Shown: piece by piece, positions 1 through 64,000 of the stretch
Layout of the letters: each line of letters opens with the position of its first letter
Numbering within the stretch: position 1 is the stretch's first letter
NCBI RefSeq assembly: GCF_030944625.1
Contig: NZ_JAUSXY010000001.1
Coordinates: 3,534,001-3,598,000, forward strand
Direction: 5' to 3'
DNA: 64,000 nucleotides
Source of the DNA: Arthrobacter sp. SLBN-112
Lineage (GTDB): Bacteria; Actinomycetota; Actinomycetes; Actinomycetales; Micrococcaceae
Program-made: the position numbers and the translations under genes
Notes under the pieces: generated by a model
Databases searched by the model: none
Told to the model about the DNA's origin: nothing
The model's input: the letters and a program-made list of their open reading frames with translations, nothing else

Positions 1-819
1 GCGCCTTCAACCCGCTCTCGGCCCGGCTGATCGAAGAAAAGGGCTTTCGCCGGGGTCTACATCTCCGGCGCCGTCCTGGCCAACGACCTCGGCCTGCCGG
101 ACATCGGCCTGACCACACTCACCGAGGTGGCCACCCGCGCCGGGCAGATCGCCCGCATGACGGACCTGCCCTCGATCGTCGACGCCGACACCGGCTTCGG
201 CGAACCCATGAACGTGGCCCGCACCGTGCAGGAACTCGAGAACGCGGGCCTGGCCGGACTGCACATCGAGGACCAGTTCAACCCGAAACGCTGTGGCCAC
301 CTCGACGGCAAGAACGTCGTGGACCTGGAGACCGCCACCAAACGCATCCGCGCCGCGGCCGACGCCCGGCGCGACCCGAACTTCCTGATCATGGCCCGCA
401 CCGACATCCGCGCCACCGACGGACTGTCAGCGGCACAGGACCGTGCCAAAGCCCTCGTCGACGCCGGCGCGGACGCGATCTTCCCCGAAGCCATGCGCGA
501 CCTCAGCGAATTCCAGGCCATCCGCGACGCAGTCGACGTCCCAATCCTGGCCAACATGACCGAATTCGGCAAAAGCGACCTCTTCACGGTGAACGAGCTG
601 GCCGGCGTCGGCGTCAACATGGTCATCTACCCGGTGACGCTGCTCCGTAGTGCCATGGGCGCTGCTGAGCGTACTCTGGAATCGATCAGATCCGACGGCA
701 CCCAGGAGGCACAGGTTCCAAGCATGCTGACCCGTGCCCGGCTCTACGACCTCGTCGACTACGAGGCCTACAACCACTTCGACACCGGGGTATTCAACTT
801 CCGCATCCCCGGAACCTGA
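1..819 (+). pseudogene. prpB: 2-methylisocitrate lyase, 5'-truncated by window edge, one-base frameshift
   Basis: PrpB splits 2-methylisocitrate into pyruvate and succinate in the methylcitrate cycle of propionate breakdown. The protein reads AFNPLSARLIEEKGF from base 3, then must lose one T of the TTT at 45-47 to continue as AGVYISGAVLANDLG and on to the stop at 817-819. The family hallmarks are present downstream: the Mg-binding IVDADTGFG segment, the KRCGH catalytic loop and the EDQ and ARTD segments. The start lies left of the window. prpC follows in the same direction after about 100 bases. The frameshift may be a real lesion or, more likely, a sequencing error in a homopolymer, because everything after it is fully conserved in character. 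The family assignment is secure; whether the gene is broken is not. Confidence 0.85.
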
Positions 820-860
820 CAGTCGGCCCTGGCACCACCGGAATGCCGGCAGCAGCCGGA

Positions 861-905
861 CACTGGCTTTAGGAACACTGGCTTCAGAAACACTGGCTCT
901 AGGAA
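861..905 (+). repeat. three tandem 15-bp repeats between prpB and prpC
   Basis: Three adjacent copies of a 15-bp unit start at 861, 876 and 891 (CACTGGCTTTAGGAA, CACTGGCTTCAGAAA, CACTGGCTCTAGGAA). They end just before the prpC ribosome-binding site. They look like local slippage duplications in the intergenic spacer; no function can be assigned. Confidence 0.85.
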
Positions 906-920
906 CAAAGGAGTTTCAGC

Positions 921-2060
921 ATGGCTGAAAATGAGATCAAGAAGGGCCTTGCCGGCGTCGTGGTGGACTACACCGCGGTCTCGAAGGTCAACCCGGACAC
1001 GAACTCCCTGCTGTACCGGGGATACCCCGTCCAGGAGCTGGCCGCCCGGTGCAGCTTCGAGGAAGTGGCGTACCTGCTGTGGAACGGCGAACTGCCCAGC
1101 CAGGAGCAGCTAGCGGAGTTCACGGCCAAGGAGCGCGCCGGACGCGCCCTTGATCCGGTGGTCAAGACAGTCATCGACGCGTTGCCGACCACGGCGCATC
1201 CGATGGACGTATGCCGGACCGCCGCGTCGGTAATGGGCGCCCGGCACCCGCAGGCTGAAGACTCCTCCCGCGAGGCCAACATGGCCAAAGCCCTTGACCT
1301 GTTTGCCGCCATGCCCGCCGTGGTGGCCTACGACCAGCGCCGCCGCCATGGCCAGGATGTCGTGGAGCCGCGCGCTGACCTGGGCTACTCGGCGAATTTC
1401 CTGTGGATGGCCTTCGGCGAGGAACAGGTCCCGGAGGTGGTGGACGCCTTCAACGTCTCGATGATCCTTTACGCCGAGCACTCCTTCAACGCCTCCACGT
1501 TCACCGCCCGCGTGATCACCTCGACGCTCTCGGACCTGCACTCCGCCGTGACCGGAGCCATCGGGGCGCTCAAGGGTCCGCTGCACGGCGGCGCGAACGA
1601 AGCCGTCATGCACACCTTCGATGAGATCGGCATCCGGCAGGAGGAGTCCCTCGACGAGGCGGCGGCCCGGGCCAAGGCATGGATGGAAGATGCCCTGGCA
1701 CAGAAGAAGAAAGTCATGGGCTTCGGCCACCGCGTGTACAAGCATGGCGATTCCCGGGTGCCCACCATGAAGGCCGCACTGGACAAGATGATTGCCCACT
1801 ACGGCCGCCCGGAACTGCTGGGGCTGTACAACGGCCTGGAGAGCGCGATGGACGAGGCGAAGGCCATCAAGCCGAACCTCGACTACCCGGCCGGACCGAC
1901 GTACCATCTCATGGGCTTCGACACCGCGACCTTCACTCCCCTGTTCGTAGCCAGCCGGATCACGGGTTGGACGGCGCACATCATGGAGCAGCTGGACGCC
2001 AACTCCCTGATCAGGCCGCTGAGCGAGTACATCGGCCCGGAGGAACGGCACCTTCCCTAG
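921..2060 (+). CDS. prpC: 2-methylcitrate synthase
   Basis: This 379-residue citrate-synthase-fold enzyme condenses propionyl-CoA with oxaloacetate to 2-methylcitrate, the entry step of the methylcitrate cycle. Family motifs seen are the histidine segment LYAEHSFNAST, the GPLHGGANE loop and GFGHRVYK. The length (about 375-380) and the partnership with prpB favour methylcitrate synthase over the roughly 430-residue hexameric citrate synthase. The ATG at 921 is preceded by AAAGGAG at a good distance. It sits about 100 bases behind prpB and is probably co-transcribed with it; a prpD-like gene would be expected upstream, outside the window. A long perfect palindrome follows the stop and probably ends transcription. 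Confidence 0.92.
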   Translation: MAENEIKKGLAGVVVDYTAVSKVNPDTNSLLYRGYPVQELAARCSFEEVAYLLWNGELPSQEQLAEFTAKERAGRALDPVVKTVIDALPTTAHPMDVCRTAASVMGARHPQAEDSSREANMAKALDLFAAMPAVVAYDQRRRHGQDVVEPRADLGYSANFLWMAFGEEQVPEVVDAFNVSMILYAEHSFNASTFTARVITSTLSDLHSAVTGAIGALKGPLHGGANEAVMHTFDEIGIRQEESLDEAAARAKAWMEDALAQKKKVMGFGHRVYKHGDSRVPTMKAALDKMIAHYGRPELLGLYNGLESAMDEAKAIKPNLDYPAGPTYHLMGFDTATFTPLFVASRITGWTAHIMEQLDANSLIRPLSEYIGPEERHLP

Positions 2061-2070
2061 CATGTTCAGG

Positions 2071-2118
2071 ACGCCCGACGGCGGGTGGGCACCATGGTGC
2101 CCACCCGCCGTCGGGCGT
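2071..2118. terminator. 48-bp perfect palindrome, probable bidirectional terminator
   Basis: The arm at 2071-2094 (starting ACGCCCGACGGCGGG) is exactly repeated in reverse complement at 2095-2118. As RNA it would form a very strong hairpin with a minimal loop. It lies between the stop of prpC and the end of the convergent NUDIX gene, so it can serve both strands. There is no long T-tract. Confidence 0.75.
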
Positions 2119-2156
2119 TAAGCATTGTGGTTGTGCAAGCGCCGGCTGCCGGCAGT

Positions 2157-2639
2157 TCAGCCCAACAGGCTCTCGGACGAGGCAACGGATTCGTTATCGG
2201 TGCCCATGGTGACGACGACATTCGCCTTTCCGCCTTCGAGCACCACGGGGAGCCAGTGGTCCGCGTCCTGCCACATCCGCTCCACGGGTAGGGAGTTCAC
2301 AGGGAACCATTCGGGCAGGATTTCGTCGCTGGGGGCCGGCTCGCCGTGCCACAGCCGGGCGGTGAAGAGCCTGGTCTGCATGTTCCATTCCGGCCGGGCC
2401 GGAAAGACGAAGTGGACCGATCCCGCATCCGCCAAGTCTTCCACCTGCAGCACCACCCCGGTTTCTTCCAGGACTTCCCGGACCACCGCCTGCTCGTCGG
2501 TCTCCCCCGGTTCAACGTGGCCGCCGATGCCCACGATCTTGCCCCTGCCGAAACCTGTCTGCTTCAGCCCCAGAAGGACCTCGGTCCCGTCGGCCCCGTC
2601 ACGGAGCAGGAAGCAAAGAGTCACGGCGGTGAATTGCAT
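2157..2639 (-). CDS. NUDIX hydrolase, MutT/8-oxo-dGTP diphosphatase-like
   Basis: This 160-residue NUDIX protein probably hydrolyses an oxidised nucleotide or a related nucleoside diphosphate derivative. The Nudix box is complete (GHVEPGE followed by REVLEETG), and the N-terminus MQFTAVTLCFLLR is a typical first strand. I start it at the ATG at 2637-2639; a longer reading adds residues that do not resemble the family. TAGGGT lies seven bases upstream and could be a -10 element for a nearly leaderless message; otherwise the gene may be the distal member of the sigma-factor operon 35 bases upstream. The substrate cannot be fixed from sequence. Confidence 0.85.
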   Translation of the reverse strand: MQFTAVTLCFLLRDGADGTEVLLGLKQTGFGRGKIVGIGGHVEPGETDEQAVVREVLEETGVVLQVEDLADAGSVHFVFPARPEWNMQTRLFTARLWHGEPAPSDEILPEWFPVNSLPVERMWQDADHWLPVVLEGGKANVVVTMGTDNESVASSESLLG

Positions 2640-2674
2640 GTGCTCAACCCTATGCCAGCTGGTGAGGGCCTTCG

Positions 2675-3466
2675 TTATCCAGCGGCCGGTCCCGCGCCAA
2701 CAAGTTCCGAACGGTATTCCACCGGAAGCCCCTTCTGCTCGAATTCCTTGTCCATTGCCTGTTGTGGCGTCAGGCCCTGGTTGTTCATTGCCTGGAATTC
2801 CCAGTTGAAGACGCTGGAATACACCTGCTGGAAGTCGCAAAGGAACCGCCCGTCCTTTAACTTGGCAAGCTGGTACCACGCGTTGCCACCGTCGAGTTGG
2901 AGGGCTTTGGCTCCCTCGTCCGAGATGGAAAAGGCGAGCCAGCCCTCGGCACAGCCCAGGACGGTGTAGAGATGTTGCTGGTCGGCGGGGATCGGAAAGA
3001 CGACGCGCTGCTGGTCGCTTCGCTGCAGGTCCACGTTGTCCATGGTGCAGGGCACGCCGCCGGTGCTCAAGCCACCGGCGGCAGGGTTCACCGACTGGGC
3101 TGCCGAGGGTGAAGCGGTGGCAGCAGGATGTTCGCTGGCAAACGGTGTGGCGGACGGGCTGGCCGGCGGAGGGCTTCCGGTTGATTCCGAGGGCGTCGCC
3201 CCCGGTCCAGCCGCGGGCCGCTGAGCCATGGTTCCACCCACGAACACGGCGCCGGCCACGGCTGCGGCCGCGAGCAAGGTCGCAGCAGTTGTCCGGACGG
3301 CTGTCCGTGCCCGCTGGTTGCCTCGTTCCGGTGCCCTCGCCGTCAAGCGGATGACGTCTGTGTCCTCCGTGGGCGCCAAGGCCCGGGCGCCGTTGCCTCC
3401 GGCCGCCGTGTCCGGTGCCGTAGGCCGGGGTTTGGCGGCCTTCATCAACTGCTCGATGCGATCCAT
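2675..3466 (-). CDS. single-pass membrane protein, probable partner of the adjacent ECF sigma factor
   Basis: This 263-residue protein has a short cytoplasmic N-terminus (MDRIEQLMKAAKPRPTAP), one membrane segment around residues 58-80 rich in Ala, a Pro/Ser/Ala/Thr-rich linker to about 135, and an outer C-terminal domain of unknown fold with Cys residues near CTMDN and LGCAEG. It starts two bases after the sigma-factor stop, so the two are translationally linked. That arrangement is typical of a sigma factor and its membrane regulator. However, I see no HxxxCxxC zinc-anti-sigma motif in the N-terminal part, so calling it an anti-sigma factor is inference. It could instead be a secreted or surface product of the regulon. 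Confidence 0.6.
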   Translation of the reverse strand: MDRIEQLMKAAKPRPTAPDTAAGGNGARALAPTEDTDVIRLTARAPERGNQRARTAVRTTAATLLAAAAVAGAVFVGGTMAQRPAAGPGATPSESTGSPPPASPSATPFASEHPAATASPSAAQSVNPAAGGLSTGGVPCTMDNVDLQRSDQQRVVFPIPADQQHLYTVLGCAEGWLAFSISDEGAKALQLDGGNAWYQLAKLKDGRFLCDFQQVYSSVFNWEFQAMNNQGLTPQQAMDKEFEQKGLPVEYRSELVGAGPAAG

Positions 3467-3468
3467 GG

Positions 3469-3972
3469 CTAGTCCTTCCGTTCGGTCATGAGATGTGCCG
3501 GTGCGGCCTTGGCGAAGGCCCGGCGTGCACGGTGCAGCCGTACGGAAGCGGTTGAGGGAGAACATTCAAGGGCCTGGCCAAGTTCGGGGATGGTGAGGTC
3601 ATCCCAATAACTGAGCATGAGGATCTCGCGGTCCCGCTCCCGAAGGCGGCCAAGTATGTCCGCCACCGCAGCCTGTTCCCCGGTATCTTCCTGCGGAACG
3701 TTGCCGCGTGCTTCGCCCTCCAGCCGGTCAAGAAGTTCCTGGCGGCGGCGACGGCCCCTGTACTCGTTGCCGAGCACGTGCCGGGCCGTGGCGAGCAACC
3801 ATCCGATGCCGGGCGGCTCCGGCAGTTGTTTTTCCCATGCAATCCGAAACACGTCGGCCGCCAACTCCTCGGCCCGGCACGTGTCGCTGATGCGGCAGGC
3901 GATGTACCGATAGACCCGCCCCGAATGCTGGGAATGCAGATCGATGAATGCCTGCTCTTCCGCTGCCAACAT
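3469..3972 (-). CDS. ECF-type sigma-70 factor
   Basis: This 167-residue extracytoplasmic-function sigma factor has region 2 near residues 10-75 (HSGRVYRYIACRI, AEELAADVF, WLLATARHVL) and region 4 near 105-155 (LRERDREILMLSYWDDLTI, STASVRLHRARRAF). It would redirect RNA polymerase to a stress or envelope regulon. The ATG at 3970-3972 is preceded by a purine-rich GGGGGGAAA. The downstream membrane protein begins two bases after its stop and is the likely regulator. The 128-base upstream spacer contains TGTAAGAATC and GGGACA about 15 bases apart on the minus strand, which could be an autoregulated ECF promoter, but this is a guess. Confidence 0.88.
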   Translation of the reverse strand: MLAAEEQAFIDLHSQHSGRVYRYIACRISDTCRAEELAADVFRIAWEKQLPEPPGIGWLLATARHVLGNEYRGRRRRQELLDRLEGEARGNVPQEDTGEQAAVADILGRLRERDREILMLSYWDDLTIPELGQALECSPSTASVRLHRARRAFAKAAPAHLMTERKD

Positions 3973-4079
3973 AGTATTTCCCCCCGGACACGTATTGACT
4001 TCCTCTTGAAGACTAAGTGTCCCGGGCCTGGCTGATTCTTACAGTCGCAGGAAGTTTTTTGTGGGGTTTGATGCACGCG

Positions 4080-4097
4080 CCGGGGGCCGGACCCCGG
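4080..4097. terminator. GC-rich hairpin after xerD
   Basis: CCGGGG and CCCCGG form a 6-bp stem around a 6-base loop just past the xerD stop in the 3973-4100 spacer. There is no T-tract on the minus strand, so termination here would be weak or Rho-assisted. Confidence 0.35.
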
Positions 4098-4100
4098 TGC

Positions 4101-5123
4101 TCAGCCCAGCGCCCTCGGATGCGCCGCGGCGTAGATCTCCCGCAGGGTATCGGCCGTGACCAGGGTGTATACCTGGGTGGTTGTCACGGAGGCGTGGCCC
4201 AGCAGTTCCTGAACCACGCGGACGTCAGCGCCGCCTTCGAGGAGGTGGGTGGCGAATGAGTGGCGCAGCGTATGGGGTGAGACGTCCCTGGTGATGTTGG
4301 CTTTCTCTGCCGCCGCCTTCAGGATGGTCCAGGCACTCTGGCGGCTGATCCTTCCACCGCGGGCGTTGAGGAAAAGCGCCGGCGTACCTTTGCCTTTGGC
4401 GGCGAGCAGCGGCCGGCCGCGGACCAGGTAGGCATCGAGGGCGCGCGCTCCGTAGGAGCCCAGCGGTACCAGCCGTTCTTTCGACCCCTTGCCGAAGAGC
4501 CGTACGATGGCAGGTCCTGAGCCAGGCTCTGCGAGGGAGATGTCATCCACGTCTAATCCCACGGCCTCACTGATCCGTGCCCCGGTGGAATAGAGGAATT
4601 CGAGCAGGGCACGGTCCCTAAGCCCCGTGGCCGTGTCCGTTCCCGCGGCCTCGAGGATGCGGGTTACCTCGTCGACGCTGATGGCCTTGGGCAGCCGTTT
4701 GCCGGCCATCGGCGGATGGACTTCGCTGGCAGGATCGGCCGGCGTGTAGCCTTCCAACGCCCAGAACTTGTGCAGTCCCCGCACCGCCACCACCGTTCGG
4801 GCCGCTGACCGCACGCCCAGGGTGGAGCCGCCGTCGGAACCGTCGGAGAGGGCACGGACGTAGCCGGTGACGTGGTGCCGGGTGATGTCCTCGGGGCGGC
4901 TGCAGCCGGCAGCGGCGAGGTAGCGGGCGTACCGGGCCAGGTCCCGGCGGTAGGCTGCCAGTGTGTTGGCGGCCAATCCCCGTTCCACGCCTACATGCTG
5001 CAGGTAGTCGGTGATGGCCCGGTCGATGGCCCCGAGGCGTCCCGCCGCCGGTTCCCCGGTCGCGGCCGTTTTCGGTGCCGGTTCCACCGAAATCACCGGT
5101 TCAGCCGAAGGACCGGGAACCAT
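4101..5123 (-). CDS. xerD: tyrosine recombinase XerD
   Basis: This 340-residue XerC/D-type recombinase would resolve chromosome dimers at dif near FtsK. The SAM-like N-terminal domain spans about 30-125 and the catalytic domain about 145-330. Catalytic residues are visible: Arg183 (GARISEAVG), Lys in [10 protein letters not shown], His284 and Arg287 ([10 protein letters not shown]), His310 (LGHAS) and the nucleophile Tyr319 (TQVYT). It is about 30 residues longer than usual because of a Pro/Ala-rich N-terminus. Its ATG shares one base with the stop of the NUDIX gene upstream (TGATG), so the pair is translationally coupled. The setting beside NUDIX and pyrG matches the conserved actinobacterial xerD locus, so this is not a phage integrase. 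Confidence 0.93.
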
Positions 5124-5782
5124 CAGCGCTGGCTGGGGTGTGCGGGCCAGGGGGCGTCGGCGGGCCGGAGTTCCTGGTAGTTGCCGGCGCGGGCCGCCGC
5201 GGCGGCGAGGATCCCGACGACGGCGGACGGGTTGTGCAGGCGCCCGGCCAGCACCGAGTCCACGGCATCGTCCAGGCTGATCCAGTGGAACTCGATCTCC
5301 GCTTCCTCGTCCGTGCGCTCGTGGCGTTCGAGGTGCGGGATCCCGGTCAGGTCGCGGGCCAGGTAGATGCGGATTGCCTCACTGGATGAGCCAGGGGAAT
5401 TGAAGACGTCGGCCAGGACGTTCCAGGTGCCGGCGGCGAGGTCGGCTTCCTCGGCAAGTTCGCGGGCAGCCCCCACCACGAAGTCTTCGCCTTCGACGTC
5501 GAGAAGGCCGGCCGGCACTTCCCAGAGGTCCATGCCCACCGGGTGCCGGTACTGCTTCAGAAGCAGGATCTGCCCCTCAGCGTTCATGGGTAGTACTGCT
5601 ACTGCCCCGGGATGATCGATGTAGTCACGGGTGAGGGCATCCCCGGACTCAGACAGCTGGAAGGTGTCGCTGACGACGTCCCAGATCCTGCCCTGGTACA
5701 CCTTCTCGGTAGACAAAAGACGGCGCGGGCTTGGTGCATCCGAAACCTGTTTGGCAGGGGTGGTTTCAGGTGTACCAGGCAT
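5123..5782 (-). CDS. NUDIX hydrolase, ADP-ribose pyrophosphatase type
   Basis: This 219-residue NUDIX enzyme resembles ADP-ribose pyrophosphatases, which cleave ADP-ribose to AMP and ribose 5-phosphate. The N-terminal dimerisation strands ([14 protein letters not shown]) precede the Nudix box (GLLDVEGE then [11 protein letters not shown]). The pyrophosphatase subgroup is also supported by [19 protein letters not shown]. The ATG at 5780-5782 has AGAAGGA upstream. It lies 27 bases downstream of pyrG and overlaps xerD by one base, so it belongs to the pyrG-NUDIX-xerD run. Confidence 0.88.
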
Positions 5783-5809
5783 CGCGCCGTCCTTCTTCTG
5801 CTCTATTGA

Positions 5810-7585
5810 CTACTTAGCGGTAACCGTACCGGATGCTACGGGCTTCCCTGCTGCGGGCGCAGCCGTGTCGGCAACAGCCTGCGAACCTGCGCCCTGGTGG
5901 TCCAGTGCCGCCTTCACCAGGCCGGTGAACAGCGGGTGCGGACGGGTGGGCCGCGAGCTCAGCTCGGGGTGAGCTTGCGTGGCCACATAATACGGGTGGA
6001 CGTCGGCAGGCAGTTCAACGAATTCCACCAGCTTGCCGTCCGGGGACGTGCCGGAGAAGATCAGGCCCTTGTCGGCAATCTGCTGGCGGTACTTGTTGTT
6101 GACCTCGTAGCGGTGCCGGTGGCGTTCGCTGACGGTGGTCTTGCCGTACGTTCCGGCGATGACCGAGCCTTCGTCAAGCTTGGCTTCGTAAAGGCCCAGG
6201 CGCATGGTGCCGCCGAGATCGCCGCCACCCTCGACGTACTCAAGCTGTTCCTCCATGGTGGCGATCACGGGGTACTTGGACTCCGGCTCGAATTCGCTGG
6301 AGGATGCGCCCTCCAGACCCACCACGTTCCGGGCGTACTCGATGACCATGCACTGCAGGCCCAGGCACAGGCCCAGGACGGGGAGCTTGGTCTCGCGGGC
6401 GAACTTCAGGGCGCCGAGCTTGCCTTCGAGCCCGCGGATGCCGAACCCGCCCGGCACGCAGATGGCGTCGACGCCATCGAGCGCCCTGATGGCACCCTCG
6501 CGGGTTTCGCACTCGTCGGACGGGACCCAGCGGATCTTGACCTTGGCCTCGTTGGCGAAGCCGCCGGCACGCAGCGCTTCGGTGACCGAGAGGTAGGCGT
6601 CCGGGAGGTCAATGTACTTGCCCACCAGGGCAATTTCGACCTGGTGCTTCGGGTTGTGGACTGCGTCGAGCAGCTTGTCCCAGCTGGTCCAGTCCACATC
6701 CTTGAAAGGCAGGTCCAGGGCACGCACGATGTAGGAGTCCAGGCCCTGCGAGTGCAAGGTCTTCGGAATGTCGTAAATGCTGGGAGCGTCCGGGCAGCCG
6801 ATGACGGCTTCGATGTCGACGTCGCACATGCGGCCGATCTTGGCGCGCATGGCTTCGGGAATTTCGCGGTCCGAACGGATCACGATCGCCTCGGGCTGGA
6901 TACCGATGGAACGCAGCGCTGCCACGGAGTGCTGCGTGGGCTTGGTCTTCAGTTCCTGCGACGGTCCGATGTACGGAACCAGCGAGACGTGGACGAAGAA
7001 GACGTTGCCGCGGCCCACATCCTGGCGGACCTGGCGGGCAGATTCAAGGAACGGCTGGGATTCGATATCGCCGACGGTGCCACCAATTTCGGTGATGATG
7101 ACATCCGGGGCGTTCTTGCCCTCAGCGGGCAGGCGCATGCGGCGTTTGATTTCATCCGTGATGTGCGGGATGACCTGGACCGTGTCACCAAGGTATTCGC
7201 CGCGGCGTTCCTTGGCAATCACGGTGGAGTACACCTGGCCGGTGGTCACGTTCGCGGAACCTTCAAGGTTCTCATCGAGGAAGCGCTCGTAGTGCCCGAT
7301 GTCGAGGTCCGTCTCGGCGCCGTCGTCGGTGACGAAGACCTCGCCGTGCTGGAAGGGGTTCATTGTGCCCGGATCCACGTTCAGGTAGGGATCGAGCTTC
7401 TGCATCGTCACGGACAGGCCGCGGGCCCGGAGCAGGTGACCGAGGCTTGAGGCCGTCAGTCCCTTACCGAGCGAGGACGCCACACCGCCGGTGACGAAAA
7501 TGTGCTTCGTCGTCTTGGAGGAGCCCGGGAACCGGGAATTTACACGGGAATTTGATCGCTGCACCACGGAATTCGAGCCTATCAT
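5810..7585 (-). CDS. pyrG: CTP synthase
   Basis: This 591-residue enzyme aminates UTP to CTP with glutamine and ATP. The synthase domain begins at [17 protein letters not shown] (P-loop-like). The class I glutaminase domain has the nucleophile Cys in [10 protein letters not shown] and the C-terminal His/Glu in ATQAHPEL. I use the ATG at 7583-7585, preceded by GGGAAGG, giving a roughly 25-residue N-terminal extension before the conserved core. Longer readings run into recN. Only 28 bases separate it from recN; in mycobacteria two further genes (steA and steB type) lie at this point, and they are absent here. Confidence 0.96.
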
Positions 7586-7613
7586 CAATTCAGCCTTCCC
7601 GTTGTTGCGCCTG

Positions 7614-9353
7614 TCAGGCCCGCTGGGGCAGCAGCTTGGCGTCGCCCAGCAGTTCCCGGGCGTGGGCCTGCGCCGACTCGGAGTCCTCCTGGCCTGCCAG
7701 CATGCGGGCCAGTTCACGGACCCGTCCGGGACCGTCGAGGAGGCGGACATCACTTGATGTGAAGCCGGTGGCGGTTTTGCCGTCCGCTCCCCTGACGGAG
7801 GTTTTGGTCACTGTGATGTGCTGGTCAGCGAAAGCGGCCACCTGGGGAAGGTGGGTGACCACCAGCACCTGCACGTGGCGTGCCAGCATTGCCAGCCGCC
7901 GGCCAATCTCGACCGCGGCCCGTCCGCCCACGCCGGCGTCCACCTCGTCGAAGACGAACGTCGGGACCGGGTCCACGGCGGCGAGCACTACCTCGATCGC
8001 CAGCATGACGCGGGACAATTCACCGCCGGATGCGCCCTTGCCCAGCGGCCGGGCCGGGGCGCCGGAGTGGGGCTGGAGCAGGAAGCTGATCTCGTCCGCG
8101 CCGTGCGGCCCCAGCTGTCCGGCAGATTCAAGGTTGATCACCAGCGTGGCGTCCGCCATGGCCAGTGCCTTCAATTCGGCGCTGACGCGGGCCGAGAGGT
8201 CCTTGGCGGCCTTGGACCGGATCTTGCTGATGGCCGCAGACTGCTTCTTCAGCTCCGCTTCAGCCCGGACCACCTCGGCGTCCAGCGCTTCGATGCGCGA
8301 GGAATCGTCCTGCAGTTCGTCATACCGGACCCGCGCGGTTTCAGCCCACACCAGCACTTCGTCGATGGTGGGCGCGTATTTGCGGACCAGCTTGGCCAGG
8401 GCTGCCCTGCGGTCCTCGATCTCGGCCAGCCGTTCCGGCCCCTCCGAGTCCAGTCCAGCCTGGTAGCTGGCAAGTTCCGTGGCGATGTCGTTGAGCAGGA
8501 AGCCGACTTCGGCCAGGCGGGCTGCGGCGGAACCGAGCTCGGCATCGTGCTCTGCCACATGTTCCAGGGTTCGCTTGGCCGCATCCACCAAGGTGGTGGC
8601 ATCCCCGGCTTCACCAAAGTCCTCGGCGATAAGCGCCTGGTGCGCGGTGCTGGCGGCAATCCGCAGTTCTTCGACGTTGGCTAGCTTTACGGCCTCCGCC
8701 TTAAGAAGCTCGTCCTCGCCCGGCTGCGGGTCCACGCCGTCGATCTCGGCGAGGGCGGCCTCCAGCGACTCCGCTTCCCGGAGCCGGTCCCGGGCGGCGC
8801 TGCGCAGGCTGTCCAGCTCAGCCTGGCTGGCCTTCCACCGGCCGTAAAGATGCTGGTAGGCGGCCAAAGGGCCGGCCAGGGTATCGCCGGCGAATTTGTC
8901 CAGCGCCTCGCGCTGGGCTGTGGCGCTCTTGAGGCGGATCTGGTCCGACTGGCCGTGCACCACCACCAGCGACTCGCCGATCTCGGCCAGCACGCCCACC
9001 GGAGCGGCCCGGCCGCCCAGGAACGCCCGGCTTCGGCCATCGGCACCCAGGCGACGCGCCAGGATCAGCTCGGCGCCGTCGTCGAACTCTTCTGCTTCCG
9101 CGCCGGCATCAAGGGCGCGGGCGATGGCGGGGTGCCCGGCCTCAAGCTTCAGGACTGCCTCGGCCGTGGCGCTCTTTGCGCCGCTGCGGACGGCCCCGGC
9201 ATCCGACCGGGCCCCCAGCAGGAGGCCGACGGCGGTGACCACCATGGTCTTGCCGGCGCCGGTTTCGCCGGTCACCACGCTCAGCCCCGGACCGAGAGGA
9301 AGCGTTGCGTCGGTGATGACGCCCAGATCGCGGATTCTCAGTTCTTCAATCAT
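7614..9353 (-). CDS. recN: DNA repair ATPase RecN
   Basis: RecN is an SMC-like ATPase acting early in double-strand-break repair. The 579-residue protein shows Walker A near the N-terminus ([11 protein letters not shown]), a long central coiled-coil-forming region rich in Ala, Glu and Arg, and the C-terminal ABC signature and Walker B ([25 protein letters not shown]). The ATG at 9351-9353 gives the standard [13 protein letters not shown] start. It follows nadK by four bases and precedes pyrG by 28, so they are likely one transcript. Confidence 0.96.
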
Positions 9354-9357
9354 GGAT

Positions 9358-10383
9358 TCACTTTGCTGTCGACGAATCGGGGTCGCCGCCCGCGCCGTCC
9401 GGCTCCGGGACCTGCAGCGGCGGCATGGGCCGTGGCGTACGTACCAGCGGGATGGGTCCCGTGTGCACCGCATCGGCCTTGGGCACGGGGCCCCGCCAGC
9501 CGTGGATGGGCAGTTCAAACTTTCGGACCAGGCGGGCGGAGAAGGGGGTCTGGTGGGTGCGGGCCAGCCGTACCGGGATGGCGGATTTGGTCACCTCGAC
9601 GCGGGCACCGGGCGGCAGGTCCACCGAGCGCCGGCCATCACACCACAGGACGCCCTGCGCGTCGGTCCGGCCGAGCACCTCGACGGCGAGCTTGGACCGG
9701 GGCGAGACGACCAGGGGCTTTGCGAACAGCGCGTGCGCACTGATGGGCACGATCACCAGGGCTTCCACCTCCGGCCAGACCACCGGTCCGCCCGCCGAGA
9801 ACGCGTAGGCCGTGGAGCCGGTGGGGGTGGCCAGCACGATGCCGTCGGAACCGAAGGACGTCAGCGGGCGCTCATCCACTTCGGTGACGACTTCGAGCAT
9901 CCGTTCGCGGTTGGCCTTCTCGATGGCGGCCTCGTTTAAGGCCCAGGTGTGCCAAATCTTTTGTCCGCGGACCCACACCTGGACATCGATGGTCATCCGC
10001 TCTTCAACCGTGTACTCGCGGCTGGCAATCCATTCAACGGTCTGGGCCAGGTCCGCGCGTTCGCTTTCGGCCAGGAAGCCCACGTGCCCCAGGTTGACCC
10101 CCAGCAGGGGCACGTCCACCTCGCGGACCAGTTCGGCGGCGCGCAGGATGGTTCCGTCGCCGCCGAGGACCATCACGAGCTCGACGTCGGGCAGCTGGAC
10201 ATGGTCGTGGAGCACCTCCACCGGCTGGGCGAGGTGGCCGAAGAACCGTTCCATGTCCCCCAGCTCGGACTCCTGCATCACGGGGACGATGCCCGAAGCG
10301 TGCAGCAGGGCGCAGGCTTCCCAGGCAGCCTTCAGTGATTCCTCGCGGCCAGTGTGGGCAAGGACCAATACACGCCTGCTCAT
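9358..10383 (-). CDS. nadK: NAD kinase
   Basis: This 341-residue enzyme phosphorylates NAD to NADP using ATP or polyphosphate. The signature GGDGT is in VMVLGGDGTILRAAE, and the second conserved block is SDGIVLATPTGSTAYAFSAGGP. The C-terminal 40 residues are a Pro-rich tail beyond the core, common in actinobacterial versions. It lies between tlyA (13 bases upstream) and recN (four bases downstream) as in other actinobacteria. Confidence 0.95.
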   Translation of the reverse strand: MSRRVLVLAHTGREESLKAAWEACALLHASGIVPVMQESELGDMERFFGHLAQPVEVLHDHVQLPDVELVMVLGGDGTILRAAELVREVDVPLLGVNLGHVGFLAESERADLAQTVEWIASREYTVEERMTIDVQVWVRGQKIWHTWALNEAAIEKANRERMLEVVTEVDERPLTSFGSDGIVLATPTGSTAYAFSAGGPVVWPEVEALVIVPISAHALFAKPLVVSPRSKLAVEVLGRTDAQGVLWCDGRRSVDLPPGARVEVTKSAIPVRLARTHQTPFSARLVRKFELPIHGWRGPVPKADAVHTGPIPLVRTPRPMPPLQVPEPDGAGGDPDSSTAK

Positions 10384-10396
10384 CAGGTTCCGCTCT

Positions 10397-11212
10397 CTAG
10401 TGGTTCGGCCAGATTTGTCCGAGCAACGCAGCGGCTGCTGCCTCTCGCTCTTCGATCTTAGGCAAGTCTTGGGTGTTCCTGCGTCTTATCCACAGGAAGT
10501 ATTCGACGTTGCCATCCTGTCCCGGAAGCGGGCTGACCGCCAGCCCACACAGGTCCAGCCCGGCGTCCAGCGCTGCCGTGGCGACTTTCTCCACGGCCAG
10601 CCGGCGTTCGCGCTCCGATGTGACCACGCCGGTCCTGCCCAGGCGGTCCTTGCCGATCTCGAACTGCGGCTTCACCATGAGCACCAGGTCACCGCCGGGC
10701 TCGGTGCAATCCGCCAGCGGCCGCACCACCAGGGTGAGGGAAATAAAGGAGAGGTCGGCGACAGTCAGGGCGCACGTCCCCCCGATGTGCTCCGGTGCCA
10801 TGTACCGGACATTCATTCCCTCGTGGACTGCCACGCGCGGGTCGTTGCGGAGGTGCGGCACCAATTGGCCGTGCCCGACGTCGACCGCCACCACGTGTGC
10901 GGCCCCGCGGCGGAGCAGGACATCGGTGAAGCCGCCGGTGGAGGCGCCGGCGTCGAGGCACCTTTTGCCCTGGACGGTGATGGCCGGGAAGGCATCGAGG
11001 GCACCCGCCAGCTTGTGCCCGGCGCGGCTGGCGTAAACGTCCTGGGCATCGTGCTCGACGGCGAGGTCACGGCCGTCGTCGATCTGGAGGGACGCTTTGG
11101 CAAGGACCTGGCCGCCGGAGCTGACCTTGCCCTCCGAGATGAGCGAGGCTGCGTGCGTCCGCGACCGTGCCAGCCCGCGCGCCACCAGTGCCTGGTCGAG
11201 GCGTACTGGCAT
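10397..11212 (-). CDS. tlyA: TlyA-family rRNA 2'-O-methyltransferase
   Basis: This 271-residue protein has an S4 RNA-binding domain at about residues 1-60 (RLDQALVARGLARSR) and an FtsJ-like methyltransferase domain after it, with the SAM-binding CLDAGASTGGFTDVLL and the lysine of SRAGHKL. Mycobacterial TlyA 2'-O-methylates 16S and 23S rRNA and its loss gives capreomycin resistance. Here the same activity is inferred from family and position. Its ATG shares one base with the stop of the upstream small gene. Confidence 0.93.
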   Translation of the reverse strand: MPVRLDQALVARGLARSRTHAASLISEGKVSSGGQVLAKASLQIDDGRDLAVEHDAQDVYASRAGHKLAGALDAFPAITVQGKRCLDAGASTGGFTDVLLRRGAAHVVAVDVGHGQLVPHLRNDPRVAVHEGMNVRYMAPEHIGGTCALTVADLSFISLTLVVRPLADCTEPGGDLVLMVKPQFEIGKDRLGRTGVVTSERERRLAVEKVATAALDAGLDLCGLAVSPLPGQDGNVEYFLWIRRRNTQDLPKIEEREAAAAALLGQIWPNH

Positions 11213-11478
11213 CAGGCGTTGCCACCGGTGGCATCACCGACGGCAGGTGTGCCGTCACTGGGGTCGGTGTTGTTGGGGTCGCTGTTGAGCGCGGCCAGCA
11301 GCTCATCGTGAAGCCGGCTGTACCGGTCTTCGTGGTCGGCAGTTGGAAGCCGGGGTATCTCCTGCAACCTGGCCACGGCCTGCGCCACGTGTGGATCAGT
11401 GATGTCCTGTCCGGGGGCCTGCGGCCACTCAGGAGCAGGCTGGGCTGGCACGTTGTCCGGTTTAGTCAGCTCAGTCAT
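11212..11478 (-). CDS. small conserved protein between HAD phosphatase and tlyA
   Basis: This 88-residue acidic protein has no domain I recognise. Its centre (DPHVAQAVARLQEIPRLP followed by YSRLHDELLAAL) looks like two amphipathic helices flanked by Pro-rich and Asn/Asp/Gly-rich tails. It overlaps tlyA by one base. A short gene at the same position is found in mycobacteria, so it is likely real. No function is known to me. Confidence 0.75.
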   Translation of the reverse strand: MTELTKPDNVPAQPAPEWPQAPGQDITDPHVAQAVARLQEIPRLPTADHEDRYSRLHDELLAALNSDPNNTDPSDGTPAVGDATGGNA

Positions 11479-11487
11479 GAAACCATC

Positions 11488-12477
11488 CTAATGATCCATC
11501 CACACCAGCTTGGGCGCCTGCGGGGCCGATGCGTCCGGGGTCGCGGCCCACCAGGCGGCACATGCTGCGCGCCAGGAATCTAGGTTGTCCTTGCCGCCAA
11601 TGATGCCCACCGCGCCGTTGGCCACGCGTGCCGTCGCGTGGCCGCACGCGTAGGTGCCGTCGTCGTGCGTCACATCCGGGTACGGACGGTGCAGCCCAGC
11701 CAGGTTCTCAATGATGTAGTCGGGCCGTTCCGCGGACCGTGCGGCGAGGATGCTTTCGCGGGTATCGACGCCGGTCAGGACGGCGACGGTGGCAAAGTCT
11801 GCGTTGTTGCCGCCCAGGATGTCGGTATCCAGGCGGTCCCCCACGACCAGGGGGCGCTCGGCCCCGAGGCGTTTGGCGGCCGAGTGGAACAGCGGTGCCT
11901 CGGGTTTTCCGGCAACTTTGGGTTGCTGGCCGGTAGCGGCTGCCACGGCGGCCACCAGGGTGCCGTTCCCCGGTGCGATCCCGCGAGCCTGCGGAATGGA
12001 CATGTCGGTGTTCGTTGCCACCCAGAGTGCACCGGCGGACACCACATACGCTGCCTCCGCCAGGTCCTTCCAGCCAATGGACGGGCTGAAGCCCTGGACC
12101 ACGGCCACCGGTTCCTCGTCCTGGCTGCCGACGGGCACCAGGCCCACCAGCTCTATCTCGCGGGCCAGTGCGGAACTTCCGGTGATCAGGACCCGTGATC
12201 CGGGTGCAAGCAGCGAGGCCAGCAGTTCCGCTGCCGCTTGGGAGGAGCTGACCACCTGGCTGTCCTCTGCAGGGGCACCGAGTTCACGAAGGTGCGCGGC
12301 GACGTCCGCCGGTGAGCGCGAGGCATTGTTCGTTACGTAGCCCAGCCCAATGCCCAGCCCGGAGAGCTGCTTCAGCGCATCCACGGCTCCCGGAATCGCG
12401 TGCGGACCGGCATAGACCACGCCATCCAGGTCTGCGAGGAGCGCGTCGAAGCGTGAAACCAGGGAAACGTCACTCAT
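11488..12477 (-). CDS. HAD-IIA family phosphatase (NagD/PNP-like)
   Basis: This 329-residue haloacid-dehalogenase-type hydrolase has the motif I aspartates in LLADLDGVVYAG, the class IIA cap in the middle, the motif III lysine near VAGKPEAPLF and motif IV in VVGDRLDTDILGG. Members dephosphorylate small metabolites such as p-nitrophenyl phosphate or phosphoglycolate; the physiological substrate is unknown. The C-terminal part beyond the HAD core (about 270-329) is extra. It lies six bases after the repeat protein gene and ten before the small gene, in one run. Confidence 0.88.
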   Translation of the reverse strand: MSDVSLVSRFDALLADLDGVVYAGPHAIPGAVDALKQLSGLGIGLGYVTNNASRSPADVAAHLRELGAPAEDSQVVSSSQAAAELLASLLAPGSRVLITGSSALAREIELVGLVPVGSQDEEPVAVVQGFSPSIGWKDLAEAAYVVSAGALWVATNTDMSIPQARGIAPGNGTLVAAVAAATGQQPKVAGKPEAPLFHSAAKRLGAERPLVVGDRLDTDILGGNNADFATVAVLTGVDTRESILAARSAERPDYIIENLAGLHRPYPDVTHDDGTYACGHATARVANGAVGIIGGKDNLDSWRAACAAWWAATPDASAPQAPKLVWMDH

Positions 12478-12483
12478 CCGTTG

Positions 12484-14400
12484 TCAGTCCTCCCGGCGTT
12501 CGTCAGTGTTCGGGGCGTTGTCGGCGCCCCCGTCTTCTTCTTGGTCCTCTTCCACGGCGGCGGAATCGAGCTCGTCCTGTTCCACCGAGTCCTGGTCAGA
12601 TTCGGCGTCGTCGGAGACGAAGTAGTCCGATTCCTGGTCGTCGAGGTTGCTGTCCTGGACAGTCCCGGCCTCAGTGGTGCTTTCAGCGGGAGCGCTTCCC
12701 GCCGTTGCAGAGCCTTCGGCGTCAGGGGCTTGCGCTTCCGAGGACTTGGACGCACTGTCCAGCATCCTGCGGCGTACGGCCTCTTCCCGGGCTTCTTCCT
12801 CTTCATCCCAGCCGAGGTCGATGATTTCGGGTTCTTCGTCCACGCCCTGGCCGAGGGCGTTTTCGGCAACGACGGCCTGCCTGCTCCACTTCTCCGACTC
12901 CGCTTCACGGCCAACTGCGACGAGGGCGTCTGCGTAGGCACGGAACAGCCGTGGACTGTAGGAGAACGCGCGGTTGATGTCCAGCTGCGGGATCTCGAGT
13001 TCGGCTACGGCCGCATCCAGCTGACCAAGGTCCGTACGGGCGCCGGCAGCCACGATGGCCAGTTCCACTTTGCCGGGTGCGTCAAGGTCCTGGGCTTCCT
13101 CCGAACGGGCGACGTCCAGCGCCCTGTCCGGACGCCCCAGGCCACGTTCGCAGTCGGCCATGACGGGGAGGTGCACGTTGGAGCCGCTGATCCGGCGGAA
13201 CGTACGGAACTCGCGGAGCGCCTCGCCGTAATGCCCGGCCGCGTAGGCAGTCAGCCCCACCGCTTCACGGACAGCTGCGAGCCGTCCACCGCGCCGGCTG
13301 GCGGCCAGGGCATGCTGGAATGCGAGCTCGGGTTCGTCGTCAATCAGCCGGCCGGCCATCACCAGGTGGCGGGCCACCCACTCCGCGCTCTTCGGCTCGA
13401 GGGTCTTGATCTGGTGATGCGTGGCACGGTCCAGTTCCTTGCCTGTGACGTCCTCATCGATCTCGGGCGAACGTTCGCGGTCGGGCCTGTTGGCGCTGCG
13501 AAGGTCTGCAGCGTTGGGCACGCGGGCGGGTCGCTCGTCCTGGCGGTCGCGGCCAAAACCGCGGGGGCCGGAGCCGCCACGACCGGATTCGGCACGGGAG
13601 TCACCGCGATCGAAGCTGCGTGGCGCCCGGTCCTGCCGGTCTCCGAAAGGCTTGCGGTTCTCGCCGCCGCTGAAACCGCGGCGGTCACCCTCGCCGTCAC
13701 GACGAGGACGGTCGCCAAAGGGCTTACGGTCACGATCACCGAACGGCTTCCGGTCACGGTCACTACCGGCACCACTGAAACCGCGGCGGTCACCCTCGCC
13801 GTCACGACGAGGACGGTCGCCAAAGGGCTTACGGTCACGGTCGCCGAAGGGCTTCCGGTCACGGTCACTACCGGCACCACTGAAACCGCGGCGGTCACCC
13901 TCGCCGTCACGACGAGGACGGTCGCCAAAGGGCTTCCGGTCACGGTCGCCGAAGGGCTTCCGGTCACGGTCACTACCGGCACCACTGAAACCGCGGCGGT
14001 CACCCTCGCCGTCACGACGCGGACGGTCACCAAACGGCTTCCGGTCACGGTCGCCGAAGGGCTTACGGTCACGGTCACTACCGGCACCACTGAAACCGCG
14101 GCGGTCACCCTCGCCGTCACGACGCGGACGGTCACCAAACGGCTTCCGGTCACGGTCGCCGAAGGGCTTACGGTCGCGATCGCCACCGGCACCACCACTG
14201 AACCCGCGACGGTCACCCTCACCATCACGACGCGGACGATCACCAAACGGCTTCCGGTCACGATCACCGCCGCCTGTAGAGCCGCCGCGGGGATCACGGT
14301 CCGACCTGGAGCGGAAGCCACGGGGGTCCCCGCCGGAATTGTTGTTGCCTCGGAAGGCCCCCCGGTCATTGCCGCGGTTGCCACCGTTGTGCTCGGCCAT
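12484..14400 (-). CDS. repeat protein: Arg/Asp/Gly-rich N-terminus, TPR-like middle, acidic tail
   Basis: This 638-residue protein has three parts. Residues about 20-265 are a low-complexity array of units such as DRDRKPFGDR and GEGDRRGFSG, strongly basic and Gly-rich, resembling RGG-type RNA-binding tails. Residues about 290-530 look alpha-helical and TPR-like (HHQIKTLEPKSAEWVARHL, YGEALREFRTFRRI). Residues about 530-638 form an acidic Glu/Asp/Ser tail. Gene position (tyrS side, before HAD and tlyA) matches the TPR protein gene of mycobacteria. The ATG at 14398-14400 has an AGGAGG ribosome-binding site. A role with RNA or ribosomes is inference from charge and neighbours (rRNA operon, tlyA). 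Confidence 0.8.
   Translation of the reverse strand: MAEHNGGNRGNDRGAFRGNNNSGGDPRGFRSRSDRDPRGGSTGGGDRDRKPFGDRPRRDGEGDRRGFSGGAGGDRDRKPFGDRDRKPFGDRPRRDGEGDRRGFSGAGSDRDRKPFGDRDRKPFGDRPRRDGEGDRRGFSGAGSDRDRKPFGDRDRKPFGDRPRRDGEGDRRGFSGAGSDRDRKPFGDRDRKPFGDRPRRDGEGDRRGFSGAGSDRDRKPFGDRDRKPFGDRPRRDGEGDRRGFSGGENRKPFGDRQDRAPRSFDRGDSRAESGRGGSGPRGFGRDRQDERPARVPNAADLRSANRPDRERSPEIDEDVTGKELDRATHHQIKTLEPKSAEWVARHLVMAGRLIDDEPELAFQHALAASRRGGRLAAVREAVGLTAYAAGHYGEALREFRTFRRISGSNVHLPVMADCERGLGRPDRALDVARSEEAQDLDAPGKVELAIVAAGARTDLGQLDAAVAELEIPQLDINRAFSYSPRLFRAYADALVAVGREAESEKWSRQAVVAENALGQGVDEEPEIIDLGWDEEEEAREEAVRRRMLDSASKSSEAQAPDAEGSATAGSAPAESTTEAGTVQDSNLDDQESDYFVSDDAESDQDSVEQDELDSAAVEEDQEEDGGADNAPNTDERRED
13666..14275 (-). 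repeat. 105-bp in-frame tandem repeat array
   Basis: The block CACTACCGGCACCACTGAAA recurs with its flanks at 13761, 13866, 13971 and 14076, exactly 105 bases apart. A diverged copy lies at 14181 and partial units at the ends. Each unit encodes 35 residues, so copy-number change keeps the frame. The central copies are nearly identical in DNA, which indicates recent expansion or gene conversion. The reverse strand also stays open here, only because of the repetitive GC-rich codons. Confidence 0.93.
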
Positions 14401-14756
14401 ATGGATTCCTCCTGTTGTGAGCCGACCACTGGCGCAACTGCAGCCGCTCGTTTCGTTTCATACGCAACCCGAAATCAAGCGCTTCGAAGTCCGTGTATCT
14501 TCATCAATTCTAGTGGAGACGCAAAATCCCCCGGGACAGAGGGAGCCTTGGCGGCCGGATCGTGGCCATCTTCACAACTACGGCTGGGTCCATCCGGCTC
14601 TGTCCATCCCCTGTCTGCCTCCGTGCCGGTAACCCCCGCTCACATCCTGCAACTTCTACGCCGATGCCGCTCAGTTTTGACGGGTCCTTTTGGCGGGGGT
14701 CAAGGAAGCGGGGTCGCCTGACATTTCTGTCAGAAGTGAACCGGGAGTGCTGAGCC

Positions 14757-14911
14757 GCCAGCCAAAAGTGAGCGGGCGTTACTGGATCGCCAGCCAAAAG
14801 TGAGCGGGCGTTATTGGATCGCCAGCCAGAAGTGACCCCGCGTTACTGGATCGCCAGCCAAACGTGAGCGGGCGTTACTGGATCGCCTGCCAGAAGTGAA
14901 CGGGCGTGGAC
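14757..14911. repeat. 32-bp tandem repeats carrying AAGTGAGCGGGCGTT
   Basis: Head-to-tail 32-bp units begin at 14757, 14789, 14821 and 14853, with a partial fifth at 14885. Each starts GCCAGCC, carries AAGTGAGCGGGCGTT or a variant, and ends TACTGGATC. There are no unique spacers, so this is not a CRISPR array. The rest of the 14401-14931 gap holds degenerate relatives of the core (near 14633 and 14731) and no convincing gene. The same core returns at 28.7 kb. Confidence 0.92.
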
Positions 14912-14931
14912 TTTGGTTGTTTTAAATGTGG

Positions 14932-14959
14932 GAGGCCCCAACCGTGTGGTTGGGGCCTC
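14932..14959 (-). terminator. terminator of the rRNA operon
   Basis: GAGGCCCCAACC and GGTTGGGGCCTC form a perfect 12-bp stem with a 4-base loop about 12 bases beyond the 3' end of 5S rRNA. The run downstream on the minus strand is CCCACATTTAAAAC, a weak T-tract. Confidence 0.85.
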
Positions 14960-14971
14960 GACCAATGTGTG

Positions 14972-15089
14972 TCCGGCGGTGTCCTACTCTCCCACACCCT
15001 CCCGGGTGCAGTACCATCGGCGCTGTGGGTCTTAGCTTCCGGGTTCGGAATGGGACCGGGCGTTTCCCCCACGCTATGACCGCCGTAAC
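14972..15089 (-). rRNA. rrf: 5S ribosomal RNA
   Basis: Read on the minus strand it begins GTTACGGCGGTCATAGCG, contains CCCATTCCGAACCCGGAAG and ends in GGACACCGCC, so the two ends pair to form helix I. The ends are estimated to within a few bases. Confidence 0.95.
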
Positions 15090-15217
15090 CCTTGTACCCG
15101 TCACCAACCCCTGGGGTGGTGTGGGAAAACTGTGGTTACAACATTGTGGTGTTGTTATTCAGTTGTGTTTGGTTCCTGGACCATGAAACCCCGGGTGGGG
15201 GTTGTTGGTTGGGAACC

Positions 15218-15234
15218 ACATAGTGGACGCAAGC
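15218..15234 (-). other. 3' arm of the 23S precursor processing stem
   Basis: On the RNA strand this reads GCTTGCGTCCACTATGT. It pairs along its full length (one G-U) with ACATAGTGGACGCGAGC at 18485-18501, 5' of 23S. The two arms enclose the whole 23S rRNA and would form the RNase III-type processing stem. Confidence 0.8.
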
Positions 15235-15248
15235 AGAATGTTTTTCTG

Positions 15249-18374
<3,126 letters not shown>

Positions 18375-18484
18375 GACCACAAAGATCAAAAAAAATTTCT
18401 CGAGAGAACCATGAAAACCGTCCACACCCAAAGATGCGGCCAGATCCAGGTTCATATTCTTGGAAATTGCTTCTTATACAAGAT

Positions 18485-18516
18485 GCTCGCGTCCACTATG
18501 TAGTTCTCAAACAACA
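18485..18516 (-). promoter_or_regulatory. 23S processing-stem 5' arm and rrn box (16S-23S spacer)
   Basis: The 16S-23S spacer (18375-18877) contains no tRNA that I can find. It does hold the conserved actinobacterial element TGTTGTTTGAGAACT (complement at 18501-18516), a boxA-like antitermination site. Directly after it is ACATAGTGGACGCGAGC, which pairs with 15218-15234 across the 23S gene. Confidence 0.8.
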
Positions 18517-18871
18517 ACCCCAAACCACACACCCCACACACAAGCCCACAACAAAGGAGCCACCATGCATGATCGGTGCAGCCAGGAAACCAGAAACAAA
18601 GTCCCACCAACAACCCCCACCAAAGGAGGCCGCCAACAGTCCTGTTGCCTCAGGACCCAACAGTGTGCCAAACACTAAACCGCGCCATCCCCCACCCACC
18701 GTTCCAGAACCATCACTGGCCCGTACTAGAGAAGAAGAAAACACCACGGCCGCTATTCATTGATATTCCACCCTTGAGCACCCGCCACGAAACACTCGTC
18801 CGTGAAACGGGCCTTTACTCCTGACAACCCCCACCACCAACATGCGTCAGCAGCAGAACATTGTAGGTGCT

Positions 18872-20402
<1,531 letters not shown>

Positions 20403-20553
20403 GTAAAACAGACACAACCACGACCACCGGAAATAACGGCAACCACGACTGCACAAAATTTGAAACCAGCTGTAAAAACCATGCCACCACGGGGTGGCGA
20501 CACAGCCAAAACAACCAATCAATAAAACAATTGGTATCAACAAACTTGGCACA

Positions 20554-20574
20554 CTATTGAGTTCTCAAACAACA
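20554..20574 (-). promoter_or_regulatory. boxA-like antitermination element in the rrn leader
   Basis: TGTTGTTTGAGAACTCAATAG on the minus strand is the conserved actinobacterial rRNA-leader element, about 150 bases upstream of 16S. The same core recurs in the 16S-23S spacer. Confidence 0.75.
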
Positions 20575-20648
20575 GACACATTCGAATATTCCCGGAATAA
20601 CTCAAACAAATGAATTTCTATTCCGTATTTCTTCGCTGCGATGTTTCC

Positions 20649-20678
20649 ATCTTATTTCATTCATATTCACTTTCGCAA
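20649..20678 (-). promoter_or_regulatory. probable rRNA operon promoter
   Basis: On the minus strand TTGCGA (20673-20678) and TAAGAT (20649-20654) are separated by 18 bases. They lie in an AT-rich stretch unlike the rest of the window. Transcription from here would include the boxA-like leader. The 20580-20893 gap otherwise holds only an inverted repeat (AGAAGCAATT at 20733, AATTGCTTCT at 20771); further promoters upstream are possible. Confidence 0.6.
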
Positions 20679-20893
20679 ATCCGGTTATTTTCCCGGAATC
20701 CACTCGGTGGAATGAATCCGCCCAGCAGAATAAGAAGCAATTTCTCCAGTTCCACGCTGTGCGCGGCAAGAATTGCTTCTCATCAGTTGGGGGTTTGTCG
20801 CCACTCGGCGGCGGCGACTCAGAAAACAATACACGCCCACCGGCGGCCGCGCAAATCGGCCGTCGAGAGGCGTGCATGAAGGATCCGAGGGTG

Positions 20894-22207
20894 CTAAGGA
20901 ACCAGCACCTCTACGGTGGCCAAGTTCTTCTTGCCCCTGCGCAGGAGCAGGTACTGGCCATGCAGGAGTTCAGACTCGGAAATCACGGCCTCAGGATCCG
21001 AGACTTTCTCGTTGTTGACGTAGGCGCCGCCCTCCCCCACGGTCCGACGGGCAGCCGACTTGCTTTCGGAAAGTCCGGATGCCACCAGGAGATCGACAAT
21101 TCCCATCGCATCCACCTGCACGGTGGTGCTGGGAAGTTCGGAGGTTGCCGCCCGCAGGGTTGCCTCGTCCAGGGCAGCCAGATCGCCGTTGCCGAAGAGC
21201 GCCGCCGAAGCGGCAATGACCTTCTCGGTGGCGTCGACGCCGTGGACCAGGGAGGTCACTTCAAAGGCGAGTTTGCGCTGGCCTTCCCGGGCGAAGGGCC
21301 GTTCTGCCACCGACGCCGCAATGTCTTCGATCTCGGCGCGGGTCAGGAACGTGAAGACCTTGAGCCGGTCCACAACGTCGGCATCGGCCGTGTTGAGCCA
21401 GAACTGGTAGAAGGCGTACGGGCTGCACATGCCGGCATCCAGCCAAATGGCATTGCCCTCGCTCTTGCCAAACTTGGTTCCGTCGGAGTTGGTGATCAGC
21501 GGGGTGCCGAGGGCGTGCACGCTCTTGCCCTCCACCTTGCGGATCAGCTCCGTACCGCTGGTGAGGTTGCCCCACTGGTCCGAGCCCCCGGTCTGCAGCA
21601 CGCAGCCGTAATCGCGGTAGAGCTGGAGGTAGTCCATGCCCTGCAGGATCTGGTAGCTGAATTCGGTGTAGCTGATGCCCTCATCCGAGTTCAGCCGGGA
21701 CGCCACGGCGTCCTTCCGCAACATGGTGCCCACCCGGAAGTGCTTGCCCACTTCGCGCAGGAAGTCGATGGCGCTCAGCGGCGCTGTCCAGTCCAGGTTG
21801 TTCACCATCCTGGCGGCGTTGTCCCCGTCGAAGCTGAGGAAGCGCATGACCTGGGCCTGGAGGTAGCCAACCCACTCCGCCACCGTGTCCTTGGTGTTCA
21901 AGGTGCGCTCCGCCGTCGGACGTGGATCGCCAATCATGCCGGTAGAACCGCCCACCAGCCCGAGCGGCTTGTGCCCGGCCAGCTGGAGCCGCCGCATGAC
22001 CAGCAGCTGGACCAGGTTGCCCAGGTGCAGGCTCGGCGCGGTGGGGTCGAAGCCGCAATAGTACGTGACCGGCCCGTTGGCGAGGAGCTTCTCCAGCTCT
22101 GCTTCGTCAGTGGAGACATGGACCAGCCCACGCCACTTCAGTTCCTGCCAAATGTTGGCGAAAGTGGGGTCGTTGCGCTGCGGTTCGAGGTTGTTCAGTT
22201 CTGGCAC
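20894..22207 (-). CDS. tyrS: tyrosyl-tRNA synthetase
   Basis: This 437-residue class I synthetase charges tRNA-Tyr. The HIGH-type motif is HLGN at residues 61-64 and the KMSKS-type motif is KFGKS at 245-249. Tyrosine-binding residues are in YCGFDPTAPSLH and the S4 domain occupies about 370-437. The start is GTG at 22205-22207; TAACTT seven bases upstream could be a -10, otherwise it is read from the helicase gene 29 bases upstream. The rRNA operon lies directly downstream. Confidence 0.95.
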   Translation of the reverse strand: MPELNNLEPQRNDPTFANIWQELKWRGLVHVSTDEAELEKLLANGPVTYYCGFDPTAPSLHLGNLVQLLVMRRLQLAGHKPLGLVGGSTGMIGDPRPTAERTLNTKDTVAEWVGYLQAQVMRFLSFDGDNAARMVNNLDWTAPLSAIDFLREVGKHFRVGTMLRKDAVASRLNSDEGISYTEFSYQILQGMDYLQLYRDYGCVLQTGGSDQWGNLTSGTELIRKVEGKSVHALGTPLITNSDGTKFGKSEGNAIWLDAGMCSPYAFYQFWLNTADADVVDRLKVFTFLTRAEIEDIAASVAERPFAREGQRKLAFEVTSLVHGVDATEKVIAASAALFGNGDLAALDEATLRAATSELPSTTVQVDAMGIVDLLVASGLSESKSAARRTVGEGGAYVNNEKVSDPEAVISESELLHGQYLLLRRGKKNLATVEVLVP

Positions 22208-22236
22208 GCTTCCTAAGTTAGCAGTCGGGACCGCGG

Positions 22237-24465
22237 TCAGCCGGCAATCCCGGCCGGTACGGGTTCGGCGGCAATCAACCGGAGCCGCTGCGTGGCGCGG
22301 GTCATGGCGACATAGAGGTCTCCCACTTTGCCGTGCTCGTGGTTGAGCATCACGGACGGTTCAAGGACCACGACGCCGTCGAACTCCAGGCCCTTCGCCT
22401 CGCGTGGGCTGATCACCACGATGTCCTGTTCGTAGCTGCCGGCACCGGTGCCGATCCGCCGGCCATATGCCGCTCGCAGGGCGGACGTTGCCTGGGGCAG
22501 GAGGTCACCGTCGGCGATGACGGCGAGCAGGCCGCCGTCGAGCGCTCCCAACTCCTCCGGGAGGACCTCGAGGAGCCTGTCCACCACACTTCCGGCAGAA
22601 ACCTCGTCGATGATCGGTGACCAGCGTCCCTCGCGCACGGCCTTGGGGGCGGATACCACCAGGCCGGCCGCGTTGGCCATCCTGACGGCGGCCTCAGCGA
22701 TCTGGGAGGGCGTGCGGTAATTCACCGTCAGCTCCTCCAGCTGCCACCGGTCACCGAACATGGGCGCCAGCGCGCTGTGCCACGAGTTGGCGCCGGCCAC
22801 GGAACTGGTCTGGGCGATGTCCCCCACGATCGTGAAGGACTTCAGCGGGCAGCGCCGGACCAGCAACCGCCACTGCATGGGCGACAATTCCTGCGCCTCG
22901 TCCACCACGATGTGCCCGAATGCCCAGGTCCGGTCGCTCGTGGCACGCTCGGCGGCGGTCTGCCGGGCTTCCTGCTCCCGGTTCTGCTCGGCAAGGTCCT
23001 CCGCGGACATCAACGGATCCACGCCGGCGGCCTCCATGTTGACCAGGGTCTGTTTTGCGTTGGCCAGGTCCCGGGCCCGGTCGTGTTCCTGCTGCGCCAG
23101 ACCCCGCCCGGCCGCCGGGTCCAGTTCGCCCAGCAGCTCGGCGGCCTCGTCCAGCAGCGGCACGTCCGATTCGGTCCACGGCGCGTCGGCAGGGCGCAGC
23201 AGCAACGCCCGCTCGTCCGGGGTCATGTTGGGCGTACAGAATTCCAGGATTTCCGGCTTGCTGAAGAGATCCGCGATCAGCTTCTCCGGCGTCATGGGCA
23301 TCCAGCACAGATTCAGTGTGATCCGCACGTCCCGGGCAGTGCGCACGTCCTCGGTAAGGTACGAGCGGTCCGCGTTGTTCCCGATGTTCCCGGCCTCGAC
23401 GAGTTCGGTCATCTGCTCGGTGAGCTCGCGCAGTAGGATCTTGACGAACGTCACGCGTGCCTCGTTGTACGGCTTCCCGGTGGCGCGCGCCCGTTCCCGG
23501 GCACGCCGGACCTGCCTGGGCGTCAAGGTCAGCTTGCGCCCGTCCACCTCCAGGATCCGGTTCCGGGCGGGGACCCGCATCCGGTTGGATACGGCGTTGG
23601 CCACGATGGCAGCCATGTCCAGGCGCCCCTTAATGGCGGCCACGTCCGGGTTGGCTTCCGGCACGGCGTGGATGCCCGGCATCAGGCGGCCAACGCTGGC
23701 CATGACAACGCCGGTCTCACCGAGTGAGGGCAGCACCCGTTCGATGTATTTCATGAACGACGACGACGGCCCCACCAGCAGCACGCCCGCGCTCTTGAGG
23801 CGGTCACGGTGGGTGTAGAGCAGGTAGGCGGCGCGGTGCAGCGCCACAGCAGTCTTGCCGGTGCCAGGCCCGCCCTGGACCACGACGGCGCCGGAGATGG
23901 AGGACCGGATGATCCGGTCCTGTTCCGACTGGATGGTGCTGACGATGTCCGACATGCGCCCGGTCCGCTTGGAGTTCAGCGCTGCGAGCAGGGCCCCTTC
24001 GCCCTGCAGCGATTCACTGTCCGTCAGCATCCCCGCATCCAGGACGTCATCCTCGATGGCCTTGACTTCGCGGCCCTGCAGGATCAGGTGCCGGCGGCGG
24101 CGCACGCCCTGCCGGTCAAAAGCCGTGGCTTGGTAGAAGTGGCCGGCTTCAGGAGCCCGCCAGTCCACCATCAGGCGCTGCAGGTCCTCTGTACTGAGGC
24201 CGATCCGGCCAATGTACTGGGCTTCGCCGGAGTCCAGGTCCAGGCGGCCGAACACCAGCCGGTCGTCCACGGCGTCCAACTGGGCCAGCCGGTCCTCGTA
24301 AAGGGCCGCGAACGCATCACGTTCGGAAACGTTTTGCATGGTGCCCACGGCTCCGGCACGGCGGACCTGCGCCAGTTGGCGGCGCTTTTCCTCGCGGAGC
24401 TCCTCCAGCCGGGCATACAGGCCCGCAACATAGTCCCGTTCGTGGGCCAATTCGGCATCGAGCAT
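22237..24465 (-). CDS. HelD/HelR-like superfamily 1 helicase-fold protein
   Basis: This 742-residue protein has an N-terminal helical arm (HERDYVAGLYARLEELREEKR), then Walker A in VQGGPGTGKTAVALHRA, Walker B in VVDEAQELSPMQW and late SF1 motifs (VNYRTPSQIAE, KGLEFDGVVVLEP, YVAMTRATQRLRL). The N-terminal arm and size match HelD/HelR rather than UvrD. HelD proteins remove or recycle stalled RNA polymerase, and actinobacterial HelR can displace rifampicin. I looked for the rifamycin-associated element upstream and did not see it. The ATG at 24463-24465 has GGGGA upstream; a TTG one codon earlier is less likely. Confidence 0.85.
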   Translation of the reverse strand: MLDAELAHERDYVAGLYARLEELREEKRRQLAQVRRAGAVGTMQNVSERDAFAALYEDRLAQLDAVDDRLVFGRLDLDSGEAQYIGRIGLSTEDLQRLMVDWRAPEAGHFYQATAFDRQGVRRRRHLILQGREVKAIEDDVLDAGMLTDSESLQGEGALLAALNSKRTGRMSDIVSTIQSEQDRIIRSSISGAVVVQGGPGTGKTAVALHRAAYLLYTHRDRLKSAGVLLVGPSSSFMKYIERVLPSLGETGVVMASVGRLMPGIHAVPEANPDVAAIKGRLDMAAIVANAVSNRMRVPARNRILEVDGRKLTLTPRQVRRARERARATGKPYNEARVTFVKILLRELTEQMTELVEAGNIGNNADRSYLTEDVRTARDVRITLNLCWMPMTPEKLIADLFSKPEILEFCTPNMTPDERALLLRPADAPWTESDVPLLDEAAELLGELDPAAGRGLAQQEHDRARDLANAKQTLVNMEAAGVDPLMSAEDLAEQNREQEARQTAAERATSDRTWAFGHIVVDEAQELSPMQWRLLVRRCPLKSFTIVGDIAQTSSVAGANSWHSALAPMFGDRWQLEELTVNYRTPSQIAEAAVRMANAAGLVVSAPKAVREGRWSPIIDEVSAGSVVDRLLEVLPEELGALDGGLLAVIADGDLLPQATSALRAAYGRRIGTGAGSYEQDIVVISPREAKGLEFDGVVVLEPSVMLNHEHGKVGDLYVAMTRATQRLRLIAAEPVPAGIAG

Positions 24466-24475
24466 CAACGTTCCC

Positions 24476-25210
24476 CTATCGCGAAAGACAGACCGTCCAT
24501 TCTACAACCATTTCGATTAACGGAGGCGAAACGTGGTGGCCCCGGGGCGGCCCACCGGCTGCCGGCTTCCGGGCCCGGGGTTTCGCGGCCTTGTATTTGG
24601 AGACCGTGGGGTCGCCGGTGAGCCAGAACCGCCACGCGTAGCGGTCCGATCCCCCGGCGCCGGCCACGCCCACCCTCGGACCGGAACTCACGGGACCGCC
24701 CGGACCGGAGGGAAGCTGCAGCCCGAAAGGCGGAGCCAGCGCGTCCCGGCCGCTGTCCGCCGTCGTCATTCCCAGGGCCTTGGCCAGGCGGGCCGGCCCG
24801 CTGGCGAGGTCGGCGGGGGTTTTCGACGTCGGGCGCCGCCGTTGCGCCACGTCCAGCCCGTCGACGATTTCCCCGGCCCGCAGCAACAGGGCGGATGCAA
24901 CGCCCTCGGGCCCGCACACAATGTTGGTGCAGTGATGCATGCCGTAGGTGAAGTAGACGTAGAGGTGCCCGGCAGGACCGAACATGGGCGCGTTGCGGGG
25001 CGTTGGGCCGCGGTACGTGTGCGAGCCGGGGTCTGGATGCAGGGAGTCCTCCGGCCCCAGGTATGCCTCCACCTCGGTCAGCCGGACGGACACGGTGCCG
25101 TCCCGGGATTGGTGGGTCAGCACGGCGCCGAGCAGCTGCGGGGCGAGTTCACGGGCATCCCCGGAGAGGAACTGCCGAAGCGGCCCGGCGCTTGAAGGGC
25201 TCTCATCCAT
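24476..25210 (-). CDS. mpg: DNA-3-methyladenine glycosylase (Mpg/AAG family)
   Basis: This 244-residue monofunctional glycosylase would excise alkylated purines. The catalytic glutamate is in [11 protein letters not shown], and the family motif [14 protein letters not shown] follows the [15 protein letters not shown] segment. The C-terminal Gly/Pro-rich stretch makes it somewhat longer than the usual 200-220 residues. The ATG at 25208-25210 is preceded by TACAGT six bases upstream and no Shine-Dalgarno sequence. It is divergent from the Ada-AlkA gene, so both repair systems share this intergenic region. Confidence 0.9.
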
Positions 25211-25216
25211 TGCTCG

Positions 25217-25222
25217 ACTGTA
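25217..25222 (-). promoter_or_regulatory. -10 hexamer TACAGT for leaderless mpg
   Basis: TACAGT ends exactly six bases before the mpg ATG, placing the transcription start on the A of the start codon. No ribosome-binding site is present. Confidence 0.5.
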
Positions 25223-25328
25223 CCCAGAAATCCGGTGTTCCCACGGGAGGAAACGACAATCCGGCATCAGCCACGGCCGTGTCCGATTCCCGCTAGTAGC
25301 TGTAGCGTGCGGCTGGCAGGATGGAGGA

Positions 25329-26807
25329 ATGGACTTCTGGCAGCGCTACCGGGCAATCGATGCCCGCGATCCCCGGTTCGATGGCCAGTTCTTCACGGCC
25401 GTCCGCACCACCGGGATCTACTGCCGGCCCTCATGCCCGGCCCGGACGCCGAAGGCATCGAACGTGACGTTCTACGAGACGTCCGCCGCCGCGCATGAGG
25501 CAGGGTACCGGGCCTGCAAACGCTGCCTCCCGGAGGCGGTGCCCGGGACGCCGGCCTGGAATGTACGCCAGGATGTCGCGGGCAGGGCCATGCGCCTGAT
25601 CAACGACGGCGTCATCAACCGGGACGGCGTGGCGGGTCTTGCGGCCCGGCTGGGCTACTCCGCCCGCCAGCTCAACCGCATCCTCGGCCAGGAACTCGGT
25701 GCAGGTCCTTTGTCGCTGGCCCGCGCCGCACGGGCCCAGACGGCACGCGCCCTGCTGGTGTCCACATCCATGAAATTTGCCGACGTCGCCTTCGCCGCCG
25801 GGTTCAGCAGCATCCGGCAATTCAACGACACCATCGCCGAAGTGTTCGACATGACCCCCACGGCGCTGCGTCGGACCGCCCGGCATCCGGCAGTGGCCGG
25901 GGGCGCTACCGCCCTGACGCTGAGCCTGCCTTACCGCGCGCCCTTCGATACCGGCATATTCTCCTTCCTGGCCGTGCGTGCCATCCCTGGAATCGAGGAG
26001 GGCACGCCCACCTCCTACGCCCGGACCCTTCGCCTCCCGCACGGCGACGCCCGCTTCCGGGTGGAGTACGACGACGGCGCGCGGGGGCGGCCCCTGACCC
26101 TCACCGTCGGTGCGGTGGACCTGCGCGACCTCCCGGCGCTTCTCAGCCGCGTCCGGCGGCTGTTCGACCTCGATGCGGATCCGGAAGCGATTGACGGCAC
26201 CCTCGCCGCCGACCCCCGGCTGGCAGGCAGCGTTGCCGCCGCACCCGGGATGCGGCTGCCCGGGGCGCTGGACCCGCAGGAACTCCTGGTACGGGCCATG
26301 GTGGGGCAGCAGATTACGGTGGCGGCCGCCCGCACGGCGTTGACCCAACTGTCAGCCGCGGGCACTCCCAGCAGCGCGCCCGGGGAGGGCCTGGAGCGGC
26401 TGTTTCCCACCCCCGCGGAAATCGCCGCAGCGGGTCATTTGCTGCGTGGGCCGCGGCGGAGGATTAAATCGCTGCTGCACGCTGCGGACGCGATGGCCCG
26501 CGGGCAGCTCGAGTTCGGGTACGGTGACGACCTGCCCAGCCTGACAGCGGCCCTGCTTCCGCTGCCAGGGGTGGGACCATGGACGGTGGGGTACGTGGCC
26601 ATGCGCGTTCTGGGTGCCCCGGACATCTTCCTCGCCAACGACGCCGCCGTGCGGAACGGCATCCGCGCCCTCGATTCCGGGGAGCACACCCTCACACCGG
26701 ACTTCCGGGAGGCCAGCCCATGGCGTTCCTACGCCACCATGCACCTGTGGCGCGCTGCGGCGCGGCCTGCCATTCCACCCACCACTCCCGCGAAAGGGAT
26801 GCCATGA
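25329..26807 (+). CDS. Ada-AlkA fusion: methyl-responsive regulator joined to DNA glycosylase
   Basis: This 492-residue protein joins three modules. The Ada N-terminal zinc domain (residues about 1-75) has Cys32, Cys36, Cys63 and Cys66 (YCRPSC, RACKRC); Cys32 matches the phosphotriester methyl acceptor. An AraC-type helix-turn-helix spans about 80-180 ([30 protein letters not shown]). An AlkA glycosylase occupies about 190-480, with the hairpin [14 protein letters not shown] and the catalytic Asp in FLANDAAV. The ATG at 25329 has GGAGGA upstream. It overlaps ogt by ATGA. It should both sense methylation and remove N-alkylated bases. Confidence 0.93.
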
Positions 26808-27298
26808 AAGCCCAACTGCTGCAGCTGTCCACCCCGGACGGTCCGTTCACCATCCTTGCCAGTGACGGCACGGTCCTGGCCTCGGGCTGGACGGCCGGCC
26901 TGCCGGACTTGATCGGGCAGGTCCATCCCGTGCTGCGCCCCGAGTCCGTGGAGGAGGTGGCCGGCCTTGCGGGAATCTCGGCCGCCGTCGAGGCCTTTTA
27001 TGATGGCGACCCGGCACCGGCAATGGCTGTTCCGGTCCTGCAGCGCTCCGGCCCGTTCCGTGCCCACGCCTGGGATGTGCTGCGGGAGGTCAAACCCGGC
27101 TTTCCCGTCACCTACAGCGAGTACGCGGCCCTGGCAGGGAACCCCAAGGCAGTGCGGGCAGCGGCGAGCGCATGCGCCTTCAATGCGGCGGCCCTCTTTG
27201 TCCCGTGCCACCGGGTGATCCGCACTGACGGCTCGCTGGGCGGCTTCCGCTGGGGCCTGCGCATCAAGGAAAGCCTGCTGGCCCGCGAGGCCGCCTAG
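26804..27298 (+). CDS. ogt: methylated-DNA-[protein]-cysteine S-methyltransferase
   Basis: This 164-residue suicide enzyme transfers the methyl of O6-methylguanine to its own cysteine. The active-site motif is PCHRVIR with Cys135, preceded by the recognition helix region [19 protein letters not shown]. Its ATG overlaps the Ada-AlkA stop (ATGA), so the two are translated together and probably induced together. It ends exactly where the convergent maleylpyruvate-isomerase-like gene ends. Confidence 0.95.
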
Positions 27299-28039
27299 TT
27301 ACTTCTTGGGGTCCGGCATCGCCGAAGGCCAGGGCAGCAGATCCGGAAGGTCCGTGCCGTCCCCGGCGGCGGTGGCGCGCAGGCTGTCCAGCGATGGCTG
27401 CCGTCCCGCGAGCCACGCGGCAATATCGGTCACCATGCCGCTGACGACGACGGTGCTGCCGCCGGCGCCGAGGCTCAGCGGCGGGAGGGCCACCGGCTGC
27501 AGGACCAGCTTGTTGCCGCCAGGGACGCGGGCGGCCAGGAAGTCGAAGAGGTGGGAACAAAAGTCCTTGTTCCAGACTTCCGGTCCCGTGCCGGCGTCCA
27601 GGTCGGCGGTGTGGATCACGAGTTCGCGCCAGAGCGCCAGGCCGGCGTCGAAAATGACTCCGTCGCGGAAGGCGATGGGCGTCTGCCACTCAGGCCCGGT
27701 GAGAGCATCGAAGGCGGCCAGCGACCGGTGCAGGGCGGCAGTGACGTCGCTCCGGTGCTGGCCGAGGCTGTGCCCGGCCGCGAGATCGATGGCACGGTTG
27801 CGTCCCTCCACGCCGCCGTCGTACAGCTGCACCGTTTCGCCCCGGCGGCCGCACTCCACCTGCCGGGCGAGGGCGTCGCAGATGCCGGCGATGTGGGCCA
27901 GCAGGTGGCCGCGGCTCCAGCCGGGAAGGGTTGATGGCGCCTTTTCGCCGCCGTCCGGAATGCGGTCCAGGGCGGCCGCCAGCGCGTCGGCTGCCTTGTG
28001 CAGTTCAGCAAGGAGCGCAACAGGGGTGGGTGAGGTCAT
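27299..28039 (-). CDS. mycothiol-dependent maleylpyruvate isomerase / DinB-fold family protein
   Basis: This 246-residue protein has the N-terminal metal-binding helical bundle of the family: His residues in HLLAHIAGICDAL and RELVIHTADLDAG, and the early SRGHL segment. Members use mycothiol as cofactor and include maleylpyruvate isomerase; most are uncharacterised, so the substrate is unknown. The C-terminal domain (about 170-240) is the usual small sterol-carrier-like part. The ATG at 28037-28039 has TAGGCT six bases upstream and no Shine-Dalgarno sequence. Confidence 0.8.
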   Translation of the reverse strand: MTSPTPVALLAELHKAADALAAALDRIPDGGEKAPSTLPGWSRGHLLAHIAGICDALARQVECGRRGETVQLYDGGVEGRNRAIDLAAGHSLGQHRSDVTAALHRSLAAFDALTGPEWQTPIAFRDGVIFDAGLALWRELVIHTADLDAGTGPEVWNKDFCSHLFDFLAARVPGGNKLVLQPVALPPLSLGAGGSTVVVSGMVTDIAAWLAGRQPSLDSLRATAAGDGTDLPDLLPWPSAMPDPKK

Positions 28040-28045
28040 GCGGCC

Positions 28046-28051
28046 AGCCTA
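28046..28051 (-). promoter_or_regulatory. -10 hexamer TAGGCT for a leaderless mRNA
   Basis: TAGGCT ends six bases before the ATG of the isomerase-like gene, in the 37-base gap to the flavin-oxidase gene. No ribosome-binding site is present. Confidence 0.45.
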
Positions 28052-28076
28052 GCGGAGCACCCGGCGCGCCCGGCGC

Positions 28077-28625
28077 CTATTCCAGCGGAGTTCCGTCCCG
28101 CCCAACGCGGTGGCGGACATGCCGGCCGTCGTTGGCGGCCTGCCAGAACTCAATCTCGACGGGCTGGAGGGCGTAGAGCTGCCAATTCGGGTTGTCGCTG
28201 CCGTCCGCACGGGGCCGTTCGTGCCAGTCGATGCTGGAGGCGTCGGCGGAGAGCTCGGCCACTGTCCCTGCGAGCCGGACCTGCCGGCCCAGGCCGGGCC
28301 AGTAAAAGTTCATGGCGGCCCGGGGCGCCGCTGCGAGTTCCCGGCCCTTGCGGGAGGTTCGGGACGTGCCGAAGTGCCAGCCGTCGTCGTCGATGTTCTT
28401 CAGGATCAGCATCCGGGAAGACGGCTTCGGCCCGTCAGCGGCCGCGGCGTCCACCGTGGCCAGGCTGAACGCGTGCGGCTGCTGCTCCCCCGCATCCAGC
28501 GCCTCGTCCAGCCACTGTTTGAACAGCAGTGCCGGGTCCTGCGGGGCACTGCCGGGATCGAACGTGGGCAGGTCCGCCGGGAAGTCGGGCAGGGTGCGAA
28601 GGAACTTGCGGAACGTTTCGCTCAT
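28077..28625 (-). CDS. pyridoxamine 5'-phosphate oxidase-family protein
   Basis: This 182-residue FMN-binding split-barrel protein has the order of segments seen in PdxH (SRMLILKNIDDDGWHFGTS, FYWPGLGRQVRLAGTV, ERPRADGSDNPNW, QPVEIEFWQ). It is shorter than the usual roughly 210-residue PdxH, so it may be a relative acting on another substrate. The ATG at 28623-28625 is preceded by TAGTGT six bases upstream. A dispersed repeat begins about 24 bases upstream, and reading through it would add a spurious VELVETP-type N-terminus. Confidence 0.8.
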   Translation of the reverse strand: MSETFRKFLRTLPDFPADLPTFDPGSAPQDPALLFKQWLDEALDAGEQQPHAFSLATVDAAAADGPKPSSRMLILKNIDDDGWHFGTSRTSRKGRELAAAPRAAMNFYWPGLGRQVRLAGTVAELSADASSIDWHERPRADGSDNPNWQLYALQPVEIEFWQAANDGRHVRHRVGRDGTPLE

Positions 28626-28631
28626 GGTTCC

Positions 28632-28637
28632 ACACTA
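28632..28637 (-). promoter_or_regulatory. -10 hexamer TAGTGT for a leaderless mRNA
   Basis: TAGTGT ends six bases before the ATG of the PdxH-like gene; no Shine-Dalgarno sequence is present. Confidence 0.45.
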
Positions 28638-28648
28638 GCCATATGGGG

Positions 28649-28666
28649 GTTTCGACAAGCTCAACC
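28649..28666 (+). repeat. dispersed GTTTCGACAAGCTCAACC repeat, copy 1
   Basis: This 18-bp copy of a family is also found at 30219-30236 and, in tandem, at 34235-34276, all in the same orientation. It is intergenic, upstream of the PdxH-like gene. Confidence 0.85.
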
Positions 28667-28690
28667 AACGGCGCCCACCCCCAACGCCCC

Positions 28691-28795
28691 CCAACGCCCG
28701 CTCAGATATTGCAGTGAAATTCCCAACGCCCGCTCACTTTCTTAGGGAAAGTGAGCGGGCGTTGGCCAGAATGGTGCCGGAAGTGAGCGGGCGTT
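28691..28795. repeat. AAGTGAGCGGGCGTT repeats with a 19-bp perfect hairpin downstream of argH
   Basis: The arm starting CCAACGCCCGCTCACTTTC (28723-28741) is exactly complementary to 28747-28765 with a 5-base loop. A further copy lies at 28781-28795 and a partial one at 28691. It is the same core as in the 14.76-14.91 kb tandem array. Its place just past the arg operon means it could also act as that operon's terminator. Confidence 0.9.
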
Positions 28796-28798
28796 GTC

Positions 28799-30244
<1,446 letters not shown>

Positions 30245-31450
30245 TTACTTCCCTGCGACGCGGATGTCGCGGCCGGAAGCAACCTTGGCGGACATGCCCC
30301 ACAGCTCGATGAAGCCCTTGGCCTGGGACTGGTCGAAGGTGTCACCGGTGTCGTAGGTGGCCAGCGAGAAGTCGTACAGCGAGGTCTCCGAGCGGCGGCC
30401 GTTAACGATCGCCTGGCCACCGTGCAAGGTCATGCGGATGTCACCGGAGACGTACTTCTGGGTGTCCTCGATGAAGGCGTCCAGGGAGCGCTTGAGCGGG
30501 GAGAACCATTGGCCGTCGTAGACCAGTTCGGCCCAGCGCTGGCCGACAGTGGCCTTGAAGCGGGCCTGCTCGCGCTCGATGGTGATGTCCTCAAGGTGCT
30601 TGTGCGCGGTGATCAGCGCCATGGCACCCGGGGCTTCGTAGATTTCGCGGGACTTGATGCCCACCAGGCGGTCTTCGACGACGTCGATGCGGCCCACGCC
30701 CTGGGCGCCGGCGCGGCGGTTGAGTTCCTTGATGGCCTGCAGCGGGGAGACCTTGACACCATCGATCGCGACGGGCACGCCGGCTTCGAAGGAGATGGTG
30801 ACCTCATCCGGTGCCGGCGGGAACTCCGGGGTGGCGGTGTAGTCGTAGATGTCCTTGGTGGGGGCGTTCCAGATGTCCTCGAGGTAGCCGGTTTCCACGG
30901 CGCGGCCCCAGACGTTCTGGTCGATCGAGTACGGGTTCTTCTTGGTGGTCTCGATGGGCAGTCCCTTTTCCTCGGCGAAGGCGATGGCCTTGTCGCGGGT
31001 GAGGGCGAGGTCACGGACCGGTGCGATGCACTTCAGGTCCGGGCCCAGGGTCTGGATCCCCACTTCGAAGCGGACTTGGTCGTTGCCCTTGCCGGTGCAG
31101 CCGTGGGCCACGGTGGTGGCGCCGAATTCGCGGGCAGCCTTCACCAGGTGCTTGACGATGACCGGGCGGGAGATGGCGGACACGAGGGGGTAGTGGCCCT
31201 GGTAGAGGGCGTTGGCCTTCAGGGTTGGGACGCAGTATTCGTTGGCGAACTCGTCCGATGCGTCGGCGACGTAGGCTTCGACGGCGCCGCAGCCCAAGGC
31301 GCGCTGGCGGATGGTTTCCAGCGATTCGCCGCCCTGTCCGACGTCGACCGCCACGGCGATGACCTCGGCACCGGTGGCTTCACCGATCCAGCCGATGGCG
31401 ACGGACGTGTCCAGGCCGCCGGAGTAGGCCAGCACAATGCGTTCAGTCAC
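30245..31450 (-). CDS. argG: argininosuccinate synthase
   Basis: This 401-residue enzyme ligates citrulline and aspartate using ATP. The PP-loop AYSGGLDTS is at the N-terminus, and [13 protein letters not shown] and the C-terminal catalytic segments are present. The start is GTG at 31448-31450, with AAGGAG nine bases upstream; the longer in-frame reading upstream is not supported. It follows argR by 46 bases. Confidence 0.96.
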
Positions 31451-31496
31451 TTTAGATGCTCCTTGTTGGGGGTTCGTTGATTCGTTGTCTTCAAGC

Positions 31497-32026
31497 TTAT
31501 TGCCCGGCTTCCTCAGCCAGTTGCAGGAAGCGGGCGGCGAGGTCCGGGCCACCCAGCGGGTCACGGGAGACCAGCAGGACGGTGTCGTCGCCGGCGATGG
31601 TGCCCAGGATGGACGGCATCACCGAGTGGTCGATGGCCAGGGCCAGGAAGTTCGCCGCCCCCGGCGGTGTCCGGAGGACTGCGATGTTGGCGGAGGCTTC
31701 GGCAGTGACCAGCAGTTCACTGCACAGCCGGGCGAGCCGGGCATCCAGGATCTCCTGGGTGACGCCGCTCTTGGCACCCCGTTCGCCGCCCTCGCCGGGC
31801 ACGGCGTACACCAGGACACCTTCCTTCCCGCGGACGCGGACGGCTCCCAGCTCCACGAGGTCGCGGGACAGCGTGGCCTGGGTGACCTGCACGCCGTCGT
31901 CCGCCAGCAGCGCCGCAAGTTCCGCCTGGGAACGCACGGACTGCCCCGTGAGGATCGCGGTGATGCGCGCCTGCCGGGCTGTCTTGGTGGCCGGGCTGGT
32001 GCCCGGGGACGACGGCTGGGCGGACA

Positions 32027-32027
<1 letters not shown>
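31497..32027 (-). CDS. argR: arginine repressor
   Basis: This 176-residue ArgR has an N-terminal winged helix ([21 protein letters not shown] and [17 protein letters not shown]) and a C-terminal arginine-binding hexamerisation domain ([19 protein letters not shown]). It binds ARG boxes when arginine is abundant, the likely target being upstream of argC. The GTG start shares one base with the argF stop (TAGTG). Having the repressor inside the operon makes a negative feedback loop. Confidence 0.95.
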
Positions 32028-34292
<2,265 letters not shown>

Positions 34293-34296
<4 letters not shown>

Positions 34297-35252
34297 GCGT
34301 TGGTCTCCTCGTCCGGGACTACCTGGGTGCCGATGCCCGCCGTCGTAAATGTTTCAAGAAGCATGGAGTGGGCCAGGCGCCCGTCCACGATGTGTGCCTG
34401 TTCAACGCCCTCGTCAACGGCCTTGAGGCAGGCGGCCATCTTGGGGATCATCCCCGATTCGAGCCTGGGCAGCATATCCCGCAGCTCCGACACTGTGAGG
34501 GAGGAAATCAGCGAGGACTTGTCCGGCCAGTTGGCGTAGAGGCCTTCAACGTCGGTGAGGATGACCAGCTTGGAGGCGCCCAGCGCCGAGGCAACGGCGG
34601 CCGCTGCGGTGTCCGCATTGACGTTCAGGACCTGCCCTGTGGGCTGGAACCGCGCGGTCCCCGCCACGCTGTCTCCGCCGTCGACAATTTCCGGGGCGAC
34701 GGTGGAAATCACCGGGATGCGGCCCGCCGCGAGGATGTCAACGATGCCGGCGGGGTCAACGCCGACCACTTCGCCCACCAGCCCGAGGTCGACGTCTTCG
34801 CCGTCCACCACGGTGCCGGTGCGGACGGCGCGCAGCAGCCCGCCGTCTTCGCCGGACATGCCGACGGCGTAGGGTCCGTGGGAGTTGATAAGGCCCACCA
34901 GTTCACGTCCCACCTGGCCGGTGAGGACCATGCGGACCACGTCCATGGCTTCGGGGGTAGTGACGCGCAGGCCGCCCTTGAACTCGGATTCGATGCCCAG
35001 CCGCCCCAGCATGGAGTTGATCTGCGGGCCGCCGCCGTGGACCACTACTGGGTGGATGCCCACATGGTGGAGGAAGACGATGTCTTCGGCGAAGGCGCGG
35101 CGGAGATCGTCGTTGACCATGGCGTTGCCGCCGTATTTGATCACCATGGTGGTGCCGGCGAACCGCTGGATCCAGGGCAGGGCCTCGATCAGGGTGGCGG
35201 CCTTGTCCTGGGCAGCGGACATGCTGGTGGTTTCACGCGTCTGGGTGTTCAT
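34293..35252 (-). CDS. argB: acetylglutamate kinase
   Basis: This 319-residue amino-acid kinase phosphorylates N-acetylglutamate and is the usual arginine-feedback point. It has the N-terminal helix ([14 protein letters not shown]) typical of arginine-sensitive hexameric forms, KYGGNAM and VVHGGGPQI for ATP and substrate, and [14 protein letters not shown]. The ATG at 35250-35252 lies about 40 bases after argJ; ATGs slightly downstream (MSAAQDK) are possible. Confidence 0.95.
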
Positions 35253-35294
35253 GCTCTCACTTTCCGCAGCGGTTCCTGCCGGGAGCGCGGGCTC

Positions 35295-37540
<2,246 letters not shown>

Positions 37541-37648
37541 TCCATCGGGGTTGGTTGTTCCGCGTACTTGTCCTGCCGGCACGGGGTGTCCCTAGGATGG
37601 ACTTCGGCAGCCGGGGCCGGAGGTACCGGGACCCGGGAAAGGAGCGCC

Positions 37649-38614
37649 ATGACGCACGCAATCGTCGCACGGCAGGCAGGCGGACCGGAAGTCCTTGAAT
37701 ATGCCGGGGTTGAGCCTCCCACACCCGGCCCGGGGCAGCTGCTGTTCAAAGTGGGCGCAGCCGGCGTTAATTTCATCGATACCTACAAGCGAAGCGGCGT
37801 CTACAAGGTGCAGTATCCCTTCACCCCGGGATCTGAGGCGGCGGGCACGGTGGAGGCGGTGGGTGAAGGGGTCACCGGATTCGCGGCCGGCGACCGGATT
37901 GCCACGGCCGAAGGCATCAACTGCTACGCGGATTACGCGCTGGTGGATGAAGACGCCGCCCTGCCGGTACCGCGGGGCCTGGATGTCTTTACCGCCGCGG
38001 CGCTTCCCCTGCAGGGCATCACGGCCCATTACCTGATGAACTCCACCTTCAAGGTGGAAGCCGGCCACAAGGTCCTGCTCCACGCCGGCGCCGGGGGTGT
38101 TGGACTGCTGCTGATCCAGCTGCTCAAGGCCCGGGGTGCGGAGGTGTTCACCACGGTGTCCACGGACGGGAAGGAAGAATTGGCGCGCAATGCCGGCGCA
38201 GACCACGTGCTGCGGTACGACGGGTTCGCGGAACGCGTCCGGGACATCACGAGCGGCACCGGCGTGGACGTGGTGTACGACGGCGTGGGCAAGGACACCT
38301 TCGACGGTTCCCTCGCCGCCTTGCGCGTCAGGGGCATGCTGGTGTTGTTCGGTGCCGCATCGGGCCCCGTCCCGCCGTTCGACCCGCAGCGCCTCAACGC
38401 CGCAGGCTCCTTGTTCCTGACCCGCCCCACCATGGGCCACTACCTCCGGGACGCCTCGGAGCGGCGCTGGCGCTCGGACGAGGTATTCGCCGCGGCAGCG
38501 GATGGCAGCTTGAAGGTCCGGATCGGCGCCCGCTACCCGTTGTCGCAGGCAGCACTCGCGCACCGCGACCTTGAGGGCAGGAAGACCACCGGAAAAGTGG
38601 TCCTGGTTCCGTAG
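37649..38614 (+). CDS. zinc-free quinone oxidoreductase (MDR family)
   Basis: This 321-residue NADPH:quinone-reductase-like enzyme has the GroES-like N-terminal domain (GVNFIDTYKRSGVY is the Qor signature) and a Rossmann fold with HAGAGGVGLLLIQLLKA. It lacks the zinc-binding Cys/His set of alcohol dehydrogenases. It probably reduces quinones to semiquinones or quinols. The ATG is preceded by AAAGGAG. It is divergent from argC and ends at a hairpin, so it seems to be its own unit. Confidence 0.88.
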   Translation: MTHAIVARQAGGPEVLEYAGVEPPTPGPGQLLFKVGAAGVNFIDTYKRSGVYKVQYPFTPGSEAAGTVEAVGEGVTGFAAGDRIATAEGINCYADYALVDEDAALPVPRGLDVFTAAALPLQGITAHYLMNSTFKVEAGHKVLLHAGAGGVGLLLIQLLKARGAEVFTTVSTDGKEELARNAGADHVLRYDGFAERVRDITSGTGVDVVYDGVGKDTFDGSLAALRVRGMLVLFGAASGPVPPFDPQRLNAAGSLFLTRPTMGHYLRDASERRWRSDEVFAAAADGSLKVRIGARYPLSQAALAHRDLEGRKTTGKVVLVP

Positions 38615-38641
38615 CCGCGGGCAACGTGAACATCGGGCAAA

Positions 38642-38674
38642 CGCCCGGACGGCCGCAAATCGCGCGTCCGGGCG
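38642..38674 (+). terminator. terminator after the quinone oxidoreductase
   Basis: CGCCCGGACG and CGTCCGGGCG form a 10-bp stem with a 13-base loop; CCTTTTG follows at about 38684. It separates the oxidoreductase from the synthetase gene. Confidence 0.6.
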
Positions 38675-38717
38675 CGGCGGACACCTTTTGTTCATCTTCT
38701 CCCGGGAAAATGCTCGG

Positions 38718-41700
38718 GTGACCCAGCAGCAGGTCCCCTTCGGGGATGACCATCCCGGTGCAGCGCCGGCCAGCACCGTCCGCCAGGAGCCTGCGGCCTC
38801 CGCAGGCGACCCGCCGGCAGAAGACCCCGTCCACGGCCTTGGCGTCTACGCGCCCCAGCTGCCCGGGGCCGCGGCTGCGCCCCCGGCCCGGACGCTGATC
38901 GATGTCCTGCGGGACACTGCGGCCCGTTTTCCCGACGCCTCGGCCCTGGACGACGGCCGTACTTCGCTCAGCTACGCCCAGCTGCTGGATGCTGTCCGTG
39001 CCACCGGCCGCCGCCTGCACCAGGCCGGGTTGGGCGCCGGGGACAGGATTGGCATCCGGATCCCCTCCGGCACCAACGAACTGTACGTTTCCATCCTCGC
39101 CGTGCTCCTGGTGGGAGCCGCGTATGTCCCCGTGGACGCCGATGATCCCGAGGAACGTGCGCGGCTGGTGTTCGGCGAGGCCAACGTGGCAGCCGTCCTG
39201 GGGGCGGGCGGTTCGATCGAACAGGGGCCGGCCGGGCGGGGCTGCAGCGGACCGTTCAAGGGCGCGCGGCCCCCCGAACGTGGCGACGACGCCTGGATCA
39301 TCTTCACCTCCGGTTCCACCGGAACACCCAAGGGCGTGGCCGTCCGGCACCGGTCCGCGGCAGCTTTCGTGGATGCGGAGGCCAGGATTTTCCTCCAGGA
39401 CGATCCCCTCGGCCCGCAGGACCGGGTCCTGGCCGGGCTTTCGGTCGCCTTCGACGCTTCCTGTGAGGAAATGTGGCTCGCCTGGCGGCACGGTGCCTGC
39501 CTGGTGCCGGCACCGCGCGCCCTGGTCCGGACCGGCATGGACCTCGGGCCATGGCTGATCAACCACGGCATCACCGCCGTTTCCACCGTGCCCACGCTCG
39601 CCGCACTGTGGCCCGCGGAGTCGCTGGAGAACGTCCGGCTGCTGATTTTCGGCGGCGAGGCCTGCCCGCCCGAACTCGCCGAGCGCCTGGCGGTGGAAGG
39701 CCGTGAAGTCTGGAATACCTATGGCCCAACGGAGGCAACGGTCGTGGCCTGCGCAGCACCCCTGGGTGCACCCGGCCCCGTACGGATCGGGCTGCCGCTG
39801 GACGGCTGGGACCTGGCCATCGTTGACGGGAACGCGGTACCGGTAGCCGAAGGCGGAGTGGGCGAACTCATCATCGGCGGCGTTGGCCTGGCCCGCTACC
39901 TCGATCCCGCCAAGGACGCGGAGAAGTACGCCCCCATGCCCAGCCTGGGGTGGGACCGGGCGTACCGTTCCGGTGACCTGGTGCGCTTCGAGCAGGCCGG
40001 CCTGATCTTCCAGGGCCGGGCAGACGAACAGGTAAAGCTCGGCGGCCGCAGGATTGAGCTGGGCGAGATCGACGCGGCCCTCCAGTCCCTTCCCGGCGTG
40101 GCCGGTGGTGCCGCCGCGGTCCAGACCACAGCCGCCGGAAACCAGGTCCTGGTGGGCTACCTGGCGCCCGCCGCCGGGGTGGCCCTCGACCTTTCGGTTG
40201 CCCGTGAGCAGCTGACGGCGAGCCTCCCGGCCCCCTTGGTTCCCATGCTCACCGTGGTGGATTCCCTGCCGACCAAGACCAGCGGCAAAGTAAACCGGCA
40301 CGACCTCCCGTGGCCCCTGGCCGGTTCAGGCGCCGCGGAGGCAAATGCCGCACCCCTGAACATCCCGGACGACGCCGCCTGGATCGTGGAGCAATGGAGC
40401 AACGTACTGGGCAGCCCCGTCACATCGCTGGACGCCGATTTCTTCGCGTACGGCGGCGGTTCACTCTCGGCCGCGCAGCTGGTCTCGGCCCTGCGGGTGC
40501 GCTACCCCACCATCACCGTGGCCGACATCTACGCCACGCCGCGCATTGGCGCCCTGGTGGAAGTGGCACGCCAGTCCAGTCCCAGCGGCTCCGCCGGCCC
40601 GGCACCGGAGCGCACCGTGCGACCCACGGCCAGGAAGTCGCAGGTCTTCCAGACCCTGATGGGTGTGCCGCTGCACATCCTGGTGGGCATGCGGTGGCTG
40701 ACCTACCTCATGGCCCTGAACAACCTGTTGGCCGGGATTGCCGGTTTCACTGCCGCGCCCACCGTCTCGTGGTGGTGGGTGGCGGCGTCCTGGCTGGTGT
40801 TCGTCAGCCCGGCCGGGCGGATGCTGCTGGCCATCGCGGCCGCCCGGTTCCTGCTCCGCGGGGTGGAACCGGGCATCTATCCCCGGTCCGGGCGCGTCCA
40901 CCTGCGGTTGTGGCTCGCGGAACAGATCCAGGACCTCGCCGGTGCCATCAGCCTCGCCAGTGCGCCCTGGGTGCCGTATTACGCCCGGGCGCTGGGGGCA
41001 AAGATCGGAAGGGACGTCCAGCTGCATTCGCTGCCACCCGTCACAGGGATGCTGACGCTGGGCAGCGGAGCCAACGTTGAACCCGAAGTGGACCTTTCGG
41101 GCTGGTGGATCGACGGCGACGACGTCCACATTGGGGCCATCCGCATTGGCCGCGGCGCCAGCGTGGGTGCCCGCAGCACACTGATGCCCGGCGCCTCGAT
41201 CGGGGCCGGGGCGCAGGTGGAAGCCGGCTCGGCGGTCCTGGGGAAGGTCAAGGCAGGCCAGCTGGCGGCAGGGTCACCGGCCCGCCGGCAGGGCAAGGCC
41301 AGGCACAGCGTGCCTGATGCCCCGGCCCAGGGCAGGTTTGCCGCACGGGCCTGGTTCGTCGGCTTTGCGCTGGCTTCGGCGTGCCTGTCCATCATCCCGT
41401 ACCTGTCTGCGGCTGCCGCTCTATGGGTCGCGTTCGCCTTCATCCAGGGCAGTACGTCGCTGACCGAAGCTCTCCCCCGGCTGTTGCCGGCCCTTGCCCC
41501 GGCATCGCTGGTGTGGTTTGCCACGAACGCCGTCCTGGTGCTGGCCGCCACGCGCCTGCTCTCCGTCGGGATCGCGGAGGGCTACTACCGGATCCGCAGC
41601 CGGGTGGGGTGGCAGATCTGGGCCACCGAGCGGGTGCTGGACCTGGCCAGGGACCTGCTTTTCCCCATTTACGCGAGCTTGTTCACACCCGTGTGGCTCC

Positions 41701-42764
41701 GACTGCTGGGCGCGAAGGTCGGAAAGAACGTCGAGGCCTCCACCGTGCTGCTGATACCGAAGATGACCACCGTGGGCGAGGGCGCCTTCCTCGCCGATGA
41801 CACCATGGTGGCCTCTTACGAGCTCGACGGCGGCTGGTTGCGGGTGGCACCGGCAAAGATCGGCAAGCGGTCCTTCCTCGGCAATTCCGGGATGACTGCC
41901 GCCGGCCGCAACGTCCCCAAGAACTCCCTGGTGGCCGTCCTGTCCGCGACGCCGGCAAAAGCCAAGGCGGGCACCTCCTGGCTGGGGAGCCCGCCGGTCC
42001 GGCTGCGGCGGACCGCGATTGCATCCGACGGTTCCCGCACCTTCCAGCCCCCGAAACGGCTGAAGGTGGCACGTACCCTGTGGGAGCTGTGCCGGTTCCT
42101 GCCGGTGATGCTCACGGTCGCCATTGCGGCCGGCACCATGCTGGCCTTCGACTGGATCGCAGCGACCCTGGGCTACGCCGCCGCGGCCCTGCTCACCGGC
42201 GTCGTGATGCTGCTGGCGGGGCTGGTGGCCGCAGCCGCGTCCGTCGTCGCCAAATGGATCCTGGTGGGCCGGATCCGCCCCGGCGAGCACCCGCTCTGGA
42301 GCTCGTTCATCTGGCGCAACGAAGTGGTGGACAGCTTCATCGAACTGGTCTCCGCACCGTGGTTTGCGCGGGCGGCTTCGGGAACACCGGCGCTGGTCTG
42401 GTGGCTGCGTGCGCTCGGAGCGAAGATCGGCAGCGGCACATGGTGCGAAAGCTACTGGCTGCCCGAGGCCGACCTCGTGACGCTCGGCCGGAACTCCACC
42501 GTGAATCGGGGCTGCGTGGTGCAGACGCACCTGTTCCACGACCGCGTGATGAGCATCGACGCTGTTACGCTCGAGGACGGGGCCACCATGGGCCCGCACG
42601 GGGTCATCCTTCCCCAGGCCAGCATCGGCGCCGGCGGAACAGTGGGGCCGGCTTCCCTGGTGATGCGCGGCGAAGCAGTTCCCGCCGCGACGTACTGGAT
42701 GGGCAACCCCGTCAGTCCGTGGAGCGGCCCCGGATCGCCGCCTGCTAACCGAAGGTCCCCATGA
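38718..42764 (+). CDS. membrane-bound NRPS-like synthetase, epsilon-poly-L-lysine synthetase (Pls) architecture
   Basis: This 1348-residue protein starts with an adenylation domain (about 50-540): [11 protein letters not shown] near 198, [18 protein letters not shown], and the catalytic lysine in [10 protein letters not shown] carrier domain (about 550-630) has Ser582 in YGGGSLSA for phosphopantetheine. Three repeats of two membrane segments plus a soluble left-handed-helix-like domain follow, with membrane pairs near 655-712, 876-950 and 1127-1180. This is the layout of Pls, which polymerises lysine through side-chain amines. By eye against GrsA the pocket reads D-A-E-S-I-G-T-V-V-K; the acidic E could suit a basic amino acid, which is inference. 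The start is GTG; the M1 peptidase gene overlaps by ATGA. Confidence 0.85.
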
Positions 42765-44122
42765 GTTCTTCAGCATCAGCCGCCCGCGGCAGCGTCTACG
42801 AGGCCGGTGGCGCTGCCCCTGATCCGTACCTGCCCGGCGCCGGGACCGACGCCTTCCGGGTGGAGCGGTACGAACTGGACCTGGATTACCGGGTGGCCAG
42901 CAACCGGCTCAGCGGCAGGGCGGTGCTGCACGGCGTCACGTGCGTCCCGGCGTCGGCCATTGTGCTGGACCTTGCCGGGCTGCGCGCCACGAAAGTGCTG
43001 CTTGACGGCCGCAAGCCGTTGCGGTTCAGCCAGCGGGCAGGACAACTTGTGGTTTCGGCGCATAACACCTTCGAGGCCCGGCAGGCATTCACCCTGGAAG
43101 TGCGCTACGAAGGCAATCCGCGGCCTCGCCGCGGCCTGTGGGGTGAAGTGGGCTGGGAGGAACTGACGGACGGCGTCCTGGTGGCCGGGCAGCCCAACGG
43201 GGCGCCCTCATGGTTCCCGTGCAACGACCACCTCCGGGACAAAGCCAGCTACCGGTTCACGGTGACCACCGACGCGAACTACCGCGTGGTATGCAACGGC
43301 GTGCTGCAATCGCATACTGCCCGTTCCAGCCGCGAAACCTGGGTTTACGAACAGGCCGATCCCATGCCCGCCTACCTGGCCACCGTGCAGATCGGCCGTT
43401 ACGCGCTCCTGGAACTGGACAGCGGACGGCACGGCACCCCCGTTCCGCAGACCGTGGCCGTCCCCCACGCACTCACGGACCGGGCACGTTCCGGCCTGGC
43501 ACTCCAGCCGGCAATGATGCGCACGTTCAGCAGTTGCTTTGGCCCCTACCCTTTTCCGGGGTACATCGTGGTGGTCACCGAGGACGAACTGGAAATCCCG
43601 CTTGAGGCGCAGGCCATGTCCATCTTTGGCCCCAACCACCTGGGCCTGGACTGGGAGTCCCAGCGCCTGATCGCCCATGAGCTCTCACACCAGTGGTTTG
43701 GCAATGCCCTGACGGCGGCCAGCTGGCAGGACATCTGGTTGCACGAGGGCTTCGCCTGCTACGCCGAATGGATCTGGTCCGAGGAAGCCGGCGTCATGAC
43801 CGTGGCGGAGCGGGCCGAGGCTGCCTGGCGCCGGCTGGCCGCCGAAGAACAGGACATCCTGGTGGGAGACCCCGGCCCCGAACGCATGTTCGATGACCGC
43901 GTCTACAAACGGGGCGCGCTGGCTGTCCATGCCGTCCGGATGGCCGTGGGCGACCTCGCCTTCTTCGCCGTCCTGCAGGACTGGACCGCCAGCCACCGGC
44001 ATGGCTCGGTCACCACGCAGGACTTCATCATGGCGGTCAGCCGGACAACAGCCGTTGATGCCGAATCCCTGCTGCACCCTTGGCTCTACGAGGAGCCGCT
44101 GCCGCCGCTGCCCGCGTCCTGA
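42761..44122 (+). CDS. M1-family zinc metallopeptidase, coupled to the synthetase
   Basis: This 453-residue aminopeptidase-like protein has the zinc site HELSH at 306-310 and the third ligand Glu329 ([13 protein letters not shown]). The usual GAMEN-type loop is replaced by [10 protein letters not shown], as in some short actinobacterial M1 enzymes. It ends soon after the catalytic Tyr region ([13 protein letters not shown]), lacking the large C-terminal domain of PepN. No signal peptide is evident. Its ATG overlaps the synthetase stop (ATGA). As I recall, epsilon-polylysine producers carry a zinc aminopeptidase that degrades the polymer, so a trimming or self-protection role is possible but inferred. 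Confidence 0.88.
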
Positions 44123-44791
44123 CCAGGCCCGGAAAGCGCGACGGCGGCAGCAAGGTGGGCGGGCAGCCCGGTTTCCGCGGGGCCAAGGTCGCGCAGGCCG
44201 GCACATTCCAGGACGTCCACGGAAGACGGCGCGGTCCTGAGTCCCTCACCGGTCATCTTCAGCCAGGCTTCCTTACGGGCCCAGAGCCTGGCCCTTGCGG
44301 CGGGCAGGAGATCCGCCGTGAGGTCCCGGAGGGCCAGCCGCTCCGCGGGTGCCAGCGCCAGGGCGTCGAACCCGTCGAAACCGGTGCGGGAAGGGTCCTC
44401 GATGTCAATTCCGAGACGGGTTTCCGGGGCCGCGTCCACCACAGCAGCCAGCAGCGTCCAGCCGCCGGCCCGGGACAGGCTCAGGGCCATCGGCAAGGGA
44501 GCGCCCCGATAGGTGTATCCCGGCCGGCCGTGGCCCAGCTCCGGGCCCGGCACCGCAGCGCGGGCAGCCGTAGGCCGCGGCGAGGTCCGCTGCGGACACC
44601 GACATCAGTTCGGCTGCGAAGACCCGTTGGGCCACCCGCCCGGCCAGGAAGACTGTCCCGGCGGCAGGCTCCATAGCCTTGGCCCGCGCCAGCTCGACGC
44701 CGTCCAGGAGGCGTTCCGCGTCGCTTCGCACCGCGGCGGCTTCCCCAGGCAGCACGAAGGGCGGGACTGCACGCATTTCTTGTTGCGTCAT
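44086..44791 (-). pseudogene. Sfp-type 4'-phosphopantetheinyl transferase, split by one base
   Basis: The N-terminal part (MTQQEMRAVPPFVLPGE to AAYGCPRCGAG) and the C-terminal part (PELGHGRPGYTYRG to the stop at 44086) are in different frames. Removing one base of the GGGCCC near 44545-44551 joins them smoothly. Family residues are then complete: GIDIED (Mg-binding) and WARKEAWLKMTGEGL. Such enzymes attach phosphopantetheine to carrier domains like Ser582 of the adjacent synthetase. The 3' end overlaps the M1 peptidase gene by 37 bases, tail to tail. It is either a recent lesion or an error in the sequence; I favour the latter because prpB and hisC show the same kind of single extra base. Confidence 0.82.
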
Positions 44792-44822
44792 GACCCGCCC
44801 TTCCGGAGACTGCGAACAATGA

Positions 44823-47366
44823 CTAGCGCTGCACGGCTCCGAAGCGTTCCGCGGCCAGGGCCACGGCGCTTTCGCGCGCGGCCGAGGCTTCGTCCGCGGT
44901 CAAGGTGCGGTCCGCGGCACGGAACCGGAGCCCGAAGGCCAGCGACTTCTTGCCGTCCTCAATACCCTTGCCGGCGTAGACGTCGAACAGGGCGACGTCC
45001 TCCAGCAGCTCGCCGGCACCTTCACGCAGGGCGGCGAGGACCTCGTCCGCCGGGACGTCGGCCGGGACCACGAGCGCCACGTCCTGGGTGGCCACCGGGA
45101 AGGTGGAAATGTGGCGGGCCACGATCACGTCCGGTGCGGCTTCGAACAGGGCGTCGGCATTGAGTTCCAGCGCCACTGAACGGGCCGGCATGTCCGAGGC
45201 TGCCAGCAGCTTGGGGTGCAGCTCACCGGCGTAGCCCACCACTTCCCCGGTGCGCAGCGCGAGCCGGGCCGTGCGGCCCGGATGAAACGCCTGGTGGCTG
45301 CCCTGGCTGACCACCAGGTCAACGCCAAGGATGTCCCCCGCAAGGCGGGCAACATCCAGCGCATCCGCCCAATCCCACACCCGAGGGGTATGGGCAGCAG
45401 CAGCCGGAGAGTCATGGCCAGTGAGGACCGCGGCGACGTGGAAGGGCTGGTCCGGGACGCCGTCGTACAGTGCATCGAGCACCTCATCGGCAGGCTTGGC
45501 GCCCAGCGGCGGGATGGACGCGGTGCCCATGGTTTCGCCCGGCAGGAACACCAGGCCCGATTCGAAGAGGGCAAGGTCGCGGAACCCGCGGGAGTGGTTC
45601 CGCTTGGCCACCTCGATCAGGCCGGGAAGGATCGAGGTCCGCAGGTAGCCCTGCTCCTCACTGATCGGGTTGGCCAGCTTGACGGCGCTCCGGGGTGCGC
45701 CTTCGTCGGCAGTACCGAAGGTGTCGTTGGCCGCCTTGGACACGAAGGGGTAGGACAGGACCTCGGTGAGGCCGGCATCCGCCATGGCCTGGATCAGGCG
45801 CCGGCGCTGCTGCTGGACGCGGGTGAGGCCGCGGCCGGGAGGGGCAACGGGCAGCGTGGCGGGGATCTTGTCGTATCCCACCAGCCGGGCGATTTCCTCG
45901 GTCAGGTCTTCCTTGGTTTCCAGGTCGCTGCGCCAGCTGGGCGGCGTAACGGTCCAGCCGGCGTCGTTCTTCACCACGATGGCGCCCAGGTCCTCAAGCG
46001 AGGTGACGATCTGCGCTTCGGTGAAATCGACCCCGATGCGGGCGGCGGCGAAGCCGGCCGGCAGCTCAATGGTGACGGTTTCCGGGGCGGTGCCGACGTC
46101 GGTTCCCGCCTCATCAGCGGTTCCTCCGGCCAGTTCCACCAGGAGGTCCACCACGCGCTGCGCAGCGATGCCCGCAACCTGCCAGTCGACGCCGCGCTCG
46201 AAGCGCTTGGACGCCTCGGACGGCAGCTTGTGCCGGCGCCGCGAACGTCCGATGGATACGTCGTCGAAGTGTGCCGCTTCGACCAGGACGTTCGACGTCG
46301 AACTGCTCACCTCGGTGGCGGCCCCGCCCATGACGCCCGCGATGCCGATGGCGCCGGAGTCATCGGTGATCAGGAGGTCCTCAACGTCAAGGGTGCGCTC
46401 CTTGCCGTCCAGGGTGGTGATCTTCTCCGCTGCCGCCGCGCGCCGCACCACGATGTCACCGGAGAGTTTGTCCAGGTCGTAGCAGTGCGTGGGCTGGCCC
46501 AGTTCGAGCATGACGTAGTTGGAGATATCCACCGGCAGCGAGATGGAGCGGATGCCCGCGAGCCGGAGCCGGGACACCATCCACAGCGGGGCGGGCTTGG
46601 TGGCGTCCACGCCGCGGACAGTCCGGGCCACGAAGCGGTCGCAGCCGGGCTTGCCGTAGATGGGGGCGTCGTCGTTGAGCTTGACGCCGTAGCCGCCGGA
46701 CAGCTCGGCCGGGGCGTTGACCTTCTCTGCGGGGTCCGTGAAGGCGGTACCGGTGGCGTGGGCGTACTCACGGGCCACACCACGGATGGAGAACGCATAG
46801 CCGCGGTCCGGGGTGACGTTGATTTCCGCAGCCTCGTCGTACAGGCCCAGCAGCTCCATGGCGTCCGTGCCCACTTCCGGGTCCAGACCGATGCGGGAGA
46901 GCACCAGGATGCCGTCGTGGTCGTCGCCGATGCCCAGTTCGCGGACGGATGCGATCATGCCGGCGGAGAGGTGTCCGTAGGTCTTGCGGGCGGAAATGTG
47001 GAAGTCTCCGGGCAGCACGGCTCCCGGCAGGGTGACCACCACTTTGTCGCCCTCAACGAAGTTATGGGCGCCGCAGATGATGCCTTGGACACCGGAGGGA
47101 TCAATGCCGTCTCCGGTGAGGGCCTGCTCCTGCCCCTCGGGGACAACGCGGACCTGGCACCAGTTGATGGTTTTGCCGTTGGTCTGGGGTTCCTTGACGA
47201 GGCTCAGGACCTGGCCCACCACGATGGGCCCCCGGAGGGTGTCCGTGGGGCGGTGGACCGCTTCCTCTTCGAAACCGACCTTGACCAGCTCTGCCATGAC
47301 GTCTTCGGCCGTTGCACCGGCCGGTACTGCCGCGAATTCACGCAGCCAGGAAAGTGGGATACGCAC
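44823..47366 (-). CDS. pheT: phenylalanyl-tRNA synthetase beta subunit
   Basis: This 847-residue subunit has the N-terminal tRNA-binding (EMAP-like) domain (about 40-160), the B3/B4 editing domain, the B5 domain and the C-terminal anticodon-binding FDX-ACB domain (HISTFPVATQDVALVV). The start is GTG at 47364-47366, giving VRIPLSWLREF, two bases after the pheS stop. The longer open frame upstream lies inside pheS and is rejected. It forms the alpha2-beta2 enzyme with PheS. Confidence 0.96.
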   Translation of the reverse strand: MRIPLSWLREFAAVPAGATAEDVMAELVKVGFEEEAVHRPTDTLRGPIVVGQVLSLVKEPQTNGKTINWCQVRVVPEGQEQALTGDGIDPSGVQGIICGAHNFVEGDKVVVTLPGAVLPGDFHISARKTYGHLSAGMIASVRELGIGDDHDGILVLSRIGLDPEVGTDAMELLGLYDEAAEINVTPDRGYAFSIRGVAREYAHATGTAFTDPAEKVNAPAELSGGYGVKLNDDAPIYGKPGCDRFVARTVRGVDATKPAPLWMVSRLRLAGIRSISLPVDISNYVMLELGQPTHCYDLDKLSGDIVVRRAAAAEKITTLDGKERTLDVEDLLITDDSGAIGIAGVMGGAATEVSSSTSNVLVEAAHFDDVSIGRSRRRHKLPSEASKRFERGVDWQVAGIAAQRVVDLLVELAGGTADEAGTDVGTAPETVTIELPAGFAAARIGVDFTEAQIVTSLEDLGAIVVKNDAGWTVTPPSWRSDLETKEDLTEEIARLVGYDKIPATLPVAPPGRGLTRVQQQRRRLIQAMADAGLTEVLSYPFVSKAANDTFGTADEGAPRSAVKLANPISEEQGYLRTSILPGLIEVAKRNHSRGFRDLALFESGLVFLPGETMGTASIPPLGAKPADEVLDALYDGVPDQPFHVAAVLTGHDSPAAAAHTPRVWDWADALDVARLAGDILGVDLVVSQGSHQAFHPGRTARLALRTGEVVGYAGELHPKLLAASDMPARSVALELNADALFEAAPDVIVARHISTFPVATQDVALVVPADVPADEVLAALREGAGELLEDVALFDVYAGKGIEDGKKSLAFGLRFRAADRTLTADEASAARESAVALAAERFGAVQR

Positions 47367-47368
47367 GC

Positions 47369-48430
47369 CTAGATCTCCATCCCGAATTGCTCGCTGAACC
47401 GTACATCGCCTTCGATCATTTCCCGCATGTCTCCTACTTCGTTGCGGAACATCAGGGCACGCTCGATGCCCATGCCGAAGGCAAAACCTGAATAGACGTC
47501 CGGGTCGATACCTGCGGCGCGCAGGACGTTGGGGTTGACCATGCCGCAGCCGCCCCACTCGATCCAGCGCGGGCCGCCCTTGGCGCCGGGGTGGAAGATG
47601 TCCAGTTCGGCCGAGGGCTCGGTGAACGGGAAGTAGTTGGGCCGCAGCCGGACCTTTGCTTCCTCGCCGAACATCTGGCGGGTGAAGTGCTCCAGGGTGC
47701 CCAGCAGGTCTGCCATGGACAGGCCCTTGTCGATGGCGAGTCCCTCGAACTGGTGGAACACCGGGGTGTGGGTGGCATCGAGTTCGTCGGTGCGGAACAC
47801 CTTGCCGGGGCAGAGCACGTAGATGGGGACCTCGCGCTCCAGCATGGAGCGGACCTGCACCGGGGAGGTGTGCGTGCGCATCAGCAGGTGGGCTTCGGGC
47901 GGCTCCACGAAGAAGGTGTCCTGCATTTCGCGGGCCGGGTGGTCCGGCTTGAAGTTCAGGGCATCGAAGTTGAACCACTCCGATTCGACCTCGGGGCCCT
48001 CGGCGATTTCCCAGCCCATGCCGACGAAGATGTCCGCCACGCGGTCCTGGAGGGTGGACAGCGGATGGCGGGCGCCGGCACGCCGGCGGCGGGGGGCGGC
48101 GGTGACATCCACGGTCTCCTCGACCAGGATCCGGGCATCGTTCTCGGCTTCCAGGACGGCGGTCCGGTCGGCGAGCACCTTGTTGACCCGGCCGCGGGCG
48201 GCACCCAACAGCTTTCCGGCGAGCGCCTTCTGGTCCTTGGGCAACCGGCCGATCTCACGGTTGGCAAGGCTCAGCGGGGACTTCTCGCCGCTGTGGGCAA
48301 GCCGCACCAACTTCAGCTCGTCAAGGGTGGCCGCACCGGCAATGGCGGTGATGGCCTGGTCTACAGCGGCGTTGATGGCGGCCTCATCCGTGGGGTTCGG
48401 AATGGCGGCGCCCGGCAAAGTTTCAGTCAT
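47369..48430 (-). CDS. pheS: phenylalanyl-tRNA synthetase alpha subunit
   Basis: This 353-residue class II catalytic subunit begins with a coiled-coil arm. Motif 1 is near [19 protein letters not shown], motif 2 near [12 protein letters not shown] and motif 3 is [13 protein letters not shown]. The ATG at 48428-48430 has no clear Shine-Dalgarno sequence. The roughly 200-base upstream gap holds an inverted repeat (48524-48550) but no T-box-like structure that I can recognise. Confidence 0.96.
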
Positions 48431-48523
48431 CTACTGTTCTTAGCTACGAGTCGTGGCTGCCGGCGGGCGGGGCAGCCGTACGCGGTTTCCCGCTCGGCGC
48501 GTCCGTCGCTGGCAGGTCATGGA

Positions 48524-48550
48524 TGAATGCGCTGAACGTCAGTTCATTCA
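48524..48550. promoter_or_regulatory. interrupted inverted repeat upstream of pheS
   Basis: The arms TGAATG..CTGA and TCAG..CATTCA lie around a 3-base centre, in the gap between divergent pheS and the HExxH-protein gene. It may be an operator or a leader hairpin; no regulator can be named. Confidence 0.4.
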
Positions 48551-48618
48551 ATGACCAGGTCAGGGCTCGCCGGCAGGACCGGCGGCCACTGCCCTCCAGT
48601 CTAGTTGAACCCTCCGGC

Positions 48619-48624
48619 TACCAT
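48619..48624 (+). promoter_or_regulatory. -10 hexamer TACCAT for a leaderless mRNA
   Basis: TACCAT ends six bases before the ATG at 48631, and no ribosome-binding site is seen. Confidence 0.45.
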
Positions 48625-48630
48625 GGCCTC

Positions 48631-49086
48631 ATGACTTTGCGGCAGCGCGCGGGTATCCAACACGGCCCGACGACGGCCCAGCGGCTCAGGCGGGCAGCGA
48701 ACCTCCTTAACGGGAGCACCCTGGCCGGGCTCGCCGTCGCCCTCGCCGCACGGACGCGGATGAGCCGAGGACCGCGCGGCATTGTCATTGCGGCCGGGTA
48801 CCGCTGGCGGCTTCCGGCCGCCCGAGCCTTCACGCTGGGCAACGTGGTGTTGTACCGCGGTTCGGCTGCTGACCTGTTGTCCCGGCCGGCTCTGCTGGGT
48901 CATGAGGAACGGCACTGCAGCCAGTACGCCTGGTGCCTTGGCTTCCCCTTCCTCCCCCTCTACCTGGCTGCGGCCGGCTGGTCCGTCCTGCGGACCGGAA
49001 ATCCGGGCACGGCGAATATCTTCGAACGCAGGGCCGGGCTGGCCGCCGGCGGCTACCCTGCTCCGGCGGGGAGTGCGGTCCAATGA
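48631..49086 (+). CDS. small HExxH-containing protein of unknown function
   Basis: This 151-residue protein has GHEERHCSQYAWCLG at about residues 90-104, an HExxH motif that could bind zinc. A hydrophobic stretch (FPFLPLYLAAAGWSVL) follows and a further Glu/Arg (IFERRAG) comes about 30 residues later. I do not recognise the family. It overlaps the SIMPL gene by ATGA, so the two are translationally coupled. It may be a membrane-associated protease-like or merely structural protein; the motif is the only clue. Confidence 0.65.
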   Translation: MTLRQRAGIQHGPTTAQRLRRAANLLNGSTLAGLAVALAARTRMSRGPRGIVIAAGYRWRLPAARAFTLGNVVLYRGSAADLLSRPALLGHEERHCSQYAWCLGFPFLPLYLAAAGWSVLRTGNPGTANIFERRAGLAAGGYPAPAGSAVQ

Positions 49087-49739
49087 GCCGGCCGGACCAG
49101 GCCCCCGGGGATACCGGCACAGTCACCGTTACAGGGACCGGGTGGGCAGAGGCGCCGCCTGATCTGGTGACGGTTTCCGTGGCGGTGGAGTGCCGCGCGC
49201 AGTCGGTGGAGGAAGCGTATGCGGCGGCCGGACAGAGCCTTTCCACAGTGGCCGCGGCGCTCCGGGACCACGGCATTGGCCCGGCCGACCTCCGGACGAA
49301 CGGGCTGTCGGTACGGGCCGACCTCGCGTGGCGGGACGGCGAAGGCCAAAAACTCGTGGGCTACGTTGCAGGCGGCAGCCTCGCCGTCAGGCTGAGGGAC
49401 GTCGGGAGCGCCCCGGCCGCCATCTCCAGGGCCATTGAGTCAGGCGGAGACGACGTCCGGCTCGACAGCCTGCAACTGGTCCTTTCCGATGACCCCGCCG
49501 CCCGCGCTCAGGCCAGGGAGGCCGCTTGGCAGGACGCGTTCCGCGCGGCCGCCCAGTTCGCCTCGCTCGCTTCAGCCGGCCTGGGCCGTGTGCTGTCCGT
49601 GACGCACCAACGGGGTGCTCCGGGCCCGGTACCGGTTGCCGGCTTGCAGCGGGCATCCACGGTGGAAGGGCCGGCCATCGAATCCGGCACGAACAGGGTG
49701 GAGGCCGGCGTGACGGTCACCTGGGAGCTGCTGCACTAG
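49083..49739 (+). CDS. SIMPL-domain (DUF541) protein
   Basis: This 218-residue protein has the DUF541/SIMPL pattern: VTVTGTGWAEAPPDLVTVSVAVE at the start, VEEAYAAAGQSL, a mid-domain GYVAGGSLAVRL and a C-terminal AGVTVTWEL strand. No signal peptide is visible, unlike many exported relatives. Family members are linked to oxidative stress or are periplasmic oligomers; the function here is unknown. It is coupled to the HExxH gene in front. Confidence 0.82.
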   Translation: MSRPDQAPGDTGTVTVTGTGWAEAPPDLVTVSVAVECRAQSVEEAYAAAGQSLSTVAAALRDHGIGPADLRTNGLSVRADLAWRDGEGQKLVGYVAGGSLAVRLRDVGSAPAAISRAIESGGDDVRLDSLQLVLSDDPAARAQAREAAWQDAFRAAAQFASLASAGLGRVLSVTHQRGAPGPVPVAGLQRASTVEGPAIESGTNRVEAGVTVTWELLH

Positions 49740-49786
49740 CTGGCGCCGCCTGCCGGATCCCTTCCACCGCGCGCCGCCCTTGACTT

Positions 49787-49810
49787 CCATTCGAACATGT
49801 TTTCGAATGG
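49787..49810 (+). promoter_or_regulatory. LexA/SOS-box-like palindrome
   Basis: The perfect 9-bp arms CCATTCGAA and TTCGAATGG surround CATGTT. The inner part, TCGAAC-ATGT-TTTCGA (49791-49806), matches the actinobacterial SOS box TCGAAC-N4-GTTCGA at 11 of 12 positions. It ends six bases before the radical-SAM ATG at 49816. Confidence 0.7.
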
Positions 49811-49815
49811 AGACC

Positions 49816-50931
49816 ATGAGATGGGAAGCGCAAACACTGGTGCCCGCGCAGGACGCCACAAGCGGGGCCGCTCCGGCATTGCTGCCGCTGGCCGGCTTGG
49901 TCCGCTCCGTCACCACTCCCGAATTCGCCGGCATCACGTTCCACGAGGTCACCGCAAAATCGGTGCTCAACAGGGTCCCGGCGGGGTCGAAGATGCCTTT
50001 CGAGTGGACGGTGAATCCCTATCGCGGCTGCAGCCACGCCTGCGTGTACTGCTTCGCCAGGAAGTCCCACACGTACCTGGATTTCGACGCCGGCATGGAC
50101 TTCGACAGCCAGGTGGTGGTCAAGGTCAACGCAGCGGAGATCCTTCGGAAGGAAGTGAACAAGGCGTCCTGGACGCGCCAGCAGGTGGCGCTTGGCACCA
50201 ACACCGACCCCTACCAGCGGGCCGAGGGACGGTACCGTCTCATGCCGGGAATCATCTCCGCCCTGGCCGATTCCGGCACTCCCCTGTCCATCCTCACCAA
50301 GGGCACCTTGCTGTCGCGGGATATCCCCCTGCTGAAGAGTGCCGCCACGCAGGTGCCGGTGGGGCTGGGAATCTCGCTGGCCATGACCGATGAAGCCCTC
50401 TCGGAGGCCATCGAACCGGGCACCCCCGGGCCCAGGGCGCGGCTGAGACTGGTGTCCCGGCTGCGCGAGGCCGGACTGCCGTGCGGTGTGATGGCCATGC
50501 CCATCCTGCCGTGGCTTTCCGACAGTGACGAAGCCCTGGATTCGCTCTTCAGCTCCCTGGCGGCCGCCGGCGCAACGGGAGTCACTGCGGGTGCGCTGTA
50601 CCTGAAACCCGGAACCAGGGAGTGGTTCATGAAGTGGATAGCGGCCAACCACCCCGAACTGGCGGGACGCTACCGGCGGCTTTACGGGACAGGGTCCTAC
50701 GCCTCCAAGGAATACCGCACCTGGCTTGCCGCCAAAGTCCGGTACTTCAAGGCACGCCACGGTTTCTCCCATTCCTCCGGCTTCAGCCACCGGGACCTGG
50801 ACAGCCGCGACCTGGACGATCCCCGTGCCGAGGAAGCCCAATATCCGGCCGGCAGCATTCCCGCCCCCGCCAAGGACAGCGCCCCTGACGTTTCCGCTTC
50901 CCGGCCCTCTCAACAGGACGCGCTCTTCTAG
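49816..50931 (+). CDS. radical SAM protein of the Rv2578c family
   Basis: This 371-residue radical-SAM enzyme has its [4Fe-4S] cysteines in RGCSHACVYCFARKSH. The SPL-like neighbours FDSQVVVKVNA, LGTNTDPYQRAEG and SILTKGTLLSRD are well conserved. The reaction is unknown to me; distant similarity to spore photoproduct lyase and the SOS box in front suggest a DNA-damage connection, which is inference. I choose the ATG at 49816 (MRWEAQ) because an earlier ATG lies inside the SOS box. It is probably monocistronic and ends in a short repeat region. Confidence 0.85.
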   Translation: MRWEAQTLVPAQDATSGAAPALLPLAGLVRSVTTPEFAGITFHEVTAKSVLNRVPAGSKMPFEWTVNPYRGCSHACVYCFARKSHTYLDFDAGMDFDSQVVVKVNAAEILRKEVNKASWTRQQVALGTNTDPYQRAEGRYRLMPGIISALADSGTPLSILTKGTLLSRDIPLLKSAATQVPVGLGISLAMTDEALSEAIEPGTPGPRARLRLVSRLREAGLPCGVMAMPILPWLSDSDEALDSLFSSLAAAGATGVTAGALYLKPGTREWFMKWIAANHPELAGRYRRLYGTGSYASKEYRTWLAAKVRYFKARHGFSHSSGFSHRDLDSRDLDDPRAEEAQYPAGSIPAPAKDSAPDVSASRPSQQDALF

Positions 50932-50987
50932 CGGGTCCTGTTTCCAGCGGGTCCTGTTTTTACGGATCCTCTTTTAGCGGGTCCTGC
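50930..50987. repeat. 16-bp repeats AGCGGGTCCTGTTT between convergent genes
   Basis: Copies start at 50930, 50946, 50962 (degenerate) and 50976. The first overlaps the radical-SAM stop codon and the last the stop of the convergent MutT gene. Confidence 0.75.
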
Positions 50988-51420
50988 CAAGCGGCGATGC
51001 CACCGAGTCCAGCAAAGCCCTGACGATCGGAAAATCCGCCGGGATCCATGGCAGGCCCAGGACCGCTTCCCGGTCCCGGAGGTCCACCCACAGCAGTTCG
51101 TCATGGTCTTCAAGGGGCCGCGGTTCGCCGACGCTGACCTCCGCGAACCAGACCCGCATGCTTGCCCGCTCGTTCAACGGCCAGCCATCGGAAGCCTCCG
51201 CCGGCAGTTCGGGTCCGAGCCGGACACCGATCCCGAGTTCCTCTGACAGTTCCCGCATCAGCGCGGCCTCGGGTTCCTCGCCGGGCTCAACCTTGCCGCC
51301 CGGGAACTCCCACAGCCCGGCCAGGTGCTCCGGCGCACTCCGCCTGGCCACCAGCAGGGCCGCCGGATCCGCCAGCTTGTCTACGATGGCTCCGCCCACA
51401 ACCTGAATCAGTCCAGTCAC
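50974..51420 (-). CDS. mutT: MutT-type 8-oxo-dGTP diphosphatase
   Basis: This 148-residue NUDIX protein has the classical MutT layout: GLWEFPGGKVEPGEEPE followed by RELSEELGI, and the C-terminal LVDL-like WVDLRDREA. It sanitises the nucleotide pool by hydrolysing 8-oxo-dGTP. The start is GTG at 51418-51420; TAGAAT six bases upstream and no Shine-Dalgarno sequence indicate a leaderless message. It is the third NUDIX gene in the window. Confidence 0.88.
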   Translation of the reverse strand: MTGLIQVVGGAIVDKLADPAALLVARRSAPEHLAGLWEFPGGKVEPGEEPEAALMRELSEELGIGVRLGPELPAEASDGWPLNERASMRVWFAEVSVGEPRPLEDHDELLWVDLRDREAVLGLPWIPADFPIVRALLDSVASPLGRTR

Positions 51421-51426
51421 CGGCCC

Positions 51427-51432
51427 ATTCTA
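51427..51432 (-). promoter_or_regulatory. -10 hexamer TAGAAT for leaderless mutT
   Basis: TAGAAT ends six bases before the GTG start; no ribosome-binding site is visible. Confidence 0.5.
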
Positions 51433-51577
51433 TGGTCCACAATGGAATGTCCCGGAACAGCGTTCCCGCCTGAGGGAATAGGTGCTGCCCGCCAGGGGTT
51501 TGCGACTCTGTCCGGACGTTCCTGCCCCACTGCCGTGGCATCCGGTCCTATCACCCATACCCTCAAGAAGCAGGCTT

Positions 51578-52786
51578 ATGAGCAGCGTTCTGTCCCAGTC
51601 CACGGCAGCCCCCGCCAAGACCCCGAATCTTGGCATGGCCATCTTTGCGCTGGCCATGGGCGGGGTAGGCATCGGCGTCACCGAGTTCACCATGATGGGC
51701 CTGCTGAGGGAGGTGGAGCAGGGCCTGGCGGTCACCACCCCCCAAGCCGGCTACCTGATCTCCGCCTACGCCCTGGGCGTGGTGGTCGGCGCTCCCCTGC
51801 TCGCCGTCGTCGGGGCCAAACTGCCCCGCAAGTACCTTGCGCTGGGGCTCCTGCTGTTCTTTACCGTTGCCAACCTGAGCTCGTTCATAGCCCCGGACTA
51901 CGGGTCCATGCTCGTCTCAAGGTTCGCCGCAGGGCTGCCGCACGGAGCGTTCTTTGGGGTAGCCGCCGTGATTGCCGCTTCCCTGGTGCCGCCGACGCGG
52001 CGGGGCTGGGCCATCTCCATGGTGATGGCCGGCCTCAGCATTTCCAACGTCGTTGGAGTGCCCTTCGCCACCTGGCTGGGGCAGGCCTTCGGCTGGCGCC
52101 TGCTGTTCATCCTGGTGGGATGCATCGGACTGCTGGCCCTGGTGCTGGTCTGGATTTTCGTGCCCTTCCAGAAGGCACACCCGGATGCAAGCATCCGGCG
52201 CGAACTCGGTGCGCTGAAACGGCTCCAGGTATGGCTTGCGCTCCTGGTGGGGATCGTGGGGTTTGGCGGCTTCTTCGCCACCTACACGTACATCGCCCAC
52301 ACCATGACCAATGTGGCAGGAATTCCCTCGTCCCTGATCCCGGTGGTGGTGGCGCTCTACGGCCTGGGCATGGTGGCCGGGAACATCATCGGCGGCAGGC
52401 TGGCCGACAAATCGGTGATGGGCACCCTCTACCGGGTCCTGCCCGCCATAGCCATTGCCCTGGTGCTCTATGCTGTGGCAGCACACTGGGCATGGAGCGC
52501 CCTGGTCATGGTGTTCGTGGTGGGGGCATCCGGTTCCATGCTGATCCCCGCCCTGCAGACCCGACTGCTGGATGCCTCACCGGATGCGCCGTCGCTTGCG
52601 TCCTCGCTCAACCATGCCGCCCTCAATGTCGCCAATGCCCTCGGAGCATTCCTCGGCGGCCTCGTCATCGCCCTCGGCTGGGGCTTCGTGGCCCCGGCGC
52701 TGGTAGGCGCCGTACTCGCCGTCCTCGGCTTCGGCGTCGCGCTGCTGAGCGGCCTGCTGGAACGCAAGCGGCCGCTGGCAGCCTGA
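51578..52786 (+). CDS. MFS transporter, DHA1-type drug/arabinose efflux family
   Basis: This 402-residue 12-helix transporter starts GMAIFALAMGGVGIGVTEF and has the motif after helix 2 (LPRKYLALGLLL) and the antiporter region in helix 5 (GVPFATWLGQAFGWR). It belongs with AraJ/YdhP- and Cmx-like efflux proteins; the substrate is unknown. The ATG at 51578 follows AAGAAGCAGG. The 51433-51577 spacer separates it from divergent mutT and holds an imperfect inverted repeat (CATTCTAT and ATGGAATG, 51426-51449) that could be an operator. Confidence 0.85.
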   Translation: MSSVLSQSTAAPAKTPNLGMAIFALAMGGVGIGVTEFTMMGLLREVEQGLAVTTPQAGYLISAYALGVVVGAPLLAVVGAKLPRKYLALGLLLFFTVANLSSFIAPDYGSMLVSRFAAGLPHGAFFGVAAVIAASLVPPTRRGWAISMVMAGLSISNVVGVPFATWLGQAFGWRLLFILVGCIGLLALVLVWIFVPFQKAHPDASIRRELGALKRLQVWLALLVGIVGFGGFFATYTYIAHTMTNVAGIPSSLIPVVVALYGLGMVAGNIIGGRLADKSVMGTLYRVLPAIAIALVLYAVAAHWAWSALVMVFVVGASGSMLIPALQTRLLDASPDAPSLASSLNHAALNVANALGAFLGGLVIALGWGFVAPALVGAVLAVLGFGVALLSGLLERKRPLAA

Positions 52787-52794
52787 TCCCGCCC

Positions 52795-53748
52795 TCAGGC
52801 GCCCGGAACCGTTGCGGACGGTTCCTTTCCGCTGTCGGCCGTGCGGTGCAGGTCCGGCTCCAGGTAAATCACGCGTGCAATGGGCACTGCGGCCCGGATC
52901 CTCGCCTCGCAGTCATCGATGGCCGTGGCGATCTGCTCGCCGGTGGCGGAGCGGCTGACCGCGATCTTGGCCGCTACCAGAAGTTCTTCCGGGCCCAAGT
53001 GCAGCGTCTTGAGGTGGATGATGCGGCCCCCGTCCGATTCGATGGCAGCCCGGATCCGTTCCACGTCTTCTTTCGTGGCAGATTCGCCCAGCAGCAGGGA
53101 CTTCGTTTCAAGGGCCAGCACCACGGCGATGGCCACCAGCAGGAGGCCGATCATGCCCGTGCCGGCGGCGTCCCACACTCCGTTGCCGGTCAGCAGGGTC
53201 AGGCTGACGCCTGTCAGCGCGAAGAGGAGGCCGAGGAGGGCACCGAAGTCCTCGAGCAGGATCACCGGCAGTTCGGGCTGCTTGGCGCTGCGCACAAACT
53301 TGACCCAGGATTGGTTGCCGCGCGTGTGGTTCGACTCCTTGATGGCGGTCCGGAAGGAATAAGACTCGGCGATGATGGCACCCACCAGGACCGCCAGCGG
53401 AACCCACCAGAAATCGCCTTCGATGCCGTGCGGATGCTGAAACTTCTGCCAGGCCTCGTAGAGGGCAAAAAGGCCGCCGACGCTGAACAACACGATAGAG
53501 ACGATGAAGGCGTAGATGTAGCGCTCCCGGCCATAGCCGAAGGGGTGCTCCGGGCTGGCGGCACGCTGTGACTTCTTGCCGCCAAGGAGCAGCAGCAACT
53601 GGTTTCCGGAGTCGGCCACGCTGTGGATCGCCTCGGCGAGCATCGACGAGGAGAACGTCAGCAGGTACGCCAGGAACTTCATGACGGCGATGGCCAGGTT
53701 GGCGGCCAGAGCCGCAACTATCGCCTTGGTACCACCATTTGCAGCCAC
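52795..53748 (-). CDS. cation diffusion facilitator family transporter
   Basis: This 317-residue CDF-like efflux protein has the metal site in helix 2 (EAIHSVADSGNQ) and the second half in helix 5 (EDFGALLGL), about five to six membrane helices, and a C-terminal cytoplasmic metal-binding domain. It resembles the FieF/ZitB relatives with a HPFGYGRERYIYAF loop; zinc or iron/manganese efflux is likely. The start is GTG at 53746-53748 behind GAGGTGAAG; a longer reading adds an atypical N-terminus. Its end is tail to tail with the MFS gene. Confidence 0.88.
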   Translation of the reverse strand: MAANGGTKAIVAALAANLAIAVMKFLAYLLTFSSSMLAEAIHSVADSGNQLLLLLGGKKSQRAASPEHPFGYGRERYIYAFIVSIVLFSVGGLFALYEAWQKFQHPHGIEGDFWWVPLAVLVGAIIAESYSFRTAIKESNHTRGNQSWVKFVRSAKQPELPVILLEDFGALLGLLFALTGVSLTLLTGNGVWDAAGTGMIGLLLVAIAVVLALETKSLLLGESATKEDVERIRAAIESDGGRIIHLKTLHLGPEELLVAAKIAVSRSATGEQIATAIDDCEARIRAAVPIARVIYLEPDLHRTADSGKEPSATVPGA

Positions 53749-53946
53749 GGGGGCTTCACCTCTTCGCCGGTTCTTCGCTGTTGGATGGTGCAGGATCCCG
53801 CCGTGGCCCCATCCCGTCAATACCGGACCCGGGCGGCCCCCTAACGATGCAGCAACGGCGCCGGCCCGGCTACTGACTTTGCAGGGTGCTTATGTTAGCT
53901 TGAGGCACATCGGGACTATTAATCCCGGTCACAATAAGGAGGAGAC

Positions 53947-54222
53947 ATGGGTTTTCTTGCTTGGATTATTTTGGGCCTGATTGTCGGGGCCATCGTTAAG
54001 GCCGTTATGCCCGGACGGGTTGGCGGCGGCTGGGTCACCAGCCTCATCCTTGGTGTTGTTGGTGCCATTGTTGGCGGCTGGATCGGCAGCCTCCTTTTCG
54101 CCAAGGGCGATATGGGCTTCTTCGACCTCGGCACGTGGATTCTCGCTATCGTCGGTGGCCTCCTTGTCGCCGGCATCTACGGATTCGTCACCGGCCGCGG
54201 AAAAGCAACCCGCGCGCCCTGA
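53947..54222 (+). CDS. GlsB/YeaQ/YmgE family stress-response membrane protein
   Basis: This 91-residue protein has three Gly-rich membrane helices (FLAWIILGLIVGAIVKAVMPG, then WVTSLILGVVGAIVGGWIG, then LGTWILAIVGGLLVAGIYGF) typical of the transglycosylase-associated family. Members are stress-induced, with unclear function. The ribosome-binding site AAGGAGGAG is strong. Just upstream is a small hairpin, CGGGA/TCCCG. The 53749-53946 gap holds the divergent promoters. Confidence 0.9.
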   Translation: MGFLAWIILGLIVGAIVKAVMPGRVGGGWVTSLILGVVGAIVGGWIGSLLFAKGDMGFFDLGTWILAIVGGLLVAGIYGFVTGRGKATRAP

Positions 54223-54247
54223 CCACTCTGTAACCACATAACCAACG

Positions 54248-54274
54248 GGCCCCGGATCTCCGGGGCCTTTCTTT
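54248..54274 (+). terminator. intrinsic terminator after the GlsB-like gene
   Basis: GGCCCCGGA and TCCGGGGCC form a 9-bp stem with a 2-base centre, followed by TTTCTTT. Confidence 0.88.
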
Positions 54275-54315
54275 GTGCCCGGCGGCACTGGTGCCACCCC
54301 GCCGTCGCCCGTCCC

Positions 54316-55242
54316 TTAGCCTGCGGGGACTGGTTCCGCGGCTGTCCCGTGCCGGCGCTGGGACCTGGCGCTGGCGTACAGGCAGACGGTGGCGGCGGTC
54401 CCCAGGTTCAGGCTCTCGGCATCGCCGTAGACCGGGACAGCCACCCGGTGGTCAGCCAGGCCCAGTTCTTCCTCCGACAATCCCTGTGCCTCGTTGCCGA
54501 AAAGCCAGGCGGTTGGCTCCGCCAGGTCGAACACGGAATCCGGGCCTTGCCCGGTCAGCCTGCGGCGGGCGCTCTCATCCTGGAGCACGTCCAGGTCCAG
54601 TTGTCCGTAACCATCCGCGGCCAGGATGCCGATGCCGCGGGATTTGCAGGCCGCTGCAAGTTCCGCCGGGTCCACGGCCAGGACAACGGGCAGGTGGAAC
54701 AGGGAACCCGCGGTGGAACGGACTGCCTTGGGGTTGTAGATATCAACGCTGGACGTGGTGAAAACGACGGCGTCCGCGCCGGCGGAATCTGCTGCGCGCA
54801 ATACCGTTCCAGCGTTCCCGGGGTCCCGGACCTGGCAGAGCACGGCAACCAGGCGCGGGCCGGCGTCGATCACGTCCGCCAGGGAGACGTCCACGAACCG
54901 GCAGACGGCGACGATTCCCTGCGGATTGACCGTGTCCGCCATGGCCGCCAGGACTTCATCGGTGGCCAGCCGCGCGCTGGTCCCTTCGGCAAGCTCCTCG
55001 AACTCTGGAAACCGGTCCAGGCAGCTTTCGCTGGCAAAGACTTCCGTGACGATGCCCGGGGCTCCGGCCGCAAGGCGCTGCTGGTGCAGCTTGAGTGCCT
55101 CGCGCACCGCCTGTGGCCCCTCTGCAAGGAACTGGCCCCGTTTTAAACGGGCCGGGCGCCCTGCAAGCTTTGCCACGTCCCTGACCCGATCGGCTCGGGG
55201 ATTGGAGAGTGGAAAATCTTGCGGGCGCCCGGTTTCGTTCAT
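54316..55242 (-). CDS. TrmH/SpoU-family RNA 2'-O-methyltransferase (TsnR-like)
   Basis: This 308-residue protein has an N-terminal substrate-binding domain (KLAGRPARLKRGQFLAEG) and a C-terminal SPOUT knot with motif 1 (QVRDPGNAGTVLRAAD), motif 2 (TAWLFGNEAQGLSEEE) and motif 3 (ESLNLGTAATVCLY). It probably methylates 23S rRNA; the exact site is unknown. It lies beside rplT as in mycobacteria. The ATG at 55240-55242 is preceded by TACAGT six bases upstream, so it is probably leaderless and not dependent on the infC transcript. Confidence 0.9.
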   Translation of the reverse strand: MNETGRPQDFPLSNPRADRVRDVAKLAGRPARLKRGQFLAEGPQAVREALKLHQQRLAAGAPGIVTEVFASESCLDRFPEFEELAEGTSARLATDEVLAAMADTVNPQGIVAVCRFVDVSLADVIDAGPRLVAVLCQVRDPGNAGTVLRAADSAGADAVVFTTSSVDIYNPKAVRSTAGSLFHLPVVLAVDPAELAAACKSRGIGILAADGYGQLDLDVLQDESARRRLTGQGPDSVFDLAEPTAWLFGNEAQGLSEEELGLADHRVAVPVYGDAESLNLGTAATVCLYASARSQRRHGTAAEPVPAG

Positions 55243-55248
55243 ACAAGA

Positions 55249-55254
55249 ACTGTA
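55249..55254 (-). promoter_or_regulatory. -10 hexamer TACAGT for the leaderless methyltransferase gene
   Basis: TACAGT ends six bases before the ATG; it is the same hexamer and spacing as in front of mpg. Confidence 0.5.
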
Positions 55255-55311
55255 GTAGCTGCTGCCACCTGTTCCTGACCGGCCCCTCAGGCGAGGAGCA
55301 GTGCGCGGCTG

Positions 55312-55701
55312 CTAGGCTGCGGCGACCTTCTTGGCGGAGGTGTCGGCCGGCAGTGAGTCCTTGGCCACCTGGACCAGTGCGGCGAACGCATTGGCGTCCG
55401 ATACGGCGAGCTCGGCCAGCATGCGGCGGTCAACCTCGACCTCAGCGGCCTTCAGGCCCTGGATCAGGCGGTTGTAGGTGAGACCGTTGGCGCGGGACGC
55501 AGCGTTGATGCGCTGGATCCACAGGCGGCGGAAGTCGCCCTTCTTCTTCTTGCGGTCACCGTAGCTGTACACAAACGAGTGCAGCAGCTGCTCTTTGGCC
55601 TTGCGGTACAGGCGCGAACGCTGTCCGCGGTAACCCTTTGCCCGCTCAAGGACAACCCGGCGCTTCTTGTGGGCGTTGACCGCCCTCTTCACACGTGCCA
55701 C
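55312..55701 (-). CDS. rplT: 50S ribosomal protein L20
   Basis: This 129-residue r-protein matches L20 throughout ([45 protein letters not shown]). The start is GTG at 55699-55701 behind AAGGAG; an upstream codon would add residues absent from L20. It is the third gene of infC-rpmI-rplT. Confidence 0.97.
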
Positions 55702-55819
55702 GTGCGTACTCCTTCGAAAATCTGATCCCAAGCATCTGTTGCCGGAAATCCGGCGGCCTGAGAAGGCTGTTTGGCAGAAGACGAACCGCCAGGGGGCGGC
55801 CCATCAATAAACTTGGAAA

Positions 55820-56014
55820 CTAGATGCCGAGCATCTTCCGGATGACCTTGGCGTCGCCCTTGAAGACGATCTTGTCGCCGGCGAGGCGGCGGGTCAGGCG
55901 GCTGGACTTGTGCTCCAGGTAGTGGCGGCGGTTGGCCTGCTGGCGGCGCAGCTTGCCGCTGCCGGTCAGCTTGAAGCGCTTCTTAGCACCACTGTGGGTC
56001 TTCATCTTCGGCAT
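55820..56014 (-). CDS. rpmI: 50S ribosomal protein L35
   Basis: This 64-residue r-protein starts [15 protein letters not shown] and contains [18 protein letters not shown], typical of L35. The gap to rplT is about 118 bases. Confidence 0.97.
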
Positions 56015-56102
56015 GGGAACCGATCTCCTTACGTTTCTGCGGGCCCTGGGGCCGGCAGTTCTATCGCGCAGCCGCCCCTGCGGGCAGCATGCTGGTTGTT
56101 GA

Positions 56103-56128
56103 CTGCCGGAGGGCGTAACCTCCGGCAG
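56103..56128 (-). terminator. 10-bp hairpin between infC and rpmI
   Basis: CTGCCGGAGG and CCTCCGGCAG form a perfect stem with a 6-base loop, eight bases after the infC stop. There is no T-tract, so it may act as a processing or partial-attenuation site rather than a full terminator. Confidence 0.6.
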
Positions 56129-56135
56129 CTGTGAA

Positions 56136-57197
56136 CTAGTTGGTCTTCTTACCCGCCGGCTTGGGCACTGCCTTGGAGGCAGGGCGGGCGGCAGGCTTCG
56201 GTGCAGCAGGCCTGGCCACCGGCTTCGGCGGTGCAGGCACGGCAGCGGGCTTCGGCGCCGCTGCCGCCGGCTTGGCGGCAGTTGCGGGCTTGGGCGCTGC
56301 AGCAGCAGCCTTCGGAGCCTCCTGCTTCGGAGCCTCCTGCTTCGGAGCCTCCTGCTTCGGAGCTTCCTGCTTGGGAGCTTCCTGCTTGGGGGCGGCAGCC
56401 TTGGGCGCCTCCTGCTTGGGAGCCGGGGCAGCCTTGGGTGCTTCCTCCTTGGCAGCTTCCTGCTCGGGAGCCGGTGCGGCAGGCGCCTCGACGGCGGCAG
56501 TTTCCTCCGGAGCCGTGTCCGGTTCCGTGGAAACGGTGAACCCTTCCGGGAGGAGGTCGGCCAGTGACTGGGTCATGGGCGCCTGGTCCGTGCCGGATGT
56601 GTCCACGCGGCCGGCCGCCTTGGCGTCGTTCTGTGCCTTCGCCTCGGCGCGCTGGGTGGCGCGGCGGGCTTCAGCCTTGGCCTCGGCCTTGTTCTTCAGC
56701 GGACCTACAACCATGACCATGTTCCGGCCATCGATGCGGGGGCTGGACTCCACCACGCCAACTTCGGCGACGTCGTCCGCGAAGCGCTGGAGCAGTCGGA
56801 TGCCCATCTCCGGGCGCTGCTGCTCACGGCCACGGAACTGGATCATGGCCTTGACCTTGTCCCCGGCGCCGAGGAAGCGAAGGGCGTGGCCCCGCTTGGT
56901 CTCGTAGTCGTGGGTGTCGATCTTGAGGCGGAAGCGGATTTCCTTCAGAACGGTGTTCGTCTGGTTCTTCCGGGCCTCACGCGCCTTGACCGCGGCCTCG
57001 TACTTGTACTTGCCGAAGTCCATCAGCTTGCACACCGGAGGCTTCGCCTGAGGTGCAACTTCAACGAGATCAAGGTCGGACTCGGCAGCCAGGCGCAGGG
57101 CATCCTCAATACGGACGATTCCTACCTGTTCACCTGCAGGGCCGACCAGCCGCACCTCGGGGACGCGGATACGCTCATTGATTCTTGGCTCGCTAAT
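56136..57197 (-). CDS. infC: translation initiation factor IF-3 with a long Ala/Pro/Lys/Glu tail, AUU start
   Basis: This 353-residue IF-3 has the N-domain ([21 protein letters not shown]), the linker and the C-domain ([27 protein letters not shown]) within the first 185 residues. The rest is a low-complexity tail with PKQEA repeats. The start codon is ATT at 57195-57197 (complement AAT), seven bases after GGAG; no ATG, GTG or TTG fits the conserved N-terminus. AUU initiation is known for infC in other bacteria, where it makes IF-3 limit its own synthesis. Confidence 0.93.
56311..56385 (-). repeat. 15-bp repeats encoding PKQEA in IF-3
   Basis: Five consecutive 15-bp units of TTCGGAGCCTCCTGC or a close variant start at 56311, 56326, 56341, 56356 and 56371. 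Each encodes five residues and stays in frame. Confidence 0.9.
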
Positions 57198-57516
57198 GTT
57201 AAAGCTCCTGTGTTTGTTGTTGTGTCCGGCAAATAGAGAAGGCCCCCAATTGCCGGAGCAATCGAAGGCCTCAGATAGGTTGGCGAAGCTGCCCCAAAAG
57301 GGCTGCACGAGCACGGCTCCGGCTTATGCCGGTTCCATGCCCAACCAGGTACCCGGCAACCTTTCGTCCCCCGGCGGTTCACAAGGAACCTGGGAAACAG
57401 CGGCTGACGCGGGTGGGAGAGAACTCCGCTTGCAAACTGCATGCCATTCTACAGAAAAAAGTCCCGCCAACGCTTCGAAGCGCTGCTGGGGACCCCATCG
57501 CTTGGAACGATCTCTG
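57198..57516 (-). promoter_or_regulatory. long infC leader with hairpins
   Basis: About 310 bases of untranslated leader precede the AUU start. Near its end, GAGGCC and GGCCTTC with an inner GATTGC/GCAATT pairing can form a stem-loop (57236-57272) followed by TCTCTATTTG. A short open frame in the leader looks non-coding. Long leaders with attenuators are common for infC-rpmI-rplT; control by L20 or IF-3 is inference. Confidence 0.5.
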
Positions 57517-57546
57517 AAATAACGACATCCAGTCGGTCTGTGTCAA
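57517..57546 (-). promoter_or_regulatory. infC operon promoter
   Basis: TTGACA (57541-57546) is followed 17 bases later by GTTATT, or 18 bases later by TTATTT. This is the best consensus -35 in the window and lies between the divergent infC and DUF1844 genes. Confidence 0.7.
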
Positions 57547-57556
57547 GCTTACCAGT

Positions 57557-57943
57557 ATGAGCACCTCAGACAGTAATTCGTACGTTTTCGAGCCCGCTGA
57601 CGCAGGCACGGACGTTTCACAGCAGATCCGCGACATCTCGGAGGTCCCCGCCATCGAGGTCATCACCACGGCCGCCGTGCACCTCATGAGCGCCGCCGCC
57701 GTGAAGCTGGGCCTCGCGGCGGAAGACAACGCCGCCGAACTCAAGGACCTGGACGAGGCCCGGAAACTGATCACCGCCCTTGCAGGCCTGGTTACCGCGG
57801 CCGCCCCGGAAATCGGCTCGCAGCACGCCGGACCGTTGCGCAATGGCCTCCGGTCCCTCCAGCTTGCCTTCCGTGAGGAGTCGCTGATTCCGGATGCTCC
57901 GGGCAAGGGCCCGGGCGAAAAGTACACCGGGGCCGTGAACTAG
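57557..57943 (+). CDS. DUF1844 family protein
   Basis: This 128-residue protein has the DUF1844 core (DISEVPAIEVITTAAVHLMSAAAVKLGLA, then DLDEARKLITALAGLVTAAAPEIG), an all-alpha domain of unknown function common in actinobacteria next to infC. The N-terminal 25 residues are polar. It is divergent from infC and ends at a strong hairpin. Confidence 0.85.
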   Translation: MSTSDSNSYVFEPADAGTDVSQQIRDISEVPAIEVITTAAVHLMSAAAVKLGLAAEDNAAELKDLDEARKLITALAGLVTAAAPEIGSQHAGPLRNGLRSLQLAFREESLIPDAPGKGPGEKYTGAVN

Positions 57944-57967
57944 CGCCGGGCTCCCCCACGCAGCGCC

Positions 57968-58005
57968 CGACGGCGGGACGACCATCCGAGGTCGTCCCGC
58001 CGTCG
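57968..58005. terminator. 16-bp hairpin between DUF1844 gene and convergent MFS gene
   Basis: CGACGGCGGGACGACC and its exact reverse complement surround a 6-base loop. The outer sequence CGCCCGACGGCGGG is shared with the palindrome at 2071-2118. Confidence 0.8.
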
Positions 58006-58015
58006 TCGTATCCCC

Positions 58016-58070
58016 GTAAAGGCGGCTCCTCAGGCGGTGCTGCCTTTACTCCGGCGCTTCGGAGCGCCGG
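58016..58070. terminator. two further hairpins past the MFS gene
   Basis: GTAAAGGC (58016-58023) pairs with GCCTTTAC (58042-58049), and CCGGCGCT pairs with AGCGCCGG (58051-58070) around a TCGG loop. With the 57968 hairpin these form a run of three stems separating two convergent genes. Confidence 0.6.
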
Positions 58071-58078
58071 AACGACGA

Positions 58079-59386
58079 CTACGGAGCAGTGGTACGGGCG
58101 GCCATCCCGCGCCGGCGCCGCTGGAGGGCCAGGCCCACCAGGCACAGCACAACGCCCGCGGTGCCGACGGACACGAAGCCGCCGGAGGGGCCCATCAGGT
58201 CGATGAAGATACCCGCGAGCGGCGAACCGAGGGCAACACCGGCCGTGAGGGCCGAGCCGTACCAGCCCATCGCCTCCCCGCGCCGCTCCTCCGGGACAAG
58301 GTCCGCCACCTTTTCGGAGGCCGCCGAGAGCACGGGAGCGCACAGCAGGCCGGGCAGGAGGGAGACGAAAGCCAGCATCCAGGTGTCGTGGGCGAGGGCC
58401 ATGGGCAGCGTCAGGGCCGCCATGCCCAGCAGCAGGATGACGGGCGGGACGGGCCGGTGCATGGCGCCGTAGATGACACCGCCCACCACGGAGGCCGCGC
58501 ACCAGAAGACGAAGACGATGCCGATTTCACTCTGGTGTCCGCCGCGCTCGAGGACGGCGACGATGCCAACGTCCGTGCCGCTGAGGACCATTCCGGCGCC
58601 CGCGGCGACGGCAAAGAGTGCCGCCACGGTGGCGGTGAACCAGGAGAAGCCGCCCGCCGGCCTCCCGCCCAGGCTCTCCTGCGGCGCAGCCGCGCCCGCG
58701 GGCGCCAGTTCCGCTGCGGCTTCCTGGACATGGGCCGGGGCTGTGGACAGTACGGCCGCTTCCGCAGCACGCTGCACATCTTCCACGCACTCAACGGTTT
58801 GGGCCTGGCTTCGGGTGGGCGGGTTGAACCACATGAGGAACAATCCGGCCAACGACGTCGCTATGCCCACCACGGTCAGGCCCGCGGTGGTGAACCCGCT
58901 GGTGGCCACGACGGCGCCCGCCGCCGGGCCGATCATGAACACCATCTCAGTGGTGATGGCGTCCAGGGCAAAGGCCGTGCGGCGCTGGTCACCGTCTGCC
59001 AGGACGCCCAGGGATTGCCGGACGACGCTGAAGATGGGCAGCGTGAGCAGGCCACCGACGAAGACCAGCGGAAGCAGCCACTGGTAGGAGACGTGCGGCA
59101 CGACGGACCAGATGATTGATTCCGAGATCACGGACGGAATCAGTGCCGTCCGCAGGCCCACGGTGTCAACGCGCCGGCCACGCCAGGGCGCGCCAAGGGC
59201 AATGCCAATAGTCATCACCGCCGCGGCAGCGCCGGCCGCGGCGTAGCCCTGGCCCAGCGTCAGGACGATGTGAAGCGTGAGCAGGACTCCGGCGGCCGAG
59301 TGCGGGATACGGGCGACCATGCCCACCAGCAGCAGCCGGCGGATTGGCCGGACGGCAAGCAACTCCCGGTAGAGAGCGAAATTCAC
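58079..59386 (-). CDS. MFS transporter
   Basis: This 435-residue 12-helix protein starts FALYRELLAVRPIRRLLLVGM and has a central cytoplasmic loop rich in Ala and Glu (about 200-235) and typical glycine-rich helices (GAPWRGRRVDTVG after helix 2). The substrate is unknown. The GTG at 59384-59386 has AAGGATCG upstream. It lies between sseB and the DUF1844 gene. Confidence 0.82.
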   Translation of the reverse strand: MNFALYRELLAVRPIRRLLLVGMVARIPHSAAGVLLTLHIVLTLGQGYAAAGAAAAVMTIGIALGAPWRGRRVDTVGLRTALIPSVISESIIWSVVPHVSYQWLLPLVFVGGLLTLPIFSVVRQSLGVLADGDQRRTAFALDAITTEMVFMIGPAAGAVVATSGFTTAGLTVVGIATSLAGLFLMWFNPPTRSQAQTVECVEDVQRAAEAAVLSTAPAHVQEAAAELAPAGAAAPQESLGGRPAGGFSWFTATVAALFAVAAGAGMVLSGTDVGIVAVLERGGHQSEIGIVFVFWCAASVVGGVIYGAMHRPVPPVILLLGMAALTLPMALAHDTWMLAFVSLLPGLLCAPVLSAASEKVADLVPEERRGEAMGWYGSALTAGVALGSPLAGIFIDLMGPSGGFVSVGTAGVVLCLVGLALQRRRRGMAARTTAP

Positions 59387-59444
59387 GACGCGATCCTTCA
59401 GGGTCTGCCCTGGCGCGGGCGGGGGTCACCCATCCGGCTGGCAG

Positions 59445-60329
59445 TTAGTCGGGAGCGCGCCTGAGTTTAATTTCCAGGGAATCGACGCGCTCCCCAAACA
59501 ATACATTCCGGGACCACTCCGCCTGCAGGCCGGCCACCAGTTCCTGGACCCCTGCCGCGTCCAGGCCGTCCTCAAGGTAGAGCACCACCTGGAGTTCGGG
59601 TCCGGCGCCGCCGCCGGGAACCACCGTGCCGTCGGCAGCGCCGGCGGCCACTCCGCTGCCGGGCAGGAGTTCGATGCCGCGGACCGCGGGGAACCCGGAG
59701 GCGGCACGGCCCAGTTCGCCGGCCAGCTCACGGTCCTCGTAGGAGGGGATCCAGTCATGCTGCTTGGCCAGGGCCCAGACGGCCGGGCGGCGGACCACGA
59801 ATGTGAGGTCGGCCCCGGGGTCCAGCACCAGGAGTTCGGCGCCCTCCGCGACGGCAGAGAGCGCGGCCCGGGCCGCGTACACCGCAACCGGCCGGGCCTC
59901 GGGGTGCCAGGCTGACAGCGCGGCTGCCGAGGTGAACGCCGGGAGCGCGGTCCGGCCGTCGGCGGCCTTCAGCGTGACCAGGGCCATGTCCGCCTGCTTG
60001 TCGGCGTGCAGCCCGTGCTCCGTTTCCGCCTCTTCGGCCAACTGCGCCACGATGGGGATGAACACCCGGGCCGTCGCCAGGGCGGATACCACGCCGGCTT
60101 CGCCGCCGCTCCCCTGCCGGAGCGCGGCAACGGCGGCGAGGTAGCCGGCGTCGGCTGTGCCGTCGTCGTCCTCGAAGTTGTGGATTTTGGCGTCCTCACC
60201 GGCAAGGCTGCGCCCGGCCCAAGGCTGGCCCGCGGAATCCCCGGCCCCGCCTGCCCCTGCGAGGGCTGCGGCGATATGACCTGGCAGTTGACGGGCTGCG
60301 GGACGTCCCTGCTCCTCGGCGTTGGACAT
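59445..60329 (-). CDS. SseB-family protein
   Basis: This 294-residue protein has the SseB N-terminal-type domain (residues about 60-190: ALATARVFIPIVAQ, ALVTLKAADGRTALPAFTSAAAL, LLVLDPGADLTFVVRRPAVW) and a C-terminal part with LQVVLYLEDGLDAAGVQ. Its cellular role is not known. It follows priA by 18 bases and is probably in the his transcript. Confidence 0.8.
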   Translation of the reverse strand: MSNAEEQGRPAARQLPGHIAAALAGAGGAGDSAGQPWAGRSLAGEDAKIHNFEDDDGTADAGYLAAVAALRQGSGGEAGVVSALATARVFIPIVAQLAEEAETEHGLHADKQADMALVTLKAADGRTALPAFTSAAALSAWHPEARPVAVYAARAALSAVAEGAELLVLDPGADLTFVVRRPAVWALAKQHDWIPSYEDRELAGELGRAASGFPAVRGIELLPGSGVAAGAADGTVVPGGGAGPELQVVLYLEDGLDAAGVQELVAGLQAEWSRNVLFGERVDSLEIKLRRAPD

Positions 60330-60347
60330 TGAATGGATCTTCCGGGC

Positions 60348-61094
60348 CTAGCGACGGCCGGCGACGTCGAGGGCTTCGGGCAGCGTGAATGCTCCGGCGT
60401 ACAGGGCTTTGCCCACGATGGCACCTTCCACGCCCAGCGGCACCAGGGAGCGGAGGACTTTCAGGTCATCGAGGCTGGAGATGCCGCCGGAGGCGACCAC
60501 GGGCTTGCCGGTCTTCTCCACCATCTGGCGCAGGAGTTCAACGTTGGGTCCCTGCAGGGTGCCGTCCTTGGTCACGTCGGTCACCACGTAGCGGGAGCAG
60601 CCGGCCTCCTCGAGGCGCCCCAGCACCTCCCAGAGGTCCCCGCCTTCCTTGGTCCAGCCGCGGCCGGCCAGCGTGGTTCCACGGACGTCCAGTCCGACGG
60701 CGATTTTGTCGCCAAAACGCTCGATGGCCCGGCGGGTCCACTCCGGATTTTCCAGCGCAGCGGTGCCCAGGTTGACCCGGGCAACGCCCAGGTCCAGGGC
60801 CGCTTCGAGGGTCTCGTCGTCGCGAAGTCCGCCGGAGAGCTCCACCTTGATGTCCAGCCGGCCTACGACGTCGCGGAGCAGGTCCGAGTTGGAGCCACGC
60901 CCGAAGGCTGCATCCAGGTCCACCAGGTGTACCCATTCGGCGCCTTGCTGCTGCCAATTCAGCGCCGCGTCAAGGGGCGTCCCGTAGCTGGTCTCGCTGC
61001 CGGCCTCGCCCTGGACCAGCCGGACGGCCTGGCCGTTGACGACGTCGACGGCTGGCAGCAGTTCAAGGACCGGCAGGTCATGTGCGGTGGTCAT
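60348..61094 (-). CDS. priA: phosphoribosyl isomerase A (HisA/PriA)
   Basis: This 248-residue TIM barrel isomerises ProFAR in histidine synthesis. In actinobacteria lacking trpF the same enzyme (PriA) also serves tryptophan synthesis, which I infer here. It shows [18 protein letters not shown] with the catalytic Asp, and [14 protein letters not shown] with the second Asp. I choose the ATG at 61092-61094 because GAGG lies six bases upstream; an ATG two codons earlier is possible. Confidence 0.93.
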
Positions 61095-61170
61095 ACTCAT
61101 CCTCAGTGTTGGTGCTTCGGGGCAGGGGCAAGGGCGATCCGGCCGGCTGGAACGGCGCCGGCCGGCGGGG

Positions 61171-61329
61171 TCAGCTGGCGGGCAGCGTGAGCAGGTAGGC
61201 GGCCAGCAGCGACATGGCGGCCAGGACGTAGAACGATACCTGGGTCCACAGTGGCTTGTGCTGCTGCCGGAACGAGATGCCGCCGCCAATCAGGATGCCG
61301 GCGAGGCCCATCAGGAGTACGGACCACAT
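61171..61329 (-). CDS. 52-residue membrane protein between hisH and priA
   Basis: The frame starts [20 protein letters not shown] and ends [10 protein letters not shown], with two hydrophobic helices joined by [10 protein letters not shown]. The ATG at 61327-61329 directly abuts the hisH stop (TAGATG), implying coupled translation. Its tight fit, clean two-helix pattern and direction make it likely real. Its function is unknown; a small membrane protein is often annotated at this place in Arthrobacter-type his operons, as far as I recall. Confidence 0.75.
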
Positions 61330-62097
61330 CTAGGCGCCGCTGCCGGCTTCGGCCTGGGCGGCGCCGTGGCCGGTTTCTCCGGTGGCGGGCTTGCGGAGGT
61401 TTTCCACCCAGTTGCGCAGGAGCCGGGCGCCGGCGTCGCCGGACTTTTCGGGGTGGAACTGGGTTGCGCAGAGCGGCCCGTTCTCGACGGCGGCGATGAA
61501 CGGGCCGCCGTGCTCGGACCAGGTGACCAGGGGCGGCGCCATCCGTGGCTGGATCACGTCGAAGTTCCACTCCTGCACACCGTAGGAGTGCACGAAGTAG
61601 AACCGTTCGTTTTCGACGCCGGCGAACAGCTTGGAGCCTTCGGGCACCTTGACGGTGTTCCAGCCCATGTGCGGAACAACCTCGGCGCGCAGCGCCTCCA
61701 CCTTGCCGGGCCATTCACCGATACCTTCGGCTTCGGTGCCGTGTTCCACGCCGGCTTCGAAGAGGACCTGCAAACCCACGCAGATGCCCAGCACGGGGCG
61801 GCCGCCCGCCACCCGCCTGCCGATGAGCCGGATGCCGTCCACGGCCTTGAGTTCGCGCATCACGGTTTCGAATGCGCCGACGCCGGGCACCACCAGGCCG
61901 TCGGCGTTGAGCACGTCTTCCGGTTTGGCGCTGAGGATCACCTCCGCACCGGCGCGCTCCAGGGCGCGCACGGCGGAGCGGACGTTCCCGGACCCGTAGT
62001 CGAGTACCGTCACCGTGGGCTTCCCCTCGGGCGACGGGAGCTTCCGCGACGCGGCGGGATCGATGATCGCCCCGTCCTTGAGGACCTGGCCGCTCAC
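61330..62097 (-). CDS. hisH: imidazole glycerol phosphate synthase, glutaminase subunit
   Basis: This 255-residue class I glutamine amidotransferase supplies ammonia to HisF. The nucleophile is in [13 protein letters not shown] and the triad His/Glu are in [10 protein letters not shown]. The N-terminal 25 residues before [13 protein letters not shown] and an Ala/Gly-rich C-terminus are extra. The GTG overlaps the hisB stop by four bases (GTGA). No hisF gene lies within the window. Confidence 0.94.
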
Positions 62098-62720
62098 AGC
62101 GCACCCTTGGTGGACGGGATGCCCTCGACGCGGGGATCGGGTTCGACGGCGGCGCGCAGGGCGCGAGCGAAGGCCTTGAACTGCGCCTCCACGATGTGGT
62201 GCGGGTCCCGGCCGGCCAGGACGTTCATGTGCAGGCAGATGCCGGCGTGCAGCGTGATGGCTTCAAAGACGTGGCGGGTCAGGGAGCCGGTGAAGTGGCC
62301 CCCTATCAGGTGGTACTCCTGGCCCGCGGGCTCACCGCCGTGGACCAGGTAGGGGCGGCCGGACACGTCCACCACCGCGTTGGCGAGGGCTTCGTCCAGC
62401 GGCACGGTGGCCTCGCCGAACCTGCGGATCCCGGCCTTGTTCCCCAAGGCGGTCCGCAGGACTTCGCCAAACGTGATGGCCACGTCCTCCACGGTGTGGT
62501 GGACGTCGATGTGGGTGTCGCCGGTGGCCTTGACGGTCATGTCGATCAGCGAGTGCTTGCACAGTGCGGTCAGCATGTGGTCGTAGAACGGCACCGAGGT
62601 GTCGATATCGGACACGCCCGTTCCGTCGAGGTTGATCTCCACGAGGACGGAGGACTCGCTGGTGGCGCGCTCCATGCGGGCGGTCCGGGCCGCAGCCGTG
62701 TTCGATCCGGTTGAACTCAT
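62094..62720 (-). CDS. hisB: imidazoleglycerol-phosphate dehydratase
   Basis: This 208-residue manganese enzyme dehydrates IGP to imidazole acetol phosphate. Both metal-binding repeats are present: [17 protein letters not shown] with [15 protein letters not shown], and the second in [17 protein letters not shown] with [17 protein letters not shown]. The ATG at 62718-62720 has AAGGAT upstream. It starts 61 bases after the hisC stop. Confidence 0.95.
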
Positions 62721-62781
62721 GGTGAAGGATCCTTAGTGGGAGAAGGAGTGGTTCAGGGCGTCCAGCGCCGCAGTATCAAGT

Positions 62782-63901
62782 CTAGGCGGGAAGCGCGGCG
62801 CGGCCGGCAAGAATGCGTTCCAGGGACGTGAGGAAGGCTGTGGTTTCGGCCTCAGTGCCGGCCGTGACCCGCAGGTGGCCGGGAATTCCCACGTCGCGGA
62901 TCAGCACGCCCGCATCCAGCAGTTCCTGCCAGACCTGGTGCGGGTTGTCCAGGCCGCCGAAGAACACATAATTGGAGTCGGATGCGGCCGGTTTCAGCCC
63001 CATCCTGGTCAACTCCGCCACAATACGGTCGCGCTGCTGCTTGATGTCCCGCACATCGGCCATCAGCGCTTCCCGGTGTTCCAGGGCTGCCAGCGCCGTG
63101 GCCTGCGTGATGGCGGACAGGTGGTAGGGCAGGCGTACCAGGCGCAGGGCATCGGTGACCTCCGGGGCCGCGGCCATGTAGCCGAGCCGGGCACCAGCGA
63201 GGGCGAACGCCTTGCTCATGGTGCGGGATACGATCAGCCGCTCCCTGCCGGGCAGCAGGGTCAGTGCGCTGGGGGTGCCGTCGTGGGCGAACTCGTGGTA
63301 GGCCTCATCCACAATGACGATGGTCTGGCTTGCGGTACCGGCCTCGTAGACAGCCTCCACGACGTCCAGTCCCAGCCCGGTGCCGGTGGGATTGTTCGGT
63401 GAGCAGAGGAACACGATGTTCGGCTGCAGTTCCCGGACCTGGCGGGCAGCGGATTCTGCGCTGAGGTCGTAGCCTTCCGCCCGGACACCGGTGATGTATT
63501 CGGTGTCGGTGCCGCTCGCCAGCAGGGGGTACATGGAGTACGTGGGGCGGGAAGCCCAGCGCGGTGCGGCCGGGGCCGCCGAAAGCCTGAAGAATCTGCT
63601 GCAGGACCTCGTTGGAGCCGTTGGCGGCCCACAGGTTGGTTTCGTCGAGGCCATGGCCAAGGTATTCCGCCAGGGCCTTGCGGAGATCGGTGAACTCCCG
63701 GTCCGGGTAGCGGTTGAGGCCTGCGGCGGCCTCCGTCACGGCGGCGCTGATGGCGGCGCGTACATCCGCGGGTACGCCATGGGTGTTCTCGTTGACGTTC
63801 AACAGAATGGGGACGTCCAGTTGGGGTGCCCCGTAGGGCGTCAGCCCGCGAAGGTTACTGCGGAGGGGTAGCCGGTTGAGGCGTTCTAGCTGGTCGTTCA
63901 C
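62782..63901 (-). pseudogene. hisC: histidinol-phosphate aminotransferase with a one-base frameshift
   Basis: HisC transfers the amino group to imidazole acetol phosphate. From GTG at 63899-63901 the frame reads [37 protein letters not shown] and [16 protein letters not shown]; after one extra C in the CCCC at 63543-63546 it continues as [16 protein letters not shown]. The PLP lysine is in VSRTMSKAFALAGARLGY and SPNNPTGTG is intact, to the stop at 62782. Removing one C restores a normal protein of about 370 residues. An essential biosynthetic gene broken only at a homopolymer suggests a sequence error. Confidence 0.88.
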
Positions 63902-63907
63902 CTGACC

Positions 63908-63936
63908 AGTTTAGTTGCCGTGGCAACTACCGGAAA
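63908..63936 (-). promoter_or_regulatory. his operon promoter with TAGTTGCC palindrome
   Basis: The -10 TAAACT (63908-63913) ends six bases before the hisC GTG. A palindrome with perfect 8-bp arms, TAGTTGCC and GGCAACTA around GT, lies at 63912-63929, between the -10 and a weak -35 (TTTCCG, 63931-63936). That is a classical repressor position. Beyond it, 63937-64000 shows only a GGCTTCC/GGAAGCC inverted repeat and no gene. Confidence 0.6.
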
Positions 63937-64000
63937 ATGTGACACCTTTGGCAGGCTTCCGGCGCGGCCCGCAGGAGGAGCCGAAGGAAGCCGGCGCGGG

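Follow-up and report, generated by a model that had tools for sequence, protein, structure and literature searches.

What does the pls-like gene upstream of pheT in Arthrobacter sp. SLBN-112 make, and do its neighbors supply what it needs? A first-pass annotation of the window (the whole stretch of DNA that was analyzed, 64,000 nucleotides) had described a self-sufficient unit consisting of a Pls-type synthetase, an M1 peptidase as trimming enzyme, and an Sfp-type transferase, with an unknown product. With fair confidence, we identify the block as the pls-pldII module found in its genus, accompanied by a linked Sfp-type PPTase gene, and expect it to act as proposed in the last section. Its features are listed in Table 1. 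The block had been placed between argC and pheT. The pheT border stands but the argC border does not, because a quinone-oxidoreductase-like gene intervenes.

Table 1. Features of the pls block and its flanks (window positions)
Feature	Position	Strand	Details
argC, flank	36461..37489	-	Name by reading of sequence
Quinone-oxidoreductase-like gene, conserved left border of cassette	37649..38614	+	Name by reading of sequence, not family search
pls-like gene	38718..42764	+	1348 aa, GTG start; TIGR02353 match
Adenylation domain, about residues 58-530	38889..40307	+	PF00501, match to 7wew, pocket DAESIGTVVK
Carrier (thiolation) domain, residues 555-615	40380..40562	+	PF00550; attachment serine Ser582 in GGGSL
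Pls/PosA terminal polymerization region, residues 643-1332	40644..42713	+	TIGR02353, AlphaFold2 model, Foldseek
ATGA overlap, pls stop/M1 start	42761..42764	+	Candidate translational coupling
Short M1 zinc peptidase, PldII-like, 453 aa	42761..44122	+	PF17900 and PF01433; zinc motif
PPTase gene, C-terminal part with ACPS domain, second frame	44086..44553	-	PF01648, 43.9 bits; frame switch relative to intact relatives
PPTase gene, N-terminal part, first frame	44519..44791	-	Matches N-terminal parts of relatives' PPTases
pheT, conserved right border of cassette	44823..47366	-	Name by reading of sequence

The synthetase and its substrate pocket

The sequence of the 1348-residue protein predicts it to be a member of the Pls/PosA family of cationic homopoly-amino-acid synthetases. 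The GTG is the predicted start, and a longer, TTG-started alternative frame begins at 38571. A Pfam search at E 0.1 found AMP-binding (residues 65-393), PP-binding, and hexapeptide repeats and nothing else, with no condensation or thioesterase domain. TIGR02353 matched residues 643-1332 with 705.2 bits (cutoff, 423.1) and over the whole profile (positions 1-695 of 695). This rules out that the terminal soluble domains are unrelated to Pls C domains, an outcome that the first-pass annotation had named as fatal to its proposal. The position of Ser582 was serine in all 115 aligned sequences, which bears out the carrier serine reported in GGGS, and W1199, E1202, Q1269, H1271, and D1275 of the terminal region were equally invariant (115/115).

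An AlphaFold2 model of residues 625-1348, built with 43 sequences (mean pLDDT 89.2, pTM 0.89), divides the terminal region into three repeats, each with long membrane-like helices followed by a beta-rich (beta-helical) soluble domain. Together with the domain matches, this agrees with the adenylation, carrier, and three-repeat architecture first described. Hydrophobic segments were counted by a plain hydropathy scan (19-residue window, threshold of 1.5), which is not a membrane predictor; it marked five in this region, versus the six expected from three pairs. Foldseek matched the model to hexapeptide acyltransferases, with low TM-scores because each alignment covers a single domain of the 724-residue model. 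Acinetobacter baumannii PosA, a delta-poly-L-ornithine synthetase, belongs to the same family, and a published model of its terminal domain has three left-handed beta-helices.

Among solved structures, the closest to the adenylation domain (residues 50-535) was 7wew, an epsilon-poly-L-lysine synthase (E 4e-190). At the positions that we take to be the pocket from GrsA motif context, this Pls reads DAESIGTVVK, the code of lysine enzymes. The aligned 7wew sequence has the same residues, as do 109 of the 115 aligned sequences, this Pls included. The pocket is of the lysine-activating Pls type, and on the strength of its code we rejected a substrate other than lysine. Pls/PosA enzymes do take several diamino acids, and unusual pocket codes exist (PosA paper), so a different isopeptide polymer or a conjugate might be made instead of plain epsilon-polylysine. 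We consider this improbable, since the pocket here equals that of lysine enzymes. Moreover, the PosA paper links chain length to the second pocket position, where alanine goes with lysine; methionine stands there in the ornithine pocket of PosA, and alanine in this Pls. Calling the product unknown was therefore too pessimistic, and lysine is also the substrate predicted in Jiang 2021 for the Arthrobacter, Micrococcus, and Glutamicibacter homologues of Pls. As those homologues were already published, the novelty claimed for this lineage was overstated. For the polymer itself, no report from this lineage was among the literature matches listed, and the papers that came up on the protein family in Micrococcaceae looked unrelated.

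The peptidase and the split PPTase gene

The next gene encodes an overlapping short M1 zinc peptidase, as first described: besides the ATGA overlap, it has the zinc motif HELSH-x18-E (HExxH-x18-E) at residues 306-329. The closest solved relative is 6a8z. This short M1 metalloprotease (6a8z/6iff, 474 aa), which we take to be from Deinococcus, shares the zinc motif and aligns over residues 12-451 but is distant in sequence (E 4e-48), and we know of no link between it and polymer synthesis. The M1 gene downstream of Pls in a Streptomyces locus (L150) is 42% identical to this one, and its synteny, rather than the S. albulus PldII sequence, is the basis for regarding the peptidase as a putative PldII orthologue.

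The named loci compared were the 80 best among at least 595, which biases the sample towards close relatives. An M1 match lay directly 3' of Pls (-10 to +300 nt) at 75 of these 80 loci, at 39 of the 80 a possible M1 start codon shared 4 or 1 nt with the pls stop, and the zinc motif was present in 80 of 80. Near plasmid-borne Pls, two of the four stretches examined (L152 and L153) had no M1 match.

A gene pair for making and degrading the antimicrobial polymer epsilon-polylysine is already described in relatives, with pls-pldII operons known from Streptomyces and Corynebacterium, and this locus is an ordinary member of that group. S. albulus pls-pldII shares its architecture (adenylation domain, carrier, and terminal region), its lysine pocket, and an adjacent peptidase gene of similar size; pldII there is 1404 bp, and its translation is reported as coupled to that of pls. 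However, the locus here differs in the PPTase gene that converges on the peptidase gene and in its location, flanked by the oxidoreductase-like gene and pheT, which is common to the sampled genus. The Corynebacterium variabile Pls is likewise a coryneform actinobacterial enzyme in an operon with a peptidase, although from a different genus and with no PPTase linkage mentioned in the results and discussion of Jiang 2021. The name of trimming enzyme is doubtful for such peptidases because inactivation of Pld and PldII left production and polymerization degree unaltered, according to a review passage (PMC8506220), and, according to Jiang 2021, a self-protection function was postulated.

The PPTase gene is broken in this assembly, a point that the first-pass annotation had missed. 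The ACPS domain is present, but the 706 nt of 44086..44791, not a multiple of three, hold no single open frame of about 230 aa with that domain as sought for an Sfp-type PPTase. The gene is split over two frames, and its C-terminal part overlaps the 3' end of the M1 gene tail to tail. Intact copies are present in relatives. The only other PPTase-family match in this genome looks like AcpS. Therefore, the Sfp-type transferase cannot be counted as one reading frame here, and the block cannot be called self-sufficient on the evidence from this strain.

There is nearly an even chance that the living strain has an intact cassette and that the frameshift arose during assembly of GC-rich sequence, in which case epsilon-polylysine production would be possible. 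Indel errors can occur, the pls and M1 frames are open, and split Pls or PPTase matches also appear in other sampled genomes. In G109, the relative with the most similar Pls (95% identity), the PPTase lies in a single open frame. However, when the window was compared with about 40 kb of G109, 8 of the 45 ORF matches listed showed more than one frame, and by reading of the sequence the PPTase switch was the only one of the eight inside a gene. In four of the others, a start codon is possible at the switch or beyond it, and the remaining three are short and lie outside that check. Since the PPTase switch alone falls within a gene, such errors do not pervade the assembly; apart from the three short switches, the comparison rules out a generally frameshift-ridden window.

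Distribution of the three genes within the genus

We searched 150 genomes of the same genus, drawn from a larger group. The same 123 genomes matched the Pls, M1, and PPTase queries, and the other 27 matched none. The first-pass annotation had staked its proposal on co-occurrence in related genomes, and within the genus the three genes do occur together. Because they are adjacent, joint loss may reflect single deletions, and the 123 genomes are not independent events. TIGR02353 was over its cutoff in 123 of 150 genomes, with weak matches below it in all 150; the Pls protein query gave the same number, which rules out an artifact of the family model. In 20 of the 27 cassette-negative genomes, all 20 that were compared, the flanking genes adjoin and the cassette is absent. 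Three other genomes have lost pls in place but kept M1 and PPTase, and they encode another lysine-type Pls elsewhere.

The comparison of the three match sets, M1-PPTase distances included, drew on a single match from each genome. In G062 this was the M1 match ranked second, which lies beside the best Pls, and where Pls genes were split (G030, G053, G103, G132, and G141) it was one piece. In 11 of the 123 genomes, the best PPTase match was not within 4 kb of M1, although contig breaks may account for G081 and G130. The only PPTase match in G092 is distant (6.6e-10).

Proposed function and the place of the PPTase

We propose that the adenylation domain of Pls would activate L-lysine, which would be held as a thioester on the enzyme's own carrier. 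The membrane-anchored, acyltransferase-like terminal region would join lysines via the epsilon-amino group to give epsilon-poly-L-lysine. The coupled PldII-type M1 peptidase may hydrolyze the polymer, serving to protect or recycle and not to set chain length. The neighboring PPTase would normally turn the Pls carrier into its active holo form. With that gene frameshifted in the assembly, the module may be silent in this strain, unless the frameshift is a sequencing error.

The partnership of PPTase and Pls could be questioned on several grounds. A convergent PPTase lay within 3.5 kb of M1 at only 28 of the 80 loci, although some of the 80 (e.g., L010) end too early to tell. The linkage is thus missing from most of the more remote loci examined, outside the genus. 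The gene faces the operon and is therefore not part of it. Furthermore, one Pls-negative genome (G100) carries a second PF01648 match. The PPTase might thus be an unrelated neighbor parked between pheT and the pls operon, but we think this unlikely. None of the 27 Pls-negative genomes matched this PPTase at E 1e-5, and 25 of them had one PF01648 match only, whereas the 11 genomes with an unlinked best PPTase match are all Pls positive. In G000, there are three PF00550 matches, and the two besides Pls belong to short ORFs (191 and 113 aa). We found no report of pls-PPTase linkage in the literature searched; one paper that came up for PPTase and poly-L-lysine names them in a gene-ontology enrichment.

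A bolder possibility, to which we give limited credence, is that the polylysine module of this genus has the PPTase as a third, dedicated part, which is retained or lost along with pls and pldII, is needed to activate Pls, and so acts as a genetic on/off switch. If so, a break such as the one in this assembly would shut off polymer synthesis and leave the self-protection peptidase. The need for a matching PPTase might also help explain why a coryneform pls gave no polymer in Corynebacterium glutamicum. According to Jiang 2021, the C. variabile Pls homologue, in its operon with a peptidase, made epsilon-polylysine in Streptomyces coelicolor, whereas no polymer was found in cultures of C. variabile itself or of C. 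glutamicum expressing the C. variabile gene; other causes, such as promoter choice, were suggested for the latter.

With 123 of 150 genomes in a single genus, the survey extends the sampled distribution of a food-preservative polymer pathway, and carrier activation offers a concrete, testable explanation for possible silence of such genes. Nature may already have run an experiment on the accessory genes that Pls requires, in the three genomes that lost the in-place pls, kept the peptidase and PPTase, and carry a second lysine-type Pls.

The synthetase and its substrate pocket

The first-pass annotation had proposed a Pls-type synthetase, and this was borne out. The NCBIfam model of the Pls/PosA terminal domain matched the protein over the model's entire length, scoring 705 bits against a cutoff of 423. 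Pfam placed an AMP-binding domain at residues 65 to 393 and a carrier domain at 555 to 615, and also found hexapeptide repeats. The best solved relative was an epsilon-poly-L-lysine synthase chain (7wew; E 4e-190 over residues 50 to 535); close named relatives among the matches listed were from Pseudarthrobacter and Arthrobacter. The carrier attachment residue is Ser582 in GGGSL, a position that is serine in all 115 aligned sequences.

Ten pocket positions were located by alignment. Their code, DAESIGTVVK, was found in 109 of the 115 aligned sequences, and the aligned 7wew residues were identical to those of the window protein. DAESIGTVIK occurred in four sequences, all of a second Pls type, and DFECLSVVTK in two of a third type. 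Lysine has been predicted for coryneform Pls homologues by the same pocket argument (Jiang 2021, accessible text). The accessible part of the PosA paper ties pocket position 2 to substrate chain length, with alanine there in the lysine enzymes.

An AlphaFold2 model of residues 625 to 1348 (43 sequences; mean pLDDT 89.2, pTM 0.89) contained three repeats, each with long helices followed by a beta-rich domain. The published PosA model, as far as its text was accessible, has six helices carrying three left-handed beta-helices. A hydropathy scan found five segments above threshold in this region, so a sixth helix is without support from that scan. Foldseek returned 43 chains at an E value of ≤0.001 for this model. 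The top matches were serine, maltose, and galactoside O-acetyltransferases, together with 4ihh, an entry on acyl carrier protein and lipid A production. In the third repeat, W1199, E1202, Q1269, H1271, and D1275 were invariant in all 115 sequences.

Coordinates of the cassette genes and of related features (L, fetched locus; G, same-genus genome)
Feature	Location	Strand	Remarks
pls-like ORF	38718-42764	+	GTG start, 1348 aa
M1 peptidase gene	42761-44122	+	453 aa; start within pls stop codon (ATGA)
PPTase gene	44791-44086	-	
Protein without adenylation domain	L162:7135-10380 (G117)		TIGR02353, 668 bits
Protein without adenylation domain	L161:7408-10539 (G061)		
Second PPTase-family match	G100:C12:86621-86917		231-aa frame

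The overlapping peptidase gene and co-occurrence in the genus

The M1 protein has the zinc motif HELSH-x18-E at residues 306 to 329. Among 80 named loci (the best 80 of at least 595), the distance from the pls stop to the beginning of the M1 match was -10 to +300 nt in 75; it was -22 nt in one and 625 to 2166 nt in four. In 21 of these 80, a candidate start codon shared 4 nt with the pls stop, and in 18 it shared 1 nt. The accessible text of PMC9223678 describes pldII as translationally coupled to pls. A trimming role for the M1 enzyme had been suggested, and published evidence speaks against it: a review (PMC8506220, accessible text) states that inactivating Pld and PldII altered neither production nor polymerization degree.

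The three genes had also been expected to occur together, and they did. In a sample of 150 same-genus genomes, queries for Pls (E 1e-100), M1 (E 1e-60), and PPTase (from locus L009; E 1e-5) each matched 123, and the three genome sets were identical. These counts are not independent events, because the genes adjoin and the genomes are related, and a Fisher value computed on them is not to be read as a probability. Judged by lower match coordinates, 120 of the 123 had M1 no more than 6.5 kb from Pls, and 112 had their best PPTase match no more than 4 kb from M1. Certain PPTase matches were distant (for example, 6.6e-10 in G092). The 27 Pls-negative genomes had one PF01648 match each in 25 cases, none in G119 (63% complete), and two in G100, so one negative genome has an extra PPTase-family gene; this second match was unique among the 27. 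Of the 27, 20 were fetched, and in all of these the oxidoreductase-like gene and pheT were adjacent matches. Measured between match ends, the gap was 79 to 133 bp in 16 and 865 to 1647 bp, with other DNA between, in 4.

Three of the 123 genomes (G018, G073, and G095) had no full pls gene adjoining M1. Only fragments of both ends were matched in G095, and no pls match was found beside M1 in G018 or G073. M1 and PPTase remain in place in all three, and each genome carries elsewhere a lysine-pocket Pls of 48 to 50% identity. This is consistent with M1 and PPTase acting for the second Pls; the cases are few, and G073 is fragmented and 83% complete. The second type, with the code DAESIGTVIK, was seen in four loci, those of these genomes (L124, G018; L125, G095; L126, G073) and one more (L127, G044). 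No M1 match was found near it in the stretches fetched, of which L126 stops at a contig end.

The PPTase reading frame

A tail-to-tail Sfp-type transferase had been proposed. A gene with the ACPS domain is there, but its reading frame is not intact in the assembly: the first part is in one frame and the ACPS-domain part in another. The matching region was a single open frame in seven relatives examined and also in G109, the relative closest in Pls identity. A comparison with about 40 kb of G109 listed 45 ORF matches, 8 of them in more than one frame. The PPTase switch is within the gene. The others comprise four that were checked and three short ones; each of the four permits a start codon at the switch or past it and therefore resembles an upstream extension. 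Elsewhere in the genus, matches in several pieces or frames were seen for Pls (G030, G053, G081, G103, G132, and G141) and PPTase (G030, G130, and G132), so the window is not alone in having a damaged copy, or an assembly error, in this module.

The window's genome has one other PF01648 match, in a 137-aa frame of AcpS size, and three PF00550 carrier matches, two of them besides Pls, in frames of 191 aa and 113 aa. Should the frameshift be genuine, the Pls of this strain may remain in the inactive apo form.

The pair is real, well formed, and of the known pls-pldII kind, and the linked PPTase is broken in the assembly. In its accessible text, Jiang 2021 describes the pls-peptidase operon from Streptomyces and Corynebacterium; Pls homologues are reported there from Arthrobacter, Micrococcus, and Glutamicibacter, among others. 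Polymer was made neither by C. variabile nor by C. glutamicum expressing the C. variabile gene; S. coelicolor did make it from that gene under an S. albulus promoter (Jiang 2021). We found no publication connecting a PPTase with pls in the accessible open-license literature. Two features merit a short follow-up: the linkage of the PPTase and the all-or-none occurrence across the genus.

Wider distribution and related systems

In an order-level sample, Pls was found in 58 of 198 genomes and 25 of 72 genera (E 1e-150). A convergent PPTase lay within 3.5 kb in 28 of the 80 named loci (the best 80 of at least 595), some of which end too soon for a PPTase there to be seen. Plasmid records matching a Pls-type synthetase numbered 33 (Rhodococcus, Mycobacterium avium, Nocardia, and others). 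Four plasmid loci were fetched: an M1 match was downstream in L150 and L151 and absent from the fetched stretch in L152 (Rhodococcus opacus B4 pROB01) and L153 (Streptomyces viridifaciens pKVP2).

A third Pls/PosA type, of 30 to 32% identity, was seen in L091 (G076), L092 (G014), and ten more genomes. Its code in the two aligned proteins (L091 and L092) has phenylalanine at position 2, the residue that the accessible part of the PosA paper gives for enzymes of diaminopropionate and diaminobutyrate.

Other proteins have the Pls/PosA terminal domain and no adenylation domain (L161 and L162; by eye also L155 and L159 of G089 and L158 of G140). Three tandem carrier domains precede the terminal domain, and PF00550 matched three stretches in both L161 and L162. 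This arrangement resembles a split diaminopropionate polymer system working in trans; the window's genome showed none. The L162 gene has an SbnA-family gene on one side and a separate adenylation and carrier protein on the other, with TauD-like and SbnB-family genes farther out. In L161, a PALP-family gene lies on one side and a similar adenylation-carrier protein on the other.
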